From assembly GCA_021776655.1 (NCBI GenBank), contig JAJFFK010000030.1, forward strand, positions 1-64,000: 64,000 nt of DNA. The letters are read 5' to 3'. The DNA comes from Henriciella sp. (GTDB taxonomy: Bacteria > Pseudomonadota > Alphaproteobacteria > Caulobacterales > Hyphomonadaceae). The stretch's first letter is position 1. Every line of letters begins with the position of its first letter. Shown here piece by piece: positions 1 to 64,000 of the stretch. Position numbers and translations under genes: made by a program. Under the pieces are notes generated by a model, which saw nothing but the letters and a program-made list of their open reading frames with translations, was not told where the DNA came from and made no database searches.

Positions 1-250
1 TATCTACCATCAACGCGGCCCACTCCCGGCTTGGCAACCTCCTCGCCATGGATACCCGCCTGCGCGGGCATCGGCGGGTTTTGGGGGATTGGGGGCGGGA
101 GAATGGGAGGTGAGCTCTGGTTTTGCCGCGCGCTAAGGCTCAGGATGAGGCTTCGGAAAGCTCTAAGAGGAGGCTGTTTGGGGATGTCTGCTCACAGTGT
201 CAAAGCGTCCATTGACTTGACGGATTTAGCTGATAGCGCGACGCAGAAGA
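1..250. other. Non-coding flank with fragments of dispersed repeats
   Basis: No convincing gene lies here; open frames in this stretch lack a family match and overlap the acetyltransferase that follows. Two short pieces resemble repeats found elsewhere in the window. The palindrome CCCGC-N4-GCGGG at 55-68 matches the core of the inverted repeat at 36440-36524. The string GCTCAGGATGAGGCT at 138-152 matches 46317-46331. Any gene upstream of position 1 cannot be judged. Confidence 0.5.
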
Positions 251-775
251 ATGAAATTCACAAGTGCTCCTACGTTAGAAACAGGTCGTCTACGTCTTCG
301 ACCCTACGAAGAGGGAGATTTCGAACATTTTGCAAAGCTCTACGCATCTCCACGCTCAAGATATGCAGATGGCCCGGTGTCACGGCCAACCGCGTGGTCT
401 TGGTTTGCGGCAGGTTCGGGGCGATGGCCGCTCGTCGGCTATGGCGCATGGGCCGTAGACCGGATGAGTGACAGTGCGTGTGTCGGTGCTGTCTCATTGA
501 ACCACCCCATCAATCCACATGAAGAACGCGAACTTGGTTGGCTTCTATGGGAGCCATACGAGGGCAACGGTTACGCTATAGAAGCCGCAGCAGAGGCAAG
601 GCGGTTCGCATTCGACGAATTGAGATGGACAAGCCTCGTCAGTTATATTGCCACCGAAAACGGTCAATCCATTCGCCTCGCCGAACGAATGGGTGCTTCA
701 CTGGATCAAGATGCCACCAAACTGGCAGACGCTCAGACACGGGTTTATAGACACCATCTCGCAACTCCGAGTTAG
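251..775 (+). CDS. GNAT family N-acetyltransferase (RimJ/RimL-like)
   Basis: A 174-residue protein of the GNAT fold that would transfer an acetyl group from acetyl-CoA to an amine; the substrate is not predictable. It opens with the typical Acetyltransf_3 pattern (T-x-R-L-x-L-R-P, residues 8-18), has the ELGWLLWEPYEGNGYAIEA stretch near residues 96-114 that forms the acetyl-CoA pyrophosphate loop region, and the late N-x-x-S-x-x-L-x-E-R-x-G signature (residues 137-150) characteristic of ribosomal-protein and antibiotic N-acetyltransferases. Length is normal. The ATG at 251 has only a weak purine-rich stretch (AGAAGA) before it. It is transcribed alone, convergent with trxB. Family assignment is solid, function is not. 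Confidence 0.8.
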   Translation: MKFTSAPTLETGRLRLRPYEEGDFEHFAKLYASPRSRYADGPVSRPTAWSWFAAGSGRWPLVGYGAWAVDRMSDSACVGAVSLNHPINPHEERELGWLLWEPYEGNGYAIEAAAEARRFAFDELRWTSLVSYIATENGQSIRLAERMGASLDQDATKLADAQTRVYRHHLATPS

Positions 776-820
776 TGCAATGGTTGGCCTTGACCAAAAC
801 GAAACATAAATACCGCCCAC

Positions 821-1798
821 CTACTCCGCTGCGACAGCTTTCTCAGCTTTCACATCTTCCAAAAACTTCTCCGCTTCGAGCGCTGCCATGCAGCCCATTC
901 CGGCGGCGGTGACGGCTTGGCGGTAGGTCTCGTCGGTGACGTCGCCGGCGGCGAAGACGCCGGGAATATCGGTGGCGGTCGAGTCAGGCGCGGTGATCAG
1001 GTAGCCATTGTCTTTCATCGCCAGCTTGCCGTTGAACAGCTCGGTCGAGGGTGAGTGGCCGATGGCGATGAAGACGCCGTGGACCGGCAATTCTGTGGTC
1101 TCACCCGTCTTGACATTCTTCAGGCGCGCGCCGGTGACGCCGAGCGGGTTTTCGTCGCCGAGCACTTCCTCGAGCACGCTGTCCCAGACCACTTCGATCT
1201 TGGGATTGTTGATCAGCCGATGCTGCAGAATTTTCTCGGCACGGAAACTGTCGCGGCGATGCACGACGGTGACTTTGCTGGCGAAATTGGTCAGGAAGAG
1301 CGCCTCTTCGACCGCTGTGTTGCCGCCGCCGACGACGATCACGTCCTTGCCGCGATAGAAAAAGCCATCGCAGGTGGCGCAAGCTGAAACGCCAAAGCCT
1401 TGAAACTTGTCTTCGCTCGGCAGGCCGAGCCAGCGTGCCTGCGCGCCGGTCGAGATGACAATCGCGTCGCCGGTATAGACCGTGCCGCTCTCGCCAATGG
1501 CACGAAACGGACGAGCGTTGAAATCGACCGATGCGATATGGTCTTCGGCCATTTTGGCACCCATTTTCAGGCCGTGGTCCTGCATTTTTACCATCAGGTC
1601 AGGGCCTTGGATCTCGGCGAACCCGGGATAGTTTTCGACATCAGTGGTGATGGTCAGCTGCCCGCCGGGCTGCATTCCCGCAACCACCAGCGTATCGCGC
1701 ATGGCGCGGGCAGCGTAGACCGCTGCGGTCCAGCCAGCCGGGCCGGAGCCAATGATCAGGATCTCTGTGTGAACCGTGTTTTGCTCTGTGTCGGCCAT
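821..1798 (-). CDS. trxB: Thioredoxin-disulfide reductase
   Basis: A 325-residue FAD flavoprotein that passes electrons from NADPH to thioredoxin in the cytoplasm. Visible hallmarks are the N-terminal FAD motif GSGPAG (residues 17-22), the redox-active CATC pair (C140 and C143, followed by DG) and the central NADPH motif GGGNTA (157-162); a second FAD contact, GVFAAGDV, lies near the C-terminus. I chose the ATG at 1798 because GGAG sits six bases upstream; an in-frame ATG at 1819 would add seven residues and lacks such a site. Length is usual for bacterial TrxB. It stands alone between the acetyltransferase and the pyruvate kinase end of the Entner-Doudoroff operon. Confidence 0.95.
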   Translation of the reverse strand: MADTEQNTVHTEILIIGSGPAGWTAAVYAARAMRDTLVVAGMQPGGQLTITTDVENYPGFAEIQGPDLMVKMQDHGLKMGAKMAEDHIASVDFNARPFRAIGESGTVYTGDAIVISTGAQARWLGLPSEDKFQGFGVSACATCDGFFYRGKDVIVVGGGNTAVEEALFLTNFASKVTVVHRRDSFRAEKILQHRLINNPKIEVVWDSVLEEVLGDENPLGVTGARLKNVKTGETTELPVHGVFIAIGHSPSTELFNGKLAMKDNGYLITAPDSTATDIPGVFAAGDVTDETYRQAVTAAGMGCMAALEAEKFLEDVKAEKAVAAE

Positions 1799-1907
1799 GA
1801 CCGTCTCCGTATTGCCCAAACCGGGCCGTAAATCTCTTGGTGTTGGTTATGGGGATTCGCGAGACGTGAATAAAGAGGCTGACAGTCATTTCGCTCACGG
1901 CTGTTTC

Positions 1908-1949
1908 TTGCTGACGCAAGAGCCTGCACGCGCGCGGCGCATTAGCGCC
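1908..1949 (-). terminator. Possible 3' hairpins after the zwf-pyk operon
   Basis: Two short perfect hairpins lie just beyond the pyk stop: GGCGC-ATTA-GCGCC at 1936-1949 and CTTGC-TGAC-GCAAG at 1908-1921. Neither has a T-run, so intrinsic termination is uncertain; they could instead stabilise the 3' end of the operon transcript. Confidence 0.35.
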
Positions 1950-1960
1950 GGGTCCTGACC

Positions 1961-3355
1961 CTAGTCTTCGACCCCAACCGCCCAGGACCAGTGGCCATCA
2001 CTGCCTTGCCACATCGCATAAGCGACGGGTCCGGTTAGACCTGCGGCCGCCATCAAGCGCCGGGTCCAATCATCGCCAGGTGCCATGCTGGCGGCATGAA
2101 TACCCCATAGAAGCTGGGCTTGGCGCAGGCGTTTCTTGTCCAATGAACCGTACAGGATCGGCTGCGGCCCGCGAATGCGAGAGAACTTGGCCAGCCGGTC
2201 AATGTCGCCGGTGCGCAGCGCCAAAGGGATGCGGTTGCGCTTGGCGATCTCGGTCGCCGCAACCGCCGTCGTATCAACATCATCGCAGGCAAGACCACCG
2301 CCATCAAACTGGCCCATGGCCTGATAGAAATCATCTGCCGCCTCGGTGGCGCGAATGATCCGGTTCATGATCGCAACAGCCGTCGCAGGGTGGCGGCCTA
2401 CCGCAGTTTCAGCCGACAGCATCACCGCATCGGCGCCTTGATAAATCGCGGTGGCGACATCGCTGGCCTCAGCCCGGGTCGGGGCGGCGTTCTCAATCAT
2501 GCTTTCAAGCATCTGGGTGGCGACGATGACCGGTTTGGCGGCATCGCGCGAGACCCGGATAATCCGTCTCTGAATGATCGGCACGTCTTCAGGCGGGAAC
2601 TCAACCCCGAGGTCGCCGCGCGCGATCATCACCGCGTCAGTGGCCGCGACTATCGCCTCGAGATGCTCAATCGCGGCAGGTTTTTCGATCTTGGCGACGA
2701 TCATCGCGCGACCTTTGACAAGCGCGCGAGCCTCTTCGATATCTGCGACGCTTTGCACAAAGCTGAGCGCAATGATGTCGACGTCCATCTCAAGCGCGAA
2801 GGCGAGATCGCTGCGGTCCTTGTCCGACAAAGCCGGGACAGGTAGCGCTTTGCCGCGCACGGTAAACCCTTTGCGGTCTTTCAGCGCGCCCGGTACCTCG
2901 GCGCGCACGCGCGGCTTAGCCCCCGCCTTCAGAACCGTGAAGATCAGCAGGCCATCATCGGCGAGAATCGTGTCGTCCGCTTCCAGCACATCGAGAATTT
3001 CCTTGCGCGGGATCGGGATCGTATCTGGTGCCTCCGTGTCGTCGCCAACCACCAGATCATATTCGCCGTGCATCTTCAGCTTCAGTTCGCCGCCGGGAAA
3101 TTTACCGACCCTGATCTTCGGCCCTTGCAGGTCGGCAAGCACAGCCAGAGGACGGCCAAGACCGTCCTCGACCATGCGGATCGCTTCGCAGGTGCGTTTG
3201 TGTTTGGCTTGCTCACCGTGACTGAAATTCAGCCGGAACACATCTACGCCCGCCTCGGCCAAGAGTTTGATCGTTCCCGGCGCTGAACTGCCCGGTCCTA
3301 ATGTGGCGACAATCTTGGCGCTACGTTCACGCAAGCTTGATTTATGTCGAATCAT
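1961..3355 (-). CDS. pyk: Pyruvate kinase
   Basis: A 464-residue cytosolic kinase converting phosphoenolpyruvate and ADP to pyruvate and ATP, the last step of the glycolytic lower branch. Seen: KIVATLGPGSS near residues 14-24 and FRLNFSHG near 40-47 (start of the TIM barrel), the active-site stretch ARGDLGVE, and MLSAETAVG before the regulatory C-terminal domain. I placed the start at 3355, one base after the eda stop, because homologues begin at this SLRERSAKIV segment; an upstream in-frame start would extend through most of eda. Last gene of zwf-edd-glk-eda-pyk, so the operon delivers both pyruvates from one glucose. The C-terminal domain has slightly reduced conservation but full length. 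Confidence 0.93.
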   Translation of the reverse strand: MIRHKSSLRERSAKIVATLGPGSSAPGTIKLLAEAGVDVFRLNFSHGEQAKHKRTCEAIRMVEDGLGRPLAVLADLQGPKIRVGKFPGGELKLKMHGEYDLVVGDDTEAPDTIPIPRKEILDVLEADDTILADDGLLIFTVLKAGAKPRVRAEVPGALKDRKGFTVRGKALPVPALSDKDRSDLAFALEMDVDIIALSFVQSVADIEEARALVKGRAMIVAKIEKPAAIEHLEAIVAATDAVMIARGDLGVEFPPEDVPIIQRRIIRVSRDAAKPVIVATQMLESMIENAAPTRAEASDVATAIYQGADAVMLSAETAVGRHPATAVAIMNRIIRATEAADDFYQAMGQFDGGGLACDDVDTTAVAATEIAKRNRIPLALRTGDIDRLAKFSRIRGPQPILYGSLDKKRLRQAQLLWGIHAASMAPGDDWTRRLMAAAGLTGPVAYAMWQGSDGHWSWAVGVED

Positions 3356-3356
3356 T

Positions 3357-3998
3357 TCAAACTGTCTTTCCAATATTCGCTGCTTCACGCGCACGTGCTT
3401 CGATACCAGACCAGTCGCCCGCCGCCATATCGGCTGCTGAGGCGATCCACGTTCCGCCGGCTGCGATGACATTCGGCAAAGCCAGATAGTCGCCAACATT
3501 ATGTGGTTTCAGCCCGCCGGTCGGCATGAAATCAATATGTGGCAGCGGCCCGGCAAGCGATTTGAGAAAGTTCGCGCCCCCGGCCGCCTCTGCCGGGAAG
3601 AATTTCAGCACGCCATAGCCTTCCTCAAACCGCGCCATCGCTTCGCTGGCGCTAGAGATACCCGGAAGCACAACCCCGTTATGGTAAGCCAGCGCCTTGA
3701 GCAGGTCAGGACTGGTGCCCGGCGTGACCAGAAAATCAGACCCGGCTTTGAGCGCCGCATCGACATCGCCTTCGGTTAGAACTGTACCGGCCCCGACCAG
3801 CAGTGACGGCTCAGCTTGCTTCATTTCTGCAATCACCGCCAAGGCGGCTGCGCTGCGCAGGGTGATTTCAGCGCTGCCAAGGCCGCCGGCCTTCAATGCC
3901 GCCGCCAATGGCGCAGCATGTTCAACTGCCTCAACCGTCAAAACCGGAACAATTGGCGCACCTGCAAGTGCATTGCGGAAGGTTGCAAAATCGATCAT
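3357..3998 (-). CDS. eda: 2-dehydro-3-deoxy-phosphogluconate (KDPG) aldolase
   Basis: A 213-residue class I aldolase splitting KDPG into pyruvate and glyceraldehyde 3-phosphate, the defining step of the Entner-Doudoroff route. The Schiff-base lysine is K132 in GVLKFFPAEAAGG, and the catalytic glutamate is E44 in SAEITLR; VGAGTVL around 68-74 and FMPTGG near the end bind phosphate. Length matches the family. Its ATG at 3998 overlaps the glk stop by four bases (ATGA), and its own stop is one base from the pyk start, so translational coupling along the operon is likely. Confidence 0.95.
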   Translation of the reverse strand: MIDFATFRNALAGAPIVPVLTVEAVEHAAPLAAALKAGGLGSAEITLRSAAALAVIAEMKQAEPSLLVGAGTVLTEGDVDAALKAGSDFLVTPGTSPDLLKALAYHNGVVLPGISSASEAMARFEEGYGVLKFFPAEAAGGANFLKSLAGPLPHIDFMPTGGLKPHNVGDYLALPNVIAAGGTWIASAADMAAGDWSGIEARAREAANIGKTV

Positions 3999-4972
3999 CG
4001 CGACGTTTCCTGTTCAAAGTGCAGGGCTGCTGCCCCTATAAGGGCTGCTTCGCCAGACAATAAAAGTCGAATTGGTATATCCATCATGTAATCGCGTTTC
4101 AGTCCGCGCGCCTGGAACCGTGCCAGCGCTGCCGGGTGAGCGAGCCAATCTGCGAGGCGAACCGCGACACCGCCCGTCATCACCACGCCGCCTAATGTTC
4201 CGTTGATCAAGGCTGCATCGCCAAGCGCATCGAACGTCGCAGCCGATCGAATATCGCAAATATCGCTGCAAATCTGGTCGCCAGCCTTGGCCTGCGCCAT
4301 GATCTCGCTAGGTGGCATCGGCTTCCAATCGACACCATCAATCTGGCACAGCGCCCGGTGCACCGCCTCAAGGCCAATGCCCGCCAGAACCAGCTCATTC
4401 GAGACAAATCCATGTTCGCGCCGCAAAGCCTCGGCAAGTGCCCATTCGCGCGGGGTTCGCGGGCAATAGCTGGCATAACCGCCCTCACCGGGGATAACCT
4501 CCCAGCCCCTCGCGCCCTTCGGCAGCAGAGTCGCAATGCCAAGCCCGGTTCCTGGCCCGCCGACCAGTATCGCCATTCGTTGCTCTAGGCTTCGTCCTTC
4601 ATGCAGCACTCTGAAACTGCTGTCTGGCATTTCAGGAATTGCCCTCGCCATGGCGCTATAATCATTGACCAAACAGGCCTGTTCAAAACCATACTTGGCT
4701 TCAATAAGGGCGCGGTCCAGCGTCCAATCGCGATTGACCAGATGGATGATCTCATCCTGAACCGGCCCCGCCCCGGCCAATAATGCATGGCGCGGGCGGT
4801 CCGGCCCAATGCGCGCCAAATATTCCGACAGGGCGCTGTCAAAGCTTGAGTAATCACCCCCTTGCAAGATGATCACTTTGCTGAGCTCGAATTGCCCCGC
4901 ATTCGTCTGATGCGCCAGCGCAAATCGAGCATTGGTGCCGCCAATGTCGCCGACCAGTACGCGATCAGACAT
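3995..4972 (-). CDS. glk: Glucokinase
   Basis: A 325-residue ATP-dependent glucokinase feeding glucose 6-phosphate into Zwf. The N-terminal phosphate-1 motif GDIGGTNARF (residues 8-17) and VGGPGTGLGIA are typical of the bacterial Glk (ROK-related hexokinase) family, as is the VIPGEGGY segment that precedes the substrate site. The start at 4972 was chosen because GDIGGTN lies at the usual distance from it and the upstream extension falls inside edd. The gene overlaps the edd stop by eight bases and the eda start by four. A glk within the zwf/edd/eda cluster implies free glucose is imported rather than phosphorylated by a PTS. Confidence 0.92.
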   Translation of the reverse strand: MSDRVLVGDIGGTNARFALAHQTNAGQFELSKVIILQGGDYSSFDSALSEYLARIGPDRPRHALLAGAGPVQDEIIHLVNRDWTLDRALIEAKYGFEQACLVNDYSAMARAIPEMPDSSFRVLHEGRSLEQRMAILVGGPGTGLGIATLLPKGARGWEVIPGEGGYASYCPRTPREWALAEALRREHGFVSNELVLAGIGLEAVHRALCQIDGVDWKPMPPSEIMAQAKAGDQICSDICDIRSAATFDALGDAALINGTLGGVVMTGGVAVRLADWLAHPAALARFQARGLKRDYMMDIPIRLLLSGEAALIGAAALHFEQETSR

Positions 4973-6806
4973 CAGTGTCGTCCTTCGGATTGAGCATTGA
5001 GAAGACACTGCCACCTGCTTCGGCAGTGCTCGCCATCGCTCTGAAACTGCTGAACATTTCCCGTCCCAAGCCAAGCGTGCTTTGGTTGGGACGGAACGGC
5101 ACAGCATCACGCGCCGCAAATGCTGCCACGTCGACTTTCAAATCCAGTTGGCCAGCATCAGGGTCAAGTACGATTACATCACCATCGCGTACCCGCGCCA
5201 AAGGCCCGCCTCGGCACGCCTCTGGTCCGACATGGATCGCCGCCGGGAACTTGCCCGACGCGCCCGACATCCGGCCATCAGTGACCAGCGCCACTTTGTA
5301 ACCCTTGTCGAGCAGCGCACCGAGCGGCGCTGACAGGGCGTGCAGCTCCGGCATGCCATTCGCGGCGGGGCCCTGGAACCGCACAACGACCACGACATCG
5401 CGGTCAAGCTCGCCCACCTGAAACGCCGCTTTGACCGCATCCTGACTGTCGAACACACGGCACGGCGCTTCAACTTTGCGCTTGTCGGGCTTAACCGCAG
5501 AGACCTTGATCACACCGCGCCCTAGTGGGCCATCAAGCATTTGCAAGCCGCCGGTTGCTGCGAACGGATCCGTGTACGGCCTGATAATGTCGAGATCCCC
5601 ACTCTCAAGCGGGGCTTGGCGCCATTTCAGCACGCCGTTGTCAAGCCACGGCTCCTGTGAATAGCTTTCCATTGCGCCATACACGCCTTGCGCCTCGCCC
5701 TGCATTAGTCCGGCATCGAGCAATTGGCGCACCACGAAACCCATACCGCCCGCCGCATGGAAATGGTTCACATCAGCCGGGCCATTTGGATAGATCCGGC
5801 ACAATAGCGGCACCACACTGCTAATCTCGGCAAAGTCTTCCAGCGTCACTTCATAACCCGCCGCAGCGGCCATGGCGGGCAAGTGTAACGCATGATTGGT
5901 CGATCCGCCGGTCGCCATCAGGCCAACCAGTCCGTTCACAAAGCTGCGCGCGTCGATCATTTCACCGAGCGCCAAAGGCTCACCCTGAATCGAATTGGTC
6001 AGCACTTGGCGCACGCAGGCGCGGGTCAGCGCTTCACGCAAATCAGTGCCGGGATTGGGGAAAGCTGCGCCAGGCAAATGCAGGCCCATGACTTCCATCA
6101 GCATCTGATTGGAATTGGCGGTGCCGTAAAACGTGCACGTGCCTTGGGAATGGTAACTCTCAGCCTCAGCGCGCATCAGCTCATCACGGCCAACATTGCC
6201 GAGTGCAAACTCTTGCCGTATGCGCTGCTTTTCCGGGTTGGGCAGGCCAGACGGCATCGGCCCGGCCGGCACCATGACATGTGGCAACCAGCCAAAGCGC
6301 AAAGCCGCGATCACCAGTCCGGGTATGATCTTGTCACAGACGCCAAGATGCAGCGCCGCATCGAATGTGTCATGGCTAAGCGCCACCGCCGACGCCATGG
6401 CAATGACATCACGTGAGAATAGCGACAGCTCCATCCCCTCCTGGCCTTGGGTGACGCCGTCGCACATCGCCGGCACGCCGCCAGCAACTTGTGCCGTGGC
6501 GCTATTTTTGCGCGCCTCGTCGCGAATGATTTCAGGATAATGCTCAAACGGGGCGTGGGCCGAGAGCATATCGTTGTAGCTGGTGACCACGCCAATATTG
6601 GGCCATTTACCGCCGAGCAGTTCGACCTTGTCCATCACCGCGCAACCCGCCGAGGCGTGGGCAAGATTACCCTCGGTCAGTTTGGCACGCGCATAGCCGC
6701 TCGGCTTGCGGGCGCCGATCATCTCCAGATAGGCCGCGCGGCTGGACTTCGAACGCGCTTCAATCCGCGCCGTGACCGCGGCGATAACCGGGTGCAGCTT
6801 GGCCAT
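4965..6806 (-). CDS. edd: Phosphogluconate dehydratase
   Basis: A 613-residue Fe-S dehydratase of the IlvD/Edd family that turns 6-phosphogluconate into KDPG. Seen are GGVPAMCDGVTQGQEGMELS, the LGVCDKIIPG cysteine motif and the ATGGSTNHALHLPA motif, all part of the cluster and active site, plus the C-terminal RMSGASGKFP stretch. Length is normal for Edd (about 600) rather than IlvD (about 560-570). The start is the ATG at 6806, whose A is shared with the zwf stop codon (TGATG); an upstream in-frame start five codons earlier is less likely. Second gene of the operon. Confidence 0.95.
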   Translation of the reverse strand: MAKLHPVIAAVTARIEARSKSSRAAYLEMIGARKPSGYARAKLTEGNLAHASAGCAVMDKVELLGGKWPNIGVVTSYNDMLSAHAPFEHYPEIIRDEARKNSATAQVAGGVPAMCDGVTQGQEGMELSLFSRDVIAMASAVALSHDTFDAALHLGVCDKIIPGLVIAALRFGWLPHVMVPAGPMPSGLPNPEKQRIRQEFALGNVGRDELMRAEAESYHSQGTCTFYGTANSNQMLMEVMGLHLPGAAFPNPGTDLREALTRACVRQVLTNSIQGEPLALGEMIDARSFVNGLVGLMATGGSTNHALHLPAMAAAAGYEVTLEDFAEISSVVPLLCRIYPNGPADVNHFHAAGGMGFVVRQLLDAGLMQGEAQGVYGAMESYSQEPWLDNGVLKWRQAPLESGDLDIIRPYTDPFAATGGLQMLDGPLGRGVIKVSAVKPDKRKVEAPCRVFDSQDAVKAAFQVGELDRDVVVVVRFQGPAANGMPELHALSAPLGALLDKGYKVALVTDGRMSGASGKFPAAIHVGPEACRGGPLARVRDGDVIVLDPDAGQLDLKVDVAAFAARDAVPFRPNQSTLGLGREMFSSFRAMASTAEAGGSVFSMLNPKDDTDV

Positions 6807-8272
6807 CAGCCCGCCTCCCACCAGTCACAATCATCGACACGCGTCATCACCTTGGCTTCGATGGGACCATCTTCGACACCCGCTTGATAGGTGCGCATGG
6901 GCACATCGGCGGCCGCCCAAGCGGCGATCAGGCCATCGACCCATTCCCAGGCCGCCTCGACCTCTTCACGGCGCATGAACAGAGACAGATTTCCGCGCAC
7001 GACATCCATTAACAAGCGCTCATAAGCGTCGGGATAGCGCACGGTGAAATTATCTTGATAAGACAGGTTCAGCGGCAAGGACTTGATCCGCAAGCCGCCG
7101 GGCCCCGGCTCCTTGATTTGCAGGTAGAGCTGCACGCCTTCGTCTGGCTGAACATTGATTACCAGCCGGTTTGACTGGGCATCCTGCGCCCCAAACATCG
7201 CGTGCGGGGTTGGCCGGAACCTGACCACAATCTCTGAATGGCGGGCCTTCATCCGCTTGCCGGTCCGCAGATAGATCGGCACTTGCGCCCAGCGCCAATT
7301 GTCCACCGCCGCCTTGATCGCCACGAAAGTTTCAGTGCCACTTTCATGACCGAGCTCGTCGAGATAGCCAGCCACCGTCTCGCCCTCGACATTGCCCGCA
7401 ACATATTGCGCGCGCACAGTATCCTCCGCGACATTTTCCGCTGTGATCGGACGCAAGGCCTGTAGCACTTTGATCTTTTCCGTGCGGATTGCATCGCCGT
7501 CGATTGAGTTTGGCGGCTCCATCATGATCAGGCAGAGGAGCTGCAGGATATGGTTCTGGACCATGTCGCGCAGCGCCCCGGAGCCATCATAATATCCAGC
7601 TCTATCGCCGACGCCGTAATGCTCGGCCACGGTGATTTGAATGTGATCAACCGCGCTCTGGTTCCACAAGGGCTCAAACAGTGAATTGGCAAAGCGCAGG
7701 ACCAGCAGGTTCTGCACCGTCTCTTTGCCGAGATAGTGATCGATCCGATAGATGCAGTCCTCGGCGAACACCGCGCCAACACCAGCATTGATCGCGCGTG
7801 CCGATTGCAGGTCGGTGCCGATCGGCTTTTCCAGCACGATACGGGCATTGCCCTCGGCCAGACCGGTTTGGCCCAAGGCTTCGCAGATCGGGACGTAGAT
7901 TTTCGGTGTGACGGCCAGATAGAAAATGCACGGACGCTTGGCGTCTTTGACCAAGGCCGCTTTCAGCCCGCCCCAATCTGCCTTCGTGTCGGTCGCGTCC
8001 ATGGTCACATAGGACAGGCATTTGGCGAACTTCTTCCATGCGGCCTGGTTGAGCTTGCCATCCGTCGCAGCGCAGCAGGCATCAAACGCAAACGTAACAA
8101 ATTCCGCATCCGTCAGCGCGGTGCGCGATACGCCGATAATGTTTGAGCCTTCGGCGATTTGACCGTCGATCCAGCGGTGATACAGCGCCGGTAACAGCTT
8201 GCGTTGCGATAGGTCACCTGTGCCACCGAAAATGACAATATCGAACGCACCGACCGGAATAAACTCTGCCAT
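6806..8272 (-). CDS. zwf: Glucose-6-phosphate 1-dehydrogenase
   Basis: A 488-residue cytosolic dehydrogenase oxidising glucose 6-phosphate to 6-phosphogluconolactone with NADP or NAD. The dinucleotide motif GGTGDLSQRKL is at residues 16-26, EKPIG at 148-152, and the active-site RIDHYLGK at 176-183. First gene of zwf-edd-glk-eda-pyk. There is no pgl (lactonase) in the operon; the SMP-30 gene at 20931 could in principle supply a lactonase but is far away. A perfect palindrome overlapping a TTGACA promoter-like element lies about 46 bases upstream and is the obvious place for control. Confidence 0.95.
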   Translation of the reverse strand: MAEFIPVGAFDIVIFGGTGDLSQRKLLPALYHRWIDGQIAEGSNIIGVSRTALTDAEFVTFAFDACCAATDGKLNQAAWKKFAKCLSYVTMDATDTKADWGGLKAALVKDAKRPCIFYLAVTPKIYVPICEALGQTGLAEGNARIVLEKPIGTDLQSARAINAGVGAVFAEDCIYRIDHYLGKETVQNLLVLRFANSLFEPLWNQSAVDHIQITVAEHYGVGDRAGYYDGSGALRDMVQNHILQLLCLIMMEPPNSIDGDAIRTEKIKVLQALRPITAENVAEDTVRAQYVAGNVEGETVAGYLDELGHESGTETFVAIKAAVDNWRWAQVPIYLRTGKRMKARHSEIVVRFRPTPHAMFGAQDAQSNRLVINVQPDEGVQLYLQIKEPGPGGLRIKSLPLNLSYQDNFTVRYPDAYERLLMDVVRGNLSLFMRREEVEAAWEWVDGLIAAWAAADVPMRTYQAGVEDGPIEAKVMTRVDDCDWWEAG

Positions 8273-8311
8273 GCGAAAATCCTTGGAAGCTGAGAGGTTT
8301 CAAGCCTATGT

Positions 8312-8336
8312 CTCGCATTTTGACAGCGATGTCAAA
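8312..8336 (-). promoter_or_regulatory. Putative zwf promoter/operator palindrome
   Basis: TTTGACA-N4-TGTCAAA (8319-8336) is a perfect 7-base inverted repeat. Read on the minus strand it contains TTGACA; a weak -10-like GACATA follows after 17 bases. An operator overlapping a -35 box fits a carbohydrate-responsive repressor, but the regulator is not identifiable from sequence alone. Confidence 0.45.
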
Positions 8337-8362
8337 TAGTTGATTTTGCCCCGTACTAAGGT

Positions 8363-8557
8363 GCTCCGCACCACGCGGAGCCAAGCAGGTTCCCGATCCT
8401 CGCTGCGCTCGTCCGATGAACCAGGCTCAGGGCTGTTTTCTCATTCGGCATGTCCGGCCTCAGTGGCAAACAGCCCTGAGCCTGGTTCATGTGAGGGCCT
8501 TTAGGCCCGATACGGAACCTGCTTCGCCTCGCTGCGCCAAAGGCGCTCAGCGCGAGG
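8363..8557. repeat. Structured intergenic repeat element, copy A
   Basis: This gap between the ilvC stop and the zwf promoter is filled by nested inverted repeats. The central arms (8416-8438 and 8468-8490) are a perfect 23-base inverted repeat around a 29-base loop. Outside them AAGCAGGTTCC (8383-8393) pairs with GGAACCTGCTT (8514-8524), 11 of 11. Further hairpins flank these, including GCCTCGC..GCGAGGC around 8525-8557. The same modules in opposite order occur at 32752-32942. It sits at the 3' end of ilvC, so a terminator role is plausible. Apparent open frames inside it come from the palindrome and are not genes. Confidence 0.8.
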
Positions 8558-8571
8558 CAGAACAAGAACCC

Positions 8572-9591
8572 CTAATTCCGGCTCTTATCGACCAGGCGAT
8601 CATTCTGGGCCCAGTGCATCATGCCGCGGAGTTTTGTCCCGACCTCTTCGATCAGATGGTCATTCATGCGGGCGCGTTTGGCATGGAAACTTGGCGCACC
8701 GGCTTGGTTTTCCAGAACCCAGTTGCGCGCGAATGTGCCGTCCTGAATATCGGTCAGGATCTTCTTCATCTCGACCTTCGTGTCGCTATTGATGACGCGC
8801 GGGCCAGAGACATATTCGCCATATTCAGCGGTGTTCGAGATTGAGTAATTCATGTTGGCGATGCCGCCTTCATAGATCAGGTCAACGATCAGCTTGGTCT
8901 CGTGCAGGCATTCGAAATAGGCCATTTCCGGCGCGTAGCCAGCTTCGACCAAAGTCTCGAACCCGGCCTTGATCAGCTCGACAATGCCGCCGCAGAGTAC
9001 GGCCTGTTCACCGAACAGATCAGTTTCGGTCTCTTCCTTGAAGCTGGTTTCGATGACCCCGGCGCGGGTATTTCCGATCGCTTTGGAATAAGACAGCGCG
9101 ACGTCTTTGGCGGTGCCGGTGGCGTCCTGATGGATCGCAATCAGCCCCGGCAAGCCGAAGCCCATCTGGTATTGCGCGCGCAAGGTGTGGCCCGGCCCTT
9201 TGGGCGCAGACAGGCTGATATCGACCCCGGCTGGCGGACGGATCAGATTGTAGTGAATGTTGAAGCCATGGCCGAACATCACGTGCTGGCCGTCGCGGAT
9301 ATGTGGCTCGATCTCATTGGCCCAGAGCACAGCTTGCAACTCATCGGGAACCAAGATCATCACCACGTCGGCCCATTTGGTGGCTTCGGCCGGGGTCATC
9401 ACGGTTAGGCCCTCGGCCTCGCATTTGGCGCGGCTGGCAGAAGCTTCCTGCAAGCCGACAACGATATCGCTGACGCCCGACGCGCGCGCGTTCAACACAT
9501 GCGCATGGCCCTGAGAGCCATAGCCAATGACCGCAACCTTCTTGGCCTTGATAATGTCAATGTCGGCGTCTTGTTCGTAATAGATGTTCAT
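8572..9591 (-). CDS. ilvC: Ketol-acid reductoisomerase (NADP+), class I
   Basis: A 339-residue enzyme converting 2-acetolactate and 2-aceto-2-hydroxybutyrate to the dihydroxy acids of valine and isoleucine synthesis. The dinucleotide motif GYGSQGH is at residues 23-29; the single C-terminal knotted domain and 339-residue length make it class I. It follows ilvN by 56 bases on the same strand and may share its transcript. Product pathway partners ilvB and ilvN are immediately upstream; ilvD is not in the window. Confidence 0.96.
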
Positions 9592-9647
9592 TTGGCTTGG
9601 TTACTCCTGAAATGTCTTGAATTCGGTACTGGCAAGGCGGCGGCATG

Positions 9648-10205
9648 TCATCCCGCTTGTGCCCCTCGTTTGATTGAGAGGACGCCGGTGCGGCTGACTT
9701 CGACCAGTCCGAGGGGTTTCATCAGGGCGCAAAACTGGTCGATCTTGTCGCTCATTCCGGTCAGTTCGAAAATGAAACTCTCGCTGGTCGTATCGATAAC
9801 GCTGGCGCGGAAAATCTCGCAAATGCGTAGCGCCTCAACCCGCTTTTCGCCGGTCCCGGCGACCTTGATCAGGGCCAGTTCGCGTTCGACCCCGCGCTTG
9901 GATTTGGTCATGTCGGTGACGCTGGCGACCGGCACCAGACGCAGCAATTGCGCCTCGATCTGTTCGAGCATATGCGGCGTGCCCTTGGTGACAATGGTGA
10001 TACGCGAGCGATGTTTGCGGCGATCAATTTCAGCCACGGTCAGGCTTTCAATATTGTAGCCGCGCGCCGAGAACAGGCCAACCACCCGACCCAGAACGCC
10101 CGGTTCATTGTCGACGATGACCGCCAGCGTGCGGCGCTCATCGGCTTCGTCAGCATGGCTCATATCATAGGCGCTGGCGGGTATGTTCTCTGGCGTATCG
10201 GTCAT
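9648..10205 (-). CDS. ilvN: Acetolactate synthase, small regulatory subunit
   Basis: A 185-residue regulatory subunit of acetohydroxyacid synthase. The ACT domain begins at about residue 25 (RRTLAVIVDNEPGVLGRVVG) and is the valine-binding feedback module; the C-terminal half (from about 95) is the ALS_ss_C domain. The length is typical of the IlvH/IlvN long form. The ATG at 10205 overlaps the stop of the preceding gene by four bases (ATGA), so it is translated in coupling with that unusual insert rather than directly with ilvB. Confidence 0.95.
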   Translation of the reverse strand: MTDTPENIPASAYDMSHADEADERRTLAVIVDNEPGVLGRVVGLFSARGYNIESLTVAEIDRRKHRSRITIVTKGTPHMLEQIEAQLLRLVPVASVTDMTKSKRGVERELALIKVAGTGEKRVEALRICEIFRASVIDTTSESFIFELTGMSDKIDQFCALMKPLGLVEVSRTGVLSIKRGAQAG

Positions 10206-10882
10206 TGAACGGTCTCCCGGCGGCTCTCGAGACTGATACCGGGGCGGCGTGATTTCAGCATGGATTTCAGAGTTTCTGCTCGCACGCGGGCATCGCTGCG
10301 ATGGTCCAGGCGTTGATTATCATAGCGCCCGACAATCGCGTCACGCCGACGCGGATCAAGATGGGCTTGCAACTCCGAGACCAATAGGCGGCGGCAATCT
10401 TCTAGGAAATCACCGCTATTTTCAGCTGTCGGGCCGTCGCTACGGCTCAGCGCCTCGATCTCGTAATAGGCAAACATTAACGTATCCAGGATCGGGGGGC
10501 GGGTGCCGCGATAGGCGCCGTCTTTCTCGGCGCCTTTGCCATCTGTTTCGATATTCGGGAAGAACAGGCGGCCGCGCTCGACCAGCGATGACAAAGCCAG
10601 CATCAGGTTGACGCGCTGCTGCAAGAATGCGCCGTCATCTTTCTGGTGCTTGCGGGTGCGCGCGAAAATCGCAGCCCGGCCCAGCGTATCAATACAGGCA
10701 TTGCCCCAAGCCAAGCTCTGCGCATCAACGCCGTGGCGCAAATTTTCCAATTGAATGTCGCGCTGACGCCGGGTTTCAGCACGGCTCAGCAAGGCCCCGA
10801 TGATCGCGACACAGGCTGACATCACAGCAATCGCGACATTCAGGTTTTCTCTCATCAAGCTGATGATAGCAGTCAGGTCCAT
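10202..10882 (-). CDS. Unrecognised single-helix membrane protein between ilvB and ilvN
   Basis: A 226-residue protein that I cannot assign to a family. Residues about 12-31 form one hydrophobic helix (NVAIAVMSACVAIIGALL), followed by a long, charged, probably helical cytoplasmic part (RAETRRQRDIQLENLRHG and on). It has no obvious catalytic motif. I chose the ATG at 10882 because GAGG lies seven bases before it; an ATG at 10966 overlapping the ilvB stop (TGATG) is the alternative and would add 28 residues. It lies between the two acetolactate synthase subunit genes and overlaps ilvN by four bases, so it is co-transcribed with branched-chain synthesis. The context suggests, but does not prove, a connection to that pathway. 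Confidence 0.65.
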   Translation of the reverse strand: MDLTAIISLMRENLNVAIAVMSACVAIIGALLSRAETRRQRDIQLENLRHGVDAQSLAWGNACIDTLGRAAIFARTRKHQKDDGAFLQQRVNLMLALSSLVERGRLFFPNIETDGKGAEKDGAYRGTRPPILDTLMFAYYEIEALSRSDGPTAENSGDFLEDCRRLLVSELQAHLDPRRRDAIVGRYDNQRLDHRSDARVRAETLKSMLKSRRPGISLESRRETVQ

Positions 10883-10965
10883 TTGAAATCCTCGTGTTTG
10901 GATGGCTCCCATGCCAGATACAAACGGTCTGGGAAACCCTGCTGGATGGGTTGAGACTATTTGCA

Positions 10966-12744
10966 TCACACCAGTTTCCGGCCAGCATCATCAATCTCGT
11001 CACCGGTAATCTCTGACAAGATCATCTCATTATGCGCCGCGCCTGAGGGGATCATCGGCAGGCAGTTTTCTGCCTTGGTCACCCGGCAGTCGAAAATCAC
11101 TGGGCCGTCATAGGCGATCATCTCTTCGATCTTGGCGTCCAATTGCGTCGGATCATCGCAGTAAATACCTTTCCCGCCATAGGCCTCGGCCAGTTTCACA
11201 AAGTCAGGCAGGCTTTCTGAATAGGTGTGCGAATAGCGCTCGCCGTGCAGCAATTCCTGCCATTGGCGCACCATGCCCATCCATAGATTGTTCAAAATGA
11301 AAACCTTGATCGGCAGCTCGTGCTGCACCGCCGTCGACATTTCCTGCATCACCATTTGCACGCTGGCCTCGCCAGCAATGTCAATAACCAGCGCCTCACG
11401 GTGCGCGGCCTGAATACCGACCGCCGCAGGCAGGCCATAGCCCATCGTGCCGAGACCCCCGCTGGTCATCCAATGGTTGGGCTCTTCGAAATGATAATGC
11501 TGGGCGGCCCACATCTGATGCTGGCCAACTTCGGTCGAGATATAGGTCTCGCGGTGTTTGGTCAGCTCATACAGCCGCTCAATCGCGTATTGCGGTTTGA
11601 TCTCGGTCTCGCTAGCGGCATAAGCGAAACTGTTAACCGCGCGCCAGACTGCGATCTGCGCCTGCCAGTCTTTCAGATTGAGCGCCTTTGTCTTGTTGCT
11701 GGTCCAGGCCGCGAGCAAGGCTTCAAGCGCCTTACCGCAATCGGCAATGATCGGCAGATCGACGCGGATCACCTTGTTGATCGAGCTTGGGTCAATGTCG
11801 ATATGGATCTTCTTTGAACCCGGCGAGAACGCATCAATGCGTCCCGTTACCCGGTCATCAAAGCGCGCGCCGACACAGATCATCAGATCGCAATCATGCA
11901 TGGCATTATTGGCTTCATACGAGCCATGCATGCCGAGCATCCCAAGCCAATCCTTGTGCGAGGCTGGAAACGCGCCGAGCCCCATCAGTGTGGAGGTGAC
12001 AGGAAACCCGGTGGCCGCTTGCAGCGCCCGCAAGGCTTTCGACGCGCCCGGCCCGGAATTGATCACGCCGCCGCCAATATAGAAGACCGGACGGCGCGCC
12101 TGTTTCATCATCGCAATCGCCGCCTCAATCCGCGCCGGAGCAGGCTCCGTTTGCGGCACATATGTTGGCTTGTGGATGCCCTGTTTGCCAACATAGGTTC
12201 CGGTGGCAAATTGTACGTCTTTCGGAATATCAATCACCACAGGACCGGGGCGCCCCGTCGTCGCGATCAAAAACGCCTCGTGGATCGTGTGGGCCAAATC
12301 ATCAACGTCCGTGACCAGATAATTGTGCTTGGCACAGCAGCGCGTGATGCCGACCGTATCACATTCCTGAAACGCGTCCGTGCCGATCAAATGGCTTGGC
12401 ACCTGACCGGTGATCACAACCAGCGGAATGGAATCCATCATCGCGTCGGTAATCGGCGTCACCATATTGGTTGCCCCCGGCCCAGACGTCACCAAAGCTA
12501 CGCCAGCCTTGCCAGTTGAGCGGGCATAACCTTCGGCGGCATGACCGGCACCCTGTTCGTGGCGAACCAGAATATGCTCAATCTCTGGCGCGCTATATAG
12601 AGCGTCATAGATCGGCAGAACCGCGCCGCCCGGATAGCCGAACATCACGTCCACACCCTGTTCCTTGAGCGCAGTAATCACGATCTGCGCGCCCGTCATC
12701 TGACGGGTTTCAATCTCGGCCTCGGGCTGGGTCTGCGTGTCCAT
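10966..12744 (-). CDS. ilvB: Acetolactate synthase, large catalytic subunit
   Basis: A 592-residue thiamine-diphosphate enzyme making 2-acetolactate or 2-aceto-2-hydroxybutyrate, first step of valine, leucine and isoleucine synthesis. The catalytic glutamate is E63 in RHEQGAGHAAEG; the pocket GYPGG is at 36-40. The ThDP/Mg motif reads IAGEAS with glutamate 459 where many homologues have aspartate, followed by a normal NNLWMGMVRQWQ. First gene after a leader peptide and attenuator, so expression should respond to charged branched-chain tRNAs. Confidence 0.96.
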   Translation of the reverse strand: MDTQTQPEAEIETRQMTGAQIVITALKEQGVDVMFGYPGGAVLPIYDALYSAPEIEHILVRHEQGAGHAAEGYARSTGKAGVALVTSGPGATNMVTPITDAMMDSIPLVVITGQVPSHLIGTDAFQECDTVGITRCCAKHNYLVTDVDDLAHTIHEAFLIATTGRPGPVVIDIPKDVQFATGTYVGKQGIHKPTYVPQTEPAPARIEAAIAMMKQARRPVFYIGGGVINSGPGASKALRALQAATGFPVTSTLMGLGAFPASHKDWLGMLGMHGSYEANNAMHDCDLMICVGARFDDRVTGRIDAFSPGSKKIHIDIDPSSINKVIRVDLPIIADCGKALEALLAAWTSNKTKALNLKDWQAQIAVWRAVNSFAYAASETEIKPQYAIERLYELTKHRETYISTEVGQHQMWAAQHYHFEEPNHWMTSGGLGTMGYGLPAAVGIQAAHREALVIDIAGEASVQMVMQEMSTAVQHELPIKVFILNNLWMGMVRQWQELLHGERYSHTYSESLPDFVKLAEAYGGKGIYCDDPTQLDAKIEEMIAYDGPVIFDCRVTKAENCLPMIPSGAAHNEMILSEITGDEIDDAGRKLV

Positions 12745-12796
12745 TATCTTGTCCTAGTTTGGGTTTGCAGTGAGAGTGGAAGTGAGCCTTAAGGAT

Positions 12797-12828
12797 AAAA
12801 AAAAGGGCCTCTGGGAAGTGAGACCCTT
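12797..12828 (-). terminator. Attenuator terminator before ilvB
   Basis: On the minus strand AAGGGTCTC (12820-12828) pairs with GAGGCCCTT (12803-12811) with one G-U pair, followed directly by eight T (12797-12804, the last overlapping the stem). It lies about 50 bases before the ilvB start and downstream of the leader peptide stop, the arrangement of a classical ribosome-mediated attenuator. Confidence 0.85.
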
Positions 12829-12835
12829 GTTACAA

Positions 12836-12872
12836 GCACCTGCGACCGACGTGGGGACGTCAGCGCAGGTGC
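12836..12872 (-). promoter_or_regulatory. Leader hairpin overlapping the leader-peptide stop
   Basis: GCACCTGCG..CGCAGGTGC (12836-12872) is a perfect 9-base stem with an inner GACGT..ACGTC pairing. Its 5' arm covers the last codons and stop of the leader peptide, so ribosome position would decide whether it forms. I could not define a unique antiterminator pairing by eye. Confidence 0.7.
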
Positions 12873-12901
12873 CTAATAACGAGTACATCTGTCGAACGCA
12901 T
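12860..12901 (-). CDS. ilv leader peptide (attenuation)
   Basis: A 13-codon frame reading MRSTDVLVIRHLR then TGA. It carries four consecutive branched-chain codons, GTA-CTC-GTT-ATT (Val-Leu-Val-Ile), with GAGGAAA (12908-12914) six bases before the ATG. The peptide is followed by a stable hairpin and a T-run terminator before ilvB. This is the textbook design for sensing charged Val, Leu and Ile tRNA. It is too short for ordinary gene callers. Known ilv leaders in other bacteria have the same run of regulatory codons. Confidence 0.85.
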   Translation of the reverse strand: MRSTDVLVIRHLR

Positions 12902-12948
12902 AGGGCGTTTCCTCTAAAGCTGTTTTGAGGCATATCTCACCCCTTATC

Positions 12949-13875
12949 TCAGGTCAACTCTCTGTATAAGGCAAGAATAACCCTCATGCGACGGTCCAAC
13001 TCCATTGTTGGAACGCGCGGCCAGAACGGAAACTGGCGAGCGATCCAGGTGAACTGGCGTTTGGCATAACGCCGTGTGTCGCGCTTGGCATATTCGGCCG
13101 CCTTTTGCGCGCTCAGCTCGCTACGCAGAAAAGCCAATAGATACGGAATGCCGTGCGCTTTCATGGCCGGTAATTCAGGGGATAGATCGAGTGCCAACAG
13201 GCTGCGCGCTTCTTCCATCGCACCCTCCATCAACATGCCTTCAAACCGTTTGTCGATACGCGAATAGAGCCGGGTGCGCGGTGGGGTCAGCGCGATACCG
13301 AGCCAGGCCTCGTCCTGCAGCACTGGCCGGGTGCGGTTGTTTTGAAAACTGATAATTGACCGCCCGGTTGCCAGCCACACTTCCAGAGCCCGCGCCAAAC
13401 GCTGTCGGTCACCTTTGCCAAAGCGTTGCGCTGCAGCTGGATCGACCAAGGCCAACTGCTCGCGTAGCGCCCCGGCACCGCCTGCTGTACTGGTTGCCGC
13501 AACCTCAGTACGAATATCCTCTGGAATAGGTGGGATATCTGACAGACCATCAATCAAGGCGAGGTGGTAGAGGCCGGTGCCGCCAATCACGATCGGAACT
13601 TTGCCACGGCGCTGAACATCGTCGACCATTGGCGCAGCTGCCTCCAGCCACCGTCCGGTTGAATAACGCTGACTGGCCGGAACATGCCCGAACAGGTGAT
13701 GCGGAACGTCTGCCATCTCCGCCTCGGCCGGGCGCGCCGAGATCACCCGCAAATCACTATAGACCTGCATCGAATCGGCATTAATCACCTCACCATTCAA
13801 ACGCTTGGCGAGCGCAACCGATAATGCCGTCTTGCCGCTGGCAGTTGGACCATGAATAAGAATTGCAGGTAACAT
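12949..13875 (-). CDS. miaA: tRNA dimethylallyltransferase
   Basis: A 308-residue enzyme adding a dimethylallyl group to A37 of tRNAs reading UNN codons. The P-loop HGPTASGKT is at residues 8-16, followed by VINADSMQVYSDL, the dimethylallyl-diphosphate site DVQRRGKVPIVIGGTGLY, and a C-terminal KRDTRRYAKRQFTW stretch typical of MiaA. The start at 13875 puts the P-loop at its usual position; longer in-frame starts would run across serB. MiaA modifies leucine- and phenylalanine-type tRNAs and so affects attenuation in some bacteria; its position just upstream of the ilv leader may be coincidence. Confidence 0.94.
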   Translation of the reverse strand: MLPAILIHGPTASGKTALSVALAKRLNGEVINADSMQVYSDLRVISARPAEAEMADVPHHLFGHVPASQRYSTGRWLEAAAPMVDDVQRRGKVPIVIGGTGLYHLALIDGLSDIPPIPEDIRTEVAATSTAGGAGALREQLALVDPAAAQRFGKGDRQRLARALEVWLATGRSIISFQNNRTRPVLQDEAWLGIALTPPRTRLYSRIDKRFEGMLMEGAMEEARSLLALDLSPELPAMKAHGIPYLLAFLRSELSAQKAAEYAKRDTRRYAKRQFTWIARQFPFWPRVPTMELDRRMRVILALYRELT

Positions 13876-13927
13876 GTCTACTGTCGTAGGAAGGTCATCT
13901 GACGGCGTAAAGGCAGGGATAGCTTTG

Positions 13928-14863
13928 ATGACAGATAAAAAGGCCGAAGACGCTTTTATGGCCGTCGCCGTGGCACCTTCTGGTACGACTGCGCATGAGC
14001 TTGGCGCAGCCTTGCTGGCCGCTTGCACGCACACACAGATCGCGCATGTCGGGGCGCTCCGCATCCTCTCAGACGGCAAAAAATGGACAGCGGTTGAATG
14101 TTCTGTCCGGCTTGAAGTCGCCAGACTTCCAGCGGTCCGACTTGCTTTGGAACAGGCTCTGGGTGACACGATTGATAGCGCAATTCTTCCCGCGCAGGGC
14201 CGCCGCAAACGGCTACTTGTTTCCGACATGGATTCAACCATTATTCAGCAAGAATGCCTTGACGAGCTGGCGGCCTATGCTGGCCTGAAAGACGAGATTG
14301 CTGCCATCACCGCGCGTGCCATGGCCGGCGAGCTGGATTTTGAAGCGGCTTTGGCCGAGCGGGTGGGACGCCTGAAAGGTCTGTCGCTGGACGCGCTGGA
14401 GGCTTGTTATCGTGACCGGATTTCGCTGATGCCTGGGGCGCAGACATTGGCCGCAACGATGACCGCTCATGGCGCGCATTGCTTGCTGGTGTCTGGCGGT
14501 TTCACCTATTTCACCTCGCGCGTTGCTGATGCTGCCGGGTTCCATTCTGATCGCGCCAATCGGTTGCTAGACGATGGTGCCACCCTGACTGGAGAGGTCG
14601 GTCAGCCAATTCTAGGCCGCGCCGCCAAGCTCGCCGCGCTGGATGAGGCAGCAGTGGGTCTAAGCCTGACGCGCGCCGATACGTTGGCCATGGGCGATGG
14701 CGCGAATGACCTTGCGATGATTGAGGCGGCTGGGCTGGGGCTGGCTGTTCATGCCAAGCCGGTAGTTACGGCGGCGGCAGATGCTGCAATCAAGGTCACT
14801 GATCTGACGACGGTTTTGTATTTCCAAGGCTATCGCAATGATCAGATTGTCTGGCGCGATTAG
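13928..14863 (+). CDS. serB: Phosphoserine phosphatase
   Basis: A 311-residue HAD-superfamily phosphatase, last step of serine synthesis. The nucleophile motif is DMDST (D100 and D102), followed by QQECLDELA; motif II is LLVSGGFTYF and motif III/IV is MGDGANDLAMIEAAGLGLA. An N-terminal region of about 90 residues precedes the catalytic core, as in SerB. The start at 13928 (MTDKKAEDAF) is preferred over an upstream ATG at 13874, which overlaps the divergent miaA start codon. Divergent from miaA with about 50 bases between, convergent with the HtrA gene. Confidence 0.93.
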   Translation: MTDKKAEDAFMAVAVAPSGTTAHELGAALLAACTHTQIAHVGALRILSDGKKWTAVECSVRLEVARLPAVRLALEQALGDTIDSAILPAQGRRKRLLVSDMDSTIIQQECLDELAAYAGLKDEIAAITARAMAGELDFEAALAERVGRLKGLSLDALEACYRDRISLMPGAQTLAATMTAHGAHCLLVSGGFTYFTSRVADAAGFHSDRANRLLDDGATLTGEVGQPILGRAAKLAALDEAAVGLSLTRADTLAMGDGANDLAMIEAAGLGLAVHAKPVVTAAADAAIKVTDLTTVLYFQGYRNDQIVWRD

Positions 14864-14871
14864 GGTCAGGC

Positions 14872-14887
14872 CCTCGCTTTAGCGAGG
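14872..14887. terminator. Candidate bidirectional terminator between serB and htrA
   Basis: CCTCGC-TTTA-GCGAGG is a perfect hairpin in the 46-base gap between two convergent stop codons. It lacks a long T-run on either side, so the call rests mainly on position. Confidence 0.45.
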
Positions 14888-14909
14888 AATAGCCGTGAGC
14901 GGAAACAAC

Positions 14910-16358
14910 CTATCCGCGTGCGGCCAGATCAATCGAAAAGAACATGGTTCCCTGACCGCGATAGATCCGCACCAATAAAGGCGTTCCAGAACGCCGGGCG
15001 GCCTTGTCCATCGCGACAAGCGCCTCTGTTGGGGTGGCAACTGGCTCGAACGCCATTTCAATCACGACATCACCCTTTTGCAGCTTGCCGAAGCTTGACC
15101 CCTTCGGCGAGACTGATCGAACCAGAACGCCATCAATATCACTCGAAATGCCGTACCGGCGGCGATCTGTATCGTTCAACTCGGTCAAATCCACGCCCAT
15201 CGGATTATCCGTTAGCGAGCTTTCAACCACCACTGGCGTGGTTTCCTCGTCTGGATCACTGCTTTCCAACTCGCCGAGTTCGAGCGAAACCGTTCGGGCC
15301 TGACCGTCGCGGATCATCGCAATCTCAACCGTCTTGCCAATTTCGGTTTCGGCGACGACCCGGCTAAGACCGCGCACGCCGTCGACCGATTTGCCGTCAA
15401 ATTGCAGGATGAGATCGCCGACTTCGATGTCGCTTCGGGCCGCTGGGCCATTCGGGTCGACCCTCGTAATGATCACGCCATCATCGCCGTTAAGTCCGTA
15501 AGCTTGCGCCAAACCCGTATCCACGGCCTGAACATTCACACCAAACCAGCCGCGTCTGGCACTGCCAAACTCAATCAATTGACCGGAAATCTGTTTGACC
15601 AGATTGGACGGAATGGAGAATCCAAGCCCAACCGAGCCCCCGGTTGGCGATATGATTGCCGTGTTCACGCCGAGTACTTCGCCGTTCAGATTGAAGAGCG
15701 GCCCGCCGGAATTGCCCCGATTAATCGCTGCATCGGTCTGAATATAGTCGTCATAATTGCCCGATTGAATGTCACGGTTGCGCGCCGAGACGATGCCAAC
15801 CGAAACCGACCCGCCAAACCCGAACGGGTTGCCAATCGCCATCACCCAATCACCAACTTCGGCTTTGTCGCTATCGGCGAACTCGACAAAGGGCAGCGCC
15901 TCATCGAGATCGACTTTAAGCACTGCGATATCTGTCGGGATGTCCGTGCCGACCAGGATAGCGCGAACCGTGCGGCCATCAGAGAAGATCGCATTGATCT
16001 CGTCAGCCCCTTCGATCACGTGATTATTGGTCACGATCAGGCCGTCTGCGGAGATTACAAAGCCTGATCCGAGCGAGCCTTGCTGGCTGAAGCCTTCCGG
16101 ATCGCGGCCAAAGAATTCGTTGAATTGTTCCAGCGGATCACCGTTTGGAAATTGCGGCAGGCCTTGCGGGGCAATCGTCTGCTGGGTGGTAATATTGACC
16201 ACGGCCGGCATCAGACGCCGCGACAGCGCTGCGAAACTTGTTGGTGTCTCCTGTTGATCGACACTGTTGAGACCATCCGACAGGGAAACTTGCGCCTGCG
16301 CTACAATCGGCAAGCCTGCAAAAACACAAAAGGCAAGTGCTGTAAGGACAGGACGCAT
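14910..16358 (-). CDS. Do-like periplasmic serine protease (HtrA/DegP family)
   Basis: A 482-residue envelope protease and chaperone. A signal peptide covers about residues 1-22 (hydrophobic LTALAFCVFAGLPIVA then QAQ). The trypsin-like triad is H113 (NNHVIEG), D143 (PTDIAVLKV) and S217 (RGNSGGPLFN), followed by two PDZ domains (about 265-355 and 385-480). The start at 16358 has GGAG nine bases upstream and puts the signal peptide at the N-terminus; earlier in-frame starts do not. It closes the hflK-hflC-DUF2065-protease block, a set devoted to inner-membrane and envelope protein quality control. Whether it is DegP, DegQ or DegS-like cannot be fixed here; two PDZ domains argue against DegS. 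Confidence 0.93.
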   Translation of the reverse strand: MRPVLTALAFCVFAGLPIVAQAQVSLSDGLNSVDQQETPTSFAALSRRLMPAVVNITTQQTIAPQGLPQFPNGDPLEQFNEFFGRDPEGFSQQGSLGSGFVISADGLIVTNNHVIEGADEINAIFSDGRTVRAILVGTDIPTDIAVLKVDLDEALPFVEFADSDKAEVGDWVMAIGNPFGFGGSVSVGIVSARNRDIQSGNYDDYIQTDAAINRGNSGGPLFNLNGEVLGVNTAIISPTGGSVGLGFSIPSNLVKQISGQLIEFGSARRGWFGVNVQAVDTGLAQAYGLNGDDGVIITRVDPNGPAARSDIEVGDLILQFDGKSVDGVRGLSRVVAETEIGKTVEIAMIRDGQARTVSLELGELESSDPDEETTPVVVESSLTDNPMGVDLTELNDTDRRRYGISSDIDGVLVRSVSPKGSSFGKLQKGDVVIEMAFEPVATPTEALVAMDKAARRSGTPLLVRIYRGQGTMFFSIDLAARG

Positions 16359-16432
16359 TATGATCGGCTCCAGCTTCATCTTGGGGACAGTTTCCATAAT
16401 AACTATGGCGTTTCGCAGGCAAGGCGCAATGT

Positions 16433-16633
16433 CTAACCACCACCAAAGCGCAGCATGGCGTAGAACAGCACACCGCCAAGCGCCATTGAAAGCAGTCCCA
16501 TTTGGCGCACCGCTGCCTCTGGCAGGTTTGATAACCACGCCCCAAACTGCTTCATCGTGTCGGGCGCGGCGGCATACATTACCCCTTCAAACAGCAACCA
16601 CAGTCCAAACGCGGCGAGAAATATTGTCCACAT
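16433..16633 (-). CDS. DUF2065 (YjeT-like) small membrane protein
   Basis: A 66-residue inner-membrane protein with two hydrophobic helices (about residues 2-20 and 42-62) and the central PDTMKQFGAWLSNLPEA segment typical of DUF2065/YjeT. The family is usually encoded next to hflK/hflC, as here, but has no assigned activity. It lies 75 bases before the HtrA gene and 77 bases after hflC, with the hflC terminator between. Confidence 0.85.
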   Translation of the reverse strand: MWTIFLAAFGLWLLFEGVMYAAAPDTMKQFGAWLSNLPEAAVRQMGLLSMALGGVLFYAMLRFGGG

Positions 16634-16649
16634 TGACTTAGCCTTTTCA

Positions 16650-16687
16650 AAAACAAACCCCGCTCCGGATGGTGCCGGAACGGGGTT
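16650..16687 (-). terminator. Terminator after hflKC
   Basis: Read on the minus strand, AACCCCG (16681-16687 side) and CGGGGTT (16656-16662 side) enclose further pairing CCGG..CCGG, then a T-rich stretch GTTTGTTTTTG follows. It lies 22 bases past the hflC stop and is the best-formed intrinsic terminator in this part of the window. Confidence 0.75.
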
Positions 16688-16709
16688 GATAAGTTAGCTG
16701 CGCAACGGT

Positions 16710-17615
16710 TCAGCGTCCACGCTGACCGTTCTGGCGGGCCCGATCAATAAACTCGTCGCAGAGGCCGAGACTATCTGGTGCCACAACAATTTGAGTGCCC
16801 TTGGTGAAGGCATTTTCACAAGCAATCAGGGCGCGTTGGAAGCGGAAGAACTCAGCGTCCTTCTGGTAGGCCTGCGCGTAAATGTCGTTACGCTGAGCAT
16901 CACCATCACCGCGAATGATCTCTGATTCGCGCCGGGCATTGGCCAGAGTAACCGTGCGGTCTTTCTCGGCTGTCGCAGTAATTTCCTGGGCATCACGATC
17001 CCCGCGTGCCCGAATTTCTTCGGCTTCCTGCTGGCGTGTGGCCTCCATCCGCTGGAACACGCGCACGGACACATCCGCCGGCAAGTCGACACGTTTGATC
17101 CGGACATCGATGATGTTGATACCACGACCGGCAATCGACGCGCTGAGCGTATCGCGAATTAGATCCATCAATTCAGAGCGCTGCCCAGAGATAATCTCCT
17201 CGGGAAGCTTGGTTCCAAGAGCGTTGCGAATCGCCGTTTCAGAGAAGCGGCCAAGCTGTAGCTCGCCTTCCGATTGCGTCCCCAATCTACGGTAAAATTC
17301 CAGCGGATCCGAGATTTGCCAGCGCACGAAGGCATCAACGAGAAGCTGCTCCTGGTTTGACGCAAATATTTCGATGTTTGGCACATCCAGGCCAAGGTTT
17401 CGGCGATCATAAGTCACGATCGACTGAATGTATGGAACTTTGAATTTCAAACCCGCCTCATTGTCCGTAGACGCTGGATCATTATACGCCTGAACCACCC
17501 GGCCAACTTGCAGGACCAGTGATTGCTGGCGTTGATCGACAATGAAAAAGGAATTGAGCAGTGAAACCACTGCAATGACGATGGCAACAATGCCAAGAAT
17601 ACCAAAGGGTTTCAT
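16710..17615 (-). CDS. hflC: HflC, protease modulator (SPFH domain)
   Basis: A 301-residue membrane-anchored prohibitin-like protein. One N-terminal helix (about residues 5-26) leaves the rest in the periplasm, as known for HflC; the SPFH/Band-7 domain spans roughly 25-215 with FQRMEATRQQEAEEIRARGD at its coiled end. With HflK it forms a large cage around the FtsH AAA protease and moderates its action on membrane proteins. It starts three bases after hflK ends. Confidence 0.93.
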   Translation of the reverse strand: MKPFGILGIVAIVIAVVSLLNSFFIVDQRQQSLVLQVGRVVQAYNDPASTDNEAGLKFKVPYIQSIVTYDRRNLGLDVPNIEIFASNQEQLLVDAFVRWQISDPLEFYRRLGTQSEGELQLGRFSETAIRNALGTKLPEEIISGQRSELMDLIRDTLSASIAGRGINIIDVRIKRVDLPADVSVRVFQRMEATRQQEAEEIRARGDRDAQEITATAEKDRTVTLANARRESEIIRGDGDAQRNDIYAQAYQKDAEFFRFQRALIACENAFTKGTQIVVAPDSLGLCDEFIDRARQNGQRGR

Positions 17616-17618
17616 GAT

Positions 17619-18764
17619 CTAGTTCCCTCCTTCGCTGCGGCTGACACGATCAAGCGGCAGATATGGAACCGCGCCTGAATCGCTGTCGAGAATAAGTTTG
17701 TCGGCTTGGGCGAGTACCCGTTCCATGGTTTCCAGATACATCCGTTCGCGTGTCACCTGCGGTGCTTTGCGATACTCGGTCAGGATCTGCTCGAAACGGC
17801 TGGCTTCACCGGTTGCATCTGCAACCACCTGATCGCGGTACGCCGAGGCGTCTTGCAATATTTGCAAAGCCTGACCTTCGGCCCGGTTGACGATACCATT
17901 GCGATATTCATTGGCCTCCTGAATTTTCCTTTCAGCGTCCTGACCAGCATTAATCACGTCAATAAAGGCATCCCGAACTGGGCCCGGCTGGCGCGCGTCT
18001 TGAATCTCGACATTCTCGATATTCACACCGGCATCGTAATCGGTCATGAGTTGCTGCAACTGTGCTCTGACGTTGTCCTGAATCTCGATCCGGCCGGTTG
18101 TGATGACAGCATTCAGTGTCGATTTTCCAACCACTTCGCGCATCACACTTTCGGCAGCATCCTTAACCAGCTTGCTGTCCTGATTGTTACGCCCATCGTG
18201 ATCAACTTTGAGGATAAAGTCTTCCGGGGCCTCGCCATCATAATACCAGAACACTGTGAACTGTACGTCAACGATGTTTTCGTCACCGGTCAACATCAGA
18301 CGCTCATCATCATTTGTGCCAATCGATGTCCGGTTCTGGCTTTCCGACGCGAGAATCTCATGCGTCTCAATTGGGGAGGGCAGATGAACATGAAAGCCAG
18401 GCGTGAAATTCTTCTGATATTCGCCGAAGCGGAACACTGCGGCGCGTTCGCCCTCGTCAACAATAACAATGCCTGTCGCCAGCCAGGCCACCAGCGCGAC
18501 CACACCAAGGATCAGGAAACTGCCTGGTCCAAAGCTCGGGCCTTTACGCCCACCGCTTCCGCCGCCATTGCCGCGCCGGGAAAAGCGTTCCTGCATGCGG
18601 CGCATCTGATCTTCAAGATCAGGGCCTTTGCCACCGCCAGGACGGTTCCAAGGAGAGCCCTTGTCATCGCCGCCATTATTCGATCCGCCGCCCCATGGGC
18701 CGCCATTGGCTTTCGGGGCATCATTCTCGCCCGTGCCATTATCGTTATCGTCGTTCCAGGGCAT
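17619..18764 (-). CDS. hflK: HflK, protease modulator (SPFH domain)
   Basis: A 381-residue partner of HflC. It opens with a Gly/Asn/Asp-rich cytoplasmic tail (MPWNDDNDNGTGENDAPKAN and on), typical of HflK, then one transmembrane helix near residues 82-102 (SFLILGVVALVAWLATGIVI) and the SPFH domain. Known partner of FtsH. First gene of the hflK-hflC block, divergent from mrp. Confidence 0.94.
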   Translation of the reverse strand: MPWNDDNDNGTGENDAPKANGGPWGGGSNNGGDDKGSPWNRPGGGKGPDLEDQMRRMQERFSRRGNGGGSGGRKGPSFGPGSFLILGVVALVAWLATGIVIVDEGERAAVFRFGEYQKNFTPGFHVHLPSPIETHEILASESQNRTSIGTNDDERLMLTGDENIVDVQFTVFWYYDGEAPEDFILKVDHDGRNNQDSKLVKDAAESVMREVVGKSTLNAVITTGRIEIQDNVRAQLQQLMTDYDAGVNIENVEIQDARQPGPVRDAFIDVINAGQDAERKIQEANEYRNGIVNRAEGQALQILQDASAYRDQVVADATGEASRFEQILTEYRKAPQVTRERMYLETMERVLAQADKLILDSDSGAVPYLPLDRVSRSEGGN

Positions 18765-18858
18765 CGCCCCTCCTTCTGGATCACACCAGTTATCTGGTTT
18801 TTATTGCGCTTAGAGCTTATTTGTCTACGCACAAGCCTCTCATCAAGGATCATAGCCC

Positions 18859-20070
18859 ATGTTTTGGGATAAAAAACAACGTAAACCACTTAGCGAAGCA
18901 ACAATTCGCGCCGCTTTGGGTGACCCGGACTGGCTGTCAGGCATTACCATTGCTGATGATGGGCGCGTGACCATCGTGATCGAAGCGGACCCGAGCGACA
19001 TGGCGCGCAGTGAAACAAACCGCGTCGAGTCCGAGATTCGCATTATGGCGATGACAGGCGTGACGCAGGTCAATGCCGTGCTGACTGCGGAAAAATCCCC
19101 AGGTGGCGCGCCTGCTCCCGCTGCGCGATCTATTCCAACGGTCAAAGCCGGGCCTTCAGTCCGGCGCGTCAAAAAGGGTGCGCGGCTGTCGGATGAAGCC
19201 ATGTCGCAAGCTGATCCCGGCGCGAAACCTGGATTACCGCCGATCCCCGGTATTTCCCGCATCCTTGTGGTCGCCAGTGCCAAAGGCGGTGTCGGCAAAT
19301 CTACCGTCGCGGTCAATCTCGCCGCTGCCTTCGCCAAGCAGGGCTTGCGGGTCGGGCTACTTGATGCCGATATATACGGGCCGAGCATTCCGACCATGTT
19401 GGGCACTTTGGACGCCAGCCCGCAAACCAATTCAGACGGCAAACTGGTGCCAATTCTGGCTCACGGCATTCATACTTTGTCGATCGGTTACCTGACCGAC
19501 CCGGACGCCCCGATGATCTGGCGCGGCCCGATCGTGCAGTCTGCGATTATGCAAATGTTGAACGATGCCGCTTGGGGCGACTCCGATGATCCTTTGGATC
19601 TGCTGATCATTGATACGCCTCCAGGCACCGGTGAAGCCCAACTCACTTTGGCTCAGAAAGTCCCGGTAACAGCGGCTCTGATCGTGACGACACCTCAGGA
19701 TATCGCGCTGGCTGATGTCAAGCGCGGCGCGGCGATGTTTGCCAAAACCCATGTTCCGATCCTGGGGATTGTCGAAACCATGTCTTGGTTCGAAGACCCG
19801 GCCGGGCAGCGTCACCATTTGATGGGTGAAGGCGGCGGGCAAAGGATGGCGACACATCTGGGACTGCCCCTGATCGGCCAAATACCACTGATCCAGGCGA
19901 TCCGTGAGGCTGGAGATAGTGGCCAGCCGGTGACCCTGTCAGAGACATCGGAAAGTGGCCTGTTCACGACAATTGCGCGTGAGATCGCGCTTGGTCTCGA
20001 TGCCTTGCAAACCAAGTCACCACCAGAGATTATTTTCGACGACAAGGCCGAGCCGGTTGATCCTGTCTAA
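18859..20070 (+). CDS. apbC: Mrp/ApbC P-loop iron-sulfur cluster carrier
   Basis: A 403-residue cytosolic ATPase thought to carry and deliver Fe-S clusters. An N-terminal MIP18/DUF59 domain (about 1-80) is followed by a Pro/Ala-rich linker and the deviant Walker A KGGVGKST (142-149), then LDADIYGPSIPTMLG. The segment that in many homologues holds a CxxC cluster motif reads ETMSWFEDPAGQRHHLMGEG here, with no cysteine pair. Other alphaproteobacterial Mrp proteins are, as I recall, similarly without it. Monocistronic, divergent from hflK across about 95 bases. Confidence 0.92.
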   Translation: MFWDKKQRKPLSEATIRAALGDPDWLSGITIADDGRVTIVIEADPSDMARSETNRVESEIRIMAMTGVTQVNAVLTAEKSPGGAPAPAARSIPTVKAGPSVRRVKKGARLSDEAMSQADPGAKPGLPPIPGISRILVVASAKGGVGKSTVAVNLAAAFAKQGLRVGLLDADIYGPSIPTMLGTLDASPQTNSDGKLVPILAHGIHTLSIGYLTDPDAPMIWRGPIVQSAIMQMLNDAAWGDSDDPLDLLIIDTPPGTGEAQLTLAQKVPVTAALIVTTPQDIALADVKRGAAMFAKTHVPILGIVETMSWFEDPAGQRHHLMGEGGGQRMATHLGLPLIGQIPLIQAIREAGDSGQPVTLSETSESGLFTTIAREIALGLDALQTKSPPEIIFDDKAEPVDPV

Positions 20071-20159
20071 TTAAGAAAATTTTGATCAAATTTGCCTGAT
20101 TGAACACACTGCCTCTTGCGGATTTTGTGTCATCTTCTGGCTCTGGAAAGGGTTGAGAG

Positions 20160-20927
20160 ATGTTAGAGACCTCATCACGGCTGCACACATTCATCTACGC
20201 TGCCTTGCTGACAGTGGTGCTCATCTGTGCCTCGATCCATCTGTCGGCCTATGTCGCAACCAGTCTTGACCCGAACCAGCCATCTACCCTGATTTTCATA
20301 TCTGTGATTGTGTCAGGTGTGCTCGCCCCGCCAGCCTCATTTCTACTGGCAGTCTATTCGCACAAGCTGATTAATGTGCAGGAGCAATTGCACCTGCTGG
20401 CGACAACTGACCCATTGACCGGGCTGTTGAACCGGCGTGCCTTTGAGGTCTTTTATGATCGTGAGATTGCCCGCTACAAACGCACAGGCCAGCCTGTCGC
20501 CCTGCTTGTGCTTGATCTTGATCACTTCAAATTCGTCAACAATGCCCACGGTCATGCTGGCGGCGATATCGCCCTGCGCAAGCTTGCAGAATGCCTGCGT
20601 TCATCCATTCGCTATGGCACGGATGAGGTCGCTCGCTGGGGCGGCGAGGAATTCACAATCTTGTTGACCAATACGGGGCGTGACACCGCCATTCGCGCCG
20701 CCTTGCGCTTCCGTCGGCAAATTGAAACTCTGCTGATAGAGCATGATGGCCAGACGATAAAACTGACCGCGAGTTTCGGCATTACCGTCTGCGATGAAAA
20801 AGAATCGCTAGAGGACGCTGTCGCGCGGGCTGACAAGTGCTTGCGCCAGGCCAAATCACACGGCCGCAACAAAGTTGTCGCGTTCCCGGAATTGGCCGAC
20901 AAGCTGCAAAGCGAACAGGCCGCGTAG
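20160..20927 (+). CDS. Membrane-bound diguanylate cyclase (GGDEF)
   Basis: A 255-residue protein making cyclic di-GMP from two GTP. Two hydrophobic helices (about 12-32 and 43-66) anchor it; the GGDEF domain fills 80-245, with TTDPLTGLLNRR, DLDHFK (119-124) and the active-site GGEEF (161-165). The A-site is intact so activity is expected. The inhibitory I-site, normally RxxD nine residues before GGEEF, reads RYGTD (RxxxD), so product inhibition may be lost or changed. No sensor domain beyond the helices. Its stop is three bases from the convergent SMP-30 gene. Confidence 0.9.
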   Translation: MLETSSRLHTFIYAALLTVVLICASIHLSAYVATSLDPNQPSTLIFISVIVSGVLAPPASFLLAVYSHKLINVQEQLHLLATTDPLTGLLNRRAFEVFYDREIARYKRTGQPVALLVLDLDHFKFVNNAHGHAGGDIALRKLAECLRSSIRYGTDEVARWGGEEFTILLTNTGRDTAIRAALRFRRQIETLLIEHDGQTIKLTASFGITVCDEKESLEDAVARADKCLRQAKSHGRNKVVAFPELADKLQSEQAA

Positions 20928-20930
20928 CGC

Positions 20931-21839
20931 TCAAGCGTAATAGTTCAGCTTCAGGCCCGGCTCTTGCCAGCGACATTTGGCCAGTTTTCCGGTCCCTGAA
21001 AGCGTCACCCACGCATCTTTCATATCGTCGCCACCAAAGCATATATTGGTCACAAACGGATCCGGGAACGCGACATGACTGTGGTTGCCATCAGGTGTAA
21101 TCGTGGTGATCCCGCCGTTCAGAATTGTCGCAATGGTGACATGTCCAGCCGCCGTCACAGCCAGACTGTCGAAATATTGCAACCCTGGCATCGTCGCCAC
21201 AACCCGGCCTTTATTGAACGGCGAAGCGGCTGTGACCTGACCTGGTTGCTCAAGATCAAACGCCCATAAGCGCCCGGTCATTGTGTCGGCCATATAGACC
21301 ACACGCTCGTCAGGTGACAGGCCAACCCCGTTGGGTGAGGTATAGTGGAAATCCAGTTCTTTCGCTTCGCTCGCACCGTTTGCCAGATAGAACAGGCCGC
21401 CAAGGTCGCGGTGGCGCGGATAGGTCTTGCCATGATCTGTAAAATACAGGTTGCCGTCGCGATCAAAGACCAGATCATTTGGCCCTTTCAGCGCAGACCC
21501 TTCAACTGTATCGAGCACCCGTTCAACCTTGCCTGTAGCCAGATCGACCCGCTCAATCCGGCCACCAGAATAGTCGTCCGGGCAGTTGCCTGGCACCAGT
21601 AAGCCGTCCATCTGATTGTATATGAACCCGCCATTATTGCAGACCCACAGCGCCCCGTCCGGCCCGATCGCGGCACCGTTGGGACCGCCGCCGGGAGTAG
21701 CAATCACTTCAGTTTTTCCATCGCCCCAGACCCGGGTAATCGTTCCGCGCGCAATCTCGACCAGAATGATCGAACCATCCTGCATAATGACCGGCCCTTC
21801 AGGAAACTGCAGGCCCTCAGCAACAATCTCAATGTCCAT
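20931..21839 (-). CDS. SMP-30/gluconolactonase-like beta-propeller hydrolase
   Basis: A 302-residue protein of the SGL/SMP-30 family, metal-dependent lactonases acting on sugar lactones. Visible repeats of the six-bladed propeller include the GPNDLVFDRDGNLYFTD stretch (around 105-121), LSPDERVVYMADT, and GGPNGAAIGPDGALWVCN. The substrate is unknown. An in-frame ATG at 21899 would add 20 residues; the ATG at 21839 fits the family start (MDIEIVAEGLQFPEGPV). It may form a two-gene unit with folA upstream, 80 bases away. Confidence 0.85.
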   Translation of the reverse strand: MDIEIVAEGLQFPEGPVIMQDGSIILVEIARGTITRVWGDGKTEVIATPGGGPNGAAIGPDGALWVCNNGGFIYNQMDGLLVPGNCPDDYSGGRIERVDLATGKVERVLDTVEGSALKGPNDLVFDRDGNLYFTDHGKTYPRHRDLGGLFYLANGASEAKELDFHYTSPNGVGLSPDERVVYMADTMTGRLWAFDLEQPGQVTAASPFNKGRVVATMPGLQYFDSLAVTAAGHVTIATILNGGITTITPDGNHSHVAFPDPFVTNICFGGDDMKDAWVTLSGTGKLAKCRWQEPGLKLNYYA

Positions 21840-21919
21840 AATGTCCTCGCGTTGATGTTCTGGAAAATCGACTTTGCTTTGGCTTCGGGCCGACGGCAAG
21901 CCTGACCTAGCGGAGCCAT

Positions 21920-22441
21920 TTACACTTTACGCTTCAGAACCTTGATGTGGAAAGGAAACTCATTGCGCGCGTCAGCTTCGACTTTGCGATTGGACATAAC
22001 CTCAAATGCGTTCTCGTCAAAGGCCGGGAAGAAGGCGTCACCGTCGACCTCGGTTTCAACCTCTGTCAGATAAAGAAGGTCAGCGGTTTGGATGGCTGCA
22101 GCATACAAGGCCTCACCGCCAACCACGAACACTTCCGGCTTGCCAGCCGCCCTCGCCAAGGCCCGGCCAGCCTCGATAGCAGGGAGAATTGAGGTGTGAA
22201 CGCGCGCGCCAGGTGCTCGAAAGGTCCAGTCGCGGGTCAGCACGATATTCTCACGTTTAGGCAAAGGTCGGCGCGGCAGGCTGTCCCAGGTTTTGCGGCC
22301 CATAATGATCGGGTGGCCCTCGGTCATTGACTTGAAGAAAGCCAGATCGTCAGCCAGCCGCCACGGCAGTTTGCCGTCTTTTCCAATTGCGCCGTTTTGC
22401 GATCGCGCCGCAATCAGAGAGAGTTTGATCGATGATATCAA
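21920..22441 (-). CDS. folA: Dihydrofolate reductase
   Basis: A 173-residue NADPH-dependent reductase producing tetrahydrofolate. It has LIAARSQNGAIGKDGKLPW, the catalytic acidic pair D31/D32 in WRLADDLAFF, the NADPH motif GRKTWDSLP and VVGGEALY. Length is normal for chromosomal FolA. No thyA lies in the window. Confidence 0.94.
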   Translation of the reverse strand: MISSIKLSLIAARSQNGAIGKDGKLPWRLADDLAFFKSMTEGHPIIMGRKTWDSLPRRPLPKRENIVLTRDWTFRAPGARVHTSILPAIEAGRALARAAGKPEVFVVGGEALYAAAIQTADLLYLTEVETEVDGDAFFPAFDENAFEVMSNRKVEADARNEFPFHIKVLKRKV

Positions 22442-22565
22442 CGCTTAAGTTCCAATCAGAAGGGCCCACCCATCTGTAAACAATGCTAGTCTCGTTCGGG
22501 CTATTGCTACAAGTACTTGGCTCGCGATAGATGCGATGTTTTGTTGCACAAGAGACAGGTCCGAC

Positions 22566-23339
22566 ATGCTGCCCGATACACTAGACGCCTTTATCGGATT
22601 TGCGACCAATAATCGCCCCTACCTGTTGCTCCCGGTTTGCGCGGCTTTCATTGCGACGCTGGTCGGCCTGCACAAATTGGGCGGACGCGGCTGGGCGATC
22701 ATCTATGTCGCGATGATCCCGTTCTTGAACTGGTCATTTGGCGTTGTTCCGAATATGCAATTTGTCGGCCCGTGGGCGCTCGAGATACCTAAAGCGTTCG
22801 GGTTCGGTGATATTGCGTCCTATTTTTCGCTGGTCAGTGCGGGCGAAGATCCCCATCCCGGCGGGCTGCAACTGCATCCCCTGACGCTGATCACGGGTCT
22901 GGTCTTCGTGATCCGTGACTTTGTTCAGCGCGAGATGAAGCAGATGGTTCTGGTGGCGATGGCCGTCGCTCTGCTCTGGTCGATGTATTATGCCTGGATC
23001 GTCATCGTCATCGCATCAGGCTTGGCTTTCTTTGTCTCTGAGTTTTTCGATTGGCTGCTCTTCACATTCAGCAAGATGAAACTGTCCAAACGAATTTTGT
23101 GGTCGAGCGCGGTTGCGACGCCAATCGACACGAGTATTTTTCTCTACGGTGCTGATCTCGCCAAACAACTGAAATACGGACTTGAGGCTGGCAACACATT
23201 CACGCTGGCCAATTGGATCGTGTTCATGACCGGCAAGATGGTCGGCGCTGTGGTCGTGTCGCACTTGGTGCGCCGACGCGAGGATGCCGGCAAGATCAAT
23301 CCTTACGATGACATCCCAGCCCAGTCAGCCGCGCTTTAA
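22566..23339 (+). CDS. VUT-family (queuosine-precursor-transporter-like) membrane protein
   Basis: A 257-residue protein with six or so transmembrane helices. The segment VIRDFVQREM (near 118-127), then ASGLAFFVSEFFDWLLFT (near 158-175) and SSAVATPIDTSIFLYG (near 187-202) match the conserved features of the VUT/YhhQ (DUF165) family, which imports 7-cyano-7-deazaguanine-type queuosine precursors. Substrate here is inferred from family only; no queuosine genes are nearby, and the N-terminal part is longer than in YhhQ. Start at 22566 follows an AGACAGG purine stretch; an ATG at 22536 is an alternative. Its stop overlaps the convergent gene's stop. Confidence 0.65.
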   Translation: MLPDTLDAFIGFATNNRPYLLLPVCAAFIATLVGLHKLGGRGWAIIYVAMIPFLNWSFGVVPNMQFVGPWALEIPKAFGFGDIASYFSLVSAGEDPHPGGLQLHPLTLITGLVFVIRDFVQREMKQMVLVAMAVALLWSMYYAWIVIVIASGLAFFVSEFFDWLLFTFSKMKLSKRILWSSAVATPIDTSIFLYGADLAKQLKYGLEAGNTFTLANWIVFMTGKMVGAVVVSHLVRRREDAGKINPYDDIPAQSAAL

Positions 23340-24922
23340 GCCGGGGTGAAACTGCCTGCCTGCGCCATGTTCCATTCAGCGCCAAGATGGGTCATCGCCG
23401 CATCTTCCAGCAAGATGCCACGATCCAGAAGTTTGTAAGCTCTATGACCCGGCTCTGTGATGTCTTCGGTGATCCGGTGCATGATATGGCGCGGGGTCAG
23501 CTCGCTCGGATGCTCGCACCCGGCCGCGCCGATCACCTCCATCAGCGCTGCGACTGTATTCTTGTGAAAGTTGAACACACGATCCGCCTTGTCAGCGACA
23601 ACCAGACCACGCTGGCGGCCCTGATCGGTGGTGGCAATCCCGGTCGGGCAGGTATTCTTGTGGCAATTCAGCGATTGAATACAGCCCAGCGAAAACATGA
23701 ACCCACGTGCCGAGTTGACCCAATCAGCGCCCAAAGCCAGCGACGACGCCATCGCAAAGGCCGACACCTGCTTGCCGCTCACCGCCAATCGAACCTGATC
23801 TTTCAAGCCACATCCAACGAGCGCATTGCGGGCCAGAACCAGCCCAGCGCGCAAGGGTGAGCCGACATGGTCGAGAAACTCCGCCGGGGCCGCGCCGGTG
23901 CCGCCTTCCGCGCCATCAATCACAATGAAGTCGGGACGGATGCCGGTCTCCAGCATCGCCTTGCAAATCGCCAGAAACTCCCAGCGATTGCCGATACAGA
24001 GCTTGAAACCCGTTGGTTTGCCGCCAGATAGCTCCCGCAGCTCTGCGACATATTCGAGCAGACCGATCGGGGTCGAAAACGCCGTATGCGCGGGCGGCGA
24101 ATAGCAGGTCTGGCCAACCGGAATACCGCGCGCCTCGGCAATTTCCGGCGTCACTTTCGCGCCCGGTAAAACGCCGCCATGTCCGGGCTTTGCGCCTTGT
24201 GATAGCTTGATCTCGATCATCTTGATTTGATCCAGGCTGGCGGTTTCAGCAAACTGCGCCGGATCGAAACTGCCATCCTTCGCCCGGCAGCCGAAATAAC
24301 CTGAACCCAATTCCCAGACCAGATCGCCGCCGCCGGCCCGGTGATAGCGCGAGGCTCCGCCTTCGCCGGTATCGTGATAGAAGCCGCCTTTCGCCGCGCC
24401 CCGGTTCAGTGCTTCAATCGCGTGGGCACCGAGGGCGCCAAAACTCATCGCGGAAATGTTCAGCACGCTGGCGGAATAAGGTTTCGCAGTGCCCGGTGCC
24501 CCGACCAAAACACGCGGGTTTTTATCTTCCGGATGCAAGGCGGTAACCGAATGCGACAGCCATTCATAAGGCGGCTTATCGATATCAAGGTGGCTGCCAA
24601 ACGGCTCAACCGAGGAGACGTCCTTGGCACGGCGATAGACCATCGCGCGCTCTTCATGATTGAACGGGCGGCCTTCGGTTTCGCTCTCGACAATATAGGC
24701 GCGAAAGAATGGCCGCAGCTCCTCTGCAATCCAGCGAATGCGGGCCACAATCGGAAAGTTGCGCCACAGCGCATGGCGCGTCTGGACCAGATCATACAGC
24801 CCGATCAGGACCAAAAATCCAAACACCAAGCCAGGTACCGCCAACCAAGGCAAAGCGCCAAAGCCGATCATGCACAATGCAAGGGCGAAAACCGCAGCGA
24901 CTAGAGGCAAATAACGATACAT
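23336..24922 (-). CDS. FMN-binding glutamate synthase family protein (GltB2-like, membrane-anchored)
   Basis: A 528-residue protein. Two hydrophobic helices occupy about residues 4-48, then a cytoplasmic domain resembling the central FMN/Fe-S part of glutamate synthase. Seen are VLNISAMSFGALG, the KPGHGGVLPG motif, the GTGAAP signature and the cysteine cluster LGCIQSLNCHKNTCPTG that would bind a 3Fe-4S cluster. It lacks the glutaminase domain of true GltB, so it cannot be a complete glutamate synthase. Members are widespread with no established role. The start at 24922 gives the two-helix anchor directly; it is divergent from the phosphodiesterase gene. Confidence 0.85.
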   Translation of the reverse strand: MYRYLPLVAAVFALALCMIGFGALPWLAVPGLVFGFLVLIGLYDLVQTRHALWRNFPIVARIRWIAEELRPFFRAYIVESETEGRPFNHEERAMVYRRAKDVSSVEPFGSHLDIDKPPYEWLSHSVTALHPEDKNPRVLVGAPGTAKPYSASVLNISAMSFGALGAHAIEALNRGAAKGGFYHDTGEGGASRYHRAGGGDLVWELGSGYFGCRAKDGSFDPAQFAETASLDQIKMIEIKLSQGAKPGHGGVLPGAKVTPEIAEARGIPVGQTCYSPPAHTAFSTPIGLLEYVAELRELSGGKPTGFKLCIGNRWEFLAICKAMLETGIRPDFIVIDGAEGGTGAAPAEFLDHVGSPLRAGLVLARNALVGCGLKDQVRLAVSGKQVSAFAMASSLALGADWVNSARGFMFSLGCIQSLNCHKNTCPTGIATTDQGRQRGLVVADKADRVFNFHKNTVAALMEVIGAAGCEHPSELTPRHIMHRITEDITEPGHRAYKLLDRGILLEDAAMTHLGAEWNMAQAGSFTPA

Positions 24923-25033
24923 AGAATCAGCCGCCCCGGTTAGCTCGTCGCCCCAACCTAGCCATGCCGGACGCACGGTCAATTGACACTTTCTGGCGCG
25001 GGCGCGAGACAGGATGCAAGTCATCACTAGGCT

Positions 25034-25047
25034 GGAGAAACAACATT
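25034..25047 (+). promoter_or_regulatory. Shine-Dalgarno placing a likely AUU start for the phosphodiesterase
   Basis: GGAG at 25034-25037 lies seven bases before the in-frame ATT at 25045. The ATT begins the residues IRILQITDLHI, exactly where homologues start with MRILQITDLHI. The upstream ATG at 24964 has no such site. Confidence 0.55.
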
Positions 25048-25875
25048 CGTATTCTGCAAATCACCGACCTGCATATTCTTCCCGAAGCGGACACAAAACT
25101 CTATGGCGTAGACACGTATCGGTCCCTGCAAAGCGTTCTGGCATCCGCCTTCGCGCTGGACCACGCGCCTGAAGCGATCATTGCCTCTGGCGATCTTGCC
25201 GAAGATGGATCGCAGGCGTCGTATCGCCGCTTGCAGGACGTGCTGGCAGCGACAGGACTCCCGGTTTTTGTGTTGCCTGGCAACCATGATGACGTCGCCA
25301 ATATGGAGCAGGCCTTGGTCGGTGGCTCTATCAAGATGCAGACAGCCCATAGCACTGGCGGATGGAAATTGGTGTTCCTCAATTCGCAGATTCCGGGTGA
25401 AAGCCACGGCCGAGTGACAGATGATGCCCTGCGGGCCTTGCGAGACGATCTTGAGAACAATCCTGATACGCAGTATCTGATCGCGCTTCATCATCCCCCG
25501 ATTGCGCCTTGCCAACATCCCGTATGCCAGCTTGAAGCGGCTGATGACTTTCTAGATTCTTTGGGCGCGTTTGCGAATGTCAAAGCTGTGATCTCAGGCC
25601 ATGCGCATTTGGAGGATACGACCCTGCGCGGCCACCTCACGCTGATGACGACACCTGCGACCTGCGCCCAGGCCAGCCATGGCGTGACGCCAAAAACAGA
25701 CACGCAAACCTGGGGCGTACAGGCCGACCTAGATCTGGCCTATGACGATTTCAAAGCGACACATCGGGTTGACCCAACACGCCACGGCTATCGCATTCTG
25801 GACTTGTTGCCAGACGGGAGCTTCACAACCCAAGTGCACTGGGTCGCAAGTCAGAAACCGTTCAGCACGCCGTAG
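25045..25875 (+). CDS. cpdA: Metallophosphoesterase, CpdA/Icc-like 3',5'-cyclic-AMP phosphodiesterase
   Basis: A calcineurin-fold phosphoesterase, about 276 residues from the preferred AUU start (303 from the ATG at 24964). All five metal-binding blocks are visible in order: DLH, GDLAEDG, GNHDD, HHPP and GHAHLEDT, each conserved. CpdA homologues degrade cAMP; other nucleotide or phospholipid diesters are possible. The region between 24964 and 25045 reads as an unrelated 27-residue extension without a ribosome site, so I favour ATT at 25045. Its 3' end overlaps the convergent acyl-CoA dehydrogenase gene by 25 bases. Confidence 0.8.
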   Translation: MRILQITDLHILPEADTKLYGVDTYRSLQSVLASAFALDHAPEAIIASGDLAEDGSQASYRRLQDVLAATGLPVFVLPGNHDDVANMEQALVGGSIKMQTAHSTGGWKLVFLNSQIPGESHGRVTDDALRALRDDLENNPDTQYLIALHHPPIAPCQHPVCQLEAADDFLDSLGAFANVKAVISGHAHLEDTTLRGHLTLMTTPATCAQASHGVTPKTDTQTWGVQADLDLAYDDFKATHRVDPTRHGYRILDLLPDGSFTTQVHWVASQKPFSTP

Positions 25876-26987
25876 CGGTCGCGGTGATAACTGGCGCCGC
25901 CGAGTAACGCCTCCTGTACGCGGGCGCGTTTCATGTAGAGACCGCTATCATGCTCGTCGGTCATACCGATACCGCCATGCATCTGGACCGTTTCGTTTGA
26001 CACCAGATGCACCAGCTCGCTCGCCTGCGCCTTGGCCAGACTGGCCAGATCGGCAATGTCATTGCGTGGCTCATCAACCGCTGACAGGGCCGCGCCGACG
26101 CACGAGCGAACCAGTTCCAGATCGGTGTACATCTTCGCCGCGCGATGCTGCAAAGACTGGTACGATCCGATCAATTGGCCGAACTGTTTGCGGGTCTGCA
26201 AATAATCCAGCGTCATTTCGAACGCAGCTTGCGCTGATCCGAGCATCTCCGCTGCGAGTGCAATCCGCCCACGGTCCAGCGCCGGTTCAAGCACGTCCCA
26301 GCCAGCATCGACCGCGCCTATGACATTGGCCTCGCTGACCGTGACGCCATCAAGCGTCAGGTGCGCGGCGCCATGCGAGTCGACGGTCACCAGCTCTTGC
26401 ACAGACATGCCGTCTGCCTCGCGCGGCACCAGAAACAGCGTGATGCCGTGGGTTTGCCCAGACTCGCCAAATGTGCGCGCCGCGATGATAAACACATCAG
26501 CGTGGTGGCCGTCAGGTACAAAACGCTTGGCCCCGTTCAGGGTGTAGCCCTGACCATTACGCTCTGCCTCTGTGGCGACATTTAACGGCGCGTGGTGGGT
26601 GCCTTCGTCCACAGCCAGCGCGGTTGTGACCTCGCCAGAAGCGATCTTTGGCAACCAATTGGCTTTCAACGCCTCAGAGCCGCCAAGGTCGATCAGGCTG
26701 GCGCCAAGAACAGCGGTTTGCAGCAATGGCGTGGCGGCGAGCGTGCGCCCTTGCGCCTCCATCACCTGACCCATCGCGACCATGCCCATGGCAACGCCGT
26801 CATATTCCTCCGGCACCAAAACGCCAAAGAAACCAAGCTCAGCCAGCTTCTGACGCGTTTCCTGATCGACGCCATTGGCGCCACTATCGCGCAAACCCCG
26901 CAAATGGCTCACCGGCAACTCATCACGGGCAAAGGATATCGCCGTATCGCGCAACATTTGTTGATCTTCAGACAGTACAAAAGCCAT
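25851..26987 (-). CDS. Acyl-CoA dehydrogenase family protein (second of a pair)
   Basis: A 378-residue flavoprotein of the ACAD family. The N-terminal helical domain, middle beta domain (TTALAVDEGTHHAP region) and C-terminal four-helix domain are present, including LDRGRIALAAEMLGSAQAAF, the FGQLIGSYQSLQHRAAKM region and HGGIGMTDEHD near the end. Pairs of dissimilar ACADs often form a heteromer acting on steroid or branched acyl-CoA side chains; that is the likely arrangement here. The start is at 26987, where its A is shared with the upstream gene's TAA (TAATG). Confidence 0.88.
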   Translation of the reverse strand: MAFVLSEDQQMLRDTAISFARDELPVSHLRGLRDSGANGVDQETRQKLAELGFFGVLVPEEYDGVAMGMVAMGQVMEAQGRTLAATPLLQTAVLGASLIDLGGSEALKANWLPKIASGEVTTALAVDEGTHHAPLNVATEAERNGQGYTLNGAKRFVPDGHHADVFIIAARTFGESGQTHGITLFLVPREADGMSVQELVTVDSHGAAHLTLDGVTVSEANVIGAVDAGWDVLEPALDRGRIALAAEMLGSAQAAFEMTLDYLQTRKQFGQLIGSYQSLQHRAAKMYTDLELVRSCVGAALSAVDEPRNDIADLASLAKAQASELVHLVSNETVQMHGGIGMTDEHDSGLYMKRARVQEALLGGASYHRDRYGVLNGF

Positions 26988-28195
26988 TACTGATGCTCCC
27001 GCAGGCCGAGGACGCGTTTGGCAACGACGTTCAAATTGATCTCGCTGGTGCCGCCTTCGATGGAGTTGCCTTTCGAGCGCAGCCAGGAACGCGTCGCCTT
27101 CTGGGCATCCGGCGCCATGCCCTCGCCCTCCCATCCGAGGCCATCTGTGCCCAAAGTTTCAACCAGTAATTCGCACCTGTCCTGGTTCATTTTGGCGGCG
27201 ACATATTTCATGATCGAGGCGGTATGGCCAACCTCGCCGCCCGCTTTCGCCTCCTCGCCGGCGCGCTGCACGGTCAGACCGAAGGCTTTGGCATACATCA
27301 TGTGGTCAGCTATCCGGGCGCGCAGATCGCCGTCAGCAATCCGGCCACTGGCATCAACGCCAACATGCTGCTTGGCATAGTCCTGCGGCGACAAAATACC
27401 CGACCCGCCAGTGCCACCAAACCCACCCGCCGAGATTGACGAGCGCTCAAATTGCAGCAGGCGTTTGGCAATCGTCCAGCCAGCATTCTTCTCGCCTACG
27501 AGCTGGTCTTTGGGCACTTTCACATCCGAGAAGAAGGTCTCGCAAAATGGCGAGGAGCCTGAGATCAGCTTGATCGGCCGCGCTTCAACGCCCTCAGACC
27601 GCATATCAAACACCAGGAAACTGATGCCCCCATGCTTCACACTCGTATCTGTGCGCACCAGGCAGAAAATCCAATCGGCCTGATCGGCGTAAGAGGTCCA
27701 GACTTTCTGGCCATTGATCAGCCAATGGTCGCCCTTATCCTCGCATTTGGTTTGCAGGCCCGCCAAATCGGAGCCTGCGCCCGGTTCGGAATAGCCCTGG
27801 CACCAACGTGTCCTGCCGTTCAGAATATCCGGGATGTAGCGCTTCTTCTGCGCTTCATTGCCAAATTCCAGCAGAGCGGGCCCAAACATCCACAGCCCGA
27901 ACGAGAACAGTGCCGGGCGCGCCTTGATGCGGCGCAATTCCTGCTGCAGCACCCGTGCTTGCGGCTTGTTCAGGCCGCCACCGCCATATTCAGCCGGCCA
28001 TTCCGGCGATGTCCAACCCTTCGCGCCCATCCGTTCGAGCCAGAGTTTCGACTCCGGGTTCTTGAATTTTTCCGTCGTTCCACCCCAGACAATCTCATCA
28101 TCCTTGAGCGGCGTGCGCATGGATGGCGGGCAATTTTCTACGAGCCAGTCGCGCACATCGGTGCGAAACGCCGTCAAATCATCTTGCTCAGCCAT
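26987..28195 (-). CDS. Acyl-CoA dehydrogenase family protein (first of a pair)
   Basis: A 402-residue ACAD. Conserved features include WCQGYSEPGAGSDLAGLQT (FAD/substrate region), KVWTSYADQADW, and the C-terminal SKGNSIEGGTSEINLNV stretch that contacts FAD; this one resembles the FadE members that act on cholate or cholesterol side-chain CoA esters. The start at 28195 (MAEQDDLTAF) is preferred over 28231. It overlaps the next gene by one base, supporting a stoichiometric heterodimer. The substrate is not determinable; no other catabolic genes are directly linked. Confidence 0.88.
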   Translation of the reverse strand: MAEQDDLTAFRTDVRDWLVENCPPSMRTPLKDDEIVWGGTTEKFKNPESKLWLERMGAKGWTSPEWPAEYGGGGLNKPQARVLQQELRRIKARPALFSFGLWMFGPALLEFGNEAQKKRYIPDILNGRTRWCQGYSEPGAGSDLAGLQTKCEDKGDHWLINGQKVWTSYADQADWIFCLVRTDTSVKHGGISFLVFDMRSEGVEARPIKLISGSSPFCETFFSDVKVPKDQLVGEKNAGWTIAKRLLQFERSSISAGGFGGTGGSGILSPQDYAKQHVGVDASGRIADGDLRARIADHMMYAKAFGLTVQRAGEEAKAGGEVGHTASIMKYVAAKMNQDRCELLVETLGTDGLGWEGEGMAPDAQKATRSWLRSKGNSIEGGTSEINLNVVAKRVLGLREHQ

Positions 28196-28300
28196 ATCAA
28201 TCCTCCCACGCGCCAAATACCAGACGCTCATATCAACATGACACGGGTCTAAACCACAGCACCGCTCGCCGCCAACCGTGACGCTGGGTGAGCTGGAAAA

Positions 28301-28696
28301 TTATTCGCCGAGGGCGTAAGCAAATTCCTCACGGATGATTTTGCCAGCATTGACATAATAGGTGCCAACTTCGCGCATCTGCATACGCTGCCCACTTTCC
28401 TTATTGGTCACATCCATGTCGAAGATCACACTGAACCGGTCATCACCGTGCACGAAGGGTCCCTCGGCCTTCAGCTTGTGCACCTCATGCGCATTGAACC
28501 ACCACTCACCCTTGGCCTGGATTGCCTCGAGCCCAACCGCCTCGGAACTATCCATTCCCGGCATTGCTACCGCCTCAACCGAAACCGCGTCTTGCGAGTA
28601 ATGGTTGTTCTGCAGCTGCAGCTCAGCTTCGTGGCCTTGATTACAGCACTCAATCAGTGTGTTTCCCAATTGCATCAATTCTTGTGGTGTCGCCAT
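28301..28696 (-). CDS. SnoaL-like (NTF2-fold) protein
   Basis: A 131-residue small alpha+beta protein with the SnoaL/NTF2 cone pattern: an N-terminal helix with LIECCNQGHEAE, then a middle LEAIQAKGEWWFNAHEVHK and the strand run FSVIFDMDVTN and GTYYVNAGKIIREEFAY. Family members are isomerases, polyketide cyclases or binding proteins; no catalytic residue can be assigned. It lies 105 bases from the acyl-CoA dehydrogenase pair on the same strand, possibly functionally linked. Confidence 0.75.
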   Translation of the reverse strand: MATPQELMQLGNTLIECCNQGHEAELQLQNNHYSQDAVSVEAVAMPGMDSSEAVGLEAIQAKGEWWFNAHEVHKLKAEGPFVHGDDRFSVIFDMDVTNKESGQRMQMREVGTYYVNAGKIIREEFAYALGE

Positions 28697-28764
28697 ATCG
28701 TCCTCCTGTTTCGATATCAGAACAAAAACACAACATCAGTCATTTCACAAGAGCCGGTCGCGCG

Positions 28765-29010
28765 CTAACGCCGTCCGAGAGGACCATGCCCAGGCCCGGT
28801 TTCAACACCGATAATATTGAACAGGTGCACGATAACCAGAAGGACGCCGAAAACGCAGCCAATCATCACCAGTCCCCAGGGCACCTGATGTGGGCGCTCA
28901 TCCTTGCGGATGGTCCCAAGTTTCGAATTGGCAAACAGGCCAAGCCCGATAAAAGCGGCGCCAGCGGTCAGGCTGATGATCCAGTCAAACACGGCTTTTC
29001 CTTCGTACAC
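28765..29010 (-). CDS. Small two-helix membrane protein
   Basis: An 81-residue protein with helices at about residues 7-25 (FDWIISLTAGAAFIGLGLFA) and 45-65 (WGLVMIGCVFGVLLVIVHLF), a charged loop KDERPHQ between, and a Gly/Pro-rich tail ending PLGRR. No known family is recognised. Its first 43 bases overlap the 3' end of the glycosyltransferase gene in another frame, implying translational coupling. It could be an accessory subunit of that enzyme, as small membrane proteins are for several processive synthases. Confidence 0.6.
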   Translation of the reverse strand: MYEGKAVFDWIISLTAGAAFIGLGLFANSKLGTIRKDERPHQVPWGLVMIGCVFGVLLVIVHLFNIIGVETGPGHGPLGRR

Positions 29011-30449
29011 GAGCGATGCGGTTTATGCGGTGTCTTTGCCCAGAAATGCGGCGCTTCGACAAGCTCTATTAGTGCGCGTGCCGCAGAAAACGAGTGCAAT
29101 GACCAATATAGTGGCCTGGTTATAACGGCTAAAACACGCGGCCAATGCCACCGCGCCGGGGCCAACACATCACTCAAGAAGCCAACCGCCAGACCAAAGC
29201 CGAGCAGACCCGCGCCCAATGAGCTGATTGCGAACGCGTTCGTCAGACAGGCGGCCAGAACCAGCAACATCACAGGGGCATGGAAGACCGGCGCAATCAC
29301 CGCGCCGCCCAACGCCATTTGCAGGGCGACGAACCGAACCATCCCTAATTGCTGCAACAACACGCGTGGTCGTCGCATCAAAACCAGCCAGGTTTGCACA
29401 AACCCCTTGATCCAGCGACTGCGTTGGGCGGCCCAGATCTCGAAATTATCCGGAGCGTCCTCATAGGTTGGCAGGTTGAGCGTCACGATACGGCGTCCAT
29501 ACCGCGCGAACCGCAACCCGAGGTCAGCGTCCTCTGTCACATTCCAGGCATCCCATCCGCCGATTTGAATCAGATCATCGCGGCGGAAATGATTACTCGT
29601 GCCACCGATTGGAATTGGCAGCCTCATTGCCGCCATTGCTGGCACCAAGAGCCCGAACTGGGTCGCATATTCCAAGCTCCAGTGCGCAGCGATCAAAGCC
29701 TGGTGCTCATTGTCGGCGACCAATGGTGCTTGTGCGCAGGCAATTGTCTCAGGTCCGGTGCGAAAGGTCCGGTAAGCCTCAAACAATTGACCCGGATGCG
29801 GGCGATCTTCTGCGTCATAGATACAGATGAATTCGCCGCGCGCGCGCATTAGCCCATAATTCAGCGCATTGGGCTTTGTCCGTACAAATCCAGGTGGAAT
29901 GATTACGAACCGCGTTCCCGGCGGAAATGTCGAAATATCAGCCGCCGCTATGGTCTCAATATCATCCGCTTCAAACAGAATTTGAATATCCAACCTGTCA
30001 CTGGGCCAGACCAGTTGATTGAGTGCCTTGGCGAGCTGATCGACCATCGCTGCTTCGTGAAAGACCGGCACCATAATCGAGTAGACCGGCAAATCATGGT
30101 CCACTTGATAGGGCCGAAACCGCTTGCGCAGACGCAAGCAGCTGCCGACGCTGATCAAAATCAGCCGCCACACAATCAAGGCTGTAAACAACACCCACAA
30201 GCTGGCGACGAGAGCAGAGAACAGCAAGAAAGGTTGGGCCAGACCAAATAGGCCAAGACCGCCTAAGCCGAGCGCCAGAACCTTGCGCTGTGGTCCGGCC
30301 ACGCCATCGCGGCATGACAGTGATGCAGGTAAAACCAGTTCGCCATCAATCACTGGCTCAAGATCAAAATCGGGTGAACGCTGACGCCAGCGCCCGATAT
30401 CATCCGGCGTTCCTAAAGTATCTGCAGTGTATCCATCGGCTCCAGCCAC
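28968..30449 (-). CDS. Processive-type family 2 glycosyltransferase
   Basis: A 493-residue membrane glycosyltransferase of the cellulose/hyaluronan synthase-like GT2 class. Two helices span about 58-102, followed by the GT-A domain: FEADD (159-163), the metal DxxD YDAED at 211-215, TEDADLG (305-311) and QRSRW (342-346), the hallmark of processive beta-glycosyltransferases. C-terminal helices follow to residue 470. The start is GTG at 30449, which has no clear ribosome site. The polymer product is unknown; no other polysaccharide genes are adjacent. An AT-rich 14-base inverted repeat lies about 70 bases upstream. Confidence 0.82.
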   Translation of the reverse strand: MAGADGYTADTLGTPDDIGRWRQRSPDFDLEPVIDGELVLPASLSCRDGVAGPQRKVLALGLGGLGLFGLAQPFLLFSALVASLWVLFTALIVWRLILISVGSCLRLRKRFRPYQVDHDLPVYSIMVPVFHEAAMVDQLAKALNQLVWPSDRLDIQILFEADDIETIAAADISTFPPGTRFVIIPPGFVRTKPNALNYGLMRARGEFICIYDAEDRPHPGQLFEAYRTFRTGPETIACAQAPLVADNEHQALIAAHWSLEYATQFGLLVPAMAAMRLPIPIGGTSNHFRRDDLIQIGGWDAWNVTEDADLGLRFARYGRRIVTLNLPTYEDAPDNFEIWAAQRSRWIKGFVQTWLVLMRRPRVLLQQLGMVRFVALQMALGGAVIAPVFHAPVMLLVLAACLTNAFAISSLGAGLLGFGLAVGFLSDVLAPARWHWPRVLAVITRPLYWSLHSFSAARALIELVEAPHFWAKTPHKPHRSCTKEKPCLTGSSA

Positions 30450-30517
30450 AAGGATATTTTAGAAAATACGAGCACCGGAACAATCACCTCATGGTTGAAT
30501 CAGTCAAATAAGTATCG

Positions 30518-30562
30518 CGCGTGTATATAATTTTCTGAATACAGCGCGATTATATACACGCG
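30518..30562. repeat. 14-base perfect inverted repeat upstream of the glycosyltransferase
   Basis: CGCGTGTATATAAT (30518-30531) and ATTATATACACGCG (30549-30562) are exact inverse complements with a 17-base loop. The GC ends and TATATA centre look like an operator or a stable cruciform; there is no T-run. It is about 70 bases upstream of the glycosyltransferase start, the right place for an operator. Confidence 0.75.
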
Positions 30563-30764
30563 TCTCCCTATTTATCTGACCTTCCTCCACGCATTGAGCG
30601 GTCGCGCAGCGCGATTTGGATGTCGGTTTTTGCCCACAACCGCGAAATTGGCTGATGCCGAGCGCTCAAATTCCTCTTTTTCCCACTCAAACTGCAATAA
30701 ATCTGCGTTGCCGGATGCGTAATAGATAGCTCACAGGCGCCAGAATCGCACCAAATAATTCACC

Positions 30765-30810
30765 GAAAAACGATATTTATATATTGAAAAACGATAAGTA
30801 ACCCCTTATC
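30765..30810 (+). promoter_or_regulatory. Tandem operator-like repeats before the 63-residue gene
   Basis: GAAAAACGATA occurs twice, at 30765-30775 and 30786-30796, 21 bases apart, which is two turns of the helix and places both on one face. GATAAG-N6-CTTATC (30793-30810) overlaps the second copy. This suggests a regulated promoter for the small gene at 30887. Confidence 0.5.
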
Positions 30811-30849
30811 TGTTTTTGGGTCGAGCAGAGATCAATAGATTCGATCGAC

Positions 30850-30866
30850 ACCGGGTAGACCCCGGT
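30850..30866 (+). promoter_or_regulatory. Leader hairpin before the 63-residue gene
   Basis: ACCGGG-TAGAC-CCCGGT is a perfect 6-base stem ending 20 bases before the ATG at 30887 and just before the purine-rich AAGGAAAG ribosome site. It could influence translation or mRNA stability. Confidence 0.5.
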
Positions 30867-30886
30867 TCATATAAGGAAAGAATATT

Positions 30887-31078
30887 ATGCAAGCGACACC
30901 CTCCCATGTCACCCCTGAAGCCACCTCCGTTTCGGATGCGGCTTTTCCCGCTGACCTAGGCGACGAACTTTACAGCAACGATCTCCTCCCAGAGCTGAAA
31001 CTTGCCGCCGCCGCTTCACGGCGCTCACACATCCTGATCAGTCGCCGCAAGCGCGGTAGCCGTCGCTCGATCCGATAG
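30887..31078 (+). CDS. Orphan 63-residue protein, acidic front and arginine-rich tail
   Basis: An isolated short gene with its own apparent promoter region, leader hairpin, good ribosome site (AAGGAAAG eight bases from ATG) and a strong 3' hairpin, so it is very likely expressed. The protein starts MQATPSHVTPEATSVSDAAF, is acidic through residue about 37 (DLGDELYSNDLLPELK), then has an AAAAS stretch and a basic tail rich in Arg/Lys/Ser (SRRSHILISRRKRGSRRSIR). No cysteine, no signal peptide, no membrane helix. I do not recognise a family. Possibilities are a nucleic-acid-binding small protein or a peptide precursor; neither is supported beyond composition. Confidence 0.6.
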   Translation: MQATPSHVTPEATSVSDAAFPADLGDELYSNDLLPELKLAAAASRRSHILISRRKRGSRRSIR

Positions 31079-31099
31079 GTCGTGCCAGATGTTCCGATC

Positions 31100-31126
31100 A
31101 ACACCCCGCCATCTGCGCGGGGTGTT
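31100..31126 (+). terminator. Terminator-like hairpin after the 63-residue gene
   Basis: AACACCCCGC (31100-31109) and GCGGGGTGTT (31117-31126) form a perfect 10-base stem with a seven-base loop, 22 bases after the stop codon, followed by GCCATTTTC. A weak T-run, but a very stable hairpin; it also lies 3' of the convergent sixA stop. Confidence 0.7.
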
Positions 31127-31141
31127 GCCATTTTCAGTAAC

Positions 31142-31654
31142 CTAAACCAGATCCTTGGGCCGAATGAAATTCTGCAGCCGGAACTGCGTCGGTACAAAAG
31201 CGCCATCCTGACCTGCTTCAAACAGGGCCACACTCCCGGTTGGCATTTTCGAGGACGCCCGCAATGCGGCGCGATGGTCAGCGCTGCCCGCCTTGCGGAT
31301 CAGGCGCACGACGAGATCATGCATACCCGGATTATGTCCGATCATCAGCAGCGTTCCGGCGCGCTCGGCTTGCGCTACATATTCGGAAATTCCGCGTTCC
31401 CCGGCGAGATACAGGCTCTCGTCAAACCTGACATCACAATCGCCAAACACATCAGACAGGTGTTTCCAGGTCTCACGCGTACGCCGGGCCGAGGACACAA
31501 TCGCCTGATCAGGCAACCAACCGGCAGCGTGCAGCGCAATCGCCATGGCCTCCGAGGCAAAATGACCGCTGCTGGTTAAAGCCCGGCCATAATCATCGAT
31601 CCCCTCGGTCCAGGGTTCGGTCTTGGCGTGTCGCATCAATATCAAGCGCTTCAT
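31142..31654 (-). CDS. sixA: SixA-type phosphohistidine phosphatase
   Basis: A 170-residue histidine phosphatase-fold protein that removes phosphate from histidine of signalling or PTS-type proteins. The catalytic RHAK motif is at residues 8-11, the second histidine is in MIGHNPGMHDL. Length is close to SixA (about 160). The start at 31654 is six bases from an AAGGA site; an in-frame ATG two codons upstream overlaps that site. Divergent from the peroxiredoxin gene. Confidence 0.85.
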   Translation of the reverse strand: MKRLILMRHAKTEPWTEGIDDYGRALTSSGHFASEAMAIALHAAGWLPDQAIVSSARRTRETWKHLSDVFGDCDVRFDESLYLAGERGISEYVAQAERAGTLLMIGHNPGMHDLVVRLIRKAGSADHRAALRASSKMPTGSVALFEAGQDGAFVPTQFRLQNFIRPKDLV

Positions 31655-31770
31655 CAACATTCCTTAGGCTCAGAAAAACTAAACTTGCGTATCAGCCTCA
31701 TGCGGTTGAGCTGACCCGCTATTGGCCTCACTTTTAGTCTATAAATCAAACTATTCATCAGGAGAATAAC

Positions 31771-32409
31771 ATGAGCCTGCTCATCGGCGATACCGCACCA
31801 GACTTTGAAGCCGAGACCACTATGGGGCGCATCCATTTTCATGACTGGATCGACGGCGACTGGGTTGTGTTCTTTTCCCATCCGGCTGACTTTACCCCCG
31901 TTTGCACGACAGAGCTGGGCTATACCGCCAAGCTGAAAGACAAGCTGGCAGCCCGCGGCGCCAAGGCGATTGTGATCTCGGTTGATACGCTGGCTGAGCA
32001 TCATGCCTGGATCAAGGATATCGAAGACACCCAGGATACCGTGATTAATTTCCCGATCATTGCCGACCCGGCCAAAAAGGTCGCCATGCTGTACAATATG
32101 ATCCACCCAAACGCCGATGCCAATGTCACAGTGCGCGCGGTTTATGTGATTGACCCAAACAAGAAAATCCGCGCCTCGATCATTTACCCACCCTCGGCCG
32201 GACGTAATTTCGATGAAATCCTGCGGGTCATCGACAGCATGCAACTGACCGATAATTTCAAAGTCGCCACCCCGGTCAATTGGCAGGATGGCGACGATGT
32301 GATCATCGTGCCCAGCCTCACCGATCCAGACGAAATCGCTCGCATGTTTCCCAAGGGCTACCAGGAAATCCGGCCCTATCTGCGCGTCACTCCGCAACCG
32401 AACAAATAG
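31771..32409 (+). CDS. 1-Cys-type peroxiredoxin (Prx6/AhpC-TSA)
   Basis: A 212-residue thiol peroxidase reducing hydrogen peroxide and organic peroxides. The peroxidatic Cys is C45 in HPADFTPVCTTELG. The C-terminal part from about 150 (GRNFDEILRVIDSMQLT) is the extended Prx6 domain. No obvious resolving cysteine follows, consistent with 1-Cys action. Strong ribosome site CAGGAGAATAAC before the ATG. Its stop abuts, with no gap, the stop of the convergent gene at 32410. Confidence 0.92.
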   Translation: MSLLIGDTAPDFEAETTMGRIHFHDWIDGDWVVFFSHPADFTPVCTTELGYTAKLKDKLAARGAKAIVISVDTLAEHHAWIKDIEDTQDTVINFPIIADPAKKVAMLYNMIHPNADANVTVRAVYVIDPNKKIRASIIYPPSAGRNFDEILRVIDSMQLTDNFKVATPVNWQDGDDVIIVPSLTDPDEIARMFPKGYQEIRPYLRVTPQPNK

Positions 32410-32733
32410 CTAGAACGGGTCAGGAAACCCCACCAATAGTGCCTGCCAATAGGCCTCTGACCCGGCTTCCTTATTATTGCTTTCAGGCGCTGACCGGTCG
32501 AACAGCTTGCGGCGGAACACCCGAACCAGGCGCGGATCAGCGCCGCGATGCATCCCAAAACTCAAAAAGACTGGATCGTCCCGTGCCAGCACCGGCACCT
32601 GTTCAAGCAGATCACTATAAGCGGCATGGTCGCGGTGATAGCCGTCGAGGCGGAGCATGATAAGCCGCTCATCATGATTAGCGGTCAGCCAGCTATACCG
32701 GCGATGGCGGCGGCGATTTGAGCGTTTTGGCAT
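32410..32733 (-). CDS. Uncharacterised 107-residue protein
   Basis: I do not recognise this protein. From the ATG at 32733 it begins MPKRSNRRRHRRYSWLTANH, strongly basic, then alternates charged helices with VLARDDPVFLSFG and HRGADPRLVRVFRRKLFDRS, ending LLVGFPDPF. No signal peptide or membrane helix. A ribosome site (AAAGGAAAC) sits before 32733; upstream in-frame starts would lie within the repeat element (copy B) and are unlikely. It is a single gene downstream of the repeat. Confidence 0.6.
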   Translation of the reverse strand: MPKRSNRRRHRRYSWLTANHDERLIMLRLDGYHRDHAAYSDLLEQVPVLARDDPVFLSFGMHRGADPRLVRVFRRKLFDRSAPESNNKEAGSEAYWQALLVGFPDPF

Positions 32734-32751
32734 GGATGTTTCCTTTATTTT

Positions 32752-32942
32752 GCCTCGCGCTAACGCCCTTCGGGCGACGCGAGGCGAAGCGGGTTCCGCG
32801 ACAGCGCTTCGCGCTGCCACATGAACCCAGCCCTGAGCCCGGTTCATGTTCGCGAAGCGAACGGAACCTGCTTGGCAACGCGTGACGCGAAGCGTCTTAG
32901 CGCGTTGCAAAACCAGAGCCTTAGCGCGAGGCAAAACTCAAG
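32752..32942. repeat. Structured intergenic repeat element, copy B
   Basis: This element fills the gap between the pheT stop and the 107-residue gene. It contains the outer pair AAGCGGGTTCC (32787-32797) and GGAACCTGCTT (32863-32873), the central ATGAACC (32821-32827) and GGTTCAT (32841-32847), and flanking hairpins such as GCCTCGCG..CGCGAGGC at 32752-32785 and GCAACGCG..CGCGTTGC near 32875-32908. Segment 32828-32847 matches copy A 8471-8490 at 19 of 20 positions, while its left outer arm resembles the reversed right arm of copy A, so the two copies are the same family in mostly opposite orientation. Both occur just past the end of a minus-strand operon. Confidence 0.8.
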
Positions 32943-32960
32943 CCGAGACAAAACCACACT

Positions 32961-35357
32961 CTACCTTCGTAACGAGCCACCCGTGGCTTTGACGACGGCC
33001 GCCACTATCTTGTCGGAAACCGCTTCGATATCCTTGTCGGTCAAGGCGTCGCCAATCGGTTGCATTGTGACTTCAATCGCGACCGATTTTTGCCCCGGCT
33101 CAATGCCTTGTCCTTGATAGACATCGAAGACATCAACCCGCGTGATCAGTTTCTTGTCAGCGCCGTGTGCGGCTATGGTGATCGCGTTTGCGGCGATATT
33201 GTCACTGACCACAAAGGCAAAATCGCGGTGGATGGGCGACAAGTCGATCTTCTGTAGCACCGGCTTGGTCTTGGTCGTTTTGGCGCGCATCAGAGGCAGG
33301 GCGTTGAGGTTAAGCTCGAAACCGTAGACCGGACCATCAACATCCAGCGCCTTTAGCACGCGTGGGTGCAGCGCGCCGAAATGGGCGATGGTCACTTTTG
33401 GCCCAAGCTTCAGACAGGCTGACTGTCCCGGATGCCAATGGGCTTGACGCGGTGCATCGATCTGAAAGCGCGTCGGCGGCTGGCCAAGCGCGGTCAAGAC
33501 TGCGAACAGGTCGGCCTTGGCGTGGTAGGGGTCATACGCGGCGGTGTTGCCTTGCCAGTGACGGGCCGCAACCGGGCGCACCAGCGCTGCAATGACTGTG
33601 CGCTGATCCTTTGGGCCGTCACCGCGATAGACCGGCCCGGCTTCAAACAGGCGCATGTCGCGCTCACCCTTATTGAAGCCTTTCTGGGCCGCAGCGGCGA
33701 GATTGGCGAGAATGCTGGGCCGCATCTGGTTTAGCTCGCTGGCCACCGGGTTGGCGATGGTCAGGGCAGGGTCGCCGCCGCCAAAGAGTTTAGCATCGGC
33801 ATGCGGCATGAAACTCCAGGTGACCGCTTCCTGGAAGCCGCGAGAGGCGAGGGTGCGCCGCGCCGTGCGGACGCGGTCTTGAATCGGTGTGGTGACGGCG
33901 CGCTTGCCGCTTTCCGGGGCTGGAAGCGAGGTTGTCGGCAGCGTGTCATAGCCTTCAAGCCGAGCGATTTCTTCAACAATATCGGCAGAATAGGCCATGT
34001 CGAAGCGCCAGCCTGGCACGGTGAGGAAGATGCTTTCGCCGGTATCTTCGATGCCGAAACCGAGCGATTTGAGGGTTTTCTTCATCGCAGCGGTCTTGAT
34101 GTCGAGCCCGGTCAGGCGCGTGACATCGCTTTTGGTGAAGACAACGCGGTCGGTTCGCTCCGGGGCTTCGCCGGCGATCTTGATCTTGGAGGCCGTGCCG
34201 CCGCCATAATCCAGGACCAGGCGCAGGGCCTGATTTATCCCATCGGCGCAGGATGACGGGTCAACTCCGCGCTCGAACCGGTAACGGGCATCGGACGTAA
34301 TCCCGGTTGTGCGACCTGTGCGGGCAGTGCGCAGTGGATCAAACCAGGCGCTTTCGATGAAAACATTCCGAGTCTCGGCGCTGACAGCGGTGGATGTGCC
34401 GCCCATCACGCCGCCGAGGCCAATCGCGCCACTGGCATCGGCGATCACGCACATGTCAGGCGTGATCTCGTAAGTTTTGCCGTCCAGCGCATCCAGCGTT
34501 TCAGCCGTACGGCCAAGCCGGGCGATGATCTTGCCGCGTAACTTGTCGGCGTCGTAAACATGCAAAGGCCGCGCGCGGTCGAGCGAGATATAGTTGGTGA
34601 TGTCGATCAGAAGTGATTTTGGTGCCAGTCCGACCGCGCGCAGGCGGGCCTGTAGCCAGTCCGGGGAGGGGCCATTTGTGACATCTTTGACCAAAGCGCC
34701 AGCAAAAACTGGGCAAGCATCCGGGGCTTCCAGTGAAATCTCAACCGGGCAGTCGAAGCTGCCACTGACTTTCTTGACCGGCTCGTCAATGAACCCGCCC
34801 GCACCTGCAGCGGCGAGATCACGAGCAATGCCTTGGACGCCAAGCCAGTCGGGACGATTTGGCGTGACTTCAAAGTCGATCACCGGATCATCAAGGCCGA
34901 GCGCTTCGGCGGCAGGCGTGCCGAGTTTCAGCGCCTCATCGAGGTCGGCAATGCCATCATGGTCATCGCCCGCTTCAAGCTCTTTGGTCGAGCACATCAT
35001 GCCGGAGCTTTCGACGCCGCGAATTTTGCGTGGTTTCTTGTCGAGCGAGAAATCCAGGCCCGGAATATACGCGCCGAGCGGGGCATAGATCGCGGTCATG
35101 CCTTTACGGGCATTCGGCGCGCCGCAGACGATCTGCTTGGTCCCGTCAACCGTATCGACCGTACAGACGCGCAGCTTGTCGGCGTCAGGATGTGGTTGGG
35201 CATCGGTAACTTTGCATACTGTAAAGGCGGCGAGACGTTCAGCCGGATTCTCGACATGCTCGACTTCCAGACCTGCTTTCAGCATCGCCGCGAGAATCTC
35301 GTCCAGCGATGCGGTGGTGGCAAGGTGGTCTTTGAGCCAGGAGAGAGGGAATTTCAT
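32961..35357 (-). CDS. pheT: Phenylalanine-tRNA ligase, beta subunit
   Basis: A 798-residue subunit of cytosolic PheRS. An N-terminal EMAP-type tRNA-binding domain follows the start (KVTDAQPHPDADKLRVCTVD around residues 48-67), then B3/4 editing and B5 domains and the C-terminal ferredoxin-like anticodon-binding domain ending in GGSLRR. The start at 35357 overlaps the pheS stop by one base (TAATG), so heterotetramer stoichiometry is coupled. Last gene of the translation cluster; copy B of the repeat follows. Confidence 0.96.
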   Translation of the reverse strand: MKFPLSWLKDHLATTASLDEILAAMLKAGLEVEHVENPAERLAAFTVCKVTDAQPHPDADKLRVCTVDTVDGTKQIVCGAPNARKGMTAIYAPLGAYIPGLDFSLDKKPRKIRGVESSGMMCSTKELEAGDDHDGIADLDEALKLGTPAAEALGLDDPVIDFEVTPNRPDWLGVQGIARDLAAAGAGGFIDEPVKKVSGSFDCPVEISLEAPDACPVFAGALVKDVTNGPSPDWLQARLRAVGLAPKSLLIDITNYISLDRARPLHVYDADKLRGKIIARLGRTAETLDALDGKTYEITPDMCVIADASGAIGLGGVMGGTSTAVSAETRNVFIESAWFDPLRTARTGRTTGITSDARYRFERGVDPSSCADGINQALRLVLDYGGGTASKIKIAGEAPERTDRVVFTKSDVTRLTGLDIKTAAMKKTLKSLGFGIEDTGESIFLTVPGWRFDMAYSADIVEEIARLEGYDTLPTTSLPAPESGKRAVTTPIQDRVRTARRTLASRGFQEAVTWSFMPHADAKLFGGGDPALTIANPVASELNQMRPSILANLAAAAQKGFNKGERDMRLFEAGPVYRGDGPKDQRTVIAALVRPVAARHWQGNTAAYDPYHAKADLFAVLTALGQPPTRFQIDAPRQAHWHPGQSACLKLGPKVTIAHFGALHPRVLKALDVDGPVYGFELNLNALPLMRAKTTKTKPVLQKIDLSPIHRDFAFVVSDNIAANAITIAAHGADKKLITRVDVFDVYQGQGIEPGQKSVAIEVTMQPIGDALTDKDIEAVSDKIVAAVVKATGGSLRR

Positions 35358-36430
35358 TAGCTCAAACCCCCACTGACACTTGGCGTTAGCCATGGCTTGA
35401 AGCCGTAATGACGGCTCCATTTGGCATCAGCTTCAAAATACGGCCGCAGGTCTGGCATGCCGTATTTCAGCATGGCCAGACGATCGACCCCCATGCCGAA
35501 GGCAAAACCCTGATAGTCGTCAGGATCAATGCCGCAATTGCGCAGCACATTCGGGTGGACCATGCCAGATCCCAATATTTCCATCCAGGCATCGCCCTCG
35601 CCGATTTCAATCGACTCGCCGACCTTGGTATATTTCACGTCCATTTCGGCGCTTGGCTCAGTAAACGGGAAGAAGTGCGGGCGAAAGCGCGCCTCGACAC
35701 TATCAACCTCGAAGAAGGCTTTGACGAAATCAATCAGGCAGCCCTTCAGGTGGCCCATATGGATATTCTTTTCGATCACCAGGCCTTCGACCTGATGGAA
35801 CATCGGCGTGTGGGTCGCGTCCCAGTCATTGCGATAGACCCGGCCCGGCGCGATGATCCGGATCGGCGGCTTTTGGCTCATCATCGTGCGGATCTGCACC
35901 GGAGACGTATGCGTGCGCAGGACTTTCGGCTTGTCGCCTTGCTGCGGGTGGAAGAAGAACGTGTCATGGGTCTCACGTGCCGGATGGCCTTCAGGGAAAT
36001 TCAGCGCGGTGAAATTGTGCCAATCGTCCTCAATGTCGGGGCCTTCAGCGACGGTGAAGCCCATATCGCCGAAAATCGCCGCAATCTCTTCGAAGACCTG
36101 CATCACCGGGTGTAGCGTCCCGGTCGGCTCTCGGCGCGGCGGCAGGGTCATGTCGAGCACGTCATTGGCCAGATCCGCCTCCAAGGCGGCGTCTTCAAGC
36201 ACGGTCTTGCGCGCCTCAACCGCTGCGGCGACGCGGGTTTTAAGAGCGTTGAGTTTCGGACCCATGTCCTGGCGCTCTTCGGCGCTCATCTGGCCCAGCG
36301 TTTTCATCAGGCCGGAAACGCGGCCTTTTTTGCCAAGTTCAGCAACCCGGACAGTATCGAGCGCGCTTAAGTCTGTGGCGGCTTCAATTGCGGCAAGCGC
36401 TTCGGATTCGATTGTCGTTGTCTCGGACAT
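35357..36430 (-). CDS. pheS: Phenylalanine-tRNA ligase, alpha subunit
   Basis: A 357-residue class II synthetase catalytic subunit that charges tRNAPhe. N-terminal coiled coil (about 1-90), then motif 2 near [13 protein letters not shown] and motif 3 [17 protein letters not shown] at about residues 309-325; the phenylalanine site is formed by residues around [14 protein letters not shown]. Length normal. It is 110 bases downstream of rplT with a long inverted repeat in between. Confidence 0.96.
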
Positions 36431-36439
36431 TTTTAAACT

Positions 36440-36524
36440 CCGCTCATCCCCGCGCAGGCGGGGACCTTATTGCACAGGTCCCGCTCCCTTTGCGCGAGGT
36501 CCCCGCCTGCGCGGAGATGAGCGG
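36440..36524. repeat. 28-base inverted repeat between rplT and pheS
   Basis: Positions 36440-36467 and 36497-36524 are inverse complements at 27 of 28 positions with a 29-base spacer. Each arm holds the CCCCGC(CTG)CGCGG-type core. A related short palindrome is at 55-68. This kind of GC-rich dispersed repeat is common in alphaproteobacterial intergenic DNA. It may act as a partial terminator or processing signal between the ribosomal protein and synthetase genes. Confidence 0.85.
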
Positions 36525-36539
36525 GTTGTAAGTCGCGCT

Positions 36540-36902
36540 TTACGCCAGTGCAGCTTTGGCTTTCTCTACCAAGGCACCAAAGGCTTCAGGTTCGCGGATC
36601 GCCAGATCAGCCATAACCTTGCGATCAACTTCGATCCCGGCCTTGGTCAGGCCGCCAATGAAGCGCGAATAGGTCAACTGATCATCATGGCTGCGGACAG
36701 CTGCATTGATGCGTTGGATCCACAGGCTGCGAAAGCTGCGCTTTTTGACCTTGCGGCCAACATAGGCGTACTGGCCAGCCTTGAAGACGGCCGCATGCGC
36801 TGTGCGGTAGGTGGTTGAGCGACGGCCGCGAAAGCCTTTTGCCGCTTTGATGATTTTCTTGTGGCGTGCATGTGCAGGCACTTTGTTACGTGAACGGGCC
36901 AT
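36540..36902 (-). CDS. rplT: 50S ribosomal protein L20
   Basis: A 120-residue primary 23S rRNA-binding protein starting [20 protein letters not shown], with the [14 protein letters not shown] and [10 protein letters not shown] segments characteristic of L20. Length normal. It follows rpmI by 43 bases. In some bacteria L20 represses its own operon by binding leader RNA; I see no clear structure here to claim that. Confidence 0.97.
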
Positions 36903-36945
36903 ATCGAGGCTCCTTACTGTGTAGTCGGTTTAGATCAGGGTCGCG

Positions 36946-37149
36946 TTAAAGTCCGTTAGGCAGGAGCTTTTTCATGATGCGCTTATGGTCAGCACTCGCG
37001 CCAACAACAGTTCCGCGGTTTTGACGGATATATTTGCTGTTATGACTCATCAGGCGGTGACGTTTACCAACGACACCATGCTTGAGCTTACCGGTGGCCG
37101 TGATCTTAAACCGCTTGGCAGCGGCCTTCTTGGTCTTCATCTTCGGCAT
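36946..37149 (-). CDS. rpmI: 50S ribosomal protein L35
   Basis: A 67-residue basic protein with the L35 pattern MPKMKTKKAAAKRFKITATG, KHGVVGKRHRLM and the C-terminal RIMKKLLP. It is co-transcribed with rplT. A good AGGAGA site precedes the ATG, and a 7-base perfect hairpin lies immediately before that site. Confidence 0.97.
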   Translation of the reverse strand: MPKMKTKKAAAKRFKITATGKLKHGVVGKRHRLMSHNSKYIRQNRGTVVGASADHKRIMKKLLPNGL

Positions 37150-37163
37150 TTCGATCTCCTATG

Positions 37164-37179
37164 GTCTTGTAAACAAGAC
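37164..37179 (-). promoter_or_regulatory. Hairpin adjoining the rpmI ribosome-binding site
   Basis: GTCTTGT-TT-ACAAGAC is a perfect 7-base palindrome (37164-37179) ending a few bases before the AGGAGA of rpmI. The position suggests a translational control element or a DNA operator; nothing else identifies it. Confidence 0.45.
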
Positions 37180-37302
37180 ATATTCTAGTCGTTTAGAGCA
37201 CTTAAGGCATGCCGTTGTCGGCCCAAGCGCTGCGGGAAGCGGGGTTATGGCTGAAAGCCGGGGTGGAATCAAGCAGATGATTCGGTCGCCAGAAGCTAGC
37301 GC

Positions 37303-37665
37303 TCAATCTTCCTTTTTAAGCATAGTCTCCAGATCTGCCGCCGAAATATCCAAGTCCATTTCCTGTGACATGCATATTGCCGCAGCGCGCACGCCAATAT
37401 TGAAAGCCTCATTCTCCTTTGGAGCAGCGAGTCTGCCGATTAAGGGAAGAAACGAAAACGGGGACATTTCCGATACTGCCTTTTTGCGCGTACAGTCACA
37501 GGCAGCGTCAAGCTGCGCGAAAGATGCAGTCGAGCTTGATTGCGACTCCAAGCAGCTTTGTTTGATTGTCCGGCTGTAATTTTGATAATTGAAGAAGGTC
37601 CACGCGGCGATCAAAGCAATAAAGATCGCCGGACCTATCCAATTGCTCGATTTCTTGTTTTCCAA
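37303..37665 (-). CDS. Membrane-anchored 120-residue protein inserted between infC and rpmI
   Basis: Unrecognised. An N-terminal helix (about residues 9-26, WIGPAIFIALIAAWTFFNY) anchors a soluble domain with three cysteines in LDAACDC and CMSQ positions (C38 region, C55, C57, C98), giving a C-x-C pair and a further cysteine. Ends with the acidic LETMLKKED. It is 28 bases after the infC stop and clearly in its transcript, splitting the otherwise conserved infC-rpmI-rplT order. It could be exported to the periplasm, with disulfides there. Lower GC than its neighbours hints at recent arrival. Confidence 0.65.
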   Translation of the reverse strand: MENKKSSNWIGPAIFIALIAAWTFFNYQNYSRTIKQSCLESQSSSTASFAQLDAACDCTRKKAVSEMSPFSFLPLIGRLAAPKENEAFNIGVRAAAICMSQEMDLDISAADLETMLKKED

Positions 37666-37693
37666 CCCTAGCCTCCAAGCTGTCAGGCGATGC

Positions 37694-38239
37694 CTATTTC
37701 ACCGGGGCCATGACCATTGTCATCTGGCGGCCTTCGAGCTTTGGTTCGAGCTCGATCTTCATCATTTCAGCGAAGTCGGTTTTGACTCTTTCGAGCAGTT
37801 CCATGCCGAGATGCTGGTGCGCCATTTCACGGCCACGGAAGCGTAGCGTGATTTTGACTTTATCGCCCTGCTCAAAAAACTGAGTGATTTTTTTCGATTT
37901 CACTTCATAGTCATGGATATCAATGTTCGGACGGAACTTGATTTCCTTCAATTCCGAGGTTCTTTGCTTCTTGCGCGCCGCCGCTTTTTTCTTCTGGGCT
38001 TCGAAGCGGAGCTTGCCATAGTCAACAATCTTGCAGGTCGGAACGTCCTGATTAGGCGACACTTCAACCAAGTCCATTCCGGCTTCGGAGGCGGCGTCTA
38101 GTGCAGCGTCTATTGGCACTTCGCCCTGCTTTTCGCCGTGTTCGTCAATCAATAGGACGCGATCGGCCTGGATATCCCGGTTGATGCGTGGCCCGGTGGG
38201 TTTGGAACGTTCCGGGCGCGTGTGTGGTCTGCGAGCTAT
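37694..38239 (-). CDS. infC: Translation initiation factor IF-3
   Basis: A 181-residue factor that binds the 30S subunit, prevents premature 50S joining and proofreads start codons. N-domain [23 protein letters not shown] and the C-domain with [16 protein letters not shown] are plain. No ATG, GTG or TTG lies at the right place: the family start ([12 protein letters not shown]) is preceded in frame by ATA at 38237-38239, with GGAG seven bases upstream. IF-3 from other bacteria starts at AUU, AUA or AUC and represses its own translation because it rejects non-canonical starts. A GTG at 38272 would add 11 unrelated residues and is the alternative. Confidence 0.9.
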
Positions 38240-38325
38240 GGCTAATCTCCATGGTTGCCAATTGTGATGCACTGAATATGCGCTTGTTTGGCCTTGTTTT
38301 CAAGCAAAGCCCTTGGGTCAAGACC

Positions 38326-39498
38326 CTAGATGTTTAAGAGGCGCGCATACACTGCAAGTGTCGAGGTTTGAAGCTGTTTTTTGCTGAAGCGCTGCCGCAC
38401 GTGAATTTGACCGGCATTTCCCATTGCGGTTCGGGCGCTCTGCGGCAAGTTGACCAGGGTGCGGATACAGGCGGTTAAAGACGGGGCAGAGCCTGGGTCG
38501 GCGCGGGTTCCGGTCTGACCCTCAATCACAATCTCGCGCTGGCCGCCATGGTCAGCAACGATGACAGGTTTCGCCATGGCCGAGGCTTCTGCGGCAACCC
38601 GTCCAAACGCCTCGGGCCGGGTTGAGGGTGCCAGGATGATGTCGGCAAGCGCGCAGGCGGCTGGCATGTCACTGCAATGGCCAACAATTGAGACAACCCC
38701 GCCTAACCCGTTGGTGATAATTGAATTTTCCAGCTCAGCGACATATTTGGCCCGGCCTTGCGCATCGCCGGCAAGGATCAGGCGCAGGCCCACTCGCTCT
38801 TCTCCGCTTAAAGCGGCGAGCGCATCAATCGCGAGGTGTTGGCCTTTCCAGCTGGTCAGCCGGCCCGGTAAAAGCAGCGTCAAGCGGCCATCGGACGGGT
38901 CAATCTCCCAGGCCTGGCGCAGGCGATCTATGCGCTCTGCGGCAACACGGGCGGGATCAAACAGATCAAAATCGACACCTCTGGGAATGGTCACCACTGT
39001 GTCTGGATCAGTGCCATGAACCCCAATGATATGGGCGGCGGTCCAGTCTGAGTTGGCGATGACCAGATCGCCTTTTGCCATCACTGAATTATACCGGCGC
39101 TTGGGGCCGCTGACGCCGCTATAGGCGCCGTGATAGGTTGTCACAAAAGGGGTTTGGGTCTGCTGGGTCGCGCGGTAAGCGCTCCAGGCTGGGGCGCGGG
39201 AACGGGCATGGACGAGATCAATGCTCTGCGTAGCGATCAGCTTGGCCATCGCCTCGGCATTGGCGCGGATGCGGAGCGGGTTCTTGCTGGCCACTTTCAT
39301 CGTGATCAGTTCGCCGCCCGCATTGGCGAGCTGTCTTTCCAGCCGCCCGCCCTGGCTGATGACCAGCGCGCGGCCACCGGCATTGGTAATCGCTTCGGCC
39401 ATTTCAACTGTTGTGCGCTCAGCGCCACCAGCGGCAAGATCAGGAATGATCTGCAATAGGGTTTTACCCATCAGGTTGGGCCAGGGGTGATGTGCCAT
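38326..39498 (-). CDS. Family 4 glycosyltransferase
   Basis: A 390-residue GT-B enzyme. It opens after the start with TLLQIIPDLAAGGAERTTVEMA, the standard N-terminal GT4 signature. The C-domain has the VPIPRG/GRLTSWKGQHLAIDALA region and the nucleotide-sugar site STRPEAFGRVAAEASAMAKPVI (EAFG and the acidic E). The likely donor is UDP- or GDP-sugar, acceptor unknown. I chose the ATG at 39498, preceded by AAGGA; an ATG at 39471 is possible but has no such site. Single gene upstream of infC. Confidence 0.85.
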   Translation of the reverse strand: MAHHPWPNLMGKTLLQIIPDLAAGGAERTTVEMAEAITNAGGRALVISQGGRLERQLANAGGELITMKVASKNPLRIRANAEAMAKLIATQSIDLVHARSRAPAWSAYRATQQTQTPFVTTYHGAYSGVSGPKRRYNSVMAKGDLVIANSDWTAAHIIGVHGTDPDTVVTIPRGVDFDLFDPARVAAERIDRLRQAWEIDPSDGRLTLLLPGRLTSWKGQHLAIDALAALSGEERVGLRLILAGDAQGRAKYVAELENSIITNGLGGVVSIVGHCSDMPAACALADIILAPSTRPEAFGRVAAEASAMAKPVIVADHGGQREIVIEGQTGTRADPGSAPSLTACIRTLVNLPQSARTAMGNAGQIHVRQRFSKKQLQTSTLAVYARLLNI

Positions 39499-39593
39499 GT
39501 TTTCCTTGCATGCAAGCGCGCGTGATTGCAGTAGGATAGGTGTATCCCAAATGTAGGATCATTGCGCGGTCTTTTGCGCAGATGGAGCGCTCG

Positions 39594-40355
39594 GTGACAG
39601 ATGATCTGAAAACGCCGCACGGTCGCCGCCTCGCATATAGATATTCGCCGCCAAAAGCCGGGCCAACTTTCATCTGGCTGTCAGGCTTCAAATCAGACAT
39701 GAGCGGAACCAAGGTCATGGCTTTGGAAACCTGGGCGCAACAGGCCGGGTATGGATTTCTGGCCTTCGACTATTGTGGGCACGGCCTGTCGGGTGGGGCG
39801 TTTGAGGACGCCACCATCACCACATGGCGAGACGATACGCTGGATATGATCGCGGCCCTGACAGACGGCCCACTGGTGCTGGTCGGGTCGAGCATGGGCG
39901 GTTGGATGGCGCTGTTGGCCGCCGCAGCTTTAGGGCGCCGTGTGCAGGCACTTGTCCTGATCGCGCCCGCCGCCGATTTTACCGAGAAGCTGATATGGCC
40001 GGAACTTGAGACCGCAGCGCAAACTGAAATCATGCAAAAAGGTATGACGCTCCGCCCGTCGGACTATGGCGATCCCTATCCGATAACCCGCGCCCTGATT
40101 GAAGATGGCCGCACCTGGCAGATCATGGCTGCGCCGATCGAGTTCTCCGGTCCTGTGCGCATTTTGCAAGGCGGCCAAGACCGCGATGTGCCATGGCAAC
40201 ACGCATTTGGGTTGGTCGAGCTGCTGACCAGCGACGACGTGGTGTTCACGCTGATCAAGGATGGTGACCACCGTTTGTCACGTGAGCCGGACATTGAGCG
40301 CTTGCTGGCGACGTGCGGCGAGATCGGGTCTGCCTTGTCACCTGGTGGTATCTGA
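39594..40355 (+). CDS. Alpha/beta hydrolase
   Basis: A 253-residue serine hydrolase. The nucleophile elbow is GSSMGGWM (GxSxG), preceded by the oxyanion region LSGFKSDMSGTK; the acid and histidine lie in ILQGGQDRDVP and DGDHRLS. It resembles the BAAT/dienelactone or esterase-like group; the substrate is unknown. The GTG at 39594 has GGAG six bases upstream and is preferred; ATG at 39582 is the alternative. Confidence 0.8.
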   Translation: MTDDLKTPHGRRLAYRYSPPKAGPTFIWLSGFKSDMSGTKVMALETWAQQAGYGFLAFDYCGHGLSGGAFEDATITTWRDDTLDMIAALTDGPLVLVGSSMGGWMALLAAAALGRRVQALVLIAPAADFTEKLIWPELETAAQTEIMQKGMTLRPSDYGDPYPITRALIEDGRTWQIMAAPIEFSGPVRILQGGQDRDVPWQHAFGLVELLTSDDVVFTLIKDGDHRLSREPDIERLLATCGEIGSALSPGGI

Positions 40356-40398
40356 TGCAGATATGCAGGTAGAGCCCGTCCGATTTTAGGAGCCTATC

Positions 40399-41829
40399 AT
40401 GCGCATTCCAACCTCTTTCCTTGCCGTTTTAGCCTTTTCTGCTTGCGCACACGCACAAGCCCCAACCGGGACAGACGCGGTGCTGCAATCGGTCGATGAT
40501 CGCTATGAGATGACGGCGGGTATTGCACAAAACCTGTGGGATTGGGCCGAGCTTGGGTATCAGGAAAATCGCTCATCGCAATTGTTGCAGTCCACGTTGG
40601 CGACGGAAGGTTTCACTGTAGAAGCTGGCGTGGCGGGCATTCCAACTGCGTTTGTTGCAAGCTGGGGCAGCGGCGGGCCGGTGATTGCGGTTCTGGCGGA
40701 ATTTGATGCACTGCCGGGGATTACTCAAGACGCCACGGCGTTGCGCTCTGTCGTTTCGGACAAACATGCCGGGCATGCGTGCGGGCATAATCTGTTTGGG
40801 GCCGGGTCGGTGACGGCGGCGCTGGAAATCCGCAAATGGCTGGAAGAAACAGGGACACCGGGGACGATTCGTCTGTACGGCACACCGGCTGAAGAGGGCG
40901 GCAGCGGCAAGGTCTATATGGTTCGCGCCGGCCTGTTTGATGATGTTGATATCGCTCTGCACTGGCATGCAAGCGATGCAAACTCGGCTGCGGCGCGGAC
41001 TTCACTGGCCAATCGCTCAGCCAAGTTTCGCTTTCACGGTGTCTCAGCACATGCGGCTGGCGCGCCAGAGCGCGGACGGTCTGCGCTTGACGGGGTTGAG
41101 GCGTTCAACATGATGATCAATCTGATGCGTGAACATGTGCCACAGGATGCGCGCATCCATTACGTCATCACGTCGGGCGGTATCGCGCCAAATGTTGTGC
41201 CGGATTTTGCTGAGGTTTTCTACTATGTTCGCCATCCTGATGCCGATGGGGTTGAGGAGATTTGGGCCCGGGTTGAAGACGCGGCGCGCGGCGCTGCAAT
41301 GGGCACAGGCACCAGCGTCGACTGGGAAGTTATTCACGGCAATAACCCGCTACTGGTCAACGAGACATTGGCGAAGATGATGGATGCAAAGCTCCGCATT
41401 GTTGGCGGGGTTGAGTATAGCGCCGTCGAGCAGACGTTTGCCGACACCCTGTACCAGAGCTTCGCCAAGCCGCGCCTTGCCTTGGGCAGTGAGCGCGACG
41501 TGCAGCCATATTCGGTCTATCTCGGCTATGGCTCAACCGATGTGGGCGACGTGTCCTTCGCTGTCCCGACAGTAGGATTGCGAACAGCAACATGGGTCCC
41601 GGGAACCGCGGCGCATACTTGGCAAGCGGTGGCCGCCAGTGGCACGACGATTGGCTATAAGGGAGCAAATAATGCCGCCAAAGCCCTGACCCTCGCGGCG
41701 ATTGAGCTGTACCAGAACAAGGATTTGCGCGTTGCAGCGCAGGCTGAATTCGAGGCAGCGCGCGGTGATAACTATGCGTATCGCTCACTACTTGGCGACC
41801 GACAACCGCCGCTGGATTATCGCAAATAG
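40399..41829 (+). CDS. Exported M20 metallopeptidase / amidohydrolase (AbgB-like)
   Basis: A 476-residue zinc hydrolase with a signal peptide (MRIPTSFLAVLAFSACAHAQ, cleaved near residue 20; the Ser-Ala-Cys sequence leaves a lipoprotein possible). Zinc-binding features are HACGHNLFGA, the PAEEGGSGK metal/base pair and LHWHAS; the dimerisation domain (VSAHAAGAPERG region) is inserted. The family removes acyl or aminobenzoyl groups from amino acids. The following amidase, 41 bases away, suggests a shared job in amide or peptide scavenging, though their compartments differ. Confidence 0.85.
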   Translation: MRIPTSFLAVLAFSACAHAQAPTGTDAVLQSVDDRYEMTAGIAQNLWDWAELGYQENRSSQLLQSTLATEGFTVEAGVAGIPTAFVASWGSGGPVIAVLAEFDALPGITQDATALRSVVSDKHAGHACGHNLFGAGSVTAALEIRKWLEETGTPGTIRLYGTPAEEGGSGKVYMVRAGLFDDVDIALHWHASDANSAAARTSLANRSAKFRFHGVSAHAAGAPERGRSALDGVEAFNMMINLMREHVPQDARIHYVITSGGIAPNVVPDFAEVFYYVRHPDADGVEEIWARVEDAARGAAMGTGTSVDWEVIHGNNPLLVNETLAKMMDAKLRIVGGVEYSAVEQTFADTLYQSFAKPRLALGSERDVQPYSVYLGYGSTDVGDVSFAVPTVGLRTATWVPGTAAHTWQAVAASGTTIGYKGANNAAKALTLAAIELYQNKDLRVAAQAEFEAARGDNYAYRSLLGDRQPPLDYRK

Positions 41830-41870
41830 AGCTTGGATTGTGGCGAGATCAGCATCAGGAGGGCCAAGCG

Positions 41871-43292
41871 ATGATACCAGACATATCCAAGACGGCGTGC
41901 GAGCAGGTAGAGGCCTTACGCGCCGGCGAGGTGACATCAACAGCGCTTCTGGAGGCTTATATTCGCCAATATGAAGCAGAAAACCCAAAACTGAACGCGG
42001 TTGTCGCGGTTGACCTGGACGCGGCGCGCCAGCGAGCAGCTGAGCTGGATGCGCTCTACGCAGACGGCCAATCTGCGGGCCTTTTGCACGGCCTGCCAAT
42101 GACTATAAAGGATGTTTACGAGGTCGATGGCCTACCGGCGGTTTGCGGTGCGCAGGAGTTCACTGGACGCGGCCCGAAAGTTGAGGATGCCGAAGTGGTC
42201 AAACGCCTGAAAGCGGCGGGCGCGATCATCTGGGGCAAGACGAATACGCCTTATATGGCGGGCGATGTGCAGACCTATAACAAAGTCTATGGCGTGACGA
42301 ATAATCCGTACGATCTGAGCCGGACGCCGGGCGGGTCGTCGGGCGGGGCGGCAGCTGCGCTCGCGGCTGGGATTACGGTGCTTGAGGTGGGGTCAGATAT
42401 TGGCGGCAGTTTGCGCACCCCGGCGCATTTTTGCGGTGTCTGTTCGCTGAAGCCGAGTTTTGAGCTGGTGCCCCTCAAGGGACATGTGCCGCCTGCGCCA
42501 GGTAGCGACGAGATGGACCCGGATCTGGCGGTTGCAGGGCCGATGGCGCGCAATGTTGCGGATCTGGAGCTGTTAATGGCAGTGCTCGCGCCGGGCCATG
42601 CTCGCGGCGATCTGCCAAACAATCTCGGGTCTTGCCGGATTGCGGTCTGGGATACAGAGGCGAGATTCGAACTCGGCAAGGATTGCGCCGATGCGGTCAC
42701 CCGGCTGGAGACGATCGCGCAAAACGAAGGTGCCCGCGTCAGCACGGCCAAGCCGGAGATTGAAAGCCGGCACCTGATCGATATTTATCAGCGCTTGCTC
42801 ATGCCGATCATAACGTCTGGCCTGCCTGCAATGGCGCGCTTTGCCATGCGCGTGATCAAGCCTTTTGCCTATCTGTTCGCCAAAAAGGGTGAGTTTTCGC
42901 AAGCCAATACAATCATTTCAGCGCTCCAGAGCTCGGCCAAGATTGCTGAGGCGCAGGCCGAACGTGACAAGATGCGCGAGATATGTGCGACCTTTTTTGC
43001 CGAGCATGATGTCTTGATCGCGCCGGTTGCGCCGGTGTCAGCGATTCCACACAATAGCGATAAGTCATTGTTCTCGCGCAAGATTGAAGTTGACGGAACT
43101 GAAGTCGGTTACGCCGCTTTGTTCGACTGGGTTGCGCTGGCGACTGTGTGTTACCTGCCTGCTGCTGTCATCCCCGTGACCCGAACGCAAGACGGCCTGC
43201 CAATTGGCGTACAGATCATCGGCACACAGGGCCAAGATGCAAAAGTCCTCGCAATTGCAGCCCTGTTCGAAGCGGCGCTTGCGGAGAAATAG
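41871..43292 (+). CDS. Amidase signature family enzyme
   Basis: A 473-residue amide hydrolase. The Ser-cisSer-Lys triad is complete: K80 (MTIKDVYE), S156 (cis) in GGSSGG (154-159) and the nucleophile S180 in GSDIGGSLRTPAHFCGV. Start at 41871 follows AGGAGGG. Not a GatA, since the tRNA-related C-terminal extension and gatC/gatB partners are absent. Possibly co-transcribed with the M20 gene. Substrate unassigned. Confidence 0.9.
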   Translation: MIPDISKTACEQVEALRAGEVTSTALLEAYIRQYEAENPKLNAVVAVDLDAARQRAAELDALYADGQSAGLLHGLPMTIKDVYEVDGLPAVCGAQEFTGRGPKVEDAEVVKRLKAAGAIIWGKTNTPYMAGDVQTYNKVYGVTNNPYDLSRTPGGSSGGAAAALAAGITVLEVGSDIGGSLRTPAHFCGVCSLKPSFELVPLKGHVPPAPGSDEMDPDLAVAGPMARNVADLELLMAVLAPGHARGDLPNNLGSCRIAVWDTEARFELGKDCADAVTRLETIAQNEGARVSTAKPEIESRHLIDIYQRLLMPIITSGLPAMARFAMRVIKPFAYLFAKKGEFSQANTIISALQSSAKIAEAQAERDKMREICATFFAEHDVLIAPVAPVSAIPHNSDKSLFSRKIEVDGTEVGYAALFDWVALATVCYLPAAVIPVTRTQDGLPIGVQIIGTQGQDAKVLAIAALFEAALAEK

Positions 43293-43361
43293 CGGTAAGC
43301 CGTGAACAAAGCGCGAAAACTGCAAGACGTTGTTAATCTTACCTTGTAATGTCTAGCCGGT

Positions 43362-43865
43362 ATGACTGAAACGATTCGAATTCTTGGGATTGATCCTGGC
43401 CTGCGCCATACTGGATGGGGCGTGATTGAGCAGACCGGCTCGCGTTTGAGCCATATCGCTCATGGTGTGATCAAGGTCGATCCGGATCTCGCTTTGGCGC
43501 AGCGTCTGGCGGGGATATTTTCGGCGGTGGCTGGCTTGATCATTGACCATCAACCGGATGCGGCGGGGGTTGAAGAAACTCTGGTCAACGCCAATCCGCG
43601 CTCGGCCTTGAAGCTTGGTCAGGCGCGCGGTGTTGCGATGGCGGCACTGGCGCGGGGCGGCTTGCCCGTCAGTGAGTTTGCGCCGCGAGCGATCAAACTG
43701 GCTGTGGTCGGCAGTGGCAAAGCCGACAAGACCCAAGTCGGATTCATGGTCGCGCGATTGCTGCCGCGCGCCGGGAAAATGGGCCATGACGCCGCCGATG
43801 CGCTCGCCTGCGCGATCTGTACCGCGCATCATTTGCCACCGCGATCTATCCGGGGGGCGGCTTGA
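43362..43865 (+). CDS. ruvC: Holliday junction resolvase RuvC
   Basis: A 167-residue endonuclease that cuts Holliday junctions symmetrically during recombinational repair. The catalytic aspartate-rich start is GIDPGLRHTGWGVI (D9), then VEETLVNANPRSALKLGQARG and the late HDAADALACAIC acidic residues. First of ruvC-ruvA-ruvB, with a 49-base gap to ruvA. No LexA box is visible just upstream, unlike the polymerase at 47513. Confidence 0.95.
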   Translation: MTETIRILGIDPGLRHTGWGVIEQTGSRLSHIAHGVIKVDPDLALAQRLAGIFSAVAGLIIDHQPDAAGVEETLVNANPRSALKLGQARGVAMAALARGGLPVSEFAPRAIKLAVVGSGKADKTQVGFMVARLLPRAGKMGHDAADALACAICTAHHLPPRSIRGAA

Positions 43866-43914
43866 TGCGGCCAATATTACAGTATGACTGGGTCATACTT
43901 TTGAGGGATCAGCC

Positions 43915-44547
43915 ATGATTATTGGGCGTTTGAAGGGTGAAATCGCAGCGATTGGGGTCGATAGCGTGCTGATCGACGTCGGCGGGGTTGGATATGTCGC
44001 GCTGGCGGGCCCGCGCCTGCTGGCCAGTTTGACCGTCGGGGCGCAAGCTGAACTGTTCATTGAGACCCGCGTCACAGAGAGCTCAATCACGTTATTTGCG
44101 TTTGCAAGCGACGATGAGCGCGCCTGGTTCGTGCGCGTACAGGATGTGCCGGGTGTCGCGGGCAAGTCGGCTATGGCGCTGCTGGACGCGCTGTCACCGG
44201 CCGAACTGATGGATGCGCTGGCTTTGGGGGATAGTGCGATGATTACGCGCGCCAAGGGCGTAGGTAAGAAGCTTGCCGAGCGGATTACCGGTGAACTGTC
44301 GGGCAAGCCCCCGCCAATCGGGCGCTTTGGGCCGTTTGCAGCTGACCCAGGCGGAAGTGTTCAGGCGGCGTCTGATCTGGCCAATTTGGGCACCGGGGCG
44401 CGAGCAGAGGCAATTTCGGCCTTGGTTAACCTTGGATATACCCAGAGCGACGCCGCCCGCGCGGTCGCAGCGAGTGTTCGCGTTAACCCGGATCTACAGG
44501 TGTCTCAGCTGATCAAGGCGGCCTTGCGGGAATTGTCGCCAACATGA
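43915..44547 (+). CDS. ruvA: Holliday junction branch migration protein RuvA
   Basis: A 210-residue tetrameric DNA-binding subunit that loads RuvB on four-way junctions. N-terminal OB fold (MIIGRLKGEIAAIGVDSVLIDVGGVGY), two helix-hairpin-helix segments around 70-140 (VPGVAGKSAMALLDALSP and GVGKKLAERI) and the short C-terminal domain that contacts RuvB. Length normal. Confidence 0.95.
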   Translation: MIIGRLKGEIAAIGVDSVLIDVGGVGYVALAGPRLLASLTVGAQAELFIETRVTESSITLFAFASDDERAWFVRVQDVPGVAGKSAMALLDALSPAELMDALALGDSAMITRAKGVGKKLAERITGELSGKPPPIGRFGPFAADPGGSVQAASDLANLGTGARAEAISALVNLGYTQSDAARAVAASVRVNPDLQVSQLIKAALRELSPT

Positions 44548-44587
44548 TGGAATTTGCGTCAGCCCTAATGCCTCGGTTTCAGGGCGA

Positions 44588-44609
44588 ATTCGGTGGATTT
44601 TCACCGAAT
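44588..44609. repeat. Palindrome in the ruvA-ruvB gap
   Basis: ATTCGGTG-N6-CACCGAAT is a perfect 8-base inverted repeat just after ruvA. The rest of the 208-base gap holds three GGTTAA/GGTTAT/GGTTAACC motifs (near 44632, 44668 and 44693) and no gene. A separate promoter for ruvB here is possible. Confidence 0.55.
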
Positions 44610-44755
44610 CTTGTGTGGGCCTGCCCGAATCGGTTAATTAATCAGACTTATACCCGGCCCAGTACCGGTTATGTGGGACATTTCCCGCGTTTGGTTAACC
44701 CGGTTTTATTGGGGCTCTGGGCACGCCGGACCATTGAAATCTTAAGGCGCTGCAG

Positions 44756-45802
44756 ATGAACGGATCTGACTCCCCCAGAGACGGCACTTTGACCGATCCG
44801 GACAACCAGATCGGCGAAGCGCTGGATCGCGCGCTGCGACCGCAGACATTTGACGATTATGTCGGTCAGGACGCGATAAAAGACAATTTGCGGGTCTATG
44901 TCGATGCCGCGCGGCGGCGCAGCGAAGCCTTGGATCATGTCCTGTTATTTGGCCCCCCTGGGCTCGGCAAGACCACGCTGGCGCAAATTCTGGCACGTGA
45001 ATTGGGGGTAGGGTTTCGCGCGACGTCCGGGCCGGTGATCGCCAAGGCCGGGGATCTGGTCGCGATCCTGACCAATCTCGAAGCCAACGACGTCTTGTTC
45101 ATTGATGAGATCCACCGCCTGCCCGCGATTGTCGAAGAGGTGCTCTACCCGGCAATGGAGGATTATGCGGTTGATCTGATGATTGGCGAGGGTCCTGCCG
45201 CGCGGTCTGTCCGGTTAGACTTGGCGCCGTTTACGCTGGTTGGCGCGACAACCCGCGCTGGATTGCTGGCCACGCCGCTGCGCGACCGGTTTGGCATTCC
45301 GCTGCGGCTGGACTTTTACACGCCAGAGACATTGGCGACGATAGTCCTGGCGGCGGGGCGCAAGCTTGGTGTGGCGCTGACCAGCGACGGCGCGGTCGAG
45401 ATCGCTGGCCGGGCACGCGGTACGCCGCGAATTGCGCTACGCCTGCTGCGCCGGGTGCGCGACTTTGCTGAGGCGGAAGGGTCGCAGATTGACCGGCCAG
45501 CGGCGATGCGAGCCTTGGCACGGCTCGAAATTGATGAGGATGGCCTCGACGCGCTGGATCGGCGTTATTTGCACGCTTTGGTCAAGACCTATGCTGGCGG
45601 CCCGGTTGGCGCCGATACGCTGGCAGCGGCCCTGTCAGAGGCGCGTGACGCGGTTGAAGATGTGATTGAGCCCTATTTGATGCAAAAAGGCTATGTCGCG
45701 CGCACCCCGCGTGGCCGGGTCGCTGCGCCGCTGGCTTATGAGCGGATGGGGCTGCCTGTGCCGCAGAATGGCGAGCAGGGCGGATTGTTTGGCGAGGGAT
45801 AG
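44756..45802 (+). CDS. ruvB: Holliday junction DNA helicase RuvB
   Basis: A 348-residue AAA+ motor that drives branch migration with RuvA. Walker A is [14 protein letters not shown] (near residues 65-78), Walker B is [10 protein letters not shown], the sensor 1 region [17 protein letters not shown] follows, and a winged-helix domain closes the protein ([18 protein letters not shown]). Start has AAGG eight bases upstream. Confidence 0.97.
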
Positions 45803-45805
45803 AAC

Positions 45806-46225
45806 ATGCTCGAAGCAGTAAGGGATTTCGGACAAGGCGGCGCAGTGTTGCTGATGGGCTTGGCGACGGGGGCGGCGTGGATCATGACGATTATCGCGCC
45901 GAACGTGTCTTATGACCGGCTTGATGCCAGCCGCGCCGATGGGCATGTGCGGCAATTATTGAAATCGGCTTCCGACCCGATCGCAGTTGTTTTGCTGGTC
46001 GCTGGGGCCTTGGCCATTCTTGGCGGCGCGCTCGGCGCAGGCGTGACCAGTTTCATCGCGGCGCTTGGCTTTTTTACCAATCGCTGGACCTTATCCAAGC
46101 TGGATAAAGCCCCCTCCGGTGCCAAACGTCGCCGCAAGACCCAACGTGTCGTCGCGGTCAGCCTGACCTTGATGTTTACTCTGGTCGCCGCCATCGCCGC
46201 CGTGCTGGCAGTGTTTGGGGTTTAG
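45806..46225 (+). CDS. Four-helix membrane protein after ruvB
   Basis: A 139-residue protein starting three bases after ruvB ends, so almost certainly co-translated in one transcript. Four hydrophobic segments (about 13-33, 55-75, 75-92 and 117-137) with a basic loop KAPSGAKRRRKTQRV before the last. No family recognised; no link with recombination is implied other than position. Confidence 0.6.
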   Translation: MLEAVRDFGQGGAVLLMGLATGAAWIMTIIAPNVSYDRLDASRADGHVRQLLKSASDPIAVVLLVAGALAILGGALGAGVTSFIAALGFFTNRWTLSKLDKAPSGAKRRRKTQRVVAVSLTLMFTLVAAIAAVLAVFGV

Positions 46226-46309
46226 GGCGACAACAGTGCCAAACCAATCTCAGGGGGCTTGTCCGTTCCCGTTATCGATGCACTTGACTTCGCCTCGTCC
46301 CGCATCCTT

Positions 46310-46332
46310 CGACAAGCTCAGGATGAGGCTGT
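46310..46332. repeat. CATCCT..AGGATG dispersed hairpin
   Basis: CATCCTTCGACAAGCTCAGG plus ATG forms a CATCCT/AGGATG hairpin. The same short element recurs widely in alphaproteobacterial genomes to my knowledge, and a fragment is at 138-152. It is at the 3' side of metA and of the convergent membrane gene. Confidence 0.6.
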
Positions 46333-46345
46333 TTGGGTTTGGAGC

Positions 46346-47272
46346 CTAGGGTCGTGTTGTCTCAATATCACTGATATCAAACGGCGTCGTTTGATAGACT
46401 TGGTTGATCCAGTTGCCGAACAGCAAGTGCGCGTGGCTGCGCCAGCGGTTGAGCGGTGCTGCATTTGTATCGTCGCCGGGGTAATAGCCATGCGGTGGGC
46501 GCACAGGCTTTCCGGCGGCGATATCGCGCTGGTACTCTTCGGCCAGAGAGGTTGAATCATACTCGATATGGTTGAAACAGTAGAGGTTGCGCGCTGCGGG
46601 CTCACTCAGCAGGCACGGGCCGGTAAAGTCGCTATCCATTAGCAGCTTCAGGGCTGGCGCGGCAGCGATATCGCCGCGCTGCATCTCGGTCCAGCGGCTG
46701 ACCGGGATCTGGAAATCGTCGGAGAACCCGGACAGATAGGGCGACGCCGGGTCGAGGTTGCGGTGGCGATAGACGCCAAACGCTTTCTCAGCCAGGAGAT
46801 GTTTTGGCACGCCGTGCAAATAGTGCGCCGCCGCCATCGCGCCCCAGCAGATAAAGAAGCTGGAATGAACATGGCTGCGGGTCCAATCAAGGATTTCGGT
46901 TAACTCATCCCAATAGCCAACCTGTTCAAATTCCAGCGTCTCGATCGGCGCGCCGGTGACGATAAAGCCGTCAAACTTGCGGTGTTTCACCGCGTCCCAG
47001 CTTTGATAGAAGCTGATCAGATGATCCTGTGATGTGTTTTTCGGGGTGTGATTGCCGACCATGATCAAGGTTAGCTCGACCTGTAGCGGCGAAGCACCGA
47101 TCAAGCGGGCGAGCTGGGTCTCGGTGCGGATCTTGTCGGGCATCAGATTGAGCAGACCGATGTGCAGCGGGCGGATATCCTGGCGGATGGCGTCTGTCGC
47201 GGTCATAACCGGCACGCCCTCTGTCTCAAGCACATTACGGGCAGGTAGGGCGTCTGGAATCTTGATCGGCAT
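46346..47272 (-). CDS. metA: Homoserine O-acyltransferase (MetA type)
   Basis: A 308-residue enzyme that activates homoserine for methionine synthesis. The catalytic cysteine is C142 ([12 protein letters not shown]) and H235/E237 (NHIEYD) match the MetA triad exactly in position. MetA enzymes use succinyl- or acetyl-CoA; the residue deciding this cannot be called with certainty here. It is preceded by a SAM-II riboswitch, so it is turned off by its distant product S-adenosylmethionine. Confidence 0.95.
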
Positions 47273-47351
47273 GCGTCGCCTCCAAAGCTTGGGCCAGCTT
47301 AGCTAAAAACGTCGGGAAGAAGCCGGGTGCGACCTTTAGTGGGTCATACAG

Positions 47352-47412
47352 CGCGGCCTTTTAGCGACTTGTTTAACGTGGCTGCAAGCCGGCCGGCCAA
47401 ATCACCACTTAG
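47352..47412 (-). ncRNA. SAM-II (SAM-alpha) riboswitch
   Basis: On the minus strand the leader of metA carries the conserved series GTGGTGATTTGGCCGG, CTTGCAGCCACGTTAAACAA and GTCGCTAAAAGGCCG. Stem GTGG (47408-47405) pairs with CCAC (47381-47378); the pseudoknot pairs CGGCC (47395-47391) with GGCCG (47358-47354). The match to the known SAM-II consensus is essentially complete. Binding S-adenosylmethionine should reduce metA expression. GGAGG is seven bases before the metA ATG, but the expression platform between 47352 and 47272 is unclear. Confidence 0.92.
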
Positions 47413-47474
47413 CCTATCTAAGCGAGTGAGCGCTGAGGGTCAATTTGTAACTTGCTGACTCGACAGACACGTAT

Positions 47475-47489
47475 GTTCGCATTATGTTC
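47475..47489 (+). promoter_or_regulatory. LexA (SOS) box, GTTC-N7-GTTC
   Basis: GTTC (47475-47478), seven bases, GTTC (47486-47489): exactly the alphaproteobacterial LexA operator, 24 bases before the polymerase ATG. It should repress the gene until DNA damage. Confidence 0.85.
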
Positions 47490-47512
47490 TAGTCTCTTAA
47501 AAAGCTTATACG

Positions 47513-48817
47513 ATGCGACAACCCACAGATATAGAATGCCTTTACATTGATTTCGATGCCTTTTTTGCAAATGCAGAGAAGCAGTTACGGCCCGAATTGC
47601 GCCATCGACCGGTTGGCGTCATCCCCCTTCAATCAGACCATACCAACCTGATTGCCCGCTGCTATGTCGCAAAAGCGGCTGGCCTCAGCCGGGGGACGTC
47701 CGTGCAAGACGCCCGCAAGATGTGTCCTGATATTGCCCTGCCGGTGGCGCGCCATGATGTCTATGTAAAGCTCCACCACAAGATATTGGAAGAAATCGGT
47801 CGGCATGTTCCGGTGCAAAAGATCTGGTCTGTCGATGAGATGGAGTGCCAGCTTATCGGGCATGAGCGGCGGCGCTGTATCGATTTGGCGAAACAGATTC
47901 GCACCGGCTTGTGCCATGCGATTGGGCCGTGGGTGACCCCCTCCATTGGACTTGCGCCAAACCAGTTTCTGGCCAAGGTTGCCGCCGAAATGGACAAGCC
48001 AAATGGCCTTGTCATGCTTCGGCCTGAGGATTTGCCGGGGCCTCTCTTTGATTTGTCCCTGACAGACTTGCCGGGCATATCAACCGGCATTCAAGCCCGT
48101 CTGGCGCGGGCGCAAGTAACGAGTGTCGAGCAGCTCTGGAATCTCGCGCCCCGGCAAGCGAGACAAATTTGGGGCAGCGTTGAGGGCGAACGGTTCTGGG
48201 CCCAATTGCATGGCTATTATATTCAGCGCCCAGCGACGGTTCGGCGCATGTTTGGCCATGGCCGTGTCTTATCAGGGGACTGGCGCAATCGCCAAAATGC
48301 CCGCGATTGCTTGCGCCTGTTGACCGCTAAGGCTGCAAGGCGCTTGCGCCGCGAGGGCTATTTGTCCGACACGCTCGGCGTCGGCATTACAGCGACCGAT
48401 AACCGGCGCTGGCATTTGGAGCAGCGATTTGCTCCGGCGCGCGACGACCATACGTTTCTGCAAGCCGCCTGCACTCTGTTCGATCAGACTGTTTGCGATC
48501 CCGGTGTTGCGGCGCTGAAGAAAGTGTCGGTCTCGCTGTCTGGGCTAAGTCGTTCAGAAAACACCTGTGCTGACTTGTTTGAGACAGCAGAAGATCAGAT
48601 CAACGCTCAGCGCTGGGAGCAGCTGACCGATACAATGGATCGGCTCAACGCAGATTATCAGGCATGTGTTGTTTCTTTGGGGATGCACCGCCAACCGCCA
48701 GGCGGCTATGCTGGCGCAAAAATCGCTTTTGGGCGTGTGCCCGACCTGATGGATTTTGCAACCCACCCGATCTCACCGCGAGCCAAGCTGCGTGTTGCAG
48801 GGTTGCACGGCCATTGA
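47513..48817 (+). CDS. Y-family DNA polymerase (ImpB/MucB/SamB-like), SOS-regulated
   Basis: A 434-residue translesion polymerase. Catalytic residues are intact: D13 in YIDFDAFFAN and D108/E109 in IWSVDEMEC; F18 corresponds to the steric gate that excludes ribonucleotides. The QLRPELRHRPVGVIP and SIGLAPNQFLAKVA signatures place it in the ImpB/MucB/SamB-type branch rather than classical DinB or the inactive ImuB. A little-finger-like domain follows about residue 245, and the C-terminus carries no clear clamp-binding peptide. It would copy damaged templates after SOS induction. The metA gene is divergent from it. Confidence 0.88.
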   Translation: MRQPTDIECLYIDFDAFFANAEKQLRPELRHRPVGVIPLQSDHTNLIARCYVAKAAGLSRGTSVQDARKMCPDIALPVARHDVYVKLHHKILEEIGRHVPVQKIWSVDEMECQLIGHERRRCIDLAKQIRTGLCHAIGPWVTPSIGLAPNQFLAKVAAEMDKPNGLVMLRPEDLPGPLFDLSLTDLPGISTGIQARLARAQVTSVEQLWNLAPRQARQIWGSVEGERFWAQLHGYYIQRPATVRRMFGHGRVLSGDWRNRQNARDCLRLLTAKAARRLRREGYLSDTLGVGITATDNRRWHLEQRFAPARDDHTFLQAACTLFDQTVCDPGVAALKKVSVSLSGLSRSENTCADLFETAEDQINAQRWEQLTDTMDRLNADYQACVVSLGMHRQPPGGYAGAKIAFGRVPDLMDFATHPISPRAKLRVAGLHGH

Positions 48818-48899
48818 GGATGATTTCCAACGGGTGATTTTGGTGTGGAACTTGCTATGCCAATATAAGCGCGCCCAACGAATAGAATTTATCAGTTGA

Positions 48900-48935
48900 G
48901 TGTTTACGATTGAGACATTGCGATATGTGTTTACG
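48900..48935 (+). promoter_or_regulatory. Paired direct repeat upstream of cysD
   Basis: GTGTTTACG occurs at 48900-48908 and 48927-48935, 27 bases apart and about 55-90 bases before the cysD ATG. Two spaced identical half-sites suggest an activator or repressor of sulfate assimilation. Otherwise this 171-base gap is unremarkable. Confidence 0.4.
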
Positions 48936-48988
48936 GGGCTACCTGACTGTGACGCGCAGCGATAGATTGGCCTAAGGAAGACGACAAC

Positions 48989-49885
48989 ATGCTCACCCAT
49001 CTCGACCGGCTTGAGGCCGAGAGTATCCATATCATGCGGGAGGTTGCGGCTGAGGCCGAAAACCCGGTCATGCTGTATTCTGTCGGCAAGGACAGCGCTG
49101 TGATGCTGCATCTGGCGATGAAAGCGTTCTATCCCGGCAAGCCACCTTTCCCGTTACTGCACGTTGATACGACCTGGAAATTCCATGAGATGATCGCGTT
49201 TCGCGACCGCAAGGTGAAGGAACTTGGGCTGGAATTGCTGGTCCACACCAATCAGGACGGCATTGATGCTGGGGTCGGCCCGTTCACGCATGGCTCCTCG
49301 GTTCATACCGATACGATGAAGACAGCCGGGCTGAAGCAGGCTTTGGACAAGTACAAGTTTGACGTGGCCTTTGGCGGCGCGCGCCGCGACGAGGAAAAAT
49401 CCCGGGCCAAGGAGCGTATCTTCTCGTTCCGCTCGGCTGAACATCGCTGGGATCCGAAAAGCCAGCGGCCAGAGCTGTGGAATGTGTTCAACACTCGTAT
49501 CCGCAAGGGTGAGAGCATTCGCGTATTCCCGCTATCGAATTGGACCGAACTGGATATTTGGCAGTATATACGCCGCGAAAATATTGAGATCGTGCCGCTC
49601 TATTTTGCGGCCAAGCGCCCAGTGGTCAATTGGGAAGGCTCCGACATCATGGTCGATGATGAGCGCATGCCCGAAGAGCTGCGCAAAACGGCGGTCGAGA
49701 AATATGTCCGCTTCCGCACACTGGGCTGTTATCCGCTGACCGGGGCGGTCGAAAGCCGCGCCGATACGCTGGAAGACATCATTCAGGAAATGTTGCTGAC
49801 CAAATCATCAGAACGCCAGGGCCGCACGATTGACCGCGACCAAGCCGCGTCGATGGAAAAAAAGAAACAAGAGGGCTATTTCTAA
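48989..49885 (+). CDS. cysD: Sulfate adenylyltransferase, subunit 2
   Basis: A 298-residue ATP-pyrophosphatase-type subunit that makes adenosine 5'-phosphosulfate from sulfate and ATP. The PP-loop [10 protein letters not shown] (about 31-40) is clear, along with the [11 protein letters not shown] and [17 protein letters not shown] segments. Start at 48989 has AAGGAAG eight bases upstream. Immediately followed by cysNC. Confidence 0.95.
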
Positions 49886-51793
49886 ATGTCCCACCAATCT
49901 GATCTTATTGAGACCGATATCGAAGCCTATCTTGAGGCGCACGAGAATAAATCGCTGTTGCGCTTCATTACCTGCGGCAGTGTCGATGACGGCAAATCGA
50001 CACTGATCGGGCGACTGCTCTACGATTCCAAAATGATCTTTGAGGATCAACTCGAAGCGCTTGAGGCCGATTCCAGGAAATTGGGCACGCAAGGCGACAA
50101 TATCGACTTTGCGCTTCTGGTTGATGGTCTCGCCGCAGAACGTGAGCAAGGCATCACAATTGATGTTGCGTACCGCTTTTTCTCAACCGACAAGCGCAAG
50201 TTCATCGTCGCCGATACACCGGGCCATGAGCAATATACCCGCAACATGGCGACCGGGGCCTCGACCGCTGACCTTGCCATCCTGCTGATTGATGCCCGTA
50301 AGGGGATTTTGACCCAAACGCGTCGCCATAGCTTTATTGCGTCGTCGCTCGGTACTCGCAAACTGGTCCTGGCGATCAACAAGATGGATCTGGTTGCGTA
50401 TGACGAGGCTATCTACAAGAAGATCGAGCAGGATTTCCTTGAATTTGCTGAAGAATTAAACGCTGGGATCGAGATTCAGGCGATCCCGATGTCGGCCCTG
50501 AAGGGTGATAATATCACCGGGCCTTCAGCGGCGACGCCTTGGTATACTGGGCCCAGCCTGATGGAATATCTCGAAACCGTTCCGGTTGGTCGTGAGCAAG
50601 AAACCCTGCCCTTCCGCATGCCGGTGCAATGGGTTAATCGGCCCAATTTGGATTTCCGTGGCTTCTCTGGCCAGATCGCATCCGGCACCATCCGGCCGGG
50701 CGACAAGATCAAGACCTTGCCGAGCGCTAAGGAAACCACCGTTTCGAAGATTGTGACGCAAGACGGTGATCTCGATGTCGCGATTGCGGGCCAATCGGTA
50801 ACGCTGACCTTTGCCGATGAGGTTGATACCTCACGCGGCGATGTCATCTGTGCGTCGAATGACCCGGCCGAAGTGTCGGATCAGTTTCAGGCGCGTGTCC
50901 TGTGGATGGCCGAAGATGCCATGCTGCCGGGCCGTCGTTATTTGCTGAAAATTGGCGCCAAGACAGTTACAGCGCAACTGACAGGTCTAAAGTTTCGTAT
51001 TGATGTCAATGATTTGCGCGACTGTCCGGCGACCAAGCTCAATCTGAACGAGGTTGGTGTTTGTACGCTCAGCCTCGACCAGCCAATCGCGTTTGATCCG
51101 TATGATGTGAACCGCAAAACCGGCGGTTTCATTCTGATTGACCGTTTGACCAATAACACAGTCGGGCTTGGCCTGATGGACTTTGCCTTGCGCCGCGCCG
51201 CCAATATTCACTGGCAGGCCCTGGATGTTGATCGCGCTGCACTGGCCGATCAGAAACAGCAAAAACCTGCTGTGCTCTGGTTCACGGGTCTGTCTGGCTC
51301 AGGCAAATCGACAATTGCCAACGCTTTGCAGAAACAGCTTCACGCGATGGCCAAGCACACATTCGTGCTCGATGGTGACAATGTACGCCACGGCCTGAAC
51401 CGTGACCTTGGCTTTACCGATGCTGACCGGGTGGAGAATATTCGCCGCGTGTCGAATGTCGCCAAACTGATGAGCGATGCTGGCCTGATTACGCTGGTCA
51501 GCTTCATCTCACCGTTCCGGTCTGAACGCCGGATGGCGCGCAATATGATGACTGAGGGTGAGTTTATCGAAATTCACATCGACACGCCGCTGGAAGTGGC
51601 TGAACAACGTGATGTGAAAGGCCTGTATAAGCGCGCCCGCGCAGGCGAGATCAAGAATTTCACCGGGCTCGATAGCCCGTATGAAGCGCCGATCGATCCA
51701 GAGATTTGCATCAACACCGTCAATACGACGCCGGAAGATGCAGCTGCAGAGATCGTCAAATGGCTTGAAGACAAGGGTATGCTGGGAAGCTAG
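49886..51793 (+). CDS. cysNC: Bifunctional CysNC: sulfate adenylyltransferase GTPase and APS kinase
   Basis: A 635-residue fusion. The N-terminal two-thirds is the EF-Tu-like CysN GTPase (GSVDDGKST at 31-39, [12 protein letters not shown]), whose GTP hydrolysis drives APS formation with CysD. The C-terminal 170 residues are CysC, the APS kinase (P-loop GLSGSGKST at 468-476, [15 protein letters not shown]), yielding PAPS. It begins right at the cysD stop with no gap. The fusion of N and C is known in alphaproteobacteria (NodQ-type). Both active domains look complete. Confidence 0.96.
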
Positions 51794-51908
51794 GGTCTCG
51801 CGCCTGGTTCGCCGGATCAAGTCTGTACGTCCGGTTGCAGATATTTTGAACGAGACAATGGCGCAGTTCGAGGACACTGTGGCGCGGCTGAATAGTTTGA
51901 GCGCATAA
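51794..51908 (+). pseudogene. Gene-like remnant after cysNC
   Basis: Directly after the cysNC stop a frame continues to a TAA at 51908 giving a protein-like tail: RRIKSVRPVADILNETMAQF then EDTVARLNSLSA, an amphipathic helix-rich C-terminus. No start codon or ribosome site fits a complete gene; upstream the frame runs into cysNC antiphase. I read it as the last 35 residues of a decayed gene of unknown family; chance coding cannot be excluded. Confidence 0.4.
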
Positions 51909-51942
51909 GCGTCAGCGTAGAAGACATCTGAGGGAACCGAGA

Positions 51943-53124
51943 ATGGCCAATTTTCCACTAACCGGGCTGAAAGTCCTCGACTTCTCACGCGTTGTTGCAG
52001 GTCCATTTGCGACGCGCATGCTGTCTGATTTGGGCGCCGATGTTTTGAAGATAGAGCCGCCTGAGGGCGATGTGACACGGCATATGGGCAAGACGTTCGG
52101 CGAGATGTCGGGCTCTTATCTGCAGCAGAATATCGGCAAGCGGAATGTCTGCATCGATATGAAGGCGGACGGCGCGCGCGAACTGATCCTGCAATTGGCA
52201 GCCAAGGCGGATGTCGTGGTTGAAAATTTCAGGCCCGGCGTGATGGATCGTTTTGGCGTGGCTTGGCGTGATCTCAGCGCGGTAAATCCGAAACTTGTCA
52301 TGTTATCGATTTCGGGATTTGGCCAAGCCGGACCGGAGCGAAGCAGGGCGGCTTATGCGCCGGTGGTGCATGCTGAAACCGGGTTGCTGGCGCGCCAGGC
52401 CCGCGCGGTCAAAGGCCCGACCGGGGATATCCAATATTCCATGGCCGATACCTATAGCGGCCTGCATGGTCTGGTTGCGGTCTTGGCGGCGTTGCGTCTC
52501 GCCGATCAGACGGGTACGGGCCAGCATATTGATATCGCGATGCTCAACGTCATGCACGCAACCGATGACTATGCGCATCTCGCCCTGGACGATGCATGGG
52601 CAGGCAGGCCAGACGAAAACCTGATCTGGGATGGCCCGGAAGGTAACAAGGTCCTGATCACGGGCAATATGAAATGGCTTTGGCATGTCTATTCAACCAG
52701 CGGTCTCCTGACCGATCCGACACCGCCGGGCGCAGATCTCGAGACCAAGCTGAAATTGCGCCGTAAAGCGTTGGCGGATGTGGTCCTCGCGCATCCGACA
52801 TTTGCGGCACTGACGGCGCAGCTGGATGCGCTGAACCTAGCTTGGGGCAAGGTGCGAACGGTTGGCGCGGATGCATTCTCGCAACCCAGTATTGCCGCGC
52901 GCGGTGTCTTCATCGAGGTCGAAGACGAGACTGGCGAGCGCCATACGACCGTGCAGTCGCCGTACAAGTTCTCGGACGCGGATGCTGGAATTACCTCTGC
53001 CTCACGCGCGCCGCGTCGCGGCGAGCACAATCTGACGGCGCTACGTGACTGGATTGATCTGGCTTCGGGTCAAGTGGCCGCGCTACGCGATGCCGGTGTG
53101 CTGTTGGCAGAGGATGGATTGTAA
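51943..53124 (+). CDS. CaiB/BaiF family CoA-transferase (type III)
   Basis: A 393-residue formyl-CoA-transferase-like enzyme. The catalytic aspartate is D169, at exactly the formyl-CoA transferase position (SMADTYSGLHG), preceded by the DFSRVVAGPFATRMLSDLGA N-terminal motif and NFRPGVMDRFG. It would transfer CoA between carboxylic acids; substrate unknown. A possible link with the acyl-CoA dehydrogenases elsewhere is speculative. Convergent with ftsK. Confidence 0.88.
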   Translation: MANFPLTGLKVLDFSRVVAGPFATRMLSDLGADVLKIEPPEGDVTRHMGKTFGEMSGSYLQQNIGKRNVCIDMKADGARELILQLAAKADVVVENFRPGVMDRFGVAWRDLSAVNPKLVMLSISGFGQAGPERSRAAYAPVVHAETGLLARQARAVKGPTGDIQYSMADTYSGLHGLVAVLAALRLADQTGTGQHIDIAMLNVMHATDDYAHLALDDAWAGRPDENLIWDGPEGNKVLITGNMKWLWHVYSTSGLLTDPTPPGADLETKLKLRRKALADVVLAHPTFAALTAQLDALNLAWGKVRTVGADAFSQPSIAARGVFIEVEDETGERHTTVQSPYKFSDADAGITSASRAPRRGEHNLTALRDWIDLASGQVAALRDAGVLLAEDGL

Positions 53125-53133
53125 CGGCAAAGG

Positions 53134-55527
53134 CTACTCGCCGCTATCTCCCTTGCGGAGAACGTCGCGCTTGCCGGCATGGTTGGGCGCAGACACGATG
53201 CCCTCTTCTTCCAGCCGCTCGATCAGTGTGGCCGCTTTGTTATAGCCGACTTTCAAGCGCCGTTGCAGATAAGAGGTCGAGGCCCGCTTGTCGCGAATGA
53301 CGATATTGATCGCTTGCGCGTAGAGGTCTTCGTCCTTGTCGCCGGTTGAGGTCCCGAGCATCGCATCCATGATGGCGCTGCCTGTACCCTCGGCGGGTTC
53401 TTCCAGGATTTCAGCGTTATATTCCGGCTCGTCACCATTCTCGCGCAGCCAATCGACCACGGCCTGAACCTCTTCATCCGAGACGAACGGCCCGTGACAG
53501 CGTTTGCTTTTTGAGCCCGCTGCCTGATACAGCAGATCGCCCATGCCGAGCAGCTGATCTGCGCCCGGCTCGTTCAGGATGGTGCGGCTATCGATTTTGG
53601 TGGTCACCATATATGAGATACGGGTTGGGAAATTGGCCTTGATCGTACCGGTGATAACATCGACAGATGGCCGCTGGGTTGCGGTGATCAGGTGAATGCC
53701 AGCGGCCCGCGCCATCTGGGCCAGACGCTGAACGCAGCCTTCGATTTCCTTGCCCGCGACCATCATCAGGTCAGCCATTTCGTCGATCACGATGACCAGA
53801 TTTGGCACATGATCAAGCGGCAGCATCTCGGTCTCGAAGTTTGGCTTGCCGCGCTCATCAAAGCCAACTTGAACCTTGCGGGTCAATTGTTTCCCATTGG
53901 CCCGGTAGTCAGCGACCTTCTTGTTGAAACCAGCCAGATTGCGCACCCCGGCTTTCGACATCAGCTCATAGCGCATTTCCATCTCGCGCACCGCCCATTG
54001 CAGTGCCAGAACAGCCTTTTTCGGGTCGGTCACAACCGGGCTGAGCAGGTGCGGGATGCCGTCATAGATCGACAGCTCGAGCATTTTCGGGTCGATGAAG
54101 ATGAACCGGCATTCCTGCGGTGTCAGTTTGTAGATCAGCGACAGGATCATTGCGTTGACCCCAACCGATTTACCTGAACCGGTGGTCCCGGCGATCAGCA
54201 GGTGAGGCATCTTGGCCAACTCAACCACGGTCGGTGCGCCGCCAATATCCTCGCCCAGCGCCATCGGCAACACAGCTTTGGTCTTTGTATAGGCCTCGTG
54301 ATCGAGCAAAGAGCGCAAATACACGGTTTGGCGCTCGTCATTTGGCAGCTCGATACCGATCGCGTTCTTGCCGGGAACAACTGCGATGCGAGCCGATACA
54401 GAACTCATCGAGCGGGCAACATCATCGGCAAGAGAGATCACCCGAGCGGACTTTACACCAGCGGCTGGTTCAAGTTCGAACAAGGTGACAACCGGGCCGG
54501 GACGAACCTCGCGGATACGCCCGCGCACGCCAAATTCGCGCAAGACCTCGGCCAAACGGGTGGCTTTGGTCAGCAACGCCTCCTCGTCAACATCGTTGCG
54601 ACGTGATGGCGGACGTTGCAAAAGGTCAACCGGCGGCAGTTTTGGGCCACTGCGGCGGCTTGGTTTGCGAACGCGTGGCTTGGCGGCGTGGCTGGCGGGT
54701 ATGTCTGGCGCGGCGTCATGCGAGGTTTTGACCGAGACGGGCCGGTCCAGGGTTGGAACAAGGCGCTTTTTGCTGCGGGTTTGGATGCGTGTGGACCCGC
54801 TTTGCGGGGTCGCAGCGCCGCCCGCAACGACGACGTCATCTATACTGAGATCGTCATCCCCCATAGCGTCATTGGATTTGCGGCCGAGGGCGTTTGTCGC
54901 CCACCCGGTCAGTCCTTTGGCTTGGCGTGCCGCGCGGGCACTCGATTTGGCGGCAGCGTTCTGGAGCAGACGTGCATCACCCTTGCGAAAGCCAAGCGCG
55001 GAGAATGCGGCCCAGAGGGCAGCGCCCCCCAAGACCAATCCGGCGAGAAATTCAGGCGCAGGCAGCAGCAATGCCTTGAACGGCATGATTGCCAAACTAT
55101 GCAAGCCATCACCAACCAGGCCGCCCAATCCGGCGCGTAGCGGCCAAGATGTTGGTACGGGCCAGGCGGCGAAACAAGCGGCTGACAAAGGCACAAACAG
55201 GCTGCCGAGGAACCAGCGGCGGATTTGGGGAATGCCAACCAGAACCGCGCGCATCGCGCCGCCAATCATCAAGGCAAGTCCAGCCACCCAGGATGACCAG
55301 CCCAAAACCTGGCGTGCGAGATCAGCAAAAACCGCGCCGCCGGATCCGAACAGGTTCTTGACGTCGATTGAGGTGGCAGCATTCCAGCTCGGATCGGTTG
55401 GCGAGTAGGAGCCGACGCTGCCACAGATGAACACACCAAAGCCAAATGCGATGGTGCCAGTGATGATTCTCCACACTGGATCGGAGACCTCTCGCATTTG
55501 TCGGGCCTGTGTCATTGTCTCAGCCAT
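53134..55527 (-). CDS. ftsK: DNA translocase FtsK
   Basis: A 797-residue septal DNA pump that clears chromosomes from the division plane. N-terminal membrane domain with about four helices (residues 20-190), a Pro/Arg linker (about 190-310, shorter than in Escherichia coli), the RecA-like motor with Walker A GTTGSGKS (447-454) and Walker B-region IVIDEMADLMM (near 580), and the DNA-reading gamma winged helix at the end (about 735-790). Start MAETMTQARQ at 55527. Confidence 0.95.
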   Translation of the reverse strand: MAETMTQARQMREVSDPVWRIITGTIAFGFGVFICGSVGSYSPTDPSWNAATSIDVKNLFGSGGAVFADLARQVLGWSSWVAGLALMIGGAMRAVLVGIPQIRRWFLGSLFVPLSAACFAAWPVPTSWPLRAGLGGLVGDGLHSLAIMPFKALLLPAPEFLAGLVLGGAALWAAFSALGFRKGDARLLQNAAAKSSARAARQAKGLTGWATNALGRKSNDAMGDDDLSIDDVVVAGGAATPQSGSTRIQTRSKKRLVPTLDRPVSVKTSHDAAPDIPASHAAKPRVRKPSRRSGPKLPPVDLLQRPPSRRNDVDEEALLTKATRLAEVLREFGVRGRIREVRPGPVVTLFELEPAAGVKSARVISLADDVARSMSSVSARIAVVPGKNAIGIELPNDERQTVYLRSLLDHEAYTKTKAVLPMALGEDIGGAPTVVELAKMPHLLIAGTTGSGKSVGVNAMILSLIYKLTPQECRFIFIDPKMLELSIYDGIPHLLSPVVTDPKKAVLALQWAVREMEMRYELMSKAGVRNLAGFNKKVADYRANGKQLTRKVQVGFDERGKPNFETEMLPLDHVPNLVIVIDEMADLMMVAGKEIEGCVQRLAQMARAAGIHLITATQRPSVDVITGTIKANFPTRISYMVTTKIDSRTILNEPGADQLLGMGDLLYQAAGSKSKRCHGPFVSDEEVQAVVDWLRENGDEPEYNAEILEEPAEGTGSAIMDAMLGTSTGDKDEDLYAQAINIVIRDKRASTSYLQRRLKVGYNKAATLIERLEEEGIVSAPNHAGKRDVLRKGDSGE

Positions 55528-55817
55528 ACTTTACGCTCCGATGGATGTATCCTTAACTTCCGTAAAACTGACAGGCTGGCCTTAAAGCGGCGCTAACAGA
55601 TGTGCATTGGACAAAGAAAAACCCTCACCCCGTATTGGGGAGGGGGGTGCTTTGGCCTTTCTACCTAAGCCGACCTGCACGGTTTCGCGTCAGTGCGATG
55701 GGGTGTTGGGCGAGGGATGGGTCATATAGTGGCCAATTATTGTGCAGACTGCGACCCAAACGCCCGCTTGGCTGTCAGGCATGGACCAGACGGCACTGCG
55801 CCCGTATCTGTTCTAGT
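55528..55817. other. Gap between ftsK and the hydroxylase
   Basis: A 290-base divergent intergenic stretch. It includes CCCTCACCCCG-TATT-GGGGAGGG at about 55622-55650, a GC-rich near-palindrome, but I see no gene or RNA. It presumably carries promoters for both neighbours. Confidence 0.5.
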
Positions 55818-57044
55818 ATGGACACTCATGTATTTGACGTCGCGGTGGTTGGCGCTGGCCCAACCGGGGCAACGCTCGCACTGGCTTTGGCGCAGGCCGG
55901 GATGGATGTGGTGATTGTTGACGCGCGTGATCCGGCGGCAGCCAAACGCCGCGATGGTCGCAATTTTGCGATTGTGACCGGAAGCTGGCACTTGTTGGGA
56001 TCGATCGGCGTGACCGACAATTTGTCAAAGATCAGCCAGCCGCTGCATGGCTTGCAAGCGGTTGATGGCGGCTCACACTGGTTTGGACGGCCATCTGCCT
56101 TATTCTCGCAATCAGATCTCGACGGCGCCGATCCGGACGAAACGCTGGGCCAGATGGTTCCCGCCCAGGCGCTACAGGCAGCCCTTGATGAAGCGATGTC
56201 AGAGGCCGCGCACTTGACCCATCTTGCCCCGGCTCTGTTCGATGACCTGACCCAAGTACCTGGGGCTGTCAGCCTGCATTTGCGCGATGGTCGTTCAATC
56301 AATACGCGTTTGCTGGTTGGGGCCGACGGCATGAACTCGCCTGTGCGTGAAGCATTGGGGATCGGGGTTGAAGGGCGCGACTATGGCAAGTCCGTCTTCA
56401 CTGCCGACGTGACTTTGGCGCAGCCGCATGACGGTATTGCGCGCCAGATTTTCATGCCCGAAGGCCCATTTGCGACTTTGCCGCTGACCGGGCAACGCGC
56501 TAATTTAGCCTGGTACATGAAACGCGGGGCGGCGGAAGCGCTGGCCGAAATGCCGATAGATCAAGTTGAAGCCGAATTGAATGCCAAGTTTGCGGCGTTT
56601 TCGGGGGTAATGAAAATTGACGGGAATATCGGGTCTTATCCGCTGATATTACAACTCGCCAACGCGATGATCGGACCGCGCGCCGCCCTGGTCGGAGATG
56701 CTGCGCGGCGGGTTAATCCATTAGCAGGCCAAGGTCTCAATCAGGGATTTCGTGATGTCGCCGCGCTGATCGAGGAACTATCCAACGCGGCGCGAACCGG
56801 CCTGGATGTCGGTTCAGCCCCGGTTCTGGGGCGCTATAGTCAAGCCCGCCGCTTTGAAGCGACCAGTACAGCGTTGGCGATGGACGGGATTGATCGTCTG
56901 TTCTCGAATGATCACACGCTGACCAAACCGATCAGGACGCTCGGCCTGTTGGCGGCGGGCAAGATCGGGCCATTACGGCGGCTCCTGGCGCGCAAAGCCA
57001 GCGCAGCGGAAGATGGCGTTCCAGACCGAATGAAGGGCTGGTGA
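55818..57044 (+). CDS. UbiH/UbiF-family FAD-dependent hydroxylase
   Basis: A 408-residue flavin monooxygenase of the ubiquinone-hydroxylase type. The FAD-binding motif GAGPTG is at residues 12-17, the DG motif GADGMNSPVR at 167-176, and GDAARRVNPLAGQGLNQGF at 292-310. It hydroxylates the aromatic ring of ubiquinone intermediates; which carbon is unclear. I chose the ATG at 55818 because the nucleotide motif must lie near the N-terminus; longer frames are not credible. Confidence 0.9.
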   Translation: MDTHVFDVAVVGAGPTGATLALALAQAGMDVVIVDARDPAAAKRRDGRNFAIVTGSWHLLGSIGVTDNLSKISQPLHGLQAVDGGSHWFGRPSALFSQSDLDGADPDETLGQMVPAQALQAALDEAMSEAAHLTHLAPALFDDLTQVPGAVSLHLRDGRSINTRLLVGADGMNSPVREALGIGVEGRDYGKSVFTADVTLAQPHDGIARQIFMPEGPFATLPLTGQRANLAWYMKRGAAEALAEMPIDQVEAELNAKFAAFSGVMKIDGNIGSYPLILQLANAMIGPRAALVGDAARRVNPLAGQGLNQGFRDVAALIEELSNAARTGLDVGSAPVLGRYSQARRFEATSTALAMDGIDRLFSNDHTLTKPIRTLGLLAAGKIGPLRRLLARKASAAEDGVPDRMKGW

Positions 57045-57062
57045 GATTAACCGGGCCTGAGC

Positions 57063-57446
57063 CTAGCGCTGCTCAAGCCAGAGCGCACCAGTATTGTACA
57101 AATAGAGAAATGCATCGGACGATTCCTGCGCTGCCTTGGCCGCCAGCTCGCCCGCCATTCGGCGATTGGCGACCCGCTGCAGGCAGGCAAATCCAACTAG
57201 CGGCACAAGTGTCCACCAGGCCACAAAGAATGCTGACAACATGCCTGCCAGGAGCAGGACATCTGCCATCCAGTCGAGCATCCGGATGCGGTGCACATAA
57301 TGTTTGCCGACAGGTTTGAGGATGTCCAACCGGCGATACAGATAATCTGCGTCAAGTGCCCAGATCTGATCAGCGGTCGCGGCGACGCGGACGGTCCCGG
57401 CTTCGGTCCGCTCAACGTGTGGATCTCGATTGTGCATCACCGCCAT
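57063..57446 (-). CDS. Uncharacterised 127-residue protein with two membrane helices
   Basis: Begins MAVMHNRDPHVERTEAGTVR; a soluble N-terminal 55 residues precede two closely spaced helices (about 60-95) and a helical tail AKAAQESSDAFLYLYNTGAL. Start has GGAG five bases upstream. No family recognised. Convergent with the hydroxylase, upstream of bolA in reading direction order it lies downstream of it on the minus strand. Confidence 0.6.
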   Translation of the reverse strand: MAVMHNRDPHVERTEAGTVRVAATADQIWALDADYLYRRLDILKPVGKHYVHRIRMLDWMADVLLLAGMLSAFFVAWWTLVPLVGFACLQRVANRRMAGELAAKAAQESSDAFLYLYNTGALWLEQR

Positions 57447-57508
57447 GACATCTCCGCTAGAGGCTCAGCATAGCGGGCAGGGTTTAACCAAAGACTTATC
57501 GCGGTGCG

Positions 57509-57769
57509 TCAGGGCGCGCTGGCTTTGATTGACAGGGCGTGCAAGCCGTCATCGAATTCTGACTGTAGAGCTGCCATGACGGATCGCTGCATTGTGACGC
57601 GGGCTTGATCGGAAAAAGCGGCTGAAACAATCTCGACATTATAATGGGTTTCACCCGCTGGTCTTGCCCCTGCATGGCCCGCGTGGCGGGCACTATCGTC
57701 GATCACCGCCAGCGACACCGGCGTGAAGGCGGCGGTCAATGCCGCATGAATTCTTGATTGTCGTGTCAT
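57509..57769 (-). CDS. bolA: BolA family protein
   Basis: An 86-residue protein of the BolA fold. The family H-Y-N-V signature appears as ETHYNVEIVS near residues 40-49, followed by SAAFSDQARVTMQRSVMAAL. BolA proteins bind monothiol glutaredoxins and Fe-S clusters. An upstream in-frame start (57805) would add 12 residues; the ATG at 57769 is at the family's usual place. Divergent with the DnaJ-like gene, a pairing known in alphaproteobacteria. Confidence 0.88.
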   Translation of the reverse strand: MTRQSRIHAALTAAFTPVSLAVIDDSARHAGHAGARPAGETHYNVEIVSAAFSDQARVTMQRSVMAALQSEFDDGLHALSIKASAP

Positions 57770-57813
57770 CAGTTCTGGCCTCAATCGTCCGAACACTATA
57801 TACAATCCCGCTG

Positions 57814-58431
57814 ATGAGCAAAGATTATGATTACCGCGTGAAGTTCACCGATATACGGGTGAAGCCTCCAGCCGATGACACCTCGCGCGCCAAGGCGCAG
57901 GAAAACCGCGTTTGCGAACAGGACAGTTGCGATCTGGCGGGCGAGCACCCGGCCCCCAAACAGGTCGGAAATGGTAAGCACTGGTTCTGTAAGCGCCATG
58001 CGGCGGAGTATAACAAGTCATTCAACTTCTTCGACACGATGACCGATGAAGAACAAAAAGACTTTCGCGAGAGCGCTCGCTACGGCTTCACGCCAACCTG
58101 GAAAATGGGGTCTGGACCAATGGGCGGCACCAAGTCTGGCAAAAAGTCAGACCCGCGCACCTGGAAGGGTTCGGATTTCTTTCAGAACAAGGAAGCGGCG
58201 AAAGCGGCGCGCCGGGGCAATCGCAGTGCCACGGGTGTCGCCAAACGCGCACTGGCGGAACTGGATCTCGGTCCGACGGCTAAAGCGGCAGAGGTGCGCG
58301 CGCGCTACGCCGATTACGTTCGCCGCTTTCACCCGGATTCCAATAGCGGCGACCGCTCGTCTGAAGAGAAGCTCTCCAAGGTGATCCGGGCCGGCAAGAC
58401 GCTGAAAGCGGCTGGCCTGATGAAAGACTAG
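57814..58431 (+). CDS. DnaJ-domain protein with an N-terminal cysteine cluster
   Basis: A 205-residue protein. The C-terminal 60 residues are a J domain with HPD at 173-175 (RRFHPDSNSGDRSS), which would stimulate an Hsp70. The N-terminal half has C34, C39, C59 and H62 (CEQDSC and FCKRH), a pattern like a small zinc site, and a basic Gly/Ser-rich linker. The alphaproteobacterial family next to bolA has this layout. Start ATG at 57814, 44 bases from the divergent bolA start. Confidence 0.85.
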   Translation: MSKDYDYRVKFTDIRVKPPADDTSRAKAQENRVCEQDSCDLAGEHPAPKQVGNGKHWFCKRHAAEYNKSFNFFDTMTDEEQKDFRESARYGFTPTWKMGSGPMGGTKSGKKSDPRTWKGSDFFQNKEAAKAARRGNRSATGVAKRALAELDLGPTAKAAEVRARYADYVRRFHPDSNSGDRSSEEKLSKVIRAGKTLKAAGLMKD

Positions 58432-58449
58432 GCCTCGAAGGCTGCCTAG
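58428..58449. terminator. Small palindrome between two convergent genes
   Basis: CTAGGC-N10-GCCTAG spans the DnaJ-like gene's stop and the 20-base gap to the amidohydrolase stop. Its place between convergent stops suggests bidirectional termination, though no T-run exists. Confidence 0.4.
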
Positions 58450-58451
58450 CT

Positions 58452-59630
58452 TTAGTGAACGCGTGCTTCTGGCCAGAGCCGCAGGAAGTTCTCGGTGTAG
58501 AACAGGTTCTTGTCATGCTCTGAGCGTGTGCCCATCACCTTTTCGAACTTCGCAATCGGATCGCGGCCACCTTCAACGTGCGGATAGTCGCTGGAAAACA
58601 GATATAGATCAGGGTTTGACTGATCGATCATGCGCGCAACGTCTTCGTGCGGGAACGGCGTAAAGCCAAGCTGCTGGGTAATTTGCTCGGACGGTTTGCG
58701 GTCAAATTGAACCGATTTATCAACCCGGCCATAGATCCGTGTGATGTCATCGAGGCGGCGCACCATCTCAGGCACCCAGCCAGCCCCGAGCTCAACCACA
58801 GCGCCGCGAAGGGATGGATGTCGCGCCAAGACACCATCCAGAAGCAACATGGTGATGAAGGCTTCAGTCGGTTGATGCAGCATTGTTGCGTCTTTGGTGC
58901 GAACATTCTCGCCGCCGCCCATCCAATCCTTGACTGCCGCGCGGCCATTATTGCTCCAGGATTTCAGCGCCTGTAGCGGTGAGCCGCCAACATGTAACAC
59001 AAAGGGTGTGCCGCTCTCGGCCAGTTTGGCCCAGAAGGGTTCAAGATCAACATGGCCTGGTGCAAAGCCTATTGGCGCGCGATGCGGCACCCAAATCGCT
59101 TCCAGACCGCTCTCTATCGCAAAATCAAGCTCCTTGATCGCCAGGTCTGGATTGTCGAGCGGCACCACCGCAACCCCCATCAGGCGCGCATCATCTGAAC
59201 AGAACTCTGCCATGTGGCGATTGTGCGCCCGGGTAGCGCCATAGCGCAGGCGGGCCTCGGTTTTCGAGCTGGGATGGAAGGGCAGGGCGACGCTATGGGT
59301 GGCAAAGACCAGCTGTTTCTTGAAGCCGAGCATGTCCATCGCGGTTGACCGGTCGGTTGAATTGAACGCGCCGAGCGCCTGAATTTCCTTTGACGTATTG
59401 ATCAACGTATCGCCGAGATCGATCATTTCCTGAACATGTTCAGGGCTGTGACGCCCGCCTTGGTCCATAATGGTCGCAACCTCTTCATCGGTCACCATGG
59501 ATGCGCTGTAACTGACTTCCGGTATTTCATCTCTGAGCTTGGGATCAGCGTAGGCTTTCAGGAAGTTTGGCAATTCCATGATGTGACTGTCGGCATCGTA
59601 GAAGGCGCGGGTATCTGGGGCATAGACCAT
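58452..59630 (-). CDS. Amidohydrolase 2-family metalloenzyme
   Basis: A 392-residue TIM-barrel metal-dependent hydrolase or decarboxylase of the ACMSD/Amidohydro_2 type. N-terminal DADSHIMELP carries the D-x-H metal pair; GTPFVLHVGGS and FSSDYPHVEGGRDP hold the later His and Asp ligands. Such enzymes act on cyclic amides or decarboxylate aromatic acids; the substrate cannot be called. Transcribed alone, convergent with the J-domain gene. Confidence 0.85.
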   Translation of the reverse strand: MVYAPDTRAFYDADSHIMELPNFLKAYADPKLRDEIPEVSYSASMVTDEEVATIMDQGGRHSPEHVQEMIDLGDTLINTSKEIQALGAFNSTDRSTAMDMLGFKKQLVFATHSVALPFHPSSKTEARLRYGATRAHNRHMAEFCSDDARLMGVAVVPLDNPDLAIKELDFAIESGLEAIWVPHRAPIGFAPGHVDLEPFWAKLAESGTPFVLHVGGSPLQALKSWSNNGRAAVKDWMGGGENVRTKDATMLHQPTEAFITMLLLDGVLARHPSLRGAVVELGAGWVPEMVRRLDDITRIYGRVDKSVQFDRKPSEQITQQLGFTPFPHEDVARMIDQSNPDLYLFSSDYPHVEGGRDPIAKFEKVMGTRSEHDKNLFYTENFLRLWPEARVH

Positions 59631-59758
59631 GTTAGGCTCCTGAGCTTGGCAAAAGTCTATCTCAGCGCATTATTGCCAACTTGTCCAAACTGCCGCGACG
59701 GCAGCGCAGTCAATTTCGATTTAAGTGTGAGCCTTAACGCGAAGGGCTGGTACGTGGA

Positions 59759-60622
59759 TCAGGGGATATAAACGGTATATTCCACGACCGCCTCGACATC
59801 AAAGACGCCGTCGCTGAGATCGATGTTTCCGGTGTTCCAGCGATAGGTTTGGTCAAACCGAACCGACTGGTCGACAATATTGCCAACGGATAGGGCTGTG
59901 CGCCGATTGCCGTTGAAGATATTATAACCGCCGGTCATCAAGGAGAGACGGCGATAATTATTATGCTGGACACCGCTGCGATTTGTGTTGCCGGTATGGG
60001 GGTATTGCGCAGCGCTGCCAAACCCGAGGCCCGCATCATTGCCGCTACGTGTGACCCGCATGCGCAGCCGGATCAGATTTAAATCGGCGGGATTGCCGAC
60101 AGTACTTGAAACAGCGTCGATGCTGAACGCCTTGTTCGAGGCCACGTAGAAAGAGGATTCAATCTCGCTACGAATTGTGCGCACGTCAGTTGTGGCATCG
60201 AGCTCAAACGCGGTGAAGCTGTCAGAGGCATCGGTGACGCGGTCACCATTGGCACCTGTGTCCTGGTTCGGGCCATTGGCAATCCGGCGGATGCGCAAGG
60301 TTGCGCCTGCATCCAGTGGATAAGTATCATCTAGTGCATCCAGAGTGCCCGTCAGGACGGTGTAGACATCGCCTGCGATCAGATCAGTGCTGGCCCCGCC
60401 ATCCTCGATAATGAAATCTGATGCGATCGGCGTATTGCTGCTAATATCTGCGCCCCAGACGACAACCACGCCGTCGACCTTCATGAATGGGCGGTCGATG
60501 ATTGCGCCGCTGGAAGGCAGGACGGCGCATAAAGCCCCGCAAATCGCGAGCCCAACCAAGCGATAGCTGCTTTGGATTGAAGGAAGAGAAATTCCCGTCA
60601 TGTGCTTATGCTTAACAGACAT
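59759..60622 (-). CDS. Exported protein of unknown function (beta-rich)
   Basis: A 287-residue protein I do not recognise. An N-terminal signal segment (about residues 20-40, [19 protein letters not shown]) targets it to the periplasm or outside. The mature part is predicted to be beta-rich: many short strands ([31 protein letters not shown]) and many Asn/Asp/Thr turns, closing with [15 protein letters not shown]. No cysteine, no catalytic pattern. A second ATG at 60601 could be the true start. It is a single-gene unit, divergent from purA. Confidence 0.7.
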
Positions 60623-60752
60623 CCGTTCGGATACGGATAAGGCGGTCTGTGTAATTGAATATAAATTCTATCCGCACGTCGCGAGATTGAGGGTCTTGCT
60701 TTTCATGACCAAACGCGGTCAGTGGCGCGGGGTCTTGATAGGAGTGTCTGGT

Positions 60753-62048
60753 ATGGCATGTGTTGTGGTTGTCGGCGCTCAATGGGGCGATGAGGGCAAA
60801 GGTAAAATTGTTGATTGGCTGTCGGCCCGCGCCGATGTGATCGTGCGCTTTCAGGGCGGACATAATGCTGGCCATACGCTGGTCATCGGCAACAAGACAT
60901 TCAAGCTCAACCTGTTGCCATCCGGGGTGGTGCGCGGCGGTAAACTCTCGGTCATTGGCAATGGCGTTGTGGTTGATCCGTGGCAGTTACTGGCCGAGAT
61001 TGCAGGTATGGAAAAAGAGGGCATTGAGCTCGGACCGGACGAGCTGATCCTGGCTGAGAACGCCTGTCTGATCCTGCCCTGGCACAAGGACATTGATGCC
61101 GCGCGTGAGACCGAGCTTGGCGACGCCAAGATCGGCACGACCAAGCGCGGGATTGGCCCGGCCTATGAAGACAAGGTCGGCCGCCGCGCAATCCGGGTTG
61201 CTGATCTGGCTGATCCGGCGGCGATTGATATGAAACTGACCCGGCTACTCGCGCACCATCGCCCGCTTCGCAAAGGCCTTGGCCTGCCCGAGCCTGATGC
61301 GGGCGCGCTGAAAGCTGACCTGTTGGAGCTTGCGCCGCGTATTCTGCCTTATGCCAAGGCGGCATGGCGACATCTCGACAGGCAAATACGCGCCGACAAG
61401 CGGATCCTGTTCGAGGGCGCACAAGGCGTCATGCTTGATGTCGACCATGGCACGTATCCTTATGTCACCTCGTCGAATGTGGTTGCCGGTCAAGCGTCTG
61501 CCGGGTCGGGCATTGGCCCTGGCGCGATCAGCTATGTGCTGGGTTTGGCCAAGGCGTATACAACACGGGTTGGCTCAGGTCCGTTTCCGACCGAGCTTGA
61601 AGATGAGACCGGGCAAAAACTCGGAGAGCGCGGGCATGAGTTTGGCACGGTGACGGGCCGGGCGCGGCGCTGTGGCTGGTTTGATGCAGTAATGGTGCAT
61701 CAGGCCTGTATCACGTCTGGGGTGACCGGGTTGGCGCTGACCAAGCTGGATGTGCTCGATGGGTTTGAAGAATTGAAAATCTGTACCTCGTATCGACTTG
61801 GCGACAAGACGCTCGATCATTTTCCGGCTGGGCTGACCGATCAGGCGAATGTCCGGCCGGTCTATGAGACCATGCCGGGCTGGACTGAGAGCACACGCGG
61901 CGCGCGTAGCTGGAATGATTTGCCAGCCAATGCGGTGAAGTATGTCCGCCGCCTTGAAGAGCTGGTTGGCAAGCCATGCGCCTTGGTTTCGACCTCACCA
62001 GAACGCGAAGATGTTATCTTGATGCGGGATCCGTTCGAGCGCGGCTAG
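60753..62048 (+). CDS. purA: Adenylosuccinate synthetase
   Basis: A 431-residue GTP-dependent enzyme joining IMP and aspartate, first committed step to AMP. The GTP loop is [12 protein letters not shown] (residues 12-23), the catalytic aspartate is D13 and the H41-type residue follows in [21 protein letters not shown] and [19 protein letters not shown] are standard. The start at 60753 follows AGGAG and places the GTP loop correctly; longer frames are unlikely. Confidence 0.96.
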
Positions 62049-62144
62049 GCGATCTTTTTTCAACTTCAGCAATGCTAATGCTTGAGTGTACACGCAGCCT
62101 TGGCTAGACCAAGCGCGGGTGGGCAAAAAGGCGAGAGACGTAAG

Positions 62145-62579
62145 ATGACGGCAACGCTAGATGCTTTCCGGCAGGGTTTTCCTGCCTTCCTTGTAATGAC
62201 TGGAACCGCGGGCCTGCTTTTGCTGCTGGCGAGCACGGTTTATGTTCTGCTGACCCCTTGGAAGGAGTTGGCTTTGGTGCGCGGCGGCAACGGTGCTGCG
62301 GGCCTGGCGCTATCGGGGGCAATTGTTGGATTGGCTATTCCGATCGCATCCTGTTTGGCGTCCAGTCTTGGCCTCTTCGATCTATTGCTTTGGGGCACCG
62401 TCGCATTGCTGCTGCAATTGCTGACCTATCGTGTCATCGATATGATCTTGAAAGACATCCCAAAGCGTATCCAGAATGATGAGGCAGGTGCAGCGATTGT
62501 TTTGATTGCGTCAAAAATTTCGGTCGCGTTGATTCTTGCGGCTGGGCTATGGGATCCAAACCTGCAGCGGCTTTATTAG
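62145..62579 (+). CDS. DUF350 membrane protein
   Basis: A 144-residue protein with four hydrophobic segments, two helices plus a second similar pair (LALSGAIVGLAIPIASCLASS and LLLWGTVALLLQLLTYRVID), followed by DIPKRIQNDEAGAAIVLIAS, the hallmark of DUF350/YjfL. The family is found with potassium- and stress-related genes in other species; its role is unknown. The start at 62145 has a purine-rich stretch upstream. The serine protease starts 11 bases after its stop. Confidence 0.82.
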   Translation: MTATLDAFRQGFPAFLVMTGTAGLLLLLASTVYVLLTPWKELALVRGGNGAAGLALSGAIVGLAIPIASCLASSLGLFDLLLWGTVALLLQLLTYRVIDMILKDIPKRIQNDEAGAAIVLIASKISVALILAAGLWDPNLQRLY

Positions 62580-62589
62580 GAGCGCCTCA

Positions 62590-63420
62590 ATGCTGAGATG
62601 GATCCCTGATTGGATACTCTATAGCCTGGCGCTAAGCGTTGTCTTGTGGGCGATCTTTTCTTCTCCACCTGATGACGCACCAGAGCCGCCGCCTGAGGCG
62701 GTTAAAAAAGAAGGCGCGATGTTGCCGCCTGCTTCGGCCTTTGACGAGCGTGTTCTGGTTCAGGTGACCAAGCCAAAAAGCGGTATCGGAACGGCCTTTG
62801 CGATCAATCAGTCTGGTCAATGGCTAACCGCGCGCCACGTTGTCGACGGCTGCGACCGGGTCGCCTTACTGGTTGCCCCGGATCAGTACGTACAGGCGCA
62901 ACGGGTGATTGTGTCTGATCATTTTGACCTGGCGCTGATCGAAACAGGGTCCAGCCCGTATCCGGTAAACCTAAACACCACGACCGATCTGCGGATTGGA
63001 ACATATGGCTATCATGTTGGCTATCCACAGGGGCGTCCCGGCGAGGCGGCCTCACGTTTAATGGCGCGCTCAACCTTGATCTCAAGCGGCCGACGCAACG
63101 GCAAAGAACAAATTCTGACCTGGGCGGAAACCGGCCGCACACGCGGTCTGACCGGGTCACTGGGCGGCTTGAGTGGTGGGCCTGTCTATGATGACCTGGG
63201 CCGGGTACGCGGCGTGATTGTCGCCGAAAGCCCCCGGCGCGGAAGGATTTATACCGCCTCGCCAGAAACGGTTCGCGCGTTTATCGAAGCGCAGGATATA
63301 GATTTACTCGGCAAGCGTCCAAGACCGTTCTCACCTGAAAGCTATGGTGCTGAAGCTGACTATGCCCGGCGCAATTTGCAGGTTGTCAAAGTCGCTTGCG
63401 GTGTAAAGGAAGACTCGTGA
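62590..63420 (+). CDS. Membrane-anchored trypsin-like serine protease
   Basis: A 276-residue protein: an N-terminal membrane anchor (about 8-24) and a Pro-rich linker (SPPDDAPEPPPEA), then a chymotrypsin-fold domain with the full triad H83 (ARHVV), D113 (HFDLALI) and S195 (GGLSGGPV). The oxyanion GLSGG context is good. There is no PDZ domain, unlike HtrA. Start at 62590 follows AGGAG. It overlaps pyrF by four bases and follows the DUF350 gene by 11; the pair may form a membrane stress unit. Confidence 0.85.
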   Translation: MLRWIPDWILYSLALSVVLWAIFSSPPDDAPEPPPEAVKKEGAMLPPASAFDERVLVQVTKPKSGIGTAFAINQSGQWLTARHVVDGCDRVALLVAPDQYVQAQRVIVSDHFDLALIETGSSPYPVNLNTTTDLRIGTYGYHVGYPQGRPGEAASRLMARSTLISSGRRNGKEQILTWAETGRTRGLTGSLGGLSGGPVYDDLGRVRGVIVAESPRRGRIYTASPETVRAFIEAQDIDLLGKRPRPFSPESYGAEADYARRNLQVVKVACGVKEDS

Positions 63421-64000
63421 CGTTGTTCGCGGATCGCCTGATCCGTGCGACCCGGCAACACGGCCCGCTTTGTGTCGGCATTGATCCGCATGCAGGGCGT
63501 ATTCCTGGCCTGTTTGGCGGCGATACACCGGCGGGTCTGGCGGCATGGGGCGAGGCGGTCGTGCAGGCGGTGGCTGGCCGGGCCGGGATTGTAAAGCCAC
63601 AGGCGGGCCTGTTTGAGCGCCACGGTTGGCAGGGCATGCGAGCGCTGGCGCGGGTCTGCGACGCGGCCCGCGAGGCCGGTCTGGTGACGCTGGTCGATGC
63701 CAAGCGCGGCGATATCGGCTCGACGGCAGAAGGCTATGCGAGCGCCTATCTCGCCAAGGACGCGCCGTTTGCCTGTGATGCGCTGACGGTGAACCCATAT
63801 ATGGGGCTCGATACGCTGGAGCCGTTTGTTCGCACGGCGCAGGATAATGGCAAGGGCGTAATTGTTCTGGCGCGGACCAGTAATTCCGGATCTGCTGATT
63901 TCCAGTCGCGCGACCTGGAGGGGGCACCGCTATATGCCCGTGTGGTTGGTGCGCTGGCGCCAATGATTGAGCGGCTTGAAGGGACAAGTGGCTGGTCTGG
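63417..64000 (+). CDS. pyrF: Orotidine 5'-phosphate decarboxylase (partial, cut by window end)
   Basis: The first 194 residues of PyrF, last step of UMP synthesis. GTG start at 63417 overlaps the protease stop (GTGA). GIDPH at residues 21-25 and the catalytic DAKRGD at 94-99 (LVDAKRGDIGSTAEGYA) indicate the type II (long, about 270 residue) form. The 3' end lies outside the window. Confidence 0.93.
   Translation, partial: MTLFADRLIRATRQHGPLCVGIDPHAGRIPGLFGGDTPAGLAAWGEAVVQAVAGRAGIVKPQAGLFERHGWQGMRALARVCDAAREAGLVTLVDAKRGDIGSTAEGYASAYLAKDAPFACDALTVNPYMGLDTLEPFVRTAQDNGKGVIVLARTSNSGSADFQSRDLEGAPLYARVVGALAPMIERLEGTSGWS

Follow-up and report, generated by a model that had tools for sequence, protein, structure and literature searches.

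The window, a 64,000-nt stretch of a Henriciella sp. contig, carries ilvC and, downstream of it on the same strand, zwf. The interval of 299 nt between the ilvC stop and the zwf start is mostly occupied by a large palindromic element (Table 1). In the initial annotation, this operon boundary was described as filled by a nested inverted repeat, with perfect inner arms of 23 nt around a 29-nt loop, outer arms of 11 nt that are also perfect, and hairpins on the flanks; the repeat was far larger than a simple terminator and recurred once in the window. Analysis of the inverted pairs revealed that both sets of arms are indeed perfect and that the outer arms lie inside a 24-nt pair with 79% complementarity. 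The nesting was refined: the palindrome is composed of two units of approximately 93 nt (A1 and A2) placed head-to-head. The inner arms correspond to the conserved heads of these units, which face each other, and each outer arm to the end of hairpin I with the linker; the flanking hairpins belong to the two units. The pair spans about 217 nt (8345-8561). These limits differ slightly from those first given (8363-8557), as do those of the second copy, copy B, which is real and extends over 32749-32911 rather than 32752-32942.

Table 1. Position of the repeat units, their parts and the neighbouring genes in the window.
Feature	Position	Strand	Evidence
Unit A2 (long form, ilvC pair)	8469-8561	+	R1 match, 81.9 bits, E 8.9e-15
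Unit A1 (long form, ilvC pair)	8345-8437	-	R1 match, 79.2 bits, E 3.6e-14
Inner arm, head of unit A1	8416-8438	+	100% complementary to 8468-8490
Inner arm, head of unit A2	8468-8490	+	Complementary to 8416-8438
Spacer of the ilvC head-to-head pair, 29 nt	8439-8467		Among the genome's four spacers of 30-31 nt (model coordinates)
Hairpin I of unit A2 (GGTTC, bulged A, apical stem, GGAACC)	8484-8519	+	Split and fold; position read from sequence
Hairpin II of unit A2 (GCCTCGC...GCGAGGC)	8526-8558	+	Split and fold; position read from sequence
Hairpin I of unit A1, different cassette type	8388-8422	-	Motif listing, split and fold
Hairpin II of unit A1, imperfect, -16.1 kcal/mol	8345-8383	-	Split and fold
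Outer 11-nt arm, hairpin I end and linker of unit A1	8383-8393	+	Inverted-pair search
Outer 11-nt arm, hairpin I end and linker of unit A2	8514-8524	-	Inverted-pair search
ilvC, ketol-acid reductoisomerase	8572-9591	-	Pfam KARI_N, KARI_C; stop 10 nt from element
zwf, glucose-6-phosphate dehydrogenase, next downstream gene	6806-8272	-	Pfam G6PD_N, G6PD_C
Copy B, first unit	32749-32842	-	R1 match, 93.5 bits
Copy B, second unit	32826-32911	+	R1 match, 89.2 bits; heads overlap 17 nt
pheT, 3' part	32961-35000	-	Pfam B3_4, B5, tRNA_synthFbeta, FDX-ACB; stop 49 nt from copy B

Allowing up to three mismatches, the 23-nt arm was found at three sites in the window (two exact, and 32825-32847 with 3 mismatches) and had no occurrence in 100 dinucleotide shuffles of the window. 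Both strands of 8345-8561 were folded, as proposed in the initial annotation, and gave -118.4 kcal/mol (z -7.7) for the plus strand and -127.3 kcal/mol (z -9.1) for the minus strand, with none of 200 shuffles as good in either case. The region matched no Rfam family at the gathering threshold, and a lax search returned only sub-threshold matches, the best of which, mir-4504, scored 25.9 bits where the cut-off is 104; a short form of the unit, described below, was likewise sub-threshold. The sole Rfam match in the window at the gathering threshold was a SAM_alpha riboswitch on the minus strand at 47341-47418 (75.9 bits). Upstream of zwf, at 8320-8335, the sequence TTGACAGCGATGTCAA has a counterpart in relatives, TTGACA.CGCTGTCA, and is perhaps a conserved promoter or operator.

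Unit anatomy, copy number and structural conservation

The unit consists, in order, of a fixed head (CAGCCCTGAGC; the fuller pattern AACAGCCCTGAGC has two variable positions), hairpin I with a bulged A, a linker, hairpin II and an A-rich end. Hairpin I is formed by GGTTC, the bulged A, a variable apical stem and GGAACC, and is followed by YGCT. Hairpin II has an outer stem of 7-9 bp and an inner stem of 4-5 bp, with a TTA or TCA bulge on the 3' side, and is followed by AAAA(C). Long-form units measure about 80-105 nt and contain both hairpins, while the short form of about 59 nt contains one. An additional hairpin of approximately 60 nt (GCCACTGCCGTGGCC...TTGATCC) was nested inside hairpin I of two units of a related genome, G022 (loci L177 and L189), and a ACACCCGTGGG insertion recurred in hairpin I of several units, for example at G000 C4:28848-28952 and C16:154348-154449.

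A first BLAST of the ilvC element against its own genome returned 126 matching stretches. Of 96 core matches, 68 were kept; 18, among them the one at 8475 in the window, were dropped for lack of a recognisable tail and 10 for failing the test of the head. Removal of duplicates and of long and odd types left 55 units, 24 of which were used as the seed of a covariance model. This model identified at least 130 units (E up to 0.001) in 63 clusters of the 2.97 Mb draft genome, a lower bound, since 150 of 2266 candidates were scored. The proposal of a dispersed family lying between genes was supported: overlap with called genes is at most 40 nt for 62 of the 63 clusters, and only cluster C4 spans one. 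Neither of the outcomes named beforehand as evidence against such a family, a repeat present only twice or arms that are not conserved, was observed; the arms are the conserved heads of these units. The suggested search of relatives was also positive, with the unit present in related genomes and in IMG/VR contigs.

Contig ends were found within 500 nt of a unit in 22 of 94 cases, compared to about 1 expected by a rough estimate, and the arrays therefore probably broke the assembly, so that the true copy number would be higher. This enrichment could be taken as a sign that the repeats are chance palindromes or an assembly artefact. Such an origin is extremely improbable, given the absence of the arm from all shuffled windows and the presence of the unit in independent genomes and phage contigs; contig ends near units are explained by the fact that repeats break assemblies.

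When 68 units were folded singly, both hairpins were present in the lowest-energy fold of 57, and the 11 exceptions include unit A1 of the window, whose minimum-energy fold differs from the standard two hairpins. Among 115 distinct units, four of which did not split into hairpins, standard pairs occupied 95.7% of 3388 base-pair cells. Change on both sides was detected in 20 of 33 pairs, with 450 double-change cells compared to 120 in shuffles. None of 500 shuffles reached any of the five covariation measures, and slid controls were 27-55% paired; the alignment of units leans towards structure because it was fitted to the covariance model. The outer stems of hairpin II differ wholesale (GCCTCGC, GTCCCGC, GCGAAGC, GCAACGC, GCAATCC), with a 3' arm that mostly matches. 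Across species, the head and hairpin I were 94.8% paired, with 126 double-change cells compared to 25 in shuffles (reached by 0 of 500), and 11 pairs showed double change, a number matched by 12 of 500 shuffles. The hairpin I stem varied between species together with its partner (GGTTC, GTCTC, GATCC, GCTCC, GACCC, GGCTC), and CAGCC, GAGC, CATG and CGG were invariant in 25 aligned copies.

The hairpin types reassort like cassettes. With 116 of 120 units classed, 50 quartets of hairpin I and hairpin II types showed all four combinations, and 15 such quartets were found for the outer and inner stems of hairpin II. Of 54 distinct forms of hairpin I in this genome, 50 folded more stably on the strand of the unit and 3 on the opposite one; in G022 all 15 of 15 favoured the strand of the unit. 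This preference was weak for hairpin II (59 to 23 of 84 here, and 15 to 10 of 25 in G022), although these counts are not independent events because the hairpin forms are related.

Neighbouring units formed 31 head-to-head pairs, 33 tandem pairs (21 --, 12 ++) and only 3 tail-to-tail pairs, all of the latter at least 494 nt apart; the excess of head-to-head over tail-to-tail pairs was significant (p 8e-7). Two of the 31 head-to-head pairs overlap, by 17 and 38 nt. The first is copy B, a pair with fused heads, and in the second a single stretch may have been matched on each of its strands. The remaining spacers include four of 30-31 nt and groups at 121-153 nt and 227-251 nt. Tandem copies lie mostly at most 2 nt apart, the rest being separated by 69-88 nt (once 203 nt) of other repeats. 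In G022, the pairs were 14 head-to-head (spacers of 12-14 or 27-33 nt), 1 tail-to-tail and 2 tandem. Recombination between copies would exchange whole hairpins and build the tandem arrays.

Position relative to genes and transcription terminators

Based on gene calls from a simple codon-score caller, not a curated annotation, 20 clusters lie between convergent genes, 16 between tandem genes and 4 between divergent genes, with 23 of the 63 at contig edges or without a called neighbour. Compared to element-free spacers of at least 30 nt taken from the same stretches and the window, spacers with an element were significantly more often convergent (19/38 versus 6/78; p 6e-7) and less often divergent (3/38 versus 26/78; p 0.003). 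The median distance from stop codon to unit was 34 nt for the 54 gene ends with a score of at least 15 and a distance of at most 250 nt. Copies would persist where harm is least, after stop codons. Units past stops would enter the mRNA as large 3' hairpins, which may shield or end the upstream transcript. REPs can stabilise the mRNA that precedes them or influence termination by Rho. A role as a 3'-UTR hairpin is perhaps indicated by this position.

Like an intrinsic terminator, the element places a GC-rich hairpin just past a stop codon; unlike one, it has no T-run directly after its hairpins and, as a pair, extends over some 217 nt. Hairpin II is not an intrinsic terminator because A, not T, comes after it, and on the other strand T precedes the hairpin. 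This geometry, together with a scan that detected neither an intrinsic terminator after ilvC in this genome nor a T-run directly after the hairpins, ruled out the element as an intrinsic terminator.

The arrangement downstream of ilvC was compared among relatives. In all 10 genus relatives with zwf at most 174 nt after ilvC, an intrinsic terminator was found about 40-55 nt past the stop. Overall, the terminator was present in 13 of 28 relatives, and in 3 of the 18 with another gene arrangement; in G013, G004 and G009, where zwf is about 0.9-1 kb from ilvC, the scan detected none after ilvC. Replacement of a terminator at ilvC is therefore likely only on the condition that the zwf arrangement is ancestral, and it is possible at this site, not a rule. 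A general replacement of terminators was rejected: intrinsic terminators were detected at 8 of the 50 ends that have an element and 9 of the 54 that do not, at 1 of 25 relative loci for the sdaA end (24 genomes, one twice) and at none of 4 for the ald end. The ilvC site is open to direct testing, since a standard terminator is present in relatives that share its gene order.

These data bear on whether the element is a selected cis-acting RNA part, retained for its function as a terminator or as a protector of mRNA 3' ends, with dispersal secondary. The units lying right after stop codons, the convergent bias, the strong folding of both strands and the ilvC site, at which the element is present and no terminator was detected in this genome while all 10 relatives with zwf close by have one, are in accordance with this explanation. 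It is nevertheless unlikely, considering the A after hairpin II, the terminator in fewer than half of the relatives at ilvC and the lack of any general terminator loss at element sites, as well as a patchy distribution and a cluster on a phage contig that immediately precedes a minor tail gene, in a run of genes sharing one orientation.

A rearrangement may be associated with one of the clusters. The genes flanking G000:C44:24684-25117, which we take to be sdaA-like and ald-like, match separate places in relatives such as G015, and the element may therefore mark a rearrangement point.

Distribution, mobility and relation to described repeats

Using the long-form model (R1), matches at E 0.001 were found in 7 of 61 genomes (69 candidates scored per genome, with stricter filters than in the search of the own genome), two of which, G008 and G032, had only matches of the short kind of 59-66 nt. 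With likewise stricter filters and 40 candidates scored per genome, the long form was detected at E 1e-6 in 5 of 105 family genomes, which all belong to the genus of the window: G022 (at least 34 copies; at least 39 at E 0.001), G006 (8), G015 (1), G003 (1) and the present genome, for which this survey gives at least 40 because only 40 candidates were scored. In four other families of the order, represented by 24 genomes, no R1 match was found among the candidates scored. An exact-motif scan of an 84,980-species collection, excluding records of or near the window's own genome, returned 13 stretches, of which 11 carry the label Henriciella, Hyphomonas or Hyphomonadaceae. Nine of these loci have the short form, with head and hairpin I only (8 by R1, and L107 by eye). 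The short-form model (R2), which also matches the first half of long units, detected copies in 50 of 105 family genomes with 48 candidates scored in each, again under the stricter filters. These include 27 genomes of genus g5, 24 of them with a single copy, as well as G035 with 35 copies and G114 with 17. The simplest history would be that the short form gained hairpin II between its GCT and its A-rich end. Related genomes with none, one, 8, about 35 and 130 copies, in short and long forms, provide a natural series in which one can ask what moves the elements, how the hairpin arms change together and what a 3' hairpin does to the mRNA.

In genus g5, the short form lies beside tRNA-Ala and at a few different gene ends: after a gene facing the end of a presumably TonB-receptor-like gene, over the stop of a gene facing the end of a presumably MscL-like gene, and directly after the end of a presumably gyrase-like gene, as judged from the C-terminal sequences. 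In a comparison covering 17 of 41 matching genomes, the gyrase-like site was filled in G104, G083, G084, G103, G088 and G032 and empty in G075 and G068, both of which share both flanks with the filled G032. It was also empty in G077, which resembles G104. A remnant was present in G105, and seven other genomes had no element and unlike flanks. No clear target-site duplication was seen in the filled and empty g5 sites, and the empty sites could be losses.

Model-confirmed copies (E < 1e-4) were also found on five IMG/VR contigs, with a weak match (E 0.009) on one further contig. Searches of the GenBank phage and PLSDB plasmid collections at E 0.01 were negative. The 35-kb contig IMGVR_UViG_3300035034_002217 contained 12 copies in the 30.9 kb examined (8 by R1 and 4 more by R2). 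Its five stretches (L114, L115, L116, L330 and L339) have no 40-mer in common, one cluster is located just 5' of the minor tail gene, among same-direction genes, and one unit lies within a called gene. This contig encodes, by PHROGs, a major head protein, a tape measure protein, a tail fibre and an integrase, and is therefore probably a temperate tailed phage. IMGVR_UViG_3300048131_000272 had 3 copies and the three other contigs one each. The orthologous filled and empty sites, together with the copies on phage contigs, suggest that the element is mobile. One strand of the unit would fold, as single-stranded DNA or RNA, and a putative mobilising enzyme would recognise the folded strand through the fixed head and the bulges.

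Among the Y1/RAYT families searched, no mobilising enzyme consistent with copy number was found. This genome has two RAYT genes (NF047646, 184 and 178 bits) at C20 81305-81742 (L190) and 91467-91895 (L201), with no unit nearby; the adjacent repeats contain GTAGGG and are apparently unrelated to the two-hairpin family. The RAYT of G022 (G022:C22:338858-339660, L199) is immediately followed by three units, with one head-to-head and one tandem pair. A RAYT was present in 11 of 29 genus genomes and in 3 of 12 further chosen family genomes. It was absent by family search from the copy-carrying G006, G035 and G114, while the RAYT-bearing G014, G026 and G028 had no R2 match among the candidates scored. 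RAYT is thus at most a candidate mover, because its presence does not follow copy number and the genome's own RAYTs have no units beside them. These same observations weaken RAYT as sole mover.

The family was also compared with described repeats, using PMC3733652, PMC12306157 and PMC2229807. Like GTAG and CGTC REPs, REPINs and BIMEs, its units are dispersed and mostly intergenic, form hairpins and head-to-head dimers, have stems that vary by subset and cluster with other repeats; high copy number, extragenic position and head-to-head dimers, as in REPs and REPINs, were all found. REPs differ in measuring 20-40 nt and in carrying a GTAG or CGTC tag where this family has its fixed head: GTAG occurs anywhere in 16 of 120 units and CGTC in 48 of 120, and neither is among the invariant columns. 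REP-like repeats are known mostly as GTAG- or CGTC-tagged, the GTAG ones with a RAYT (PMC3733652). An ordinary REP/REPIN family moved by the host RAYT transposase is quite unlikely. Such an origin would fit the two RAYT genes of this genome, the three units directly after the G022 RAYT and the short-spaced head-to-head dimers that are typical of REPs (PMC3733652). It fits less well with the GTAGGG repeats adjoining the genome's own RAYTs, the copies in RAYT-free genomes, the three RAYT-bearing genomes without a match and the absence of a fixed tag.

A described alphaproteobacterial intergenic repeat, such as the Caulobacter CIR or the rhizobial RIME, is very unlikely. CIRs, compared by their described features, share with this family an alphaproteobacterial host, an intergenic position, a similar length (about 110 bp) and two inverted-repeat hairpin arms with a linker (PMC2229807). 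The GANTC site that marks CIRs, in which it lies in a hairpin loop, is, on the other hand, rare anywhere in the units (1/120, 1/32 and 3/10), and CIR was rejected on this ground. No R1 match was found in the other four families of the order either, among the candidates scored. The Correia/NEMIS and ERIC MITEs are likewise non-autonomous, located between genes and bounded by inverted repeats, and the head-to-head dimer of one unit does have terminal inverted repeats; here, however, the arms carry separate hairpins that are exchanged as cassettes, and no clear target duplication and, among the Y1/RAYT families searched, no parent IS was found. By these tests the family was assigned to no described group, because it differs from REPs in size and tag and GANTC is rare.

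In the openly licensed literature, no description of the family was found among the matches listed. The 17-nt head string returned no paper, the 10-nt string returned none on bacterial repeats by title among the matches listed, and a search for Hyphomonadaceae with palindromes or mobile repeats gave only an off-topic match; the further matches listed concerned REPs, MITEs or CIRs in general, or unrelated subjects. The two-hairpin repeat family is apparently undescribed.

The ilvC element is probably a head-to-head dimer of a palindromic repeat of Hyphomonadaceae, dispersed and conserved in structure, and this repeat is probably a non-autonomous mobile element that is REP/REPIN-like or MITE-like. 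This explanation is supported by copy number, compensatory change, reassortment, head-to-head polarity, gene-end position, filled and empty sites and the phage-contig copies. In this large family the two hairpins are maintained through wholesale compensatory changes, no RAYT is consistently present, and copies also occur on phage contigs. A bolder version, which we consider rather unlikely, is a hairpin-cassette mobile element of a new kind, with exchangeable hairpins, a structure recognised by an enzyme, burst amplification, carriage by temperate phages and perhaps a stand-in for the terminator at ilvC. If this were true, the arms would turn over together behind a fixed head, with bursts in some Hyphomonadaceae.

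The spacers of the head-to-head pairs showed a further feature. A (T/C)GTCATCCCG palindrome is located inside 23 of the 29 spacers of positive length. These spacer palindromes begin with TTGTCATCCCGGA and end with CCCAG, as at G000:C44:24798-24919, and they resemble the TGTC variant of CGTC REPs as presented in PMC3733652.
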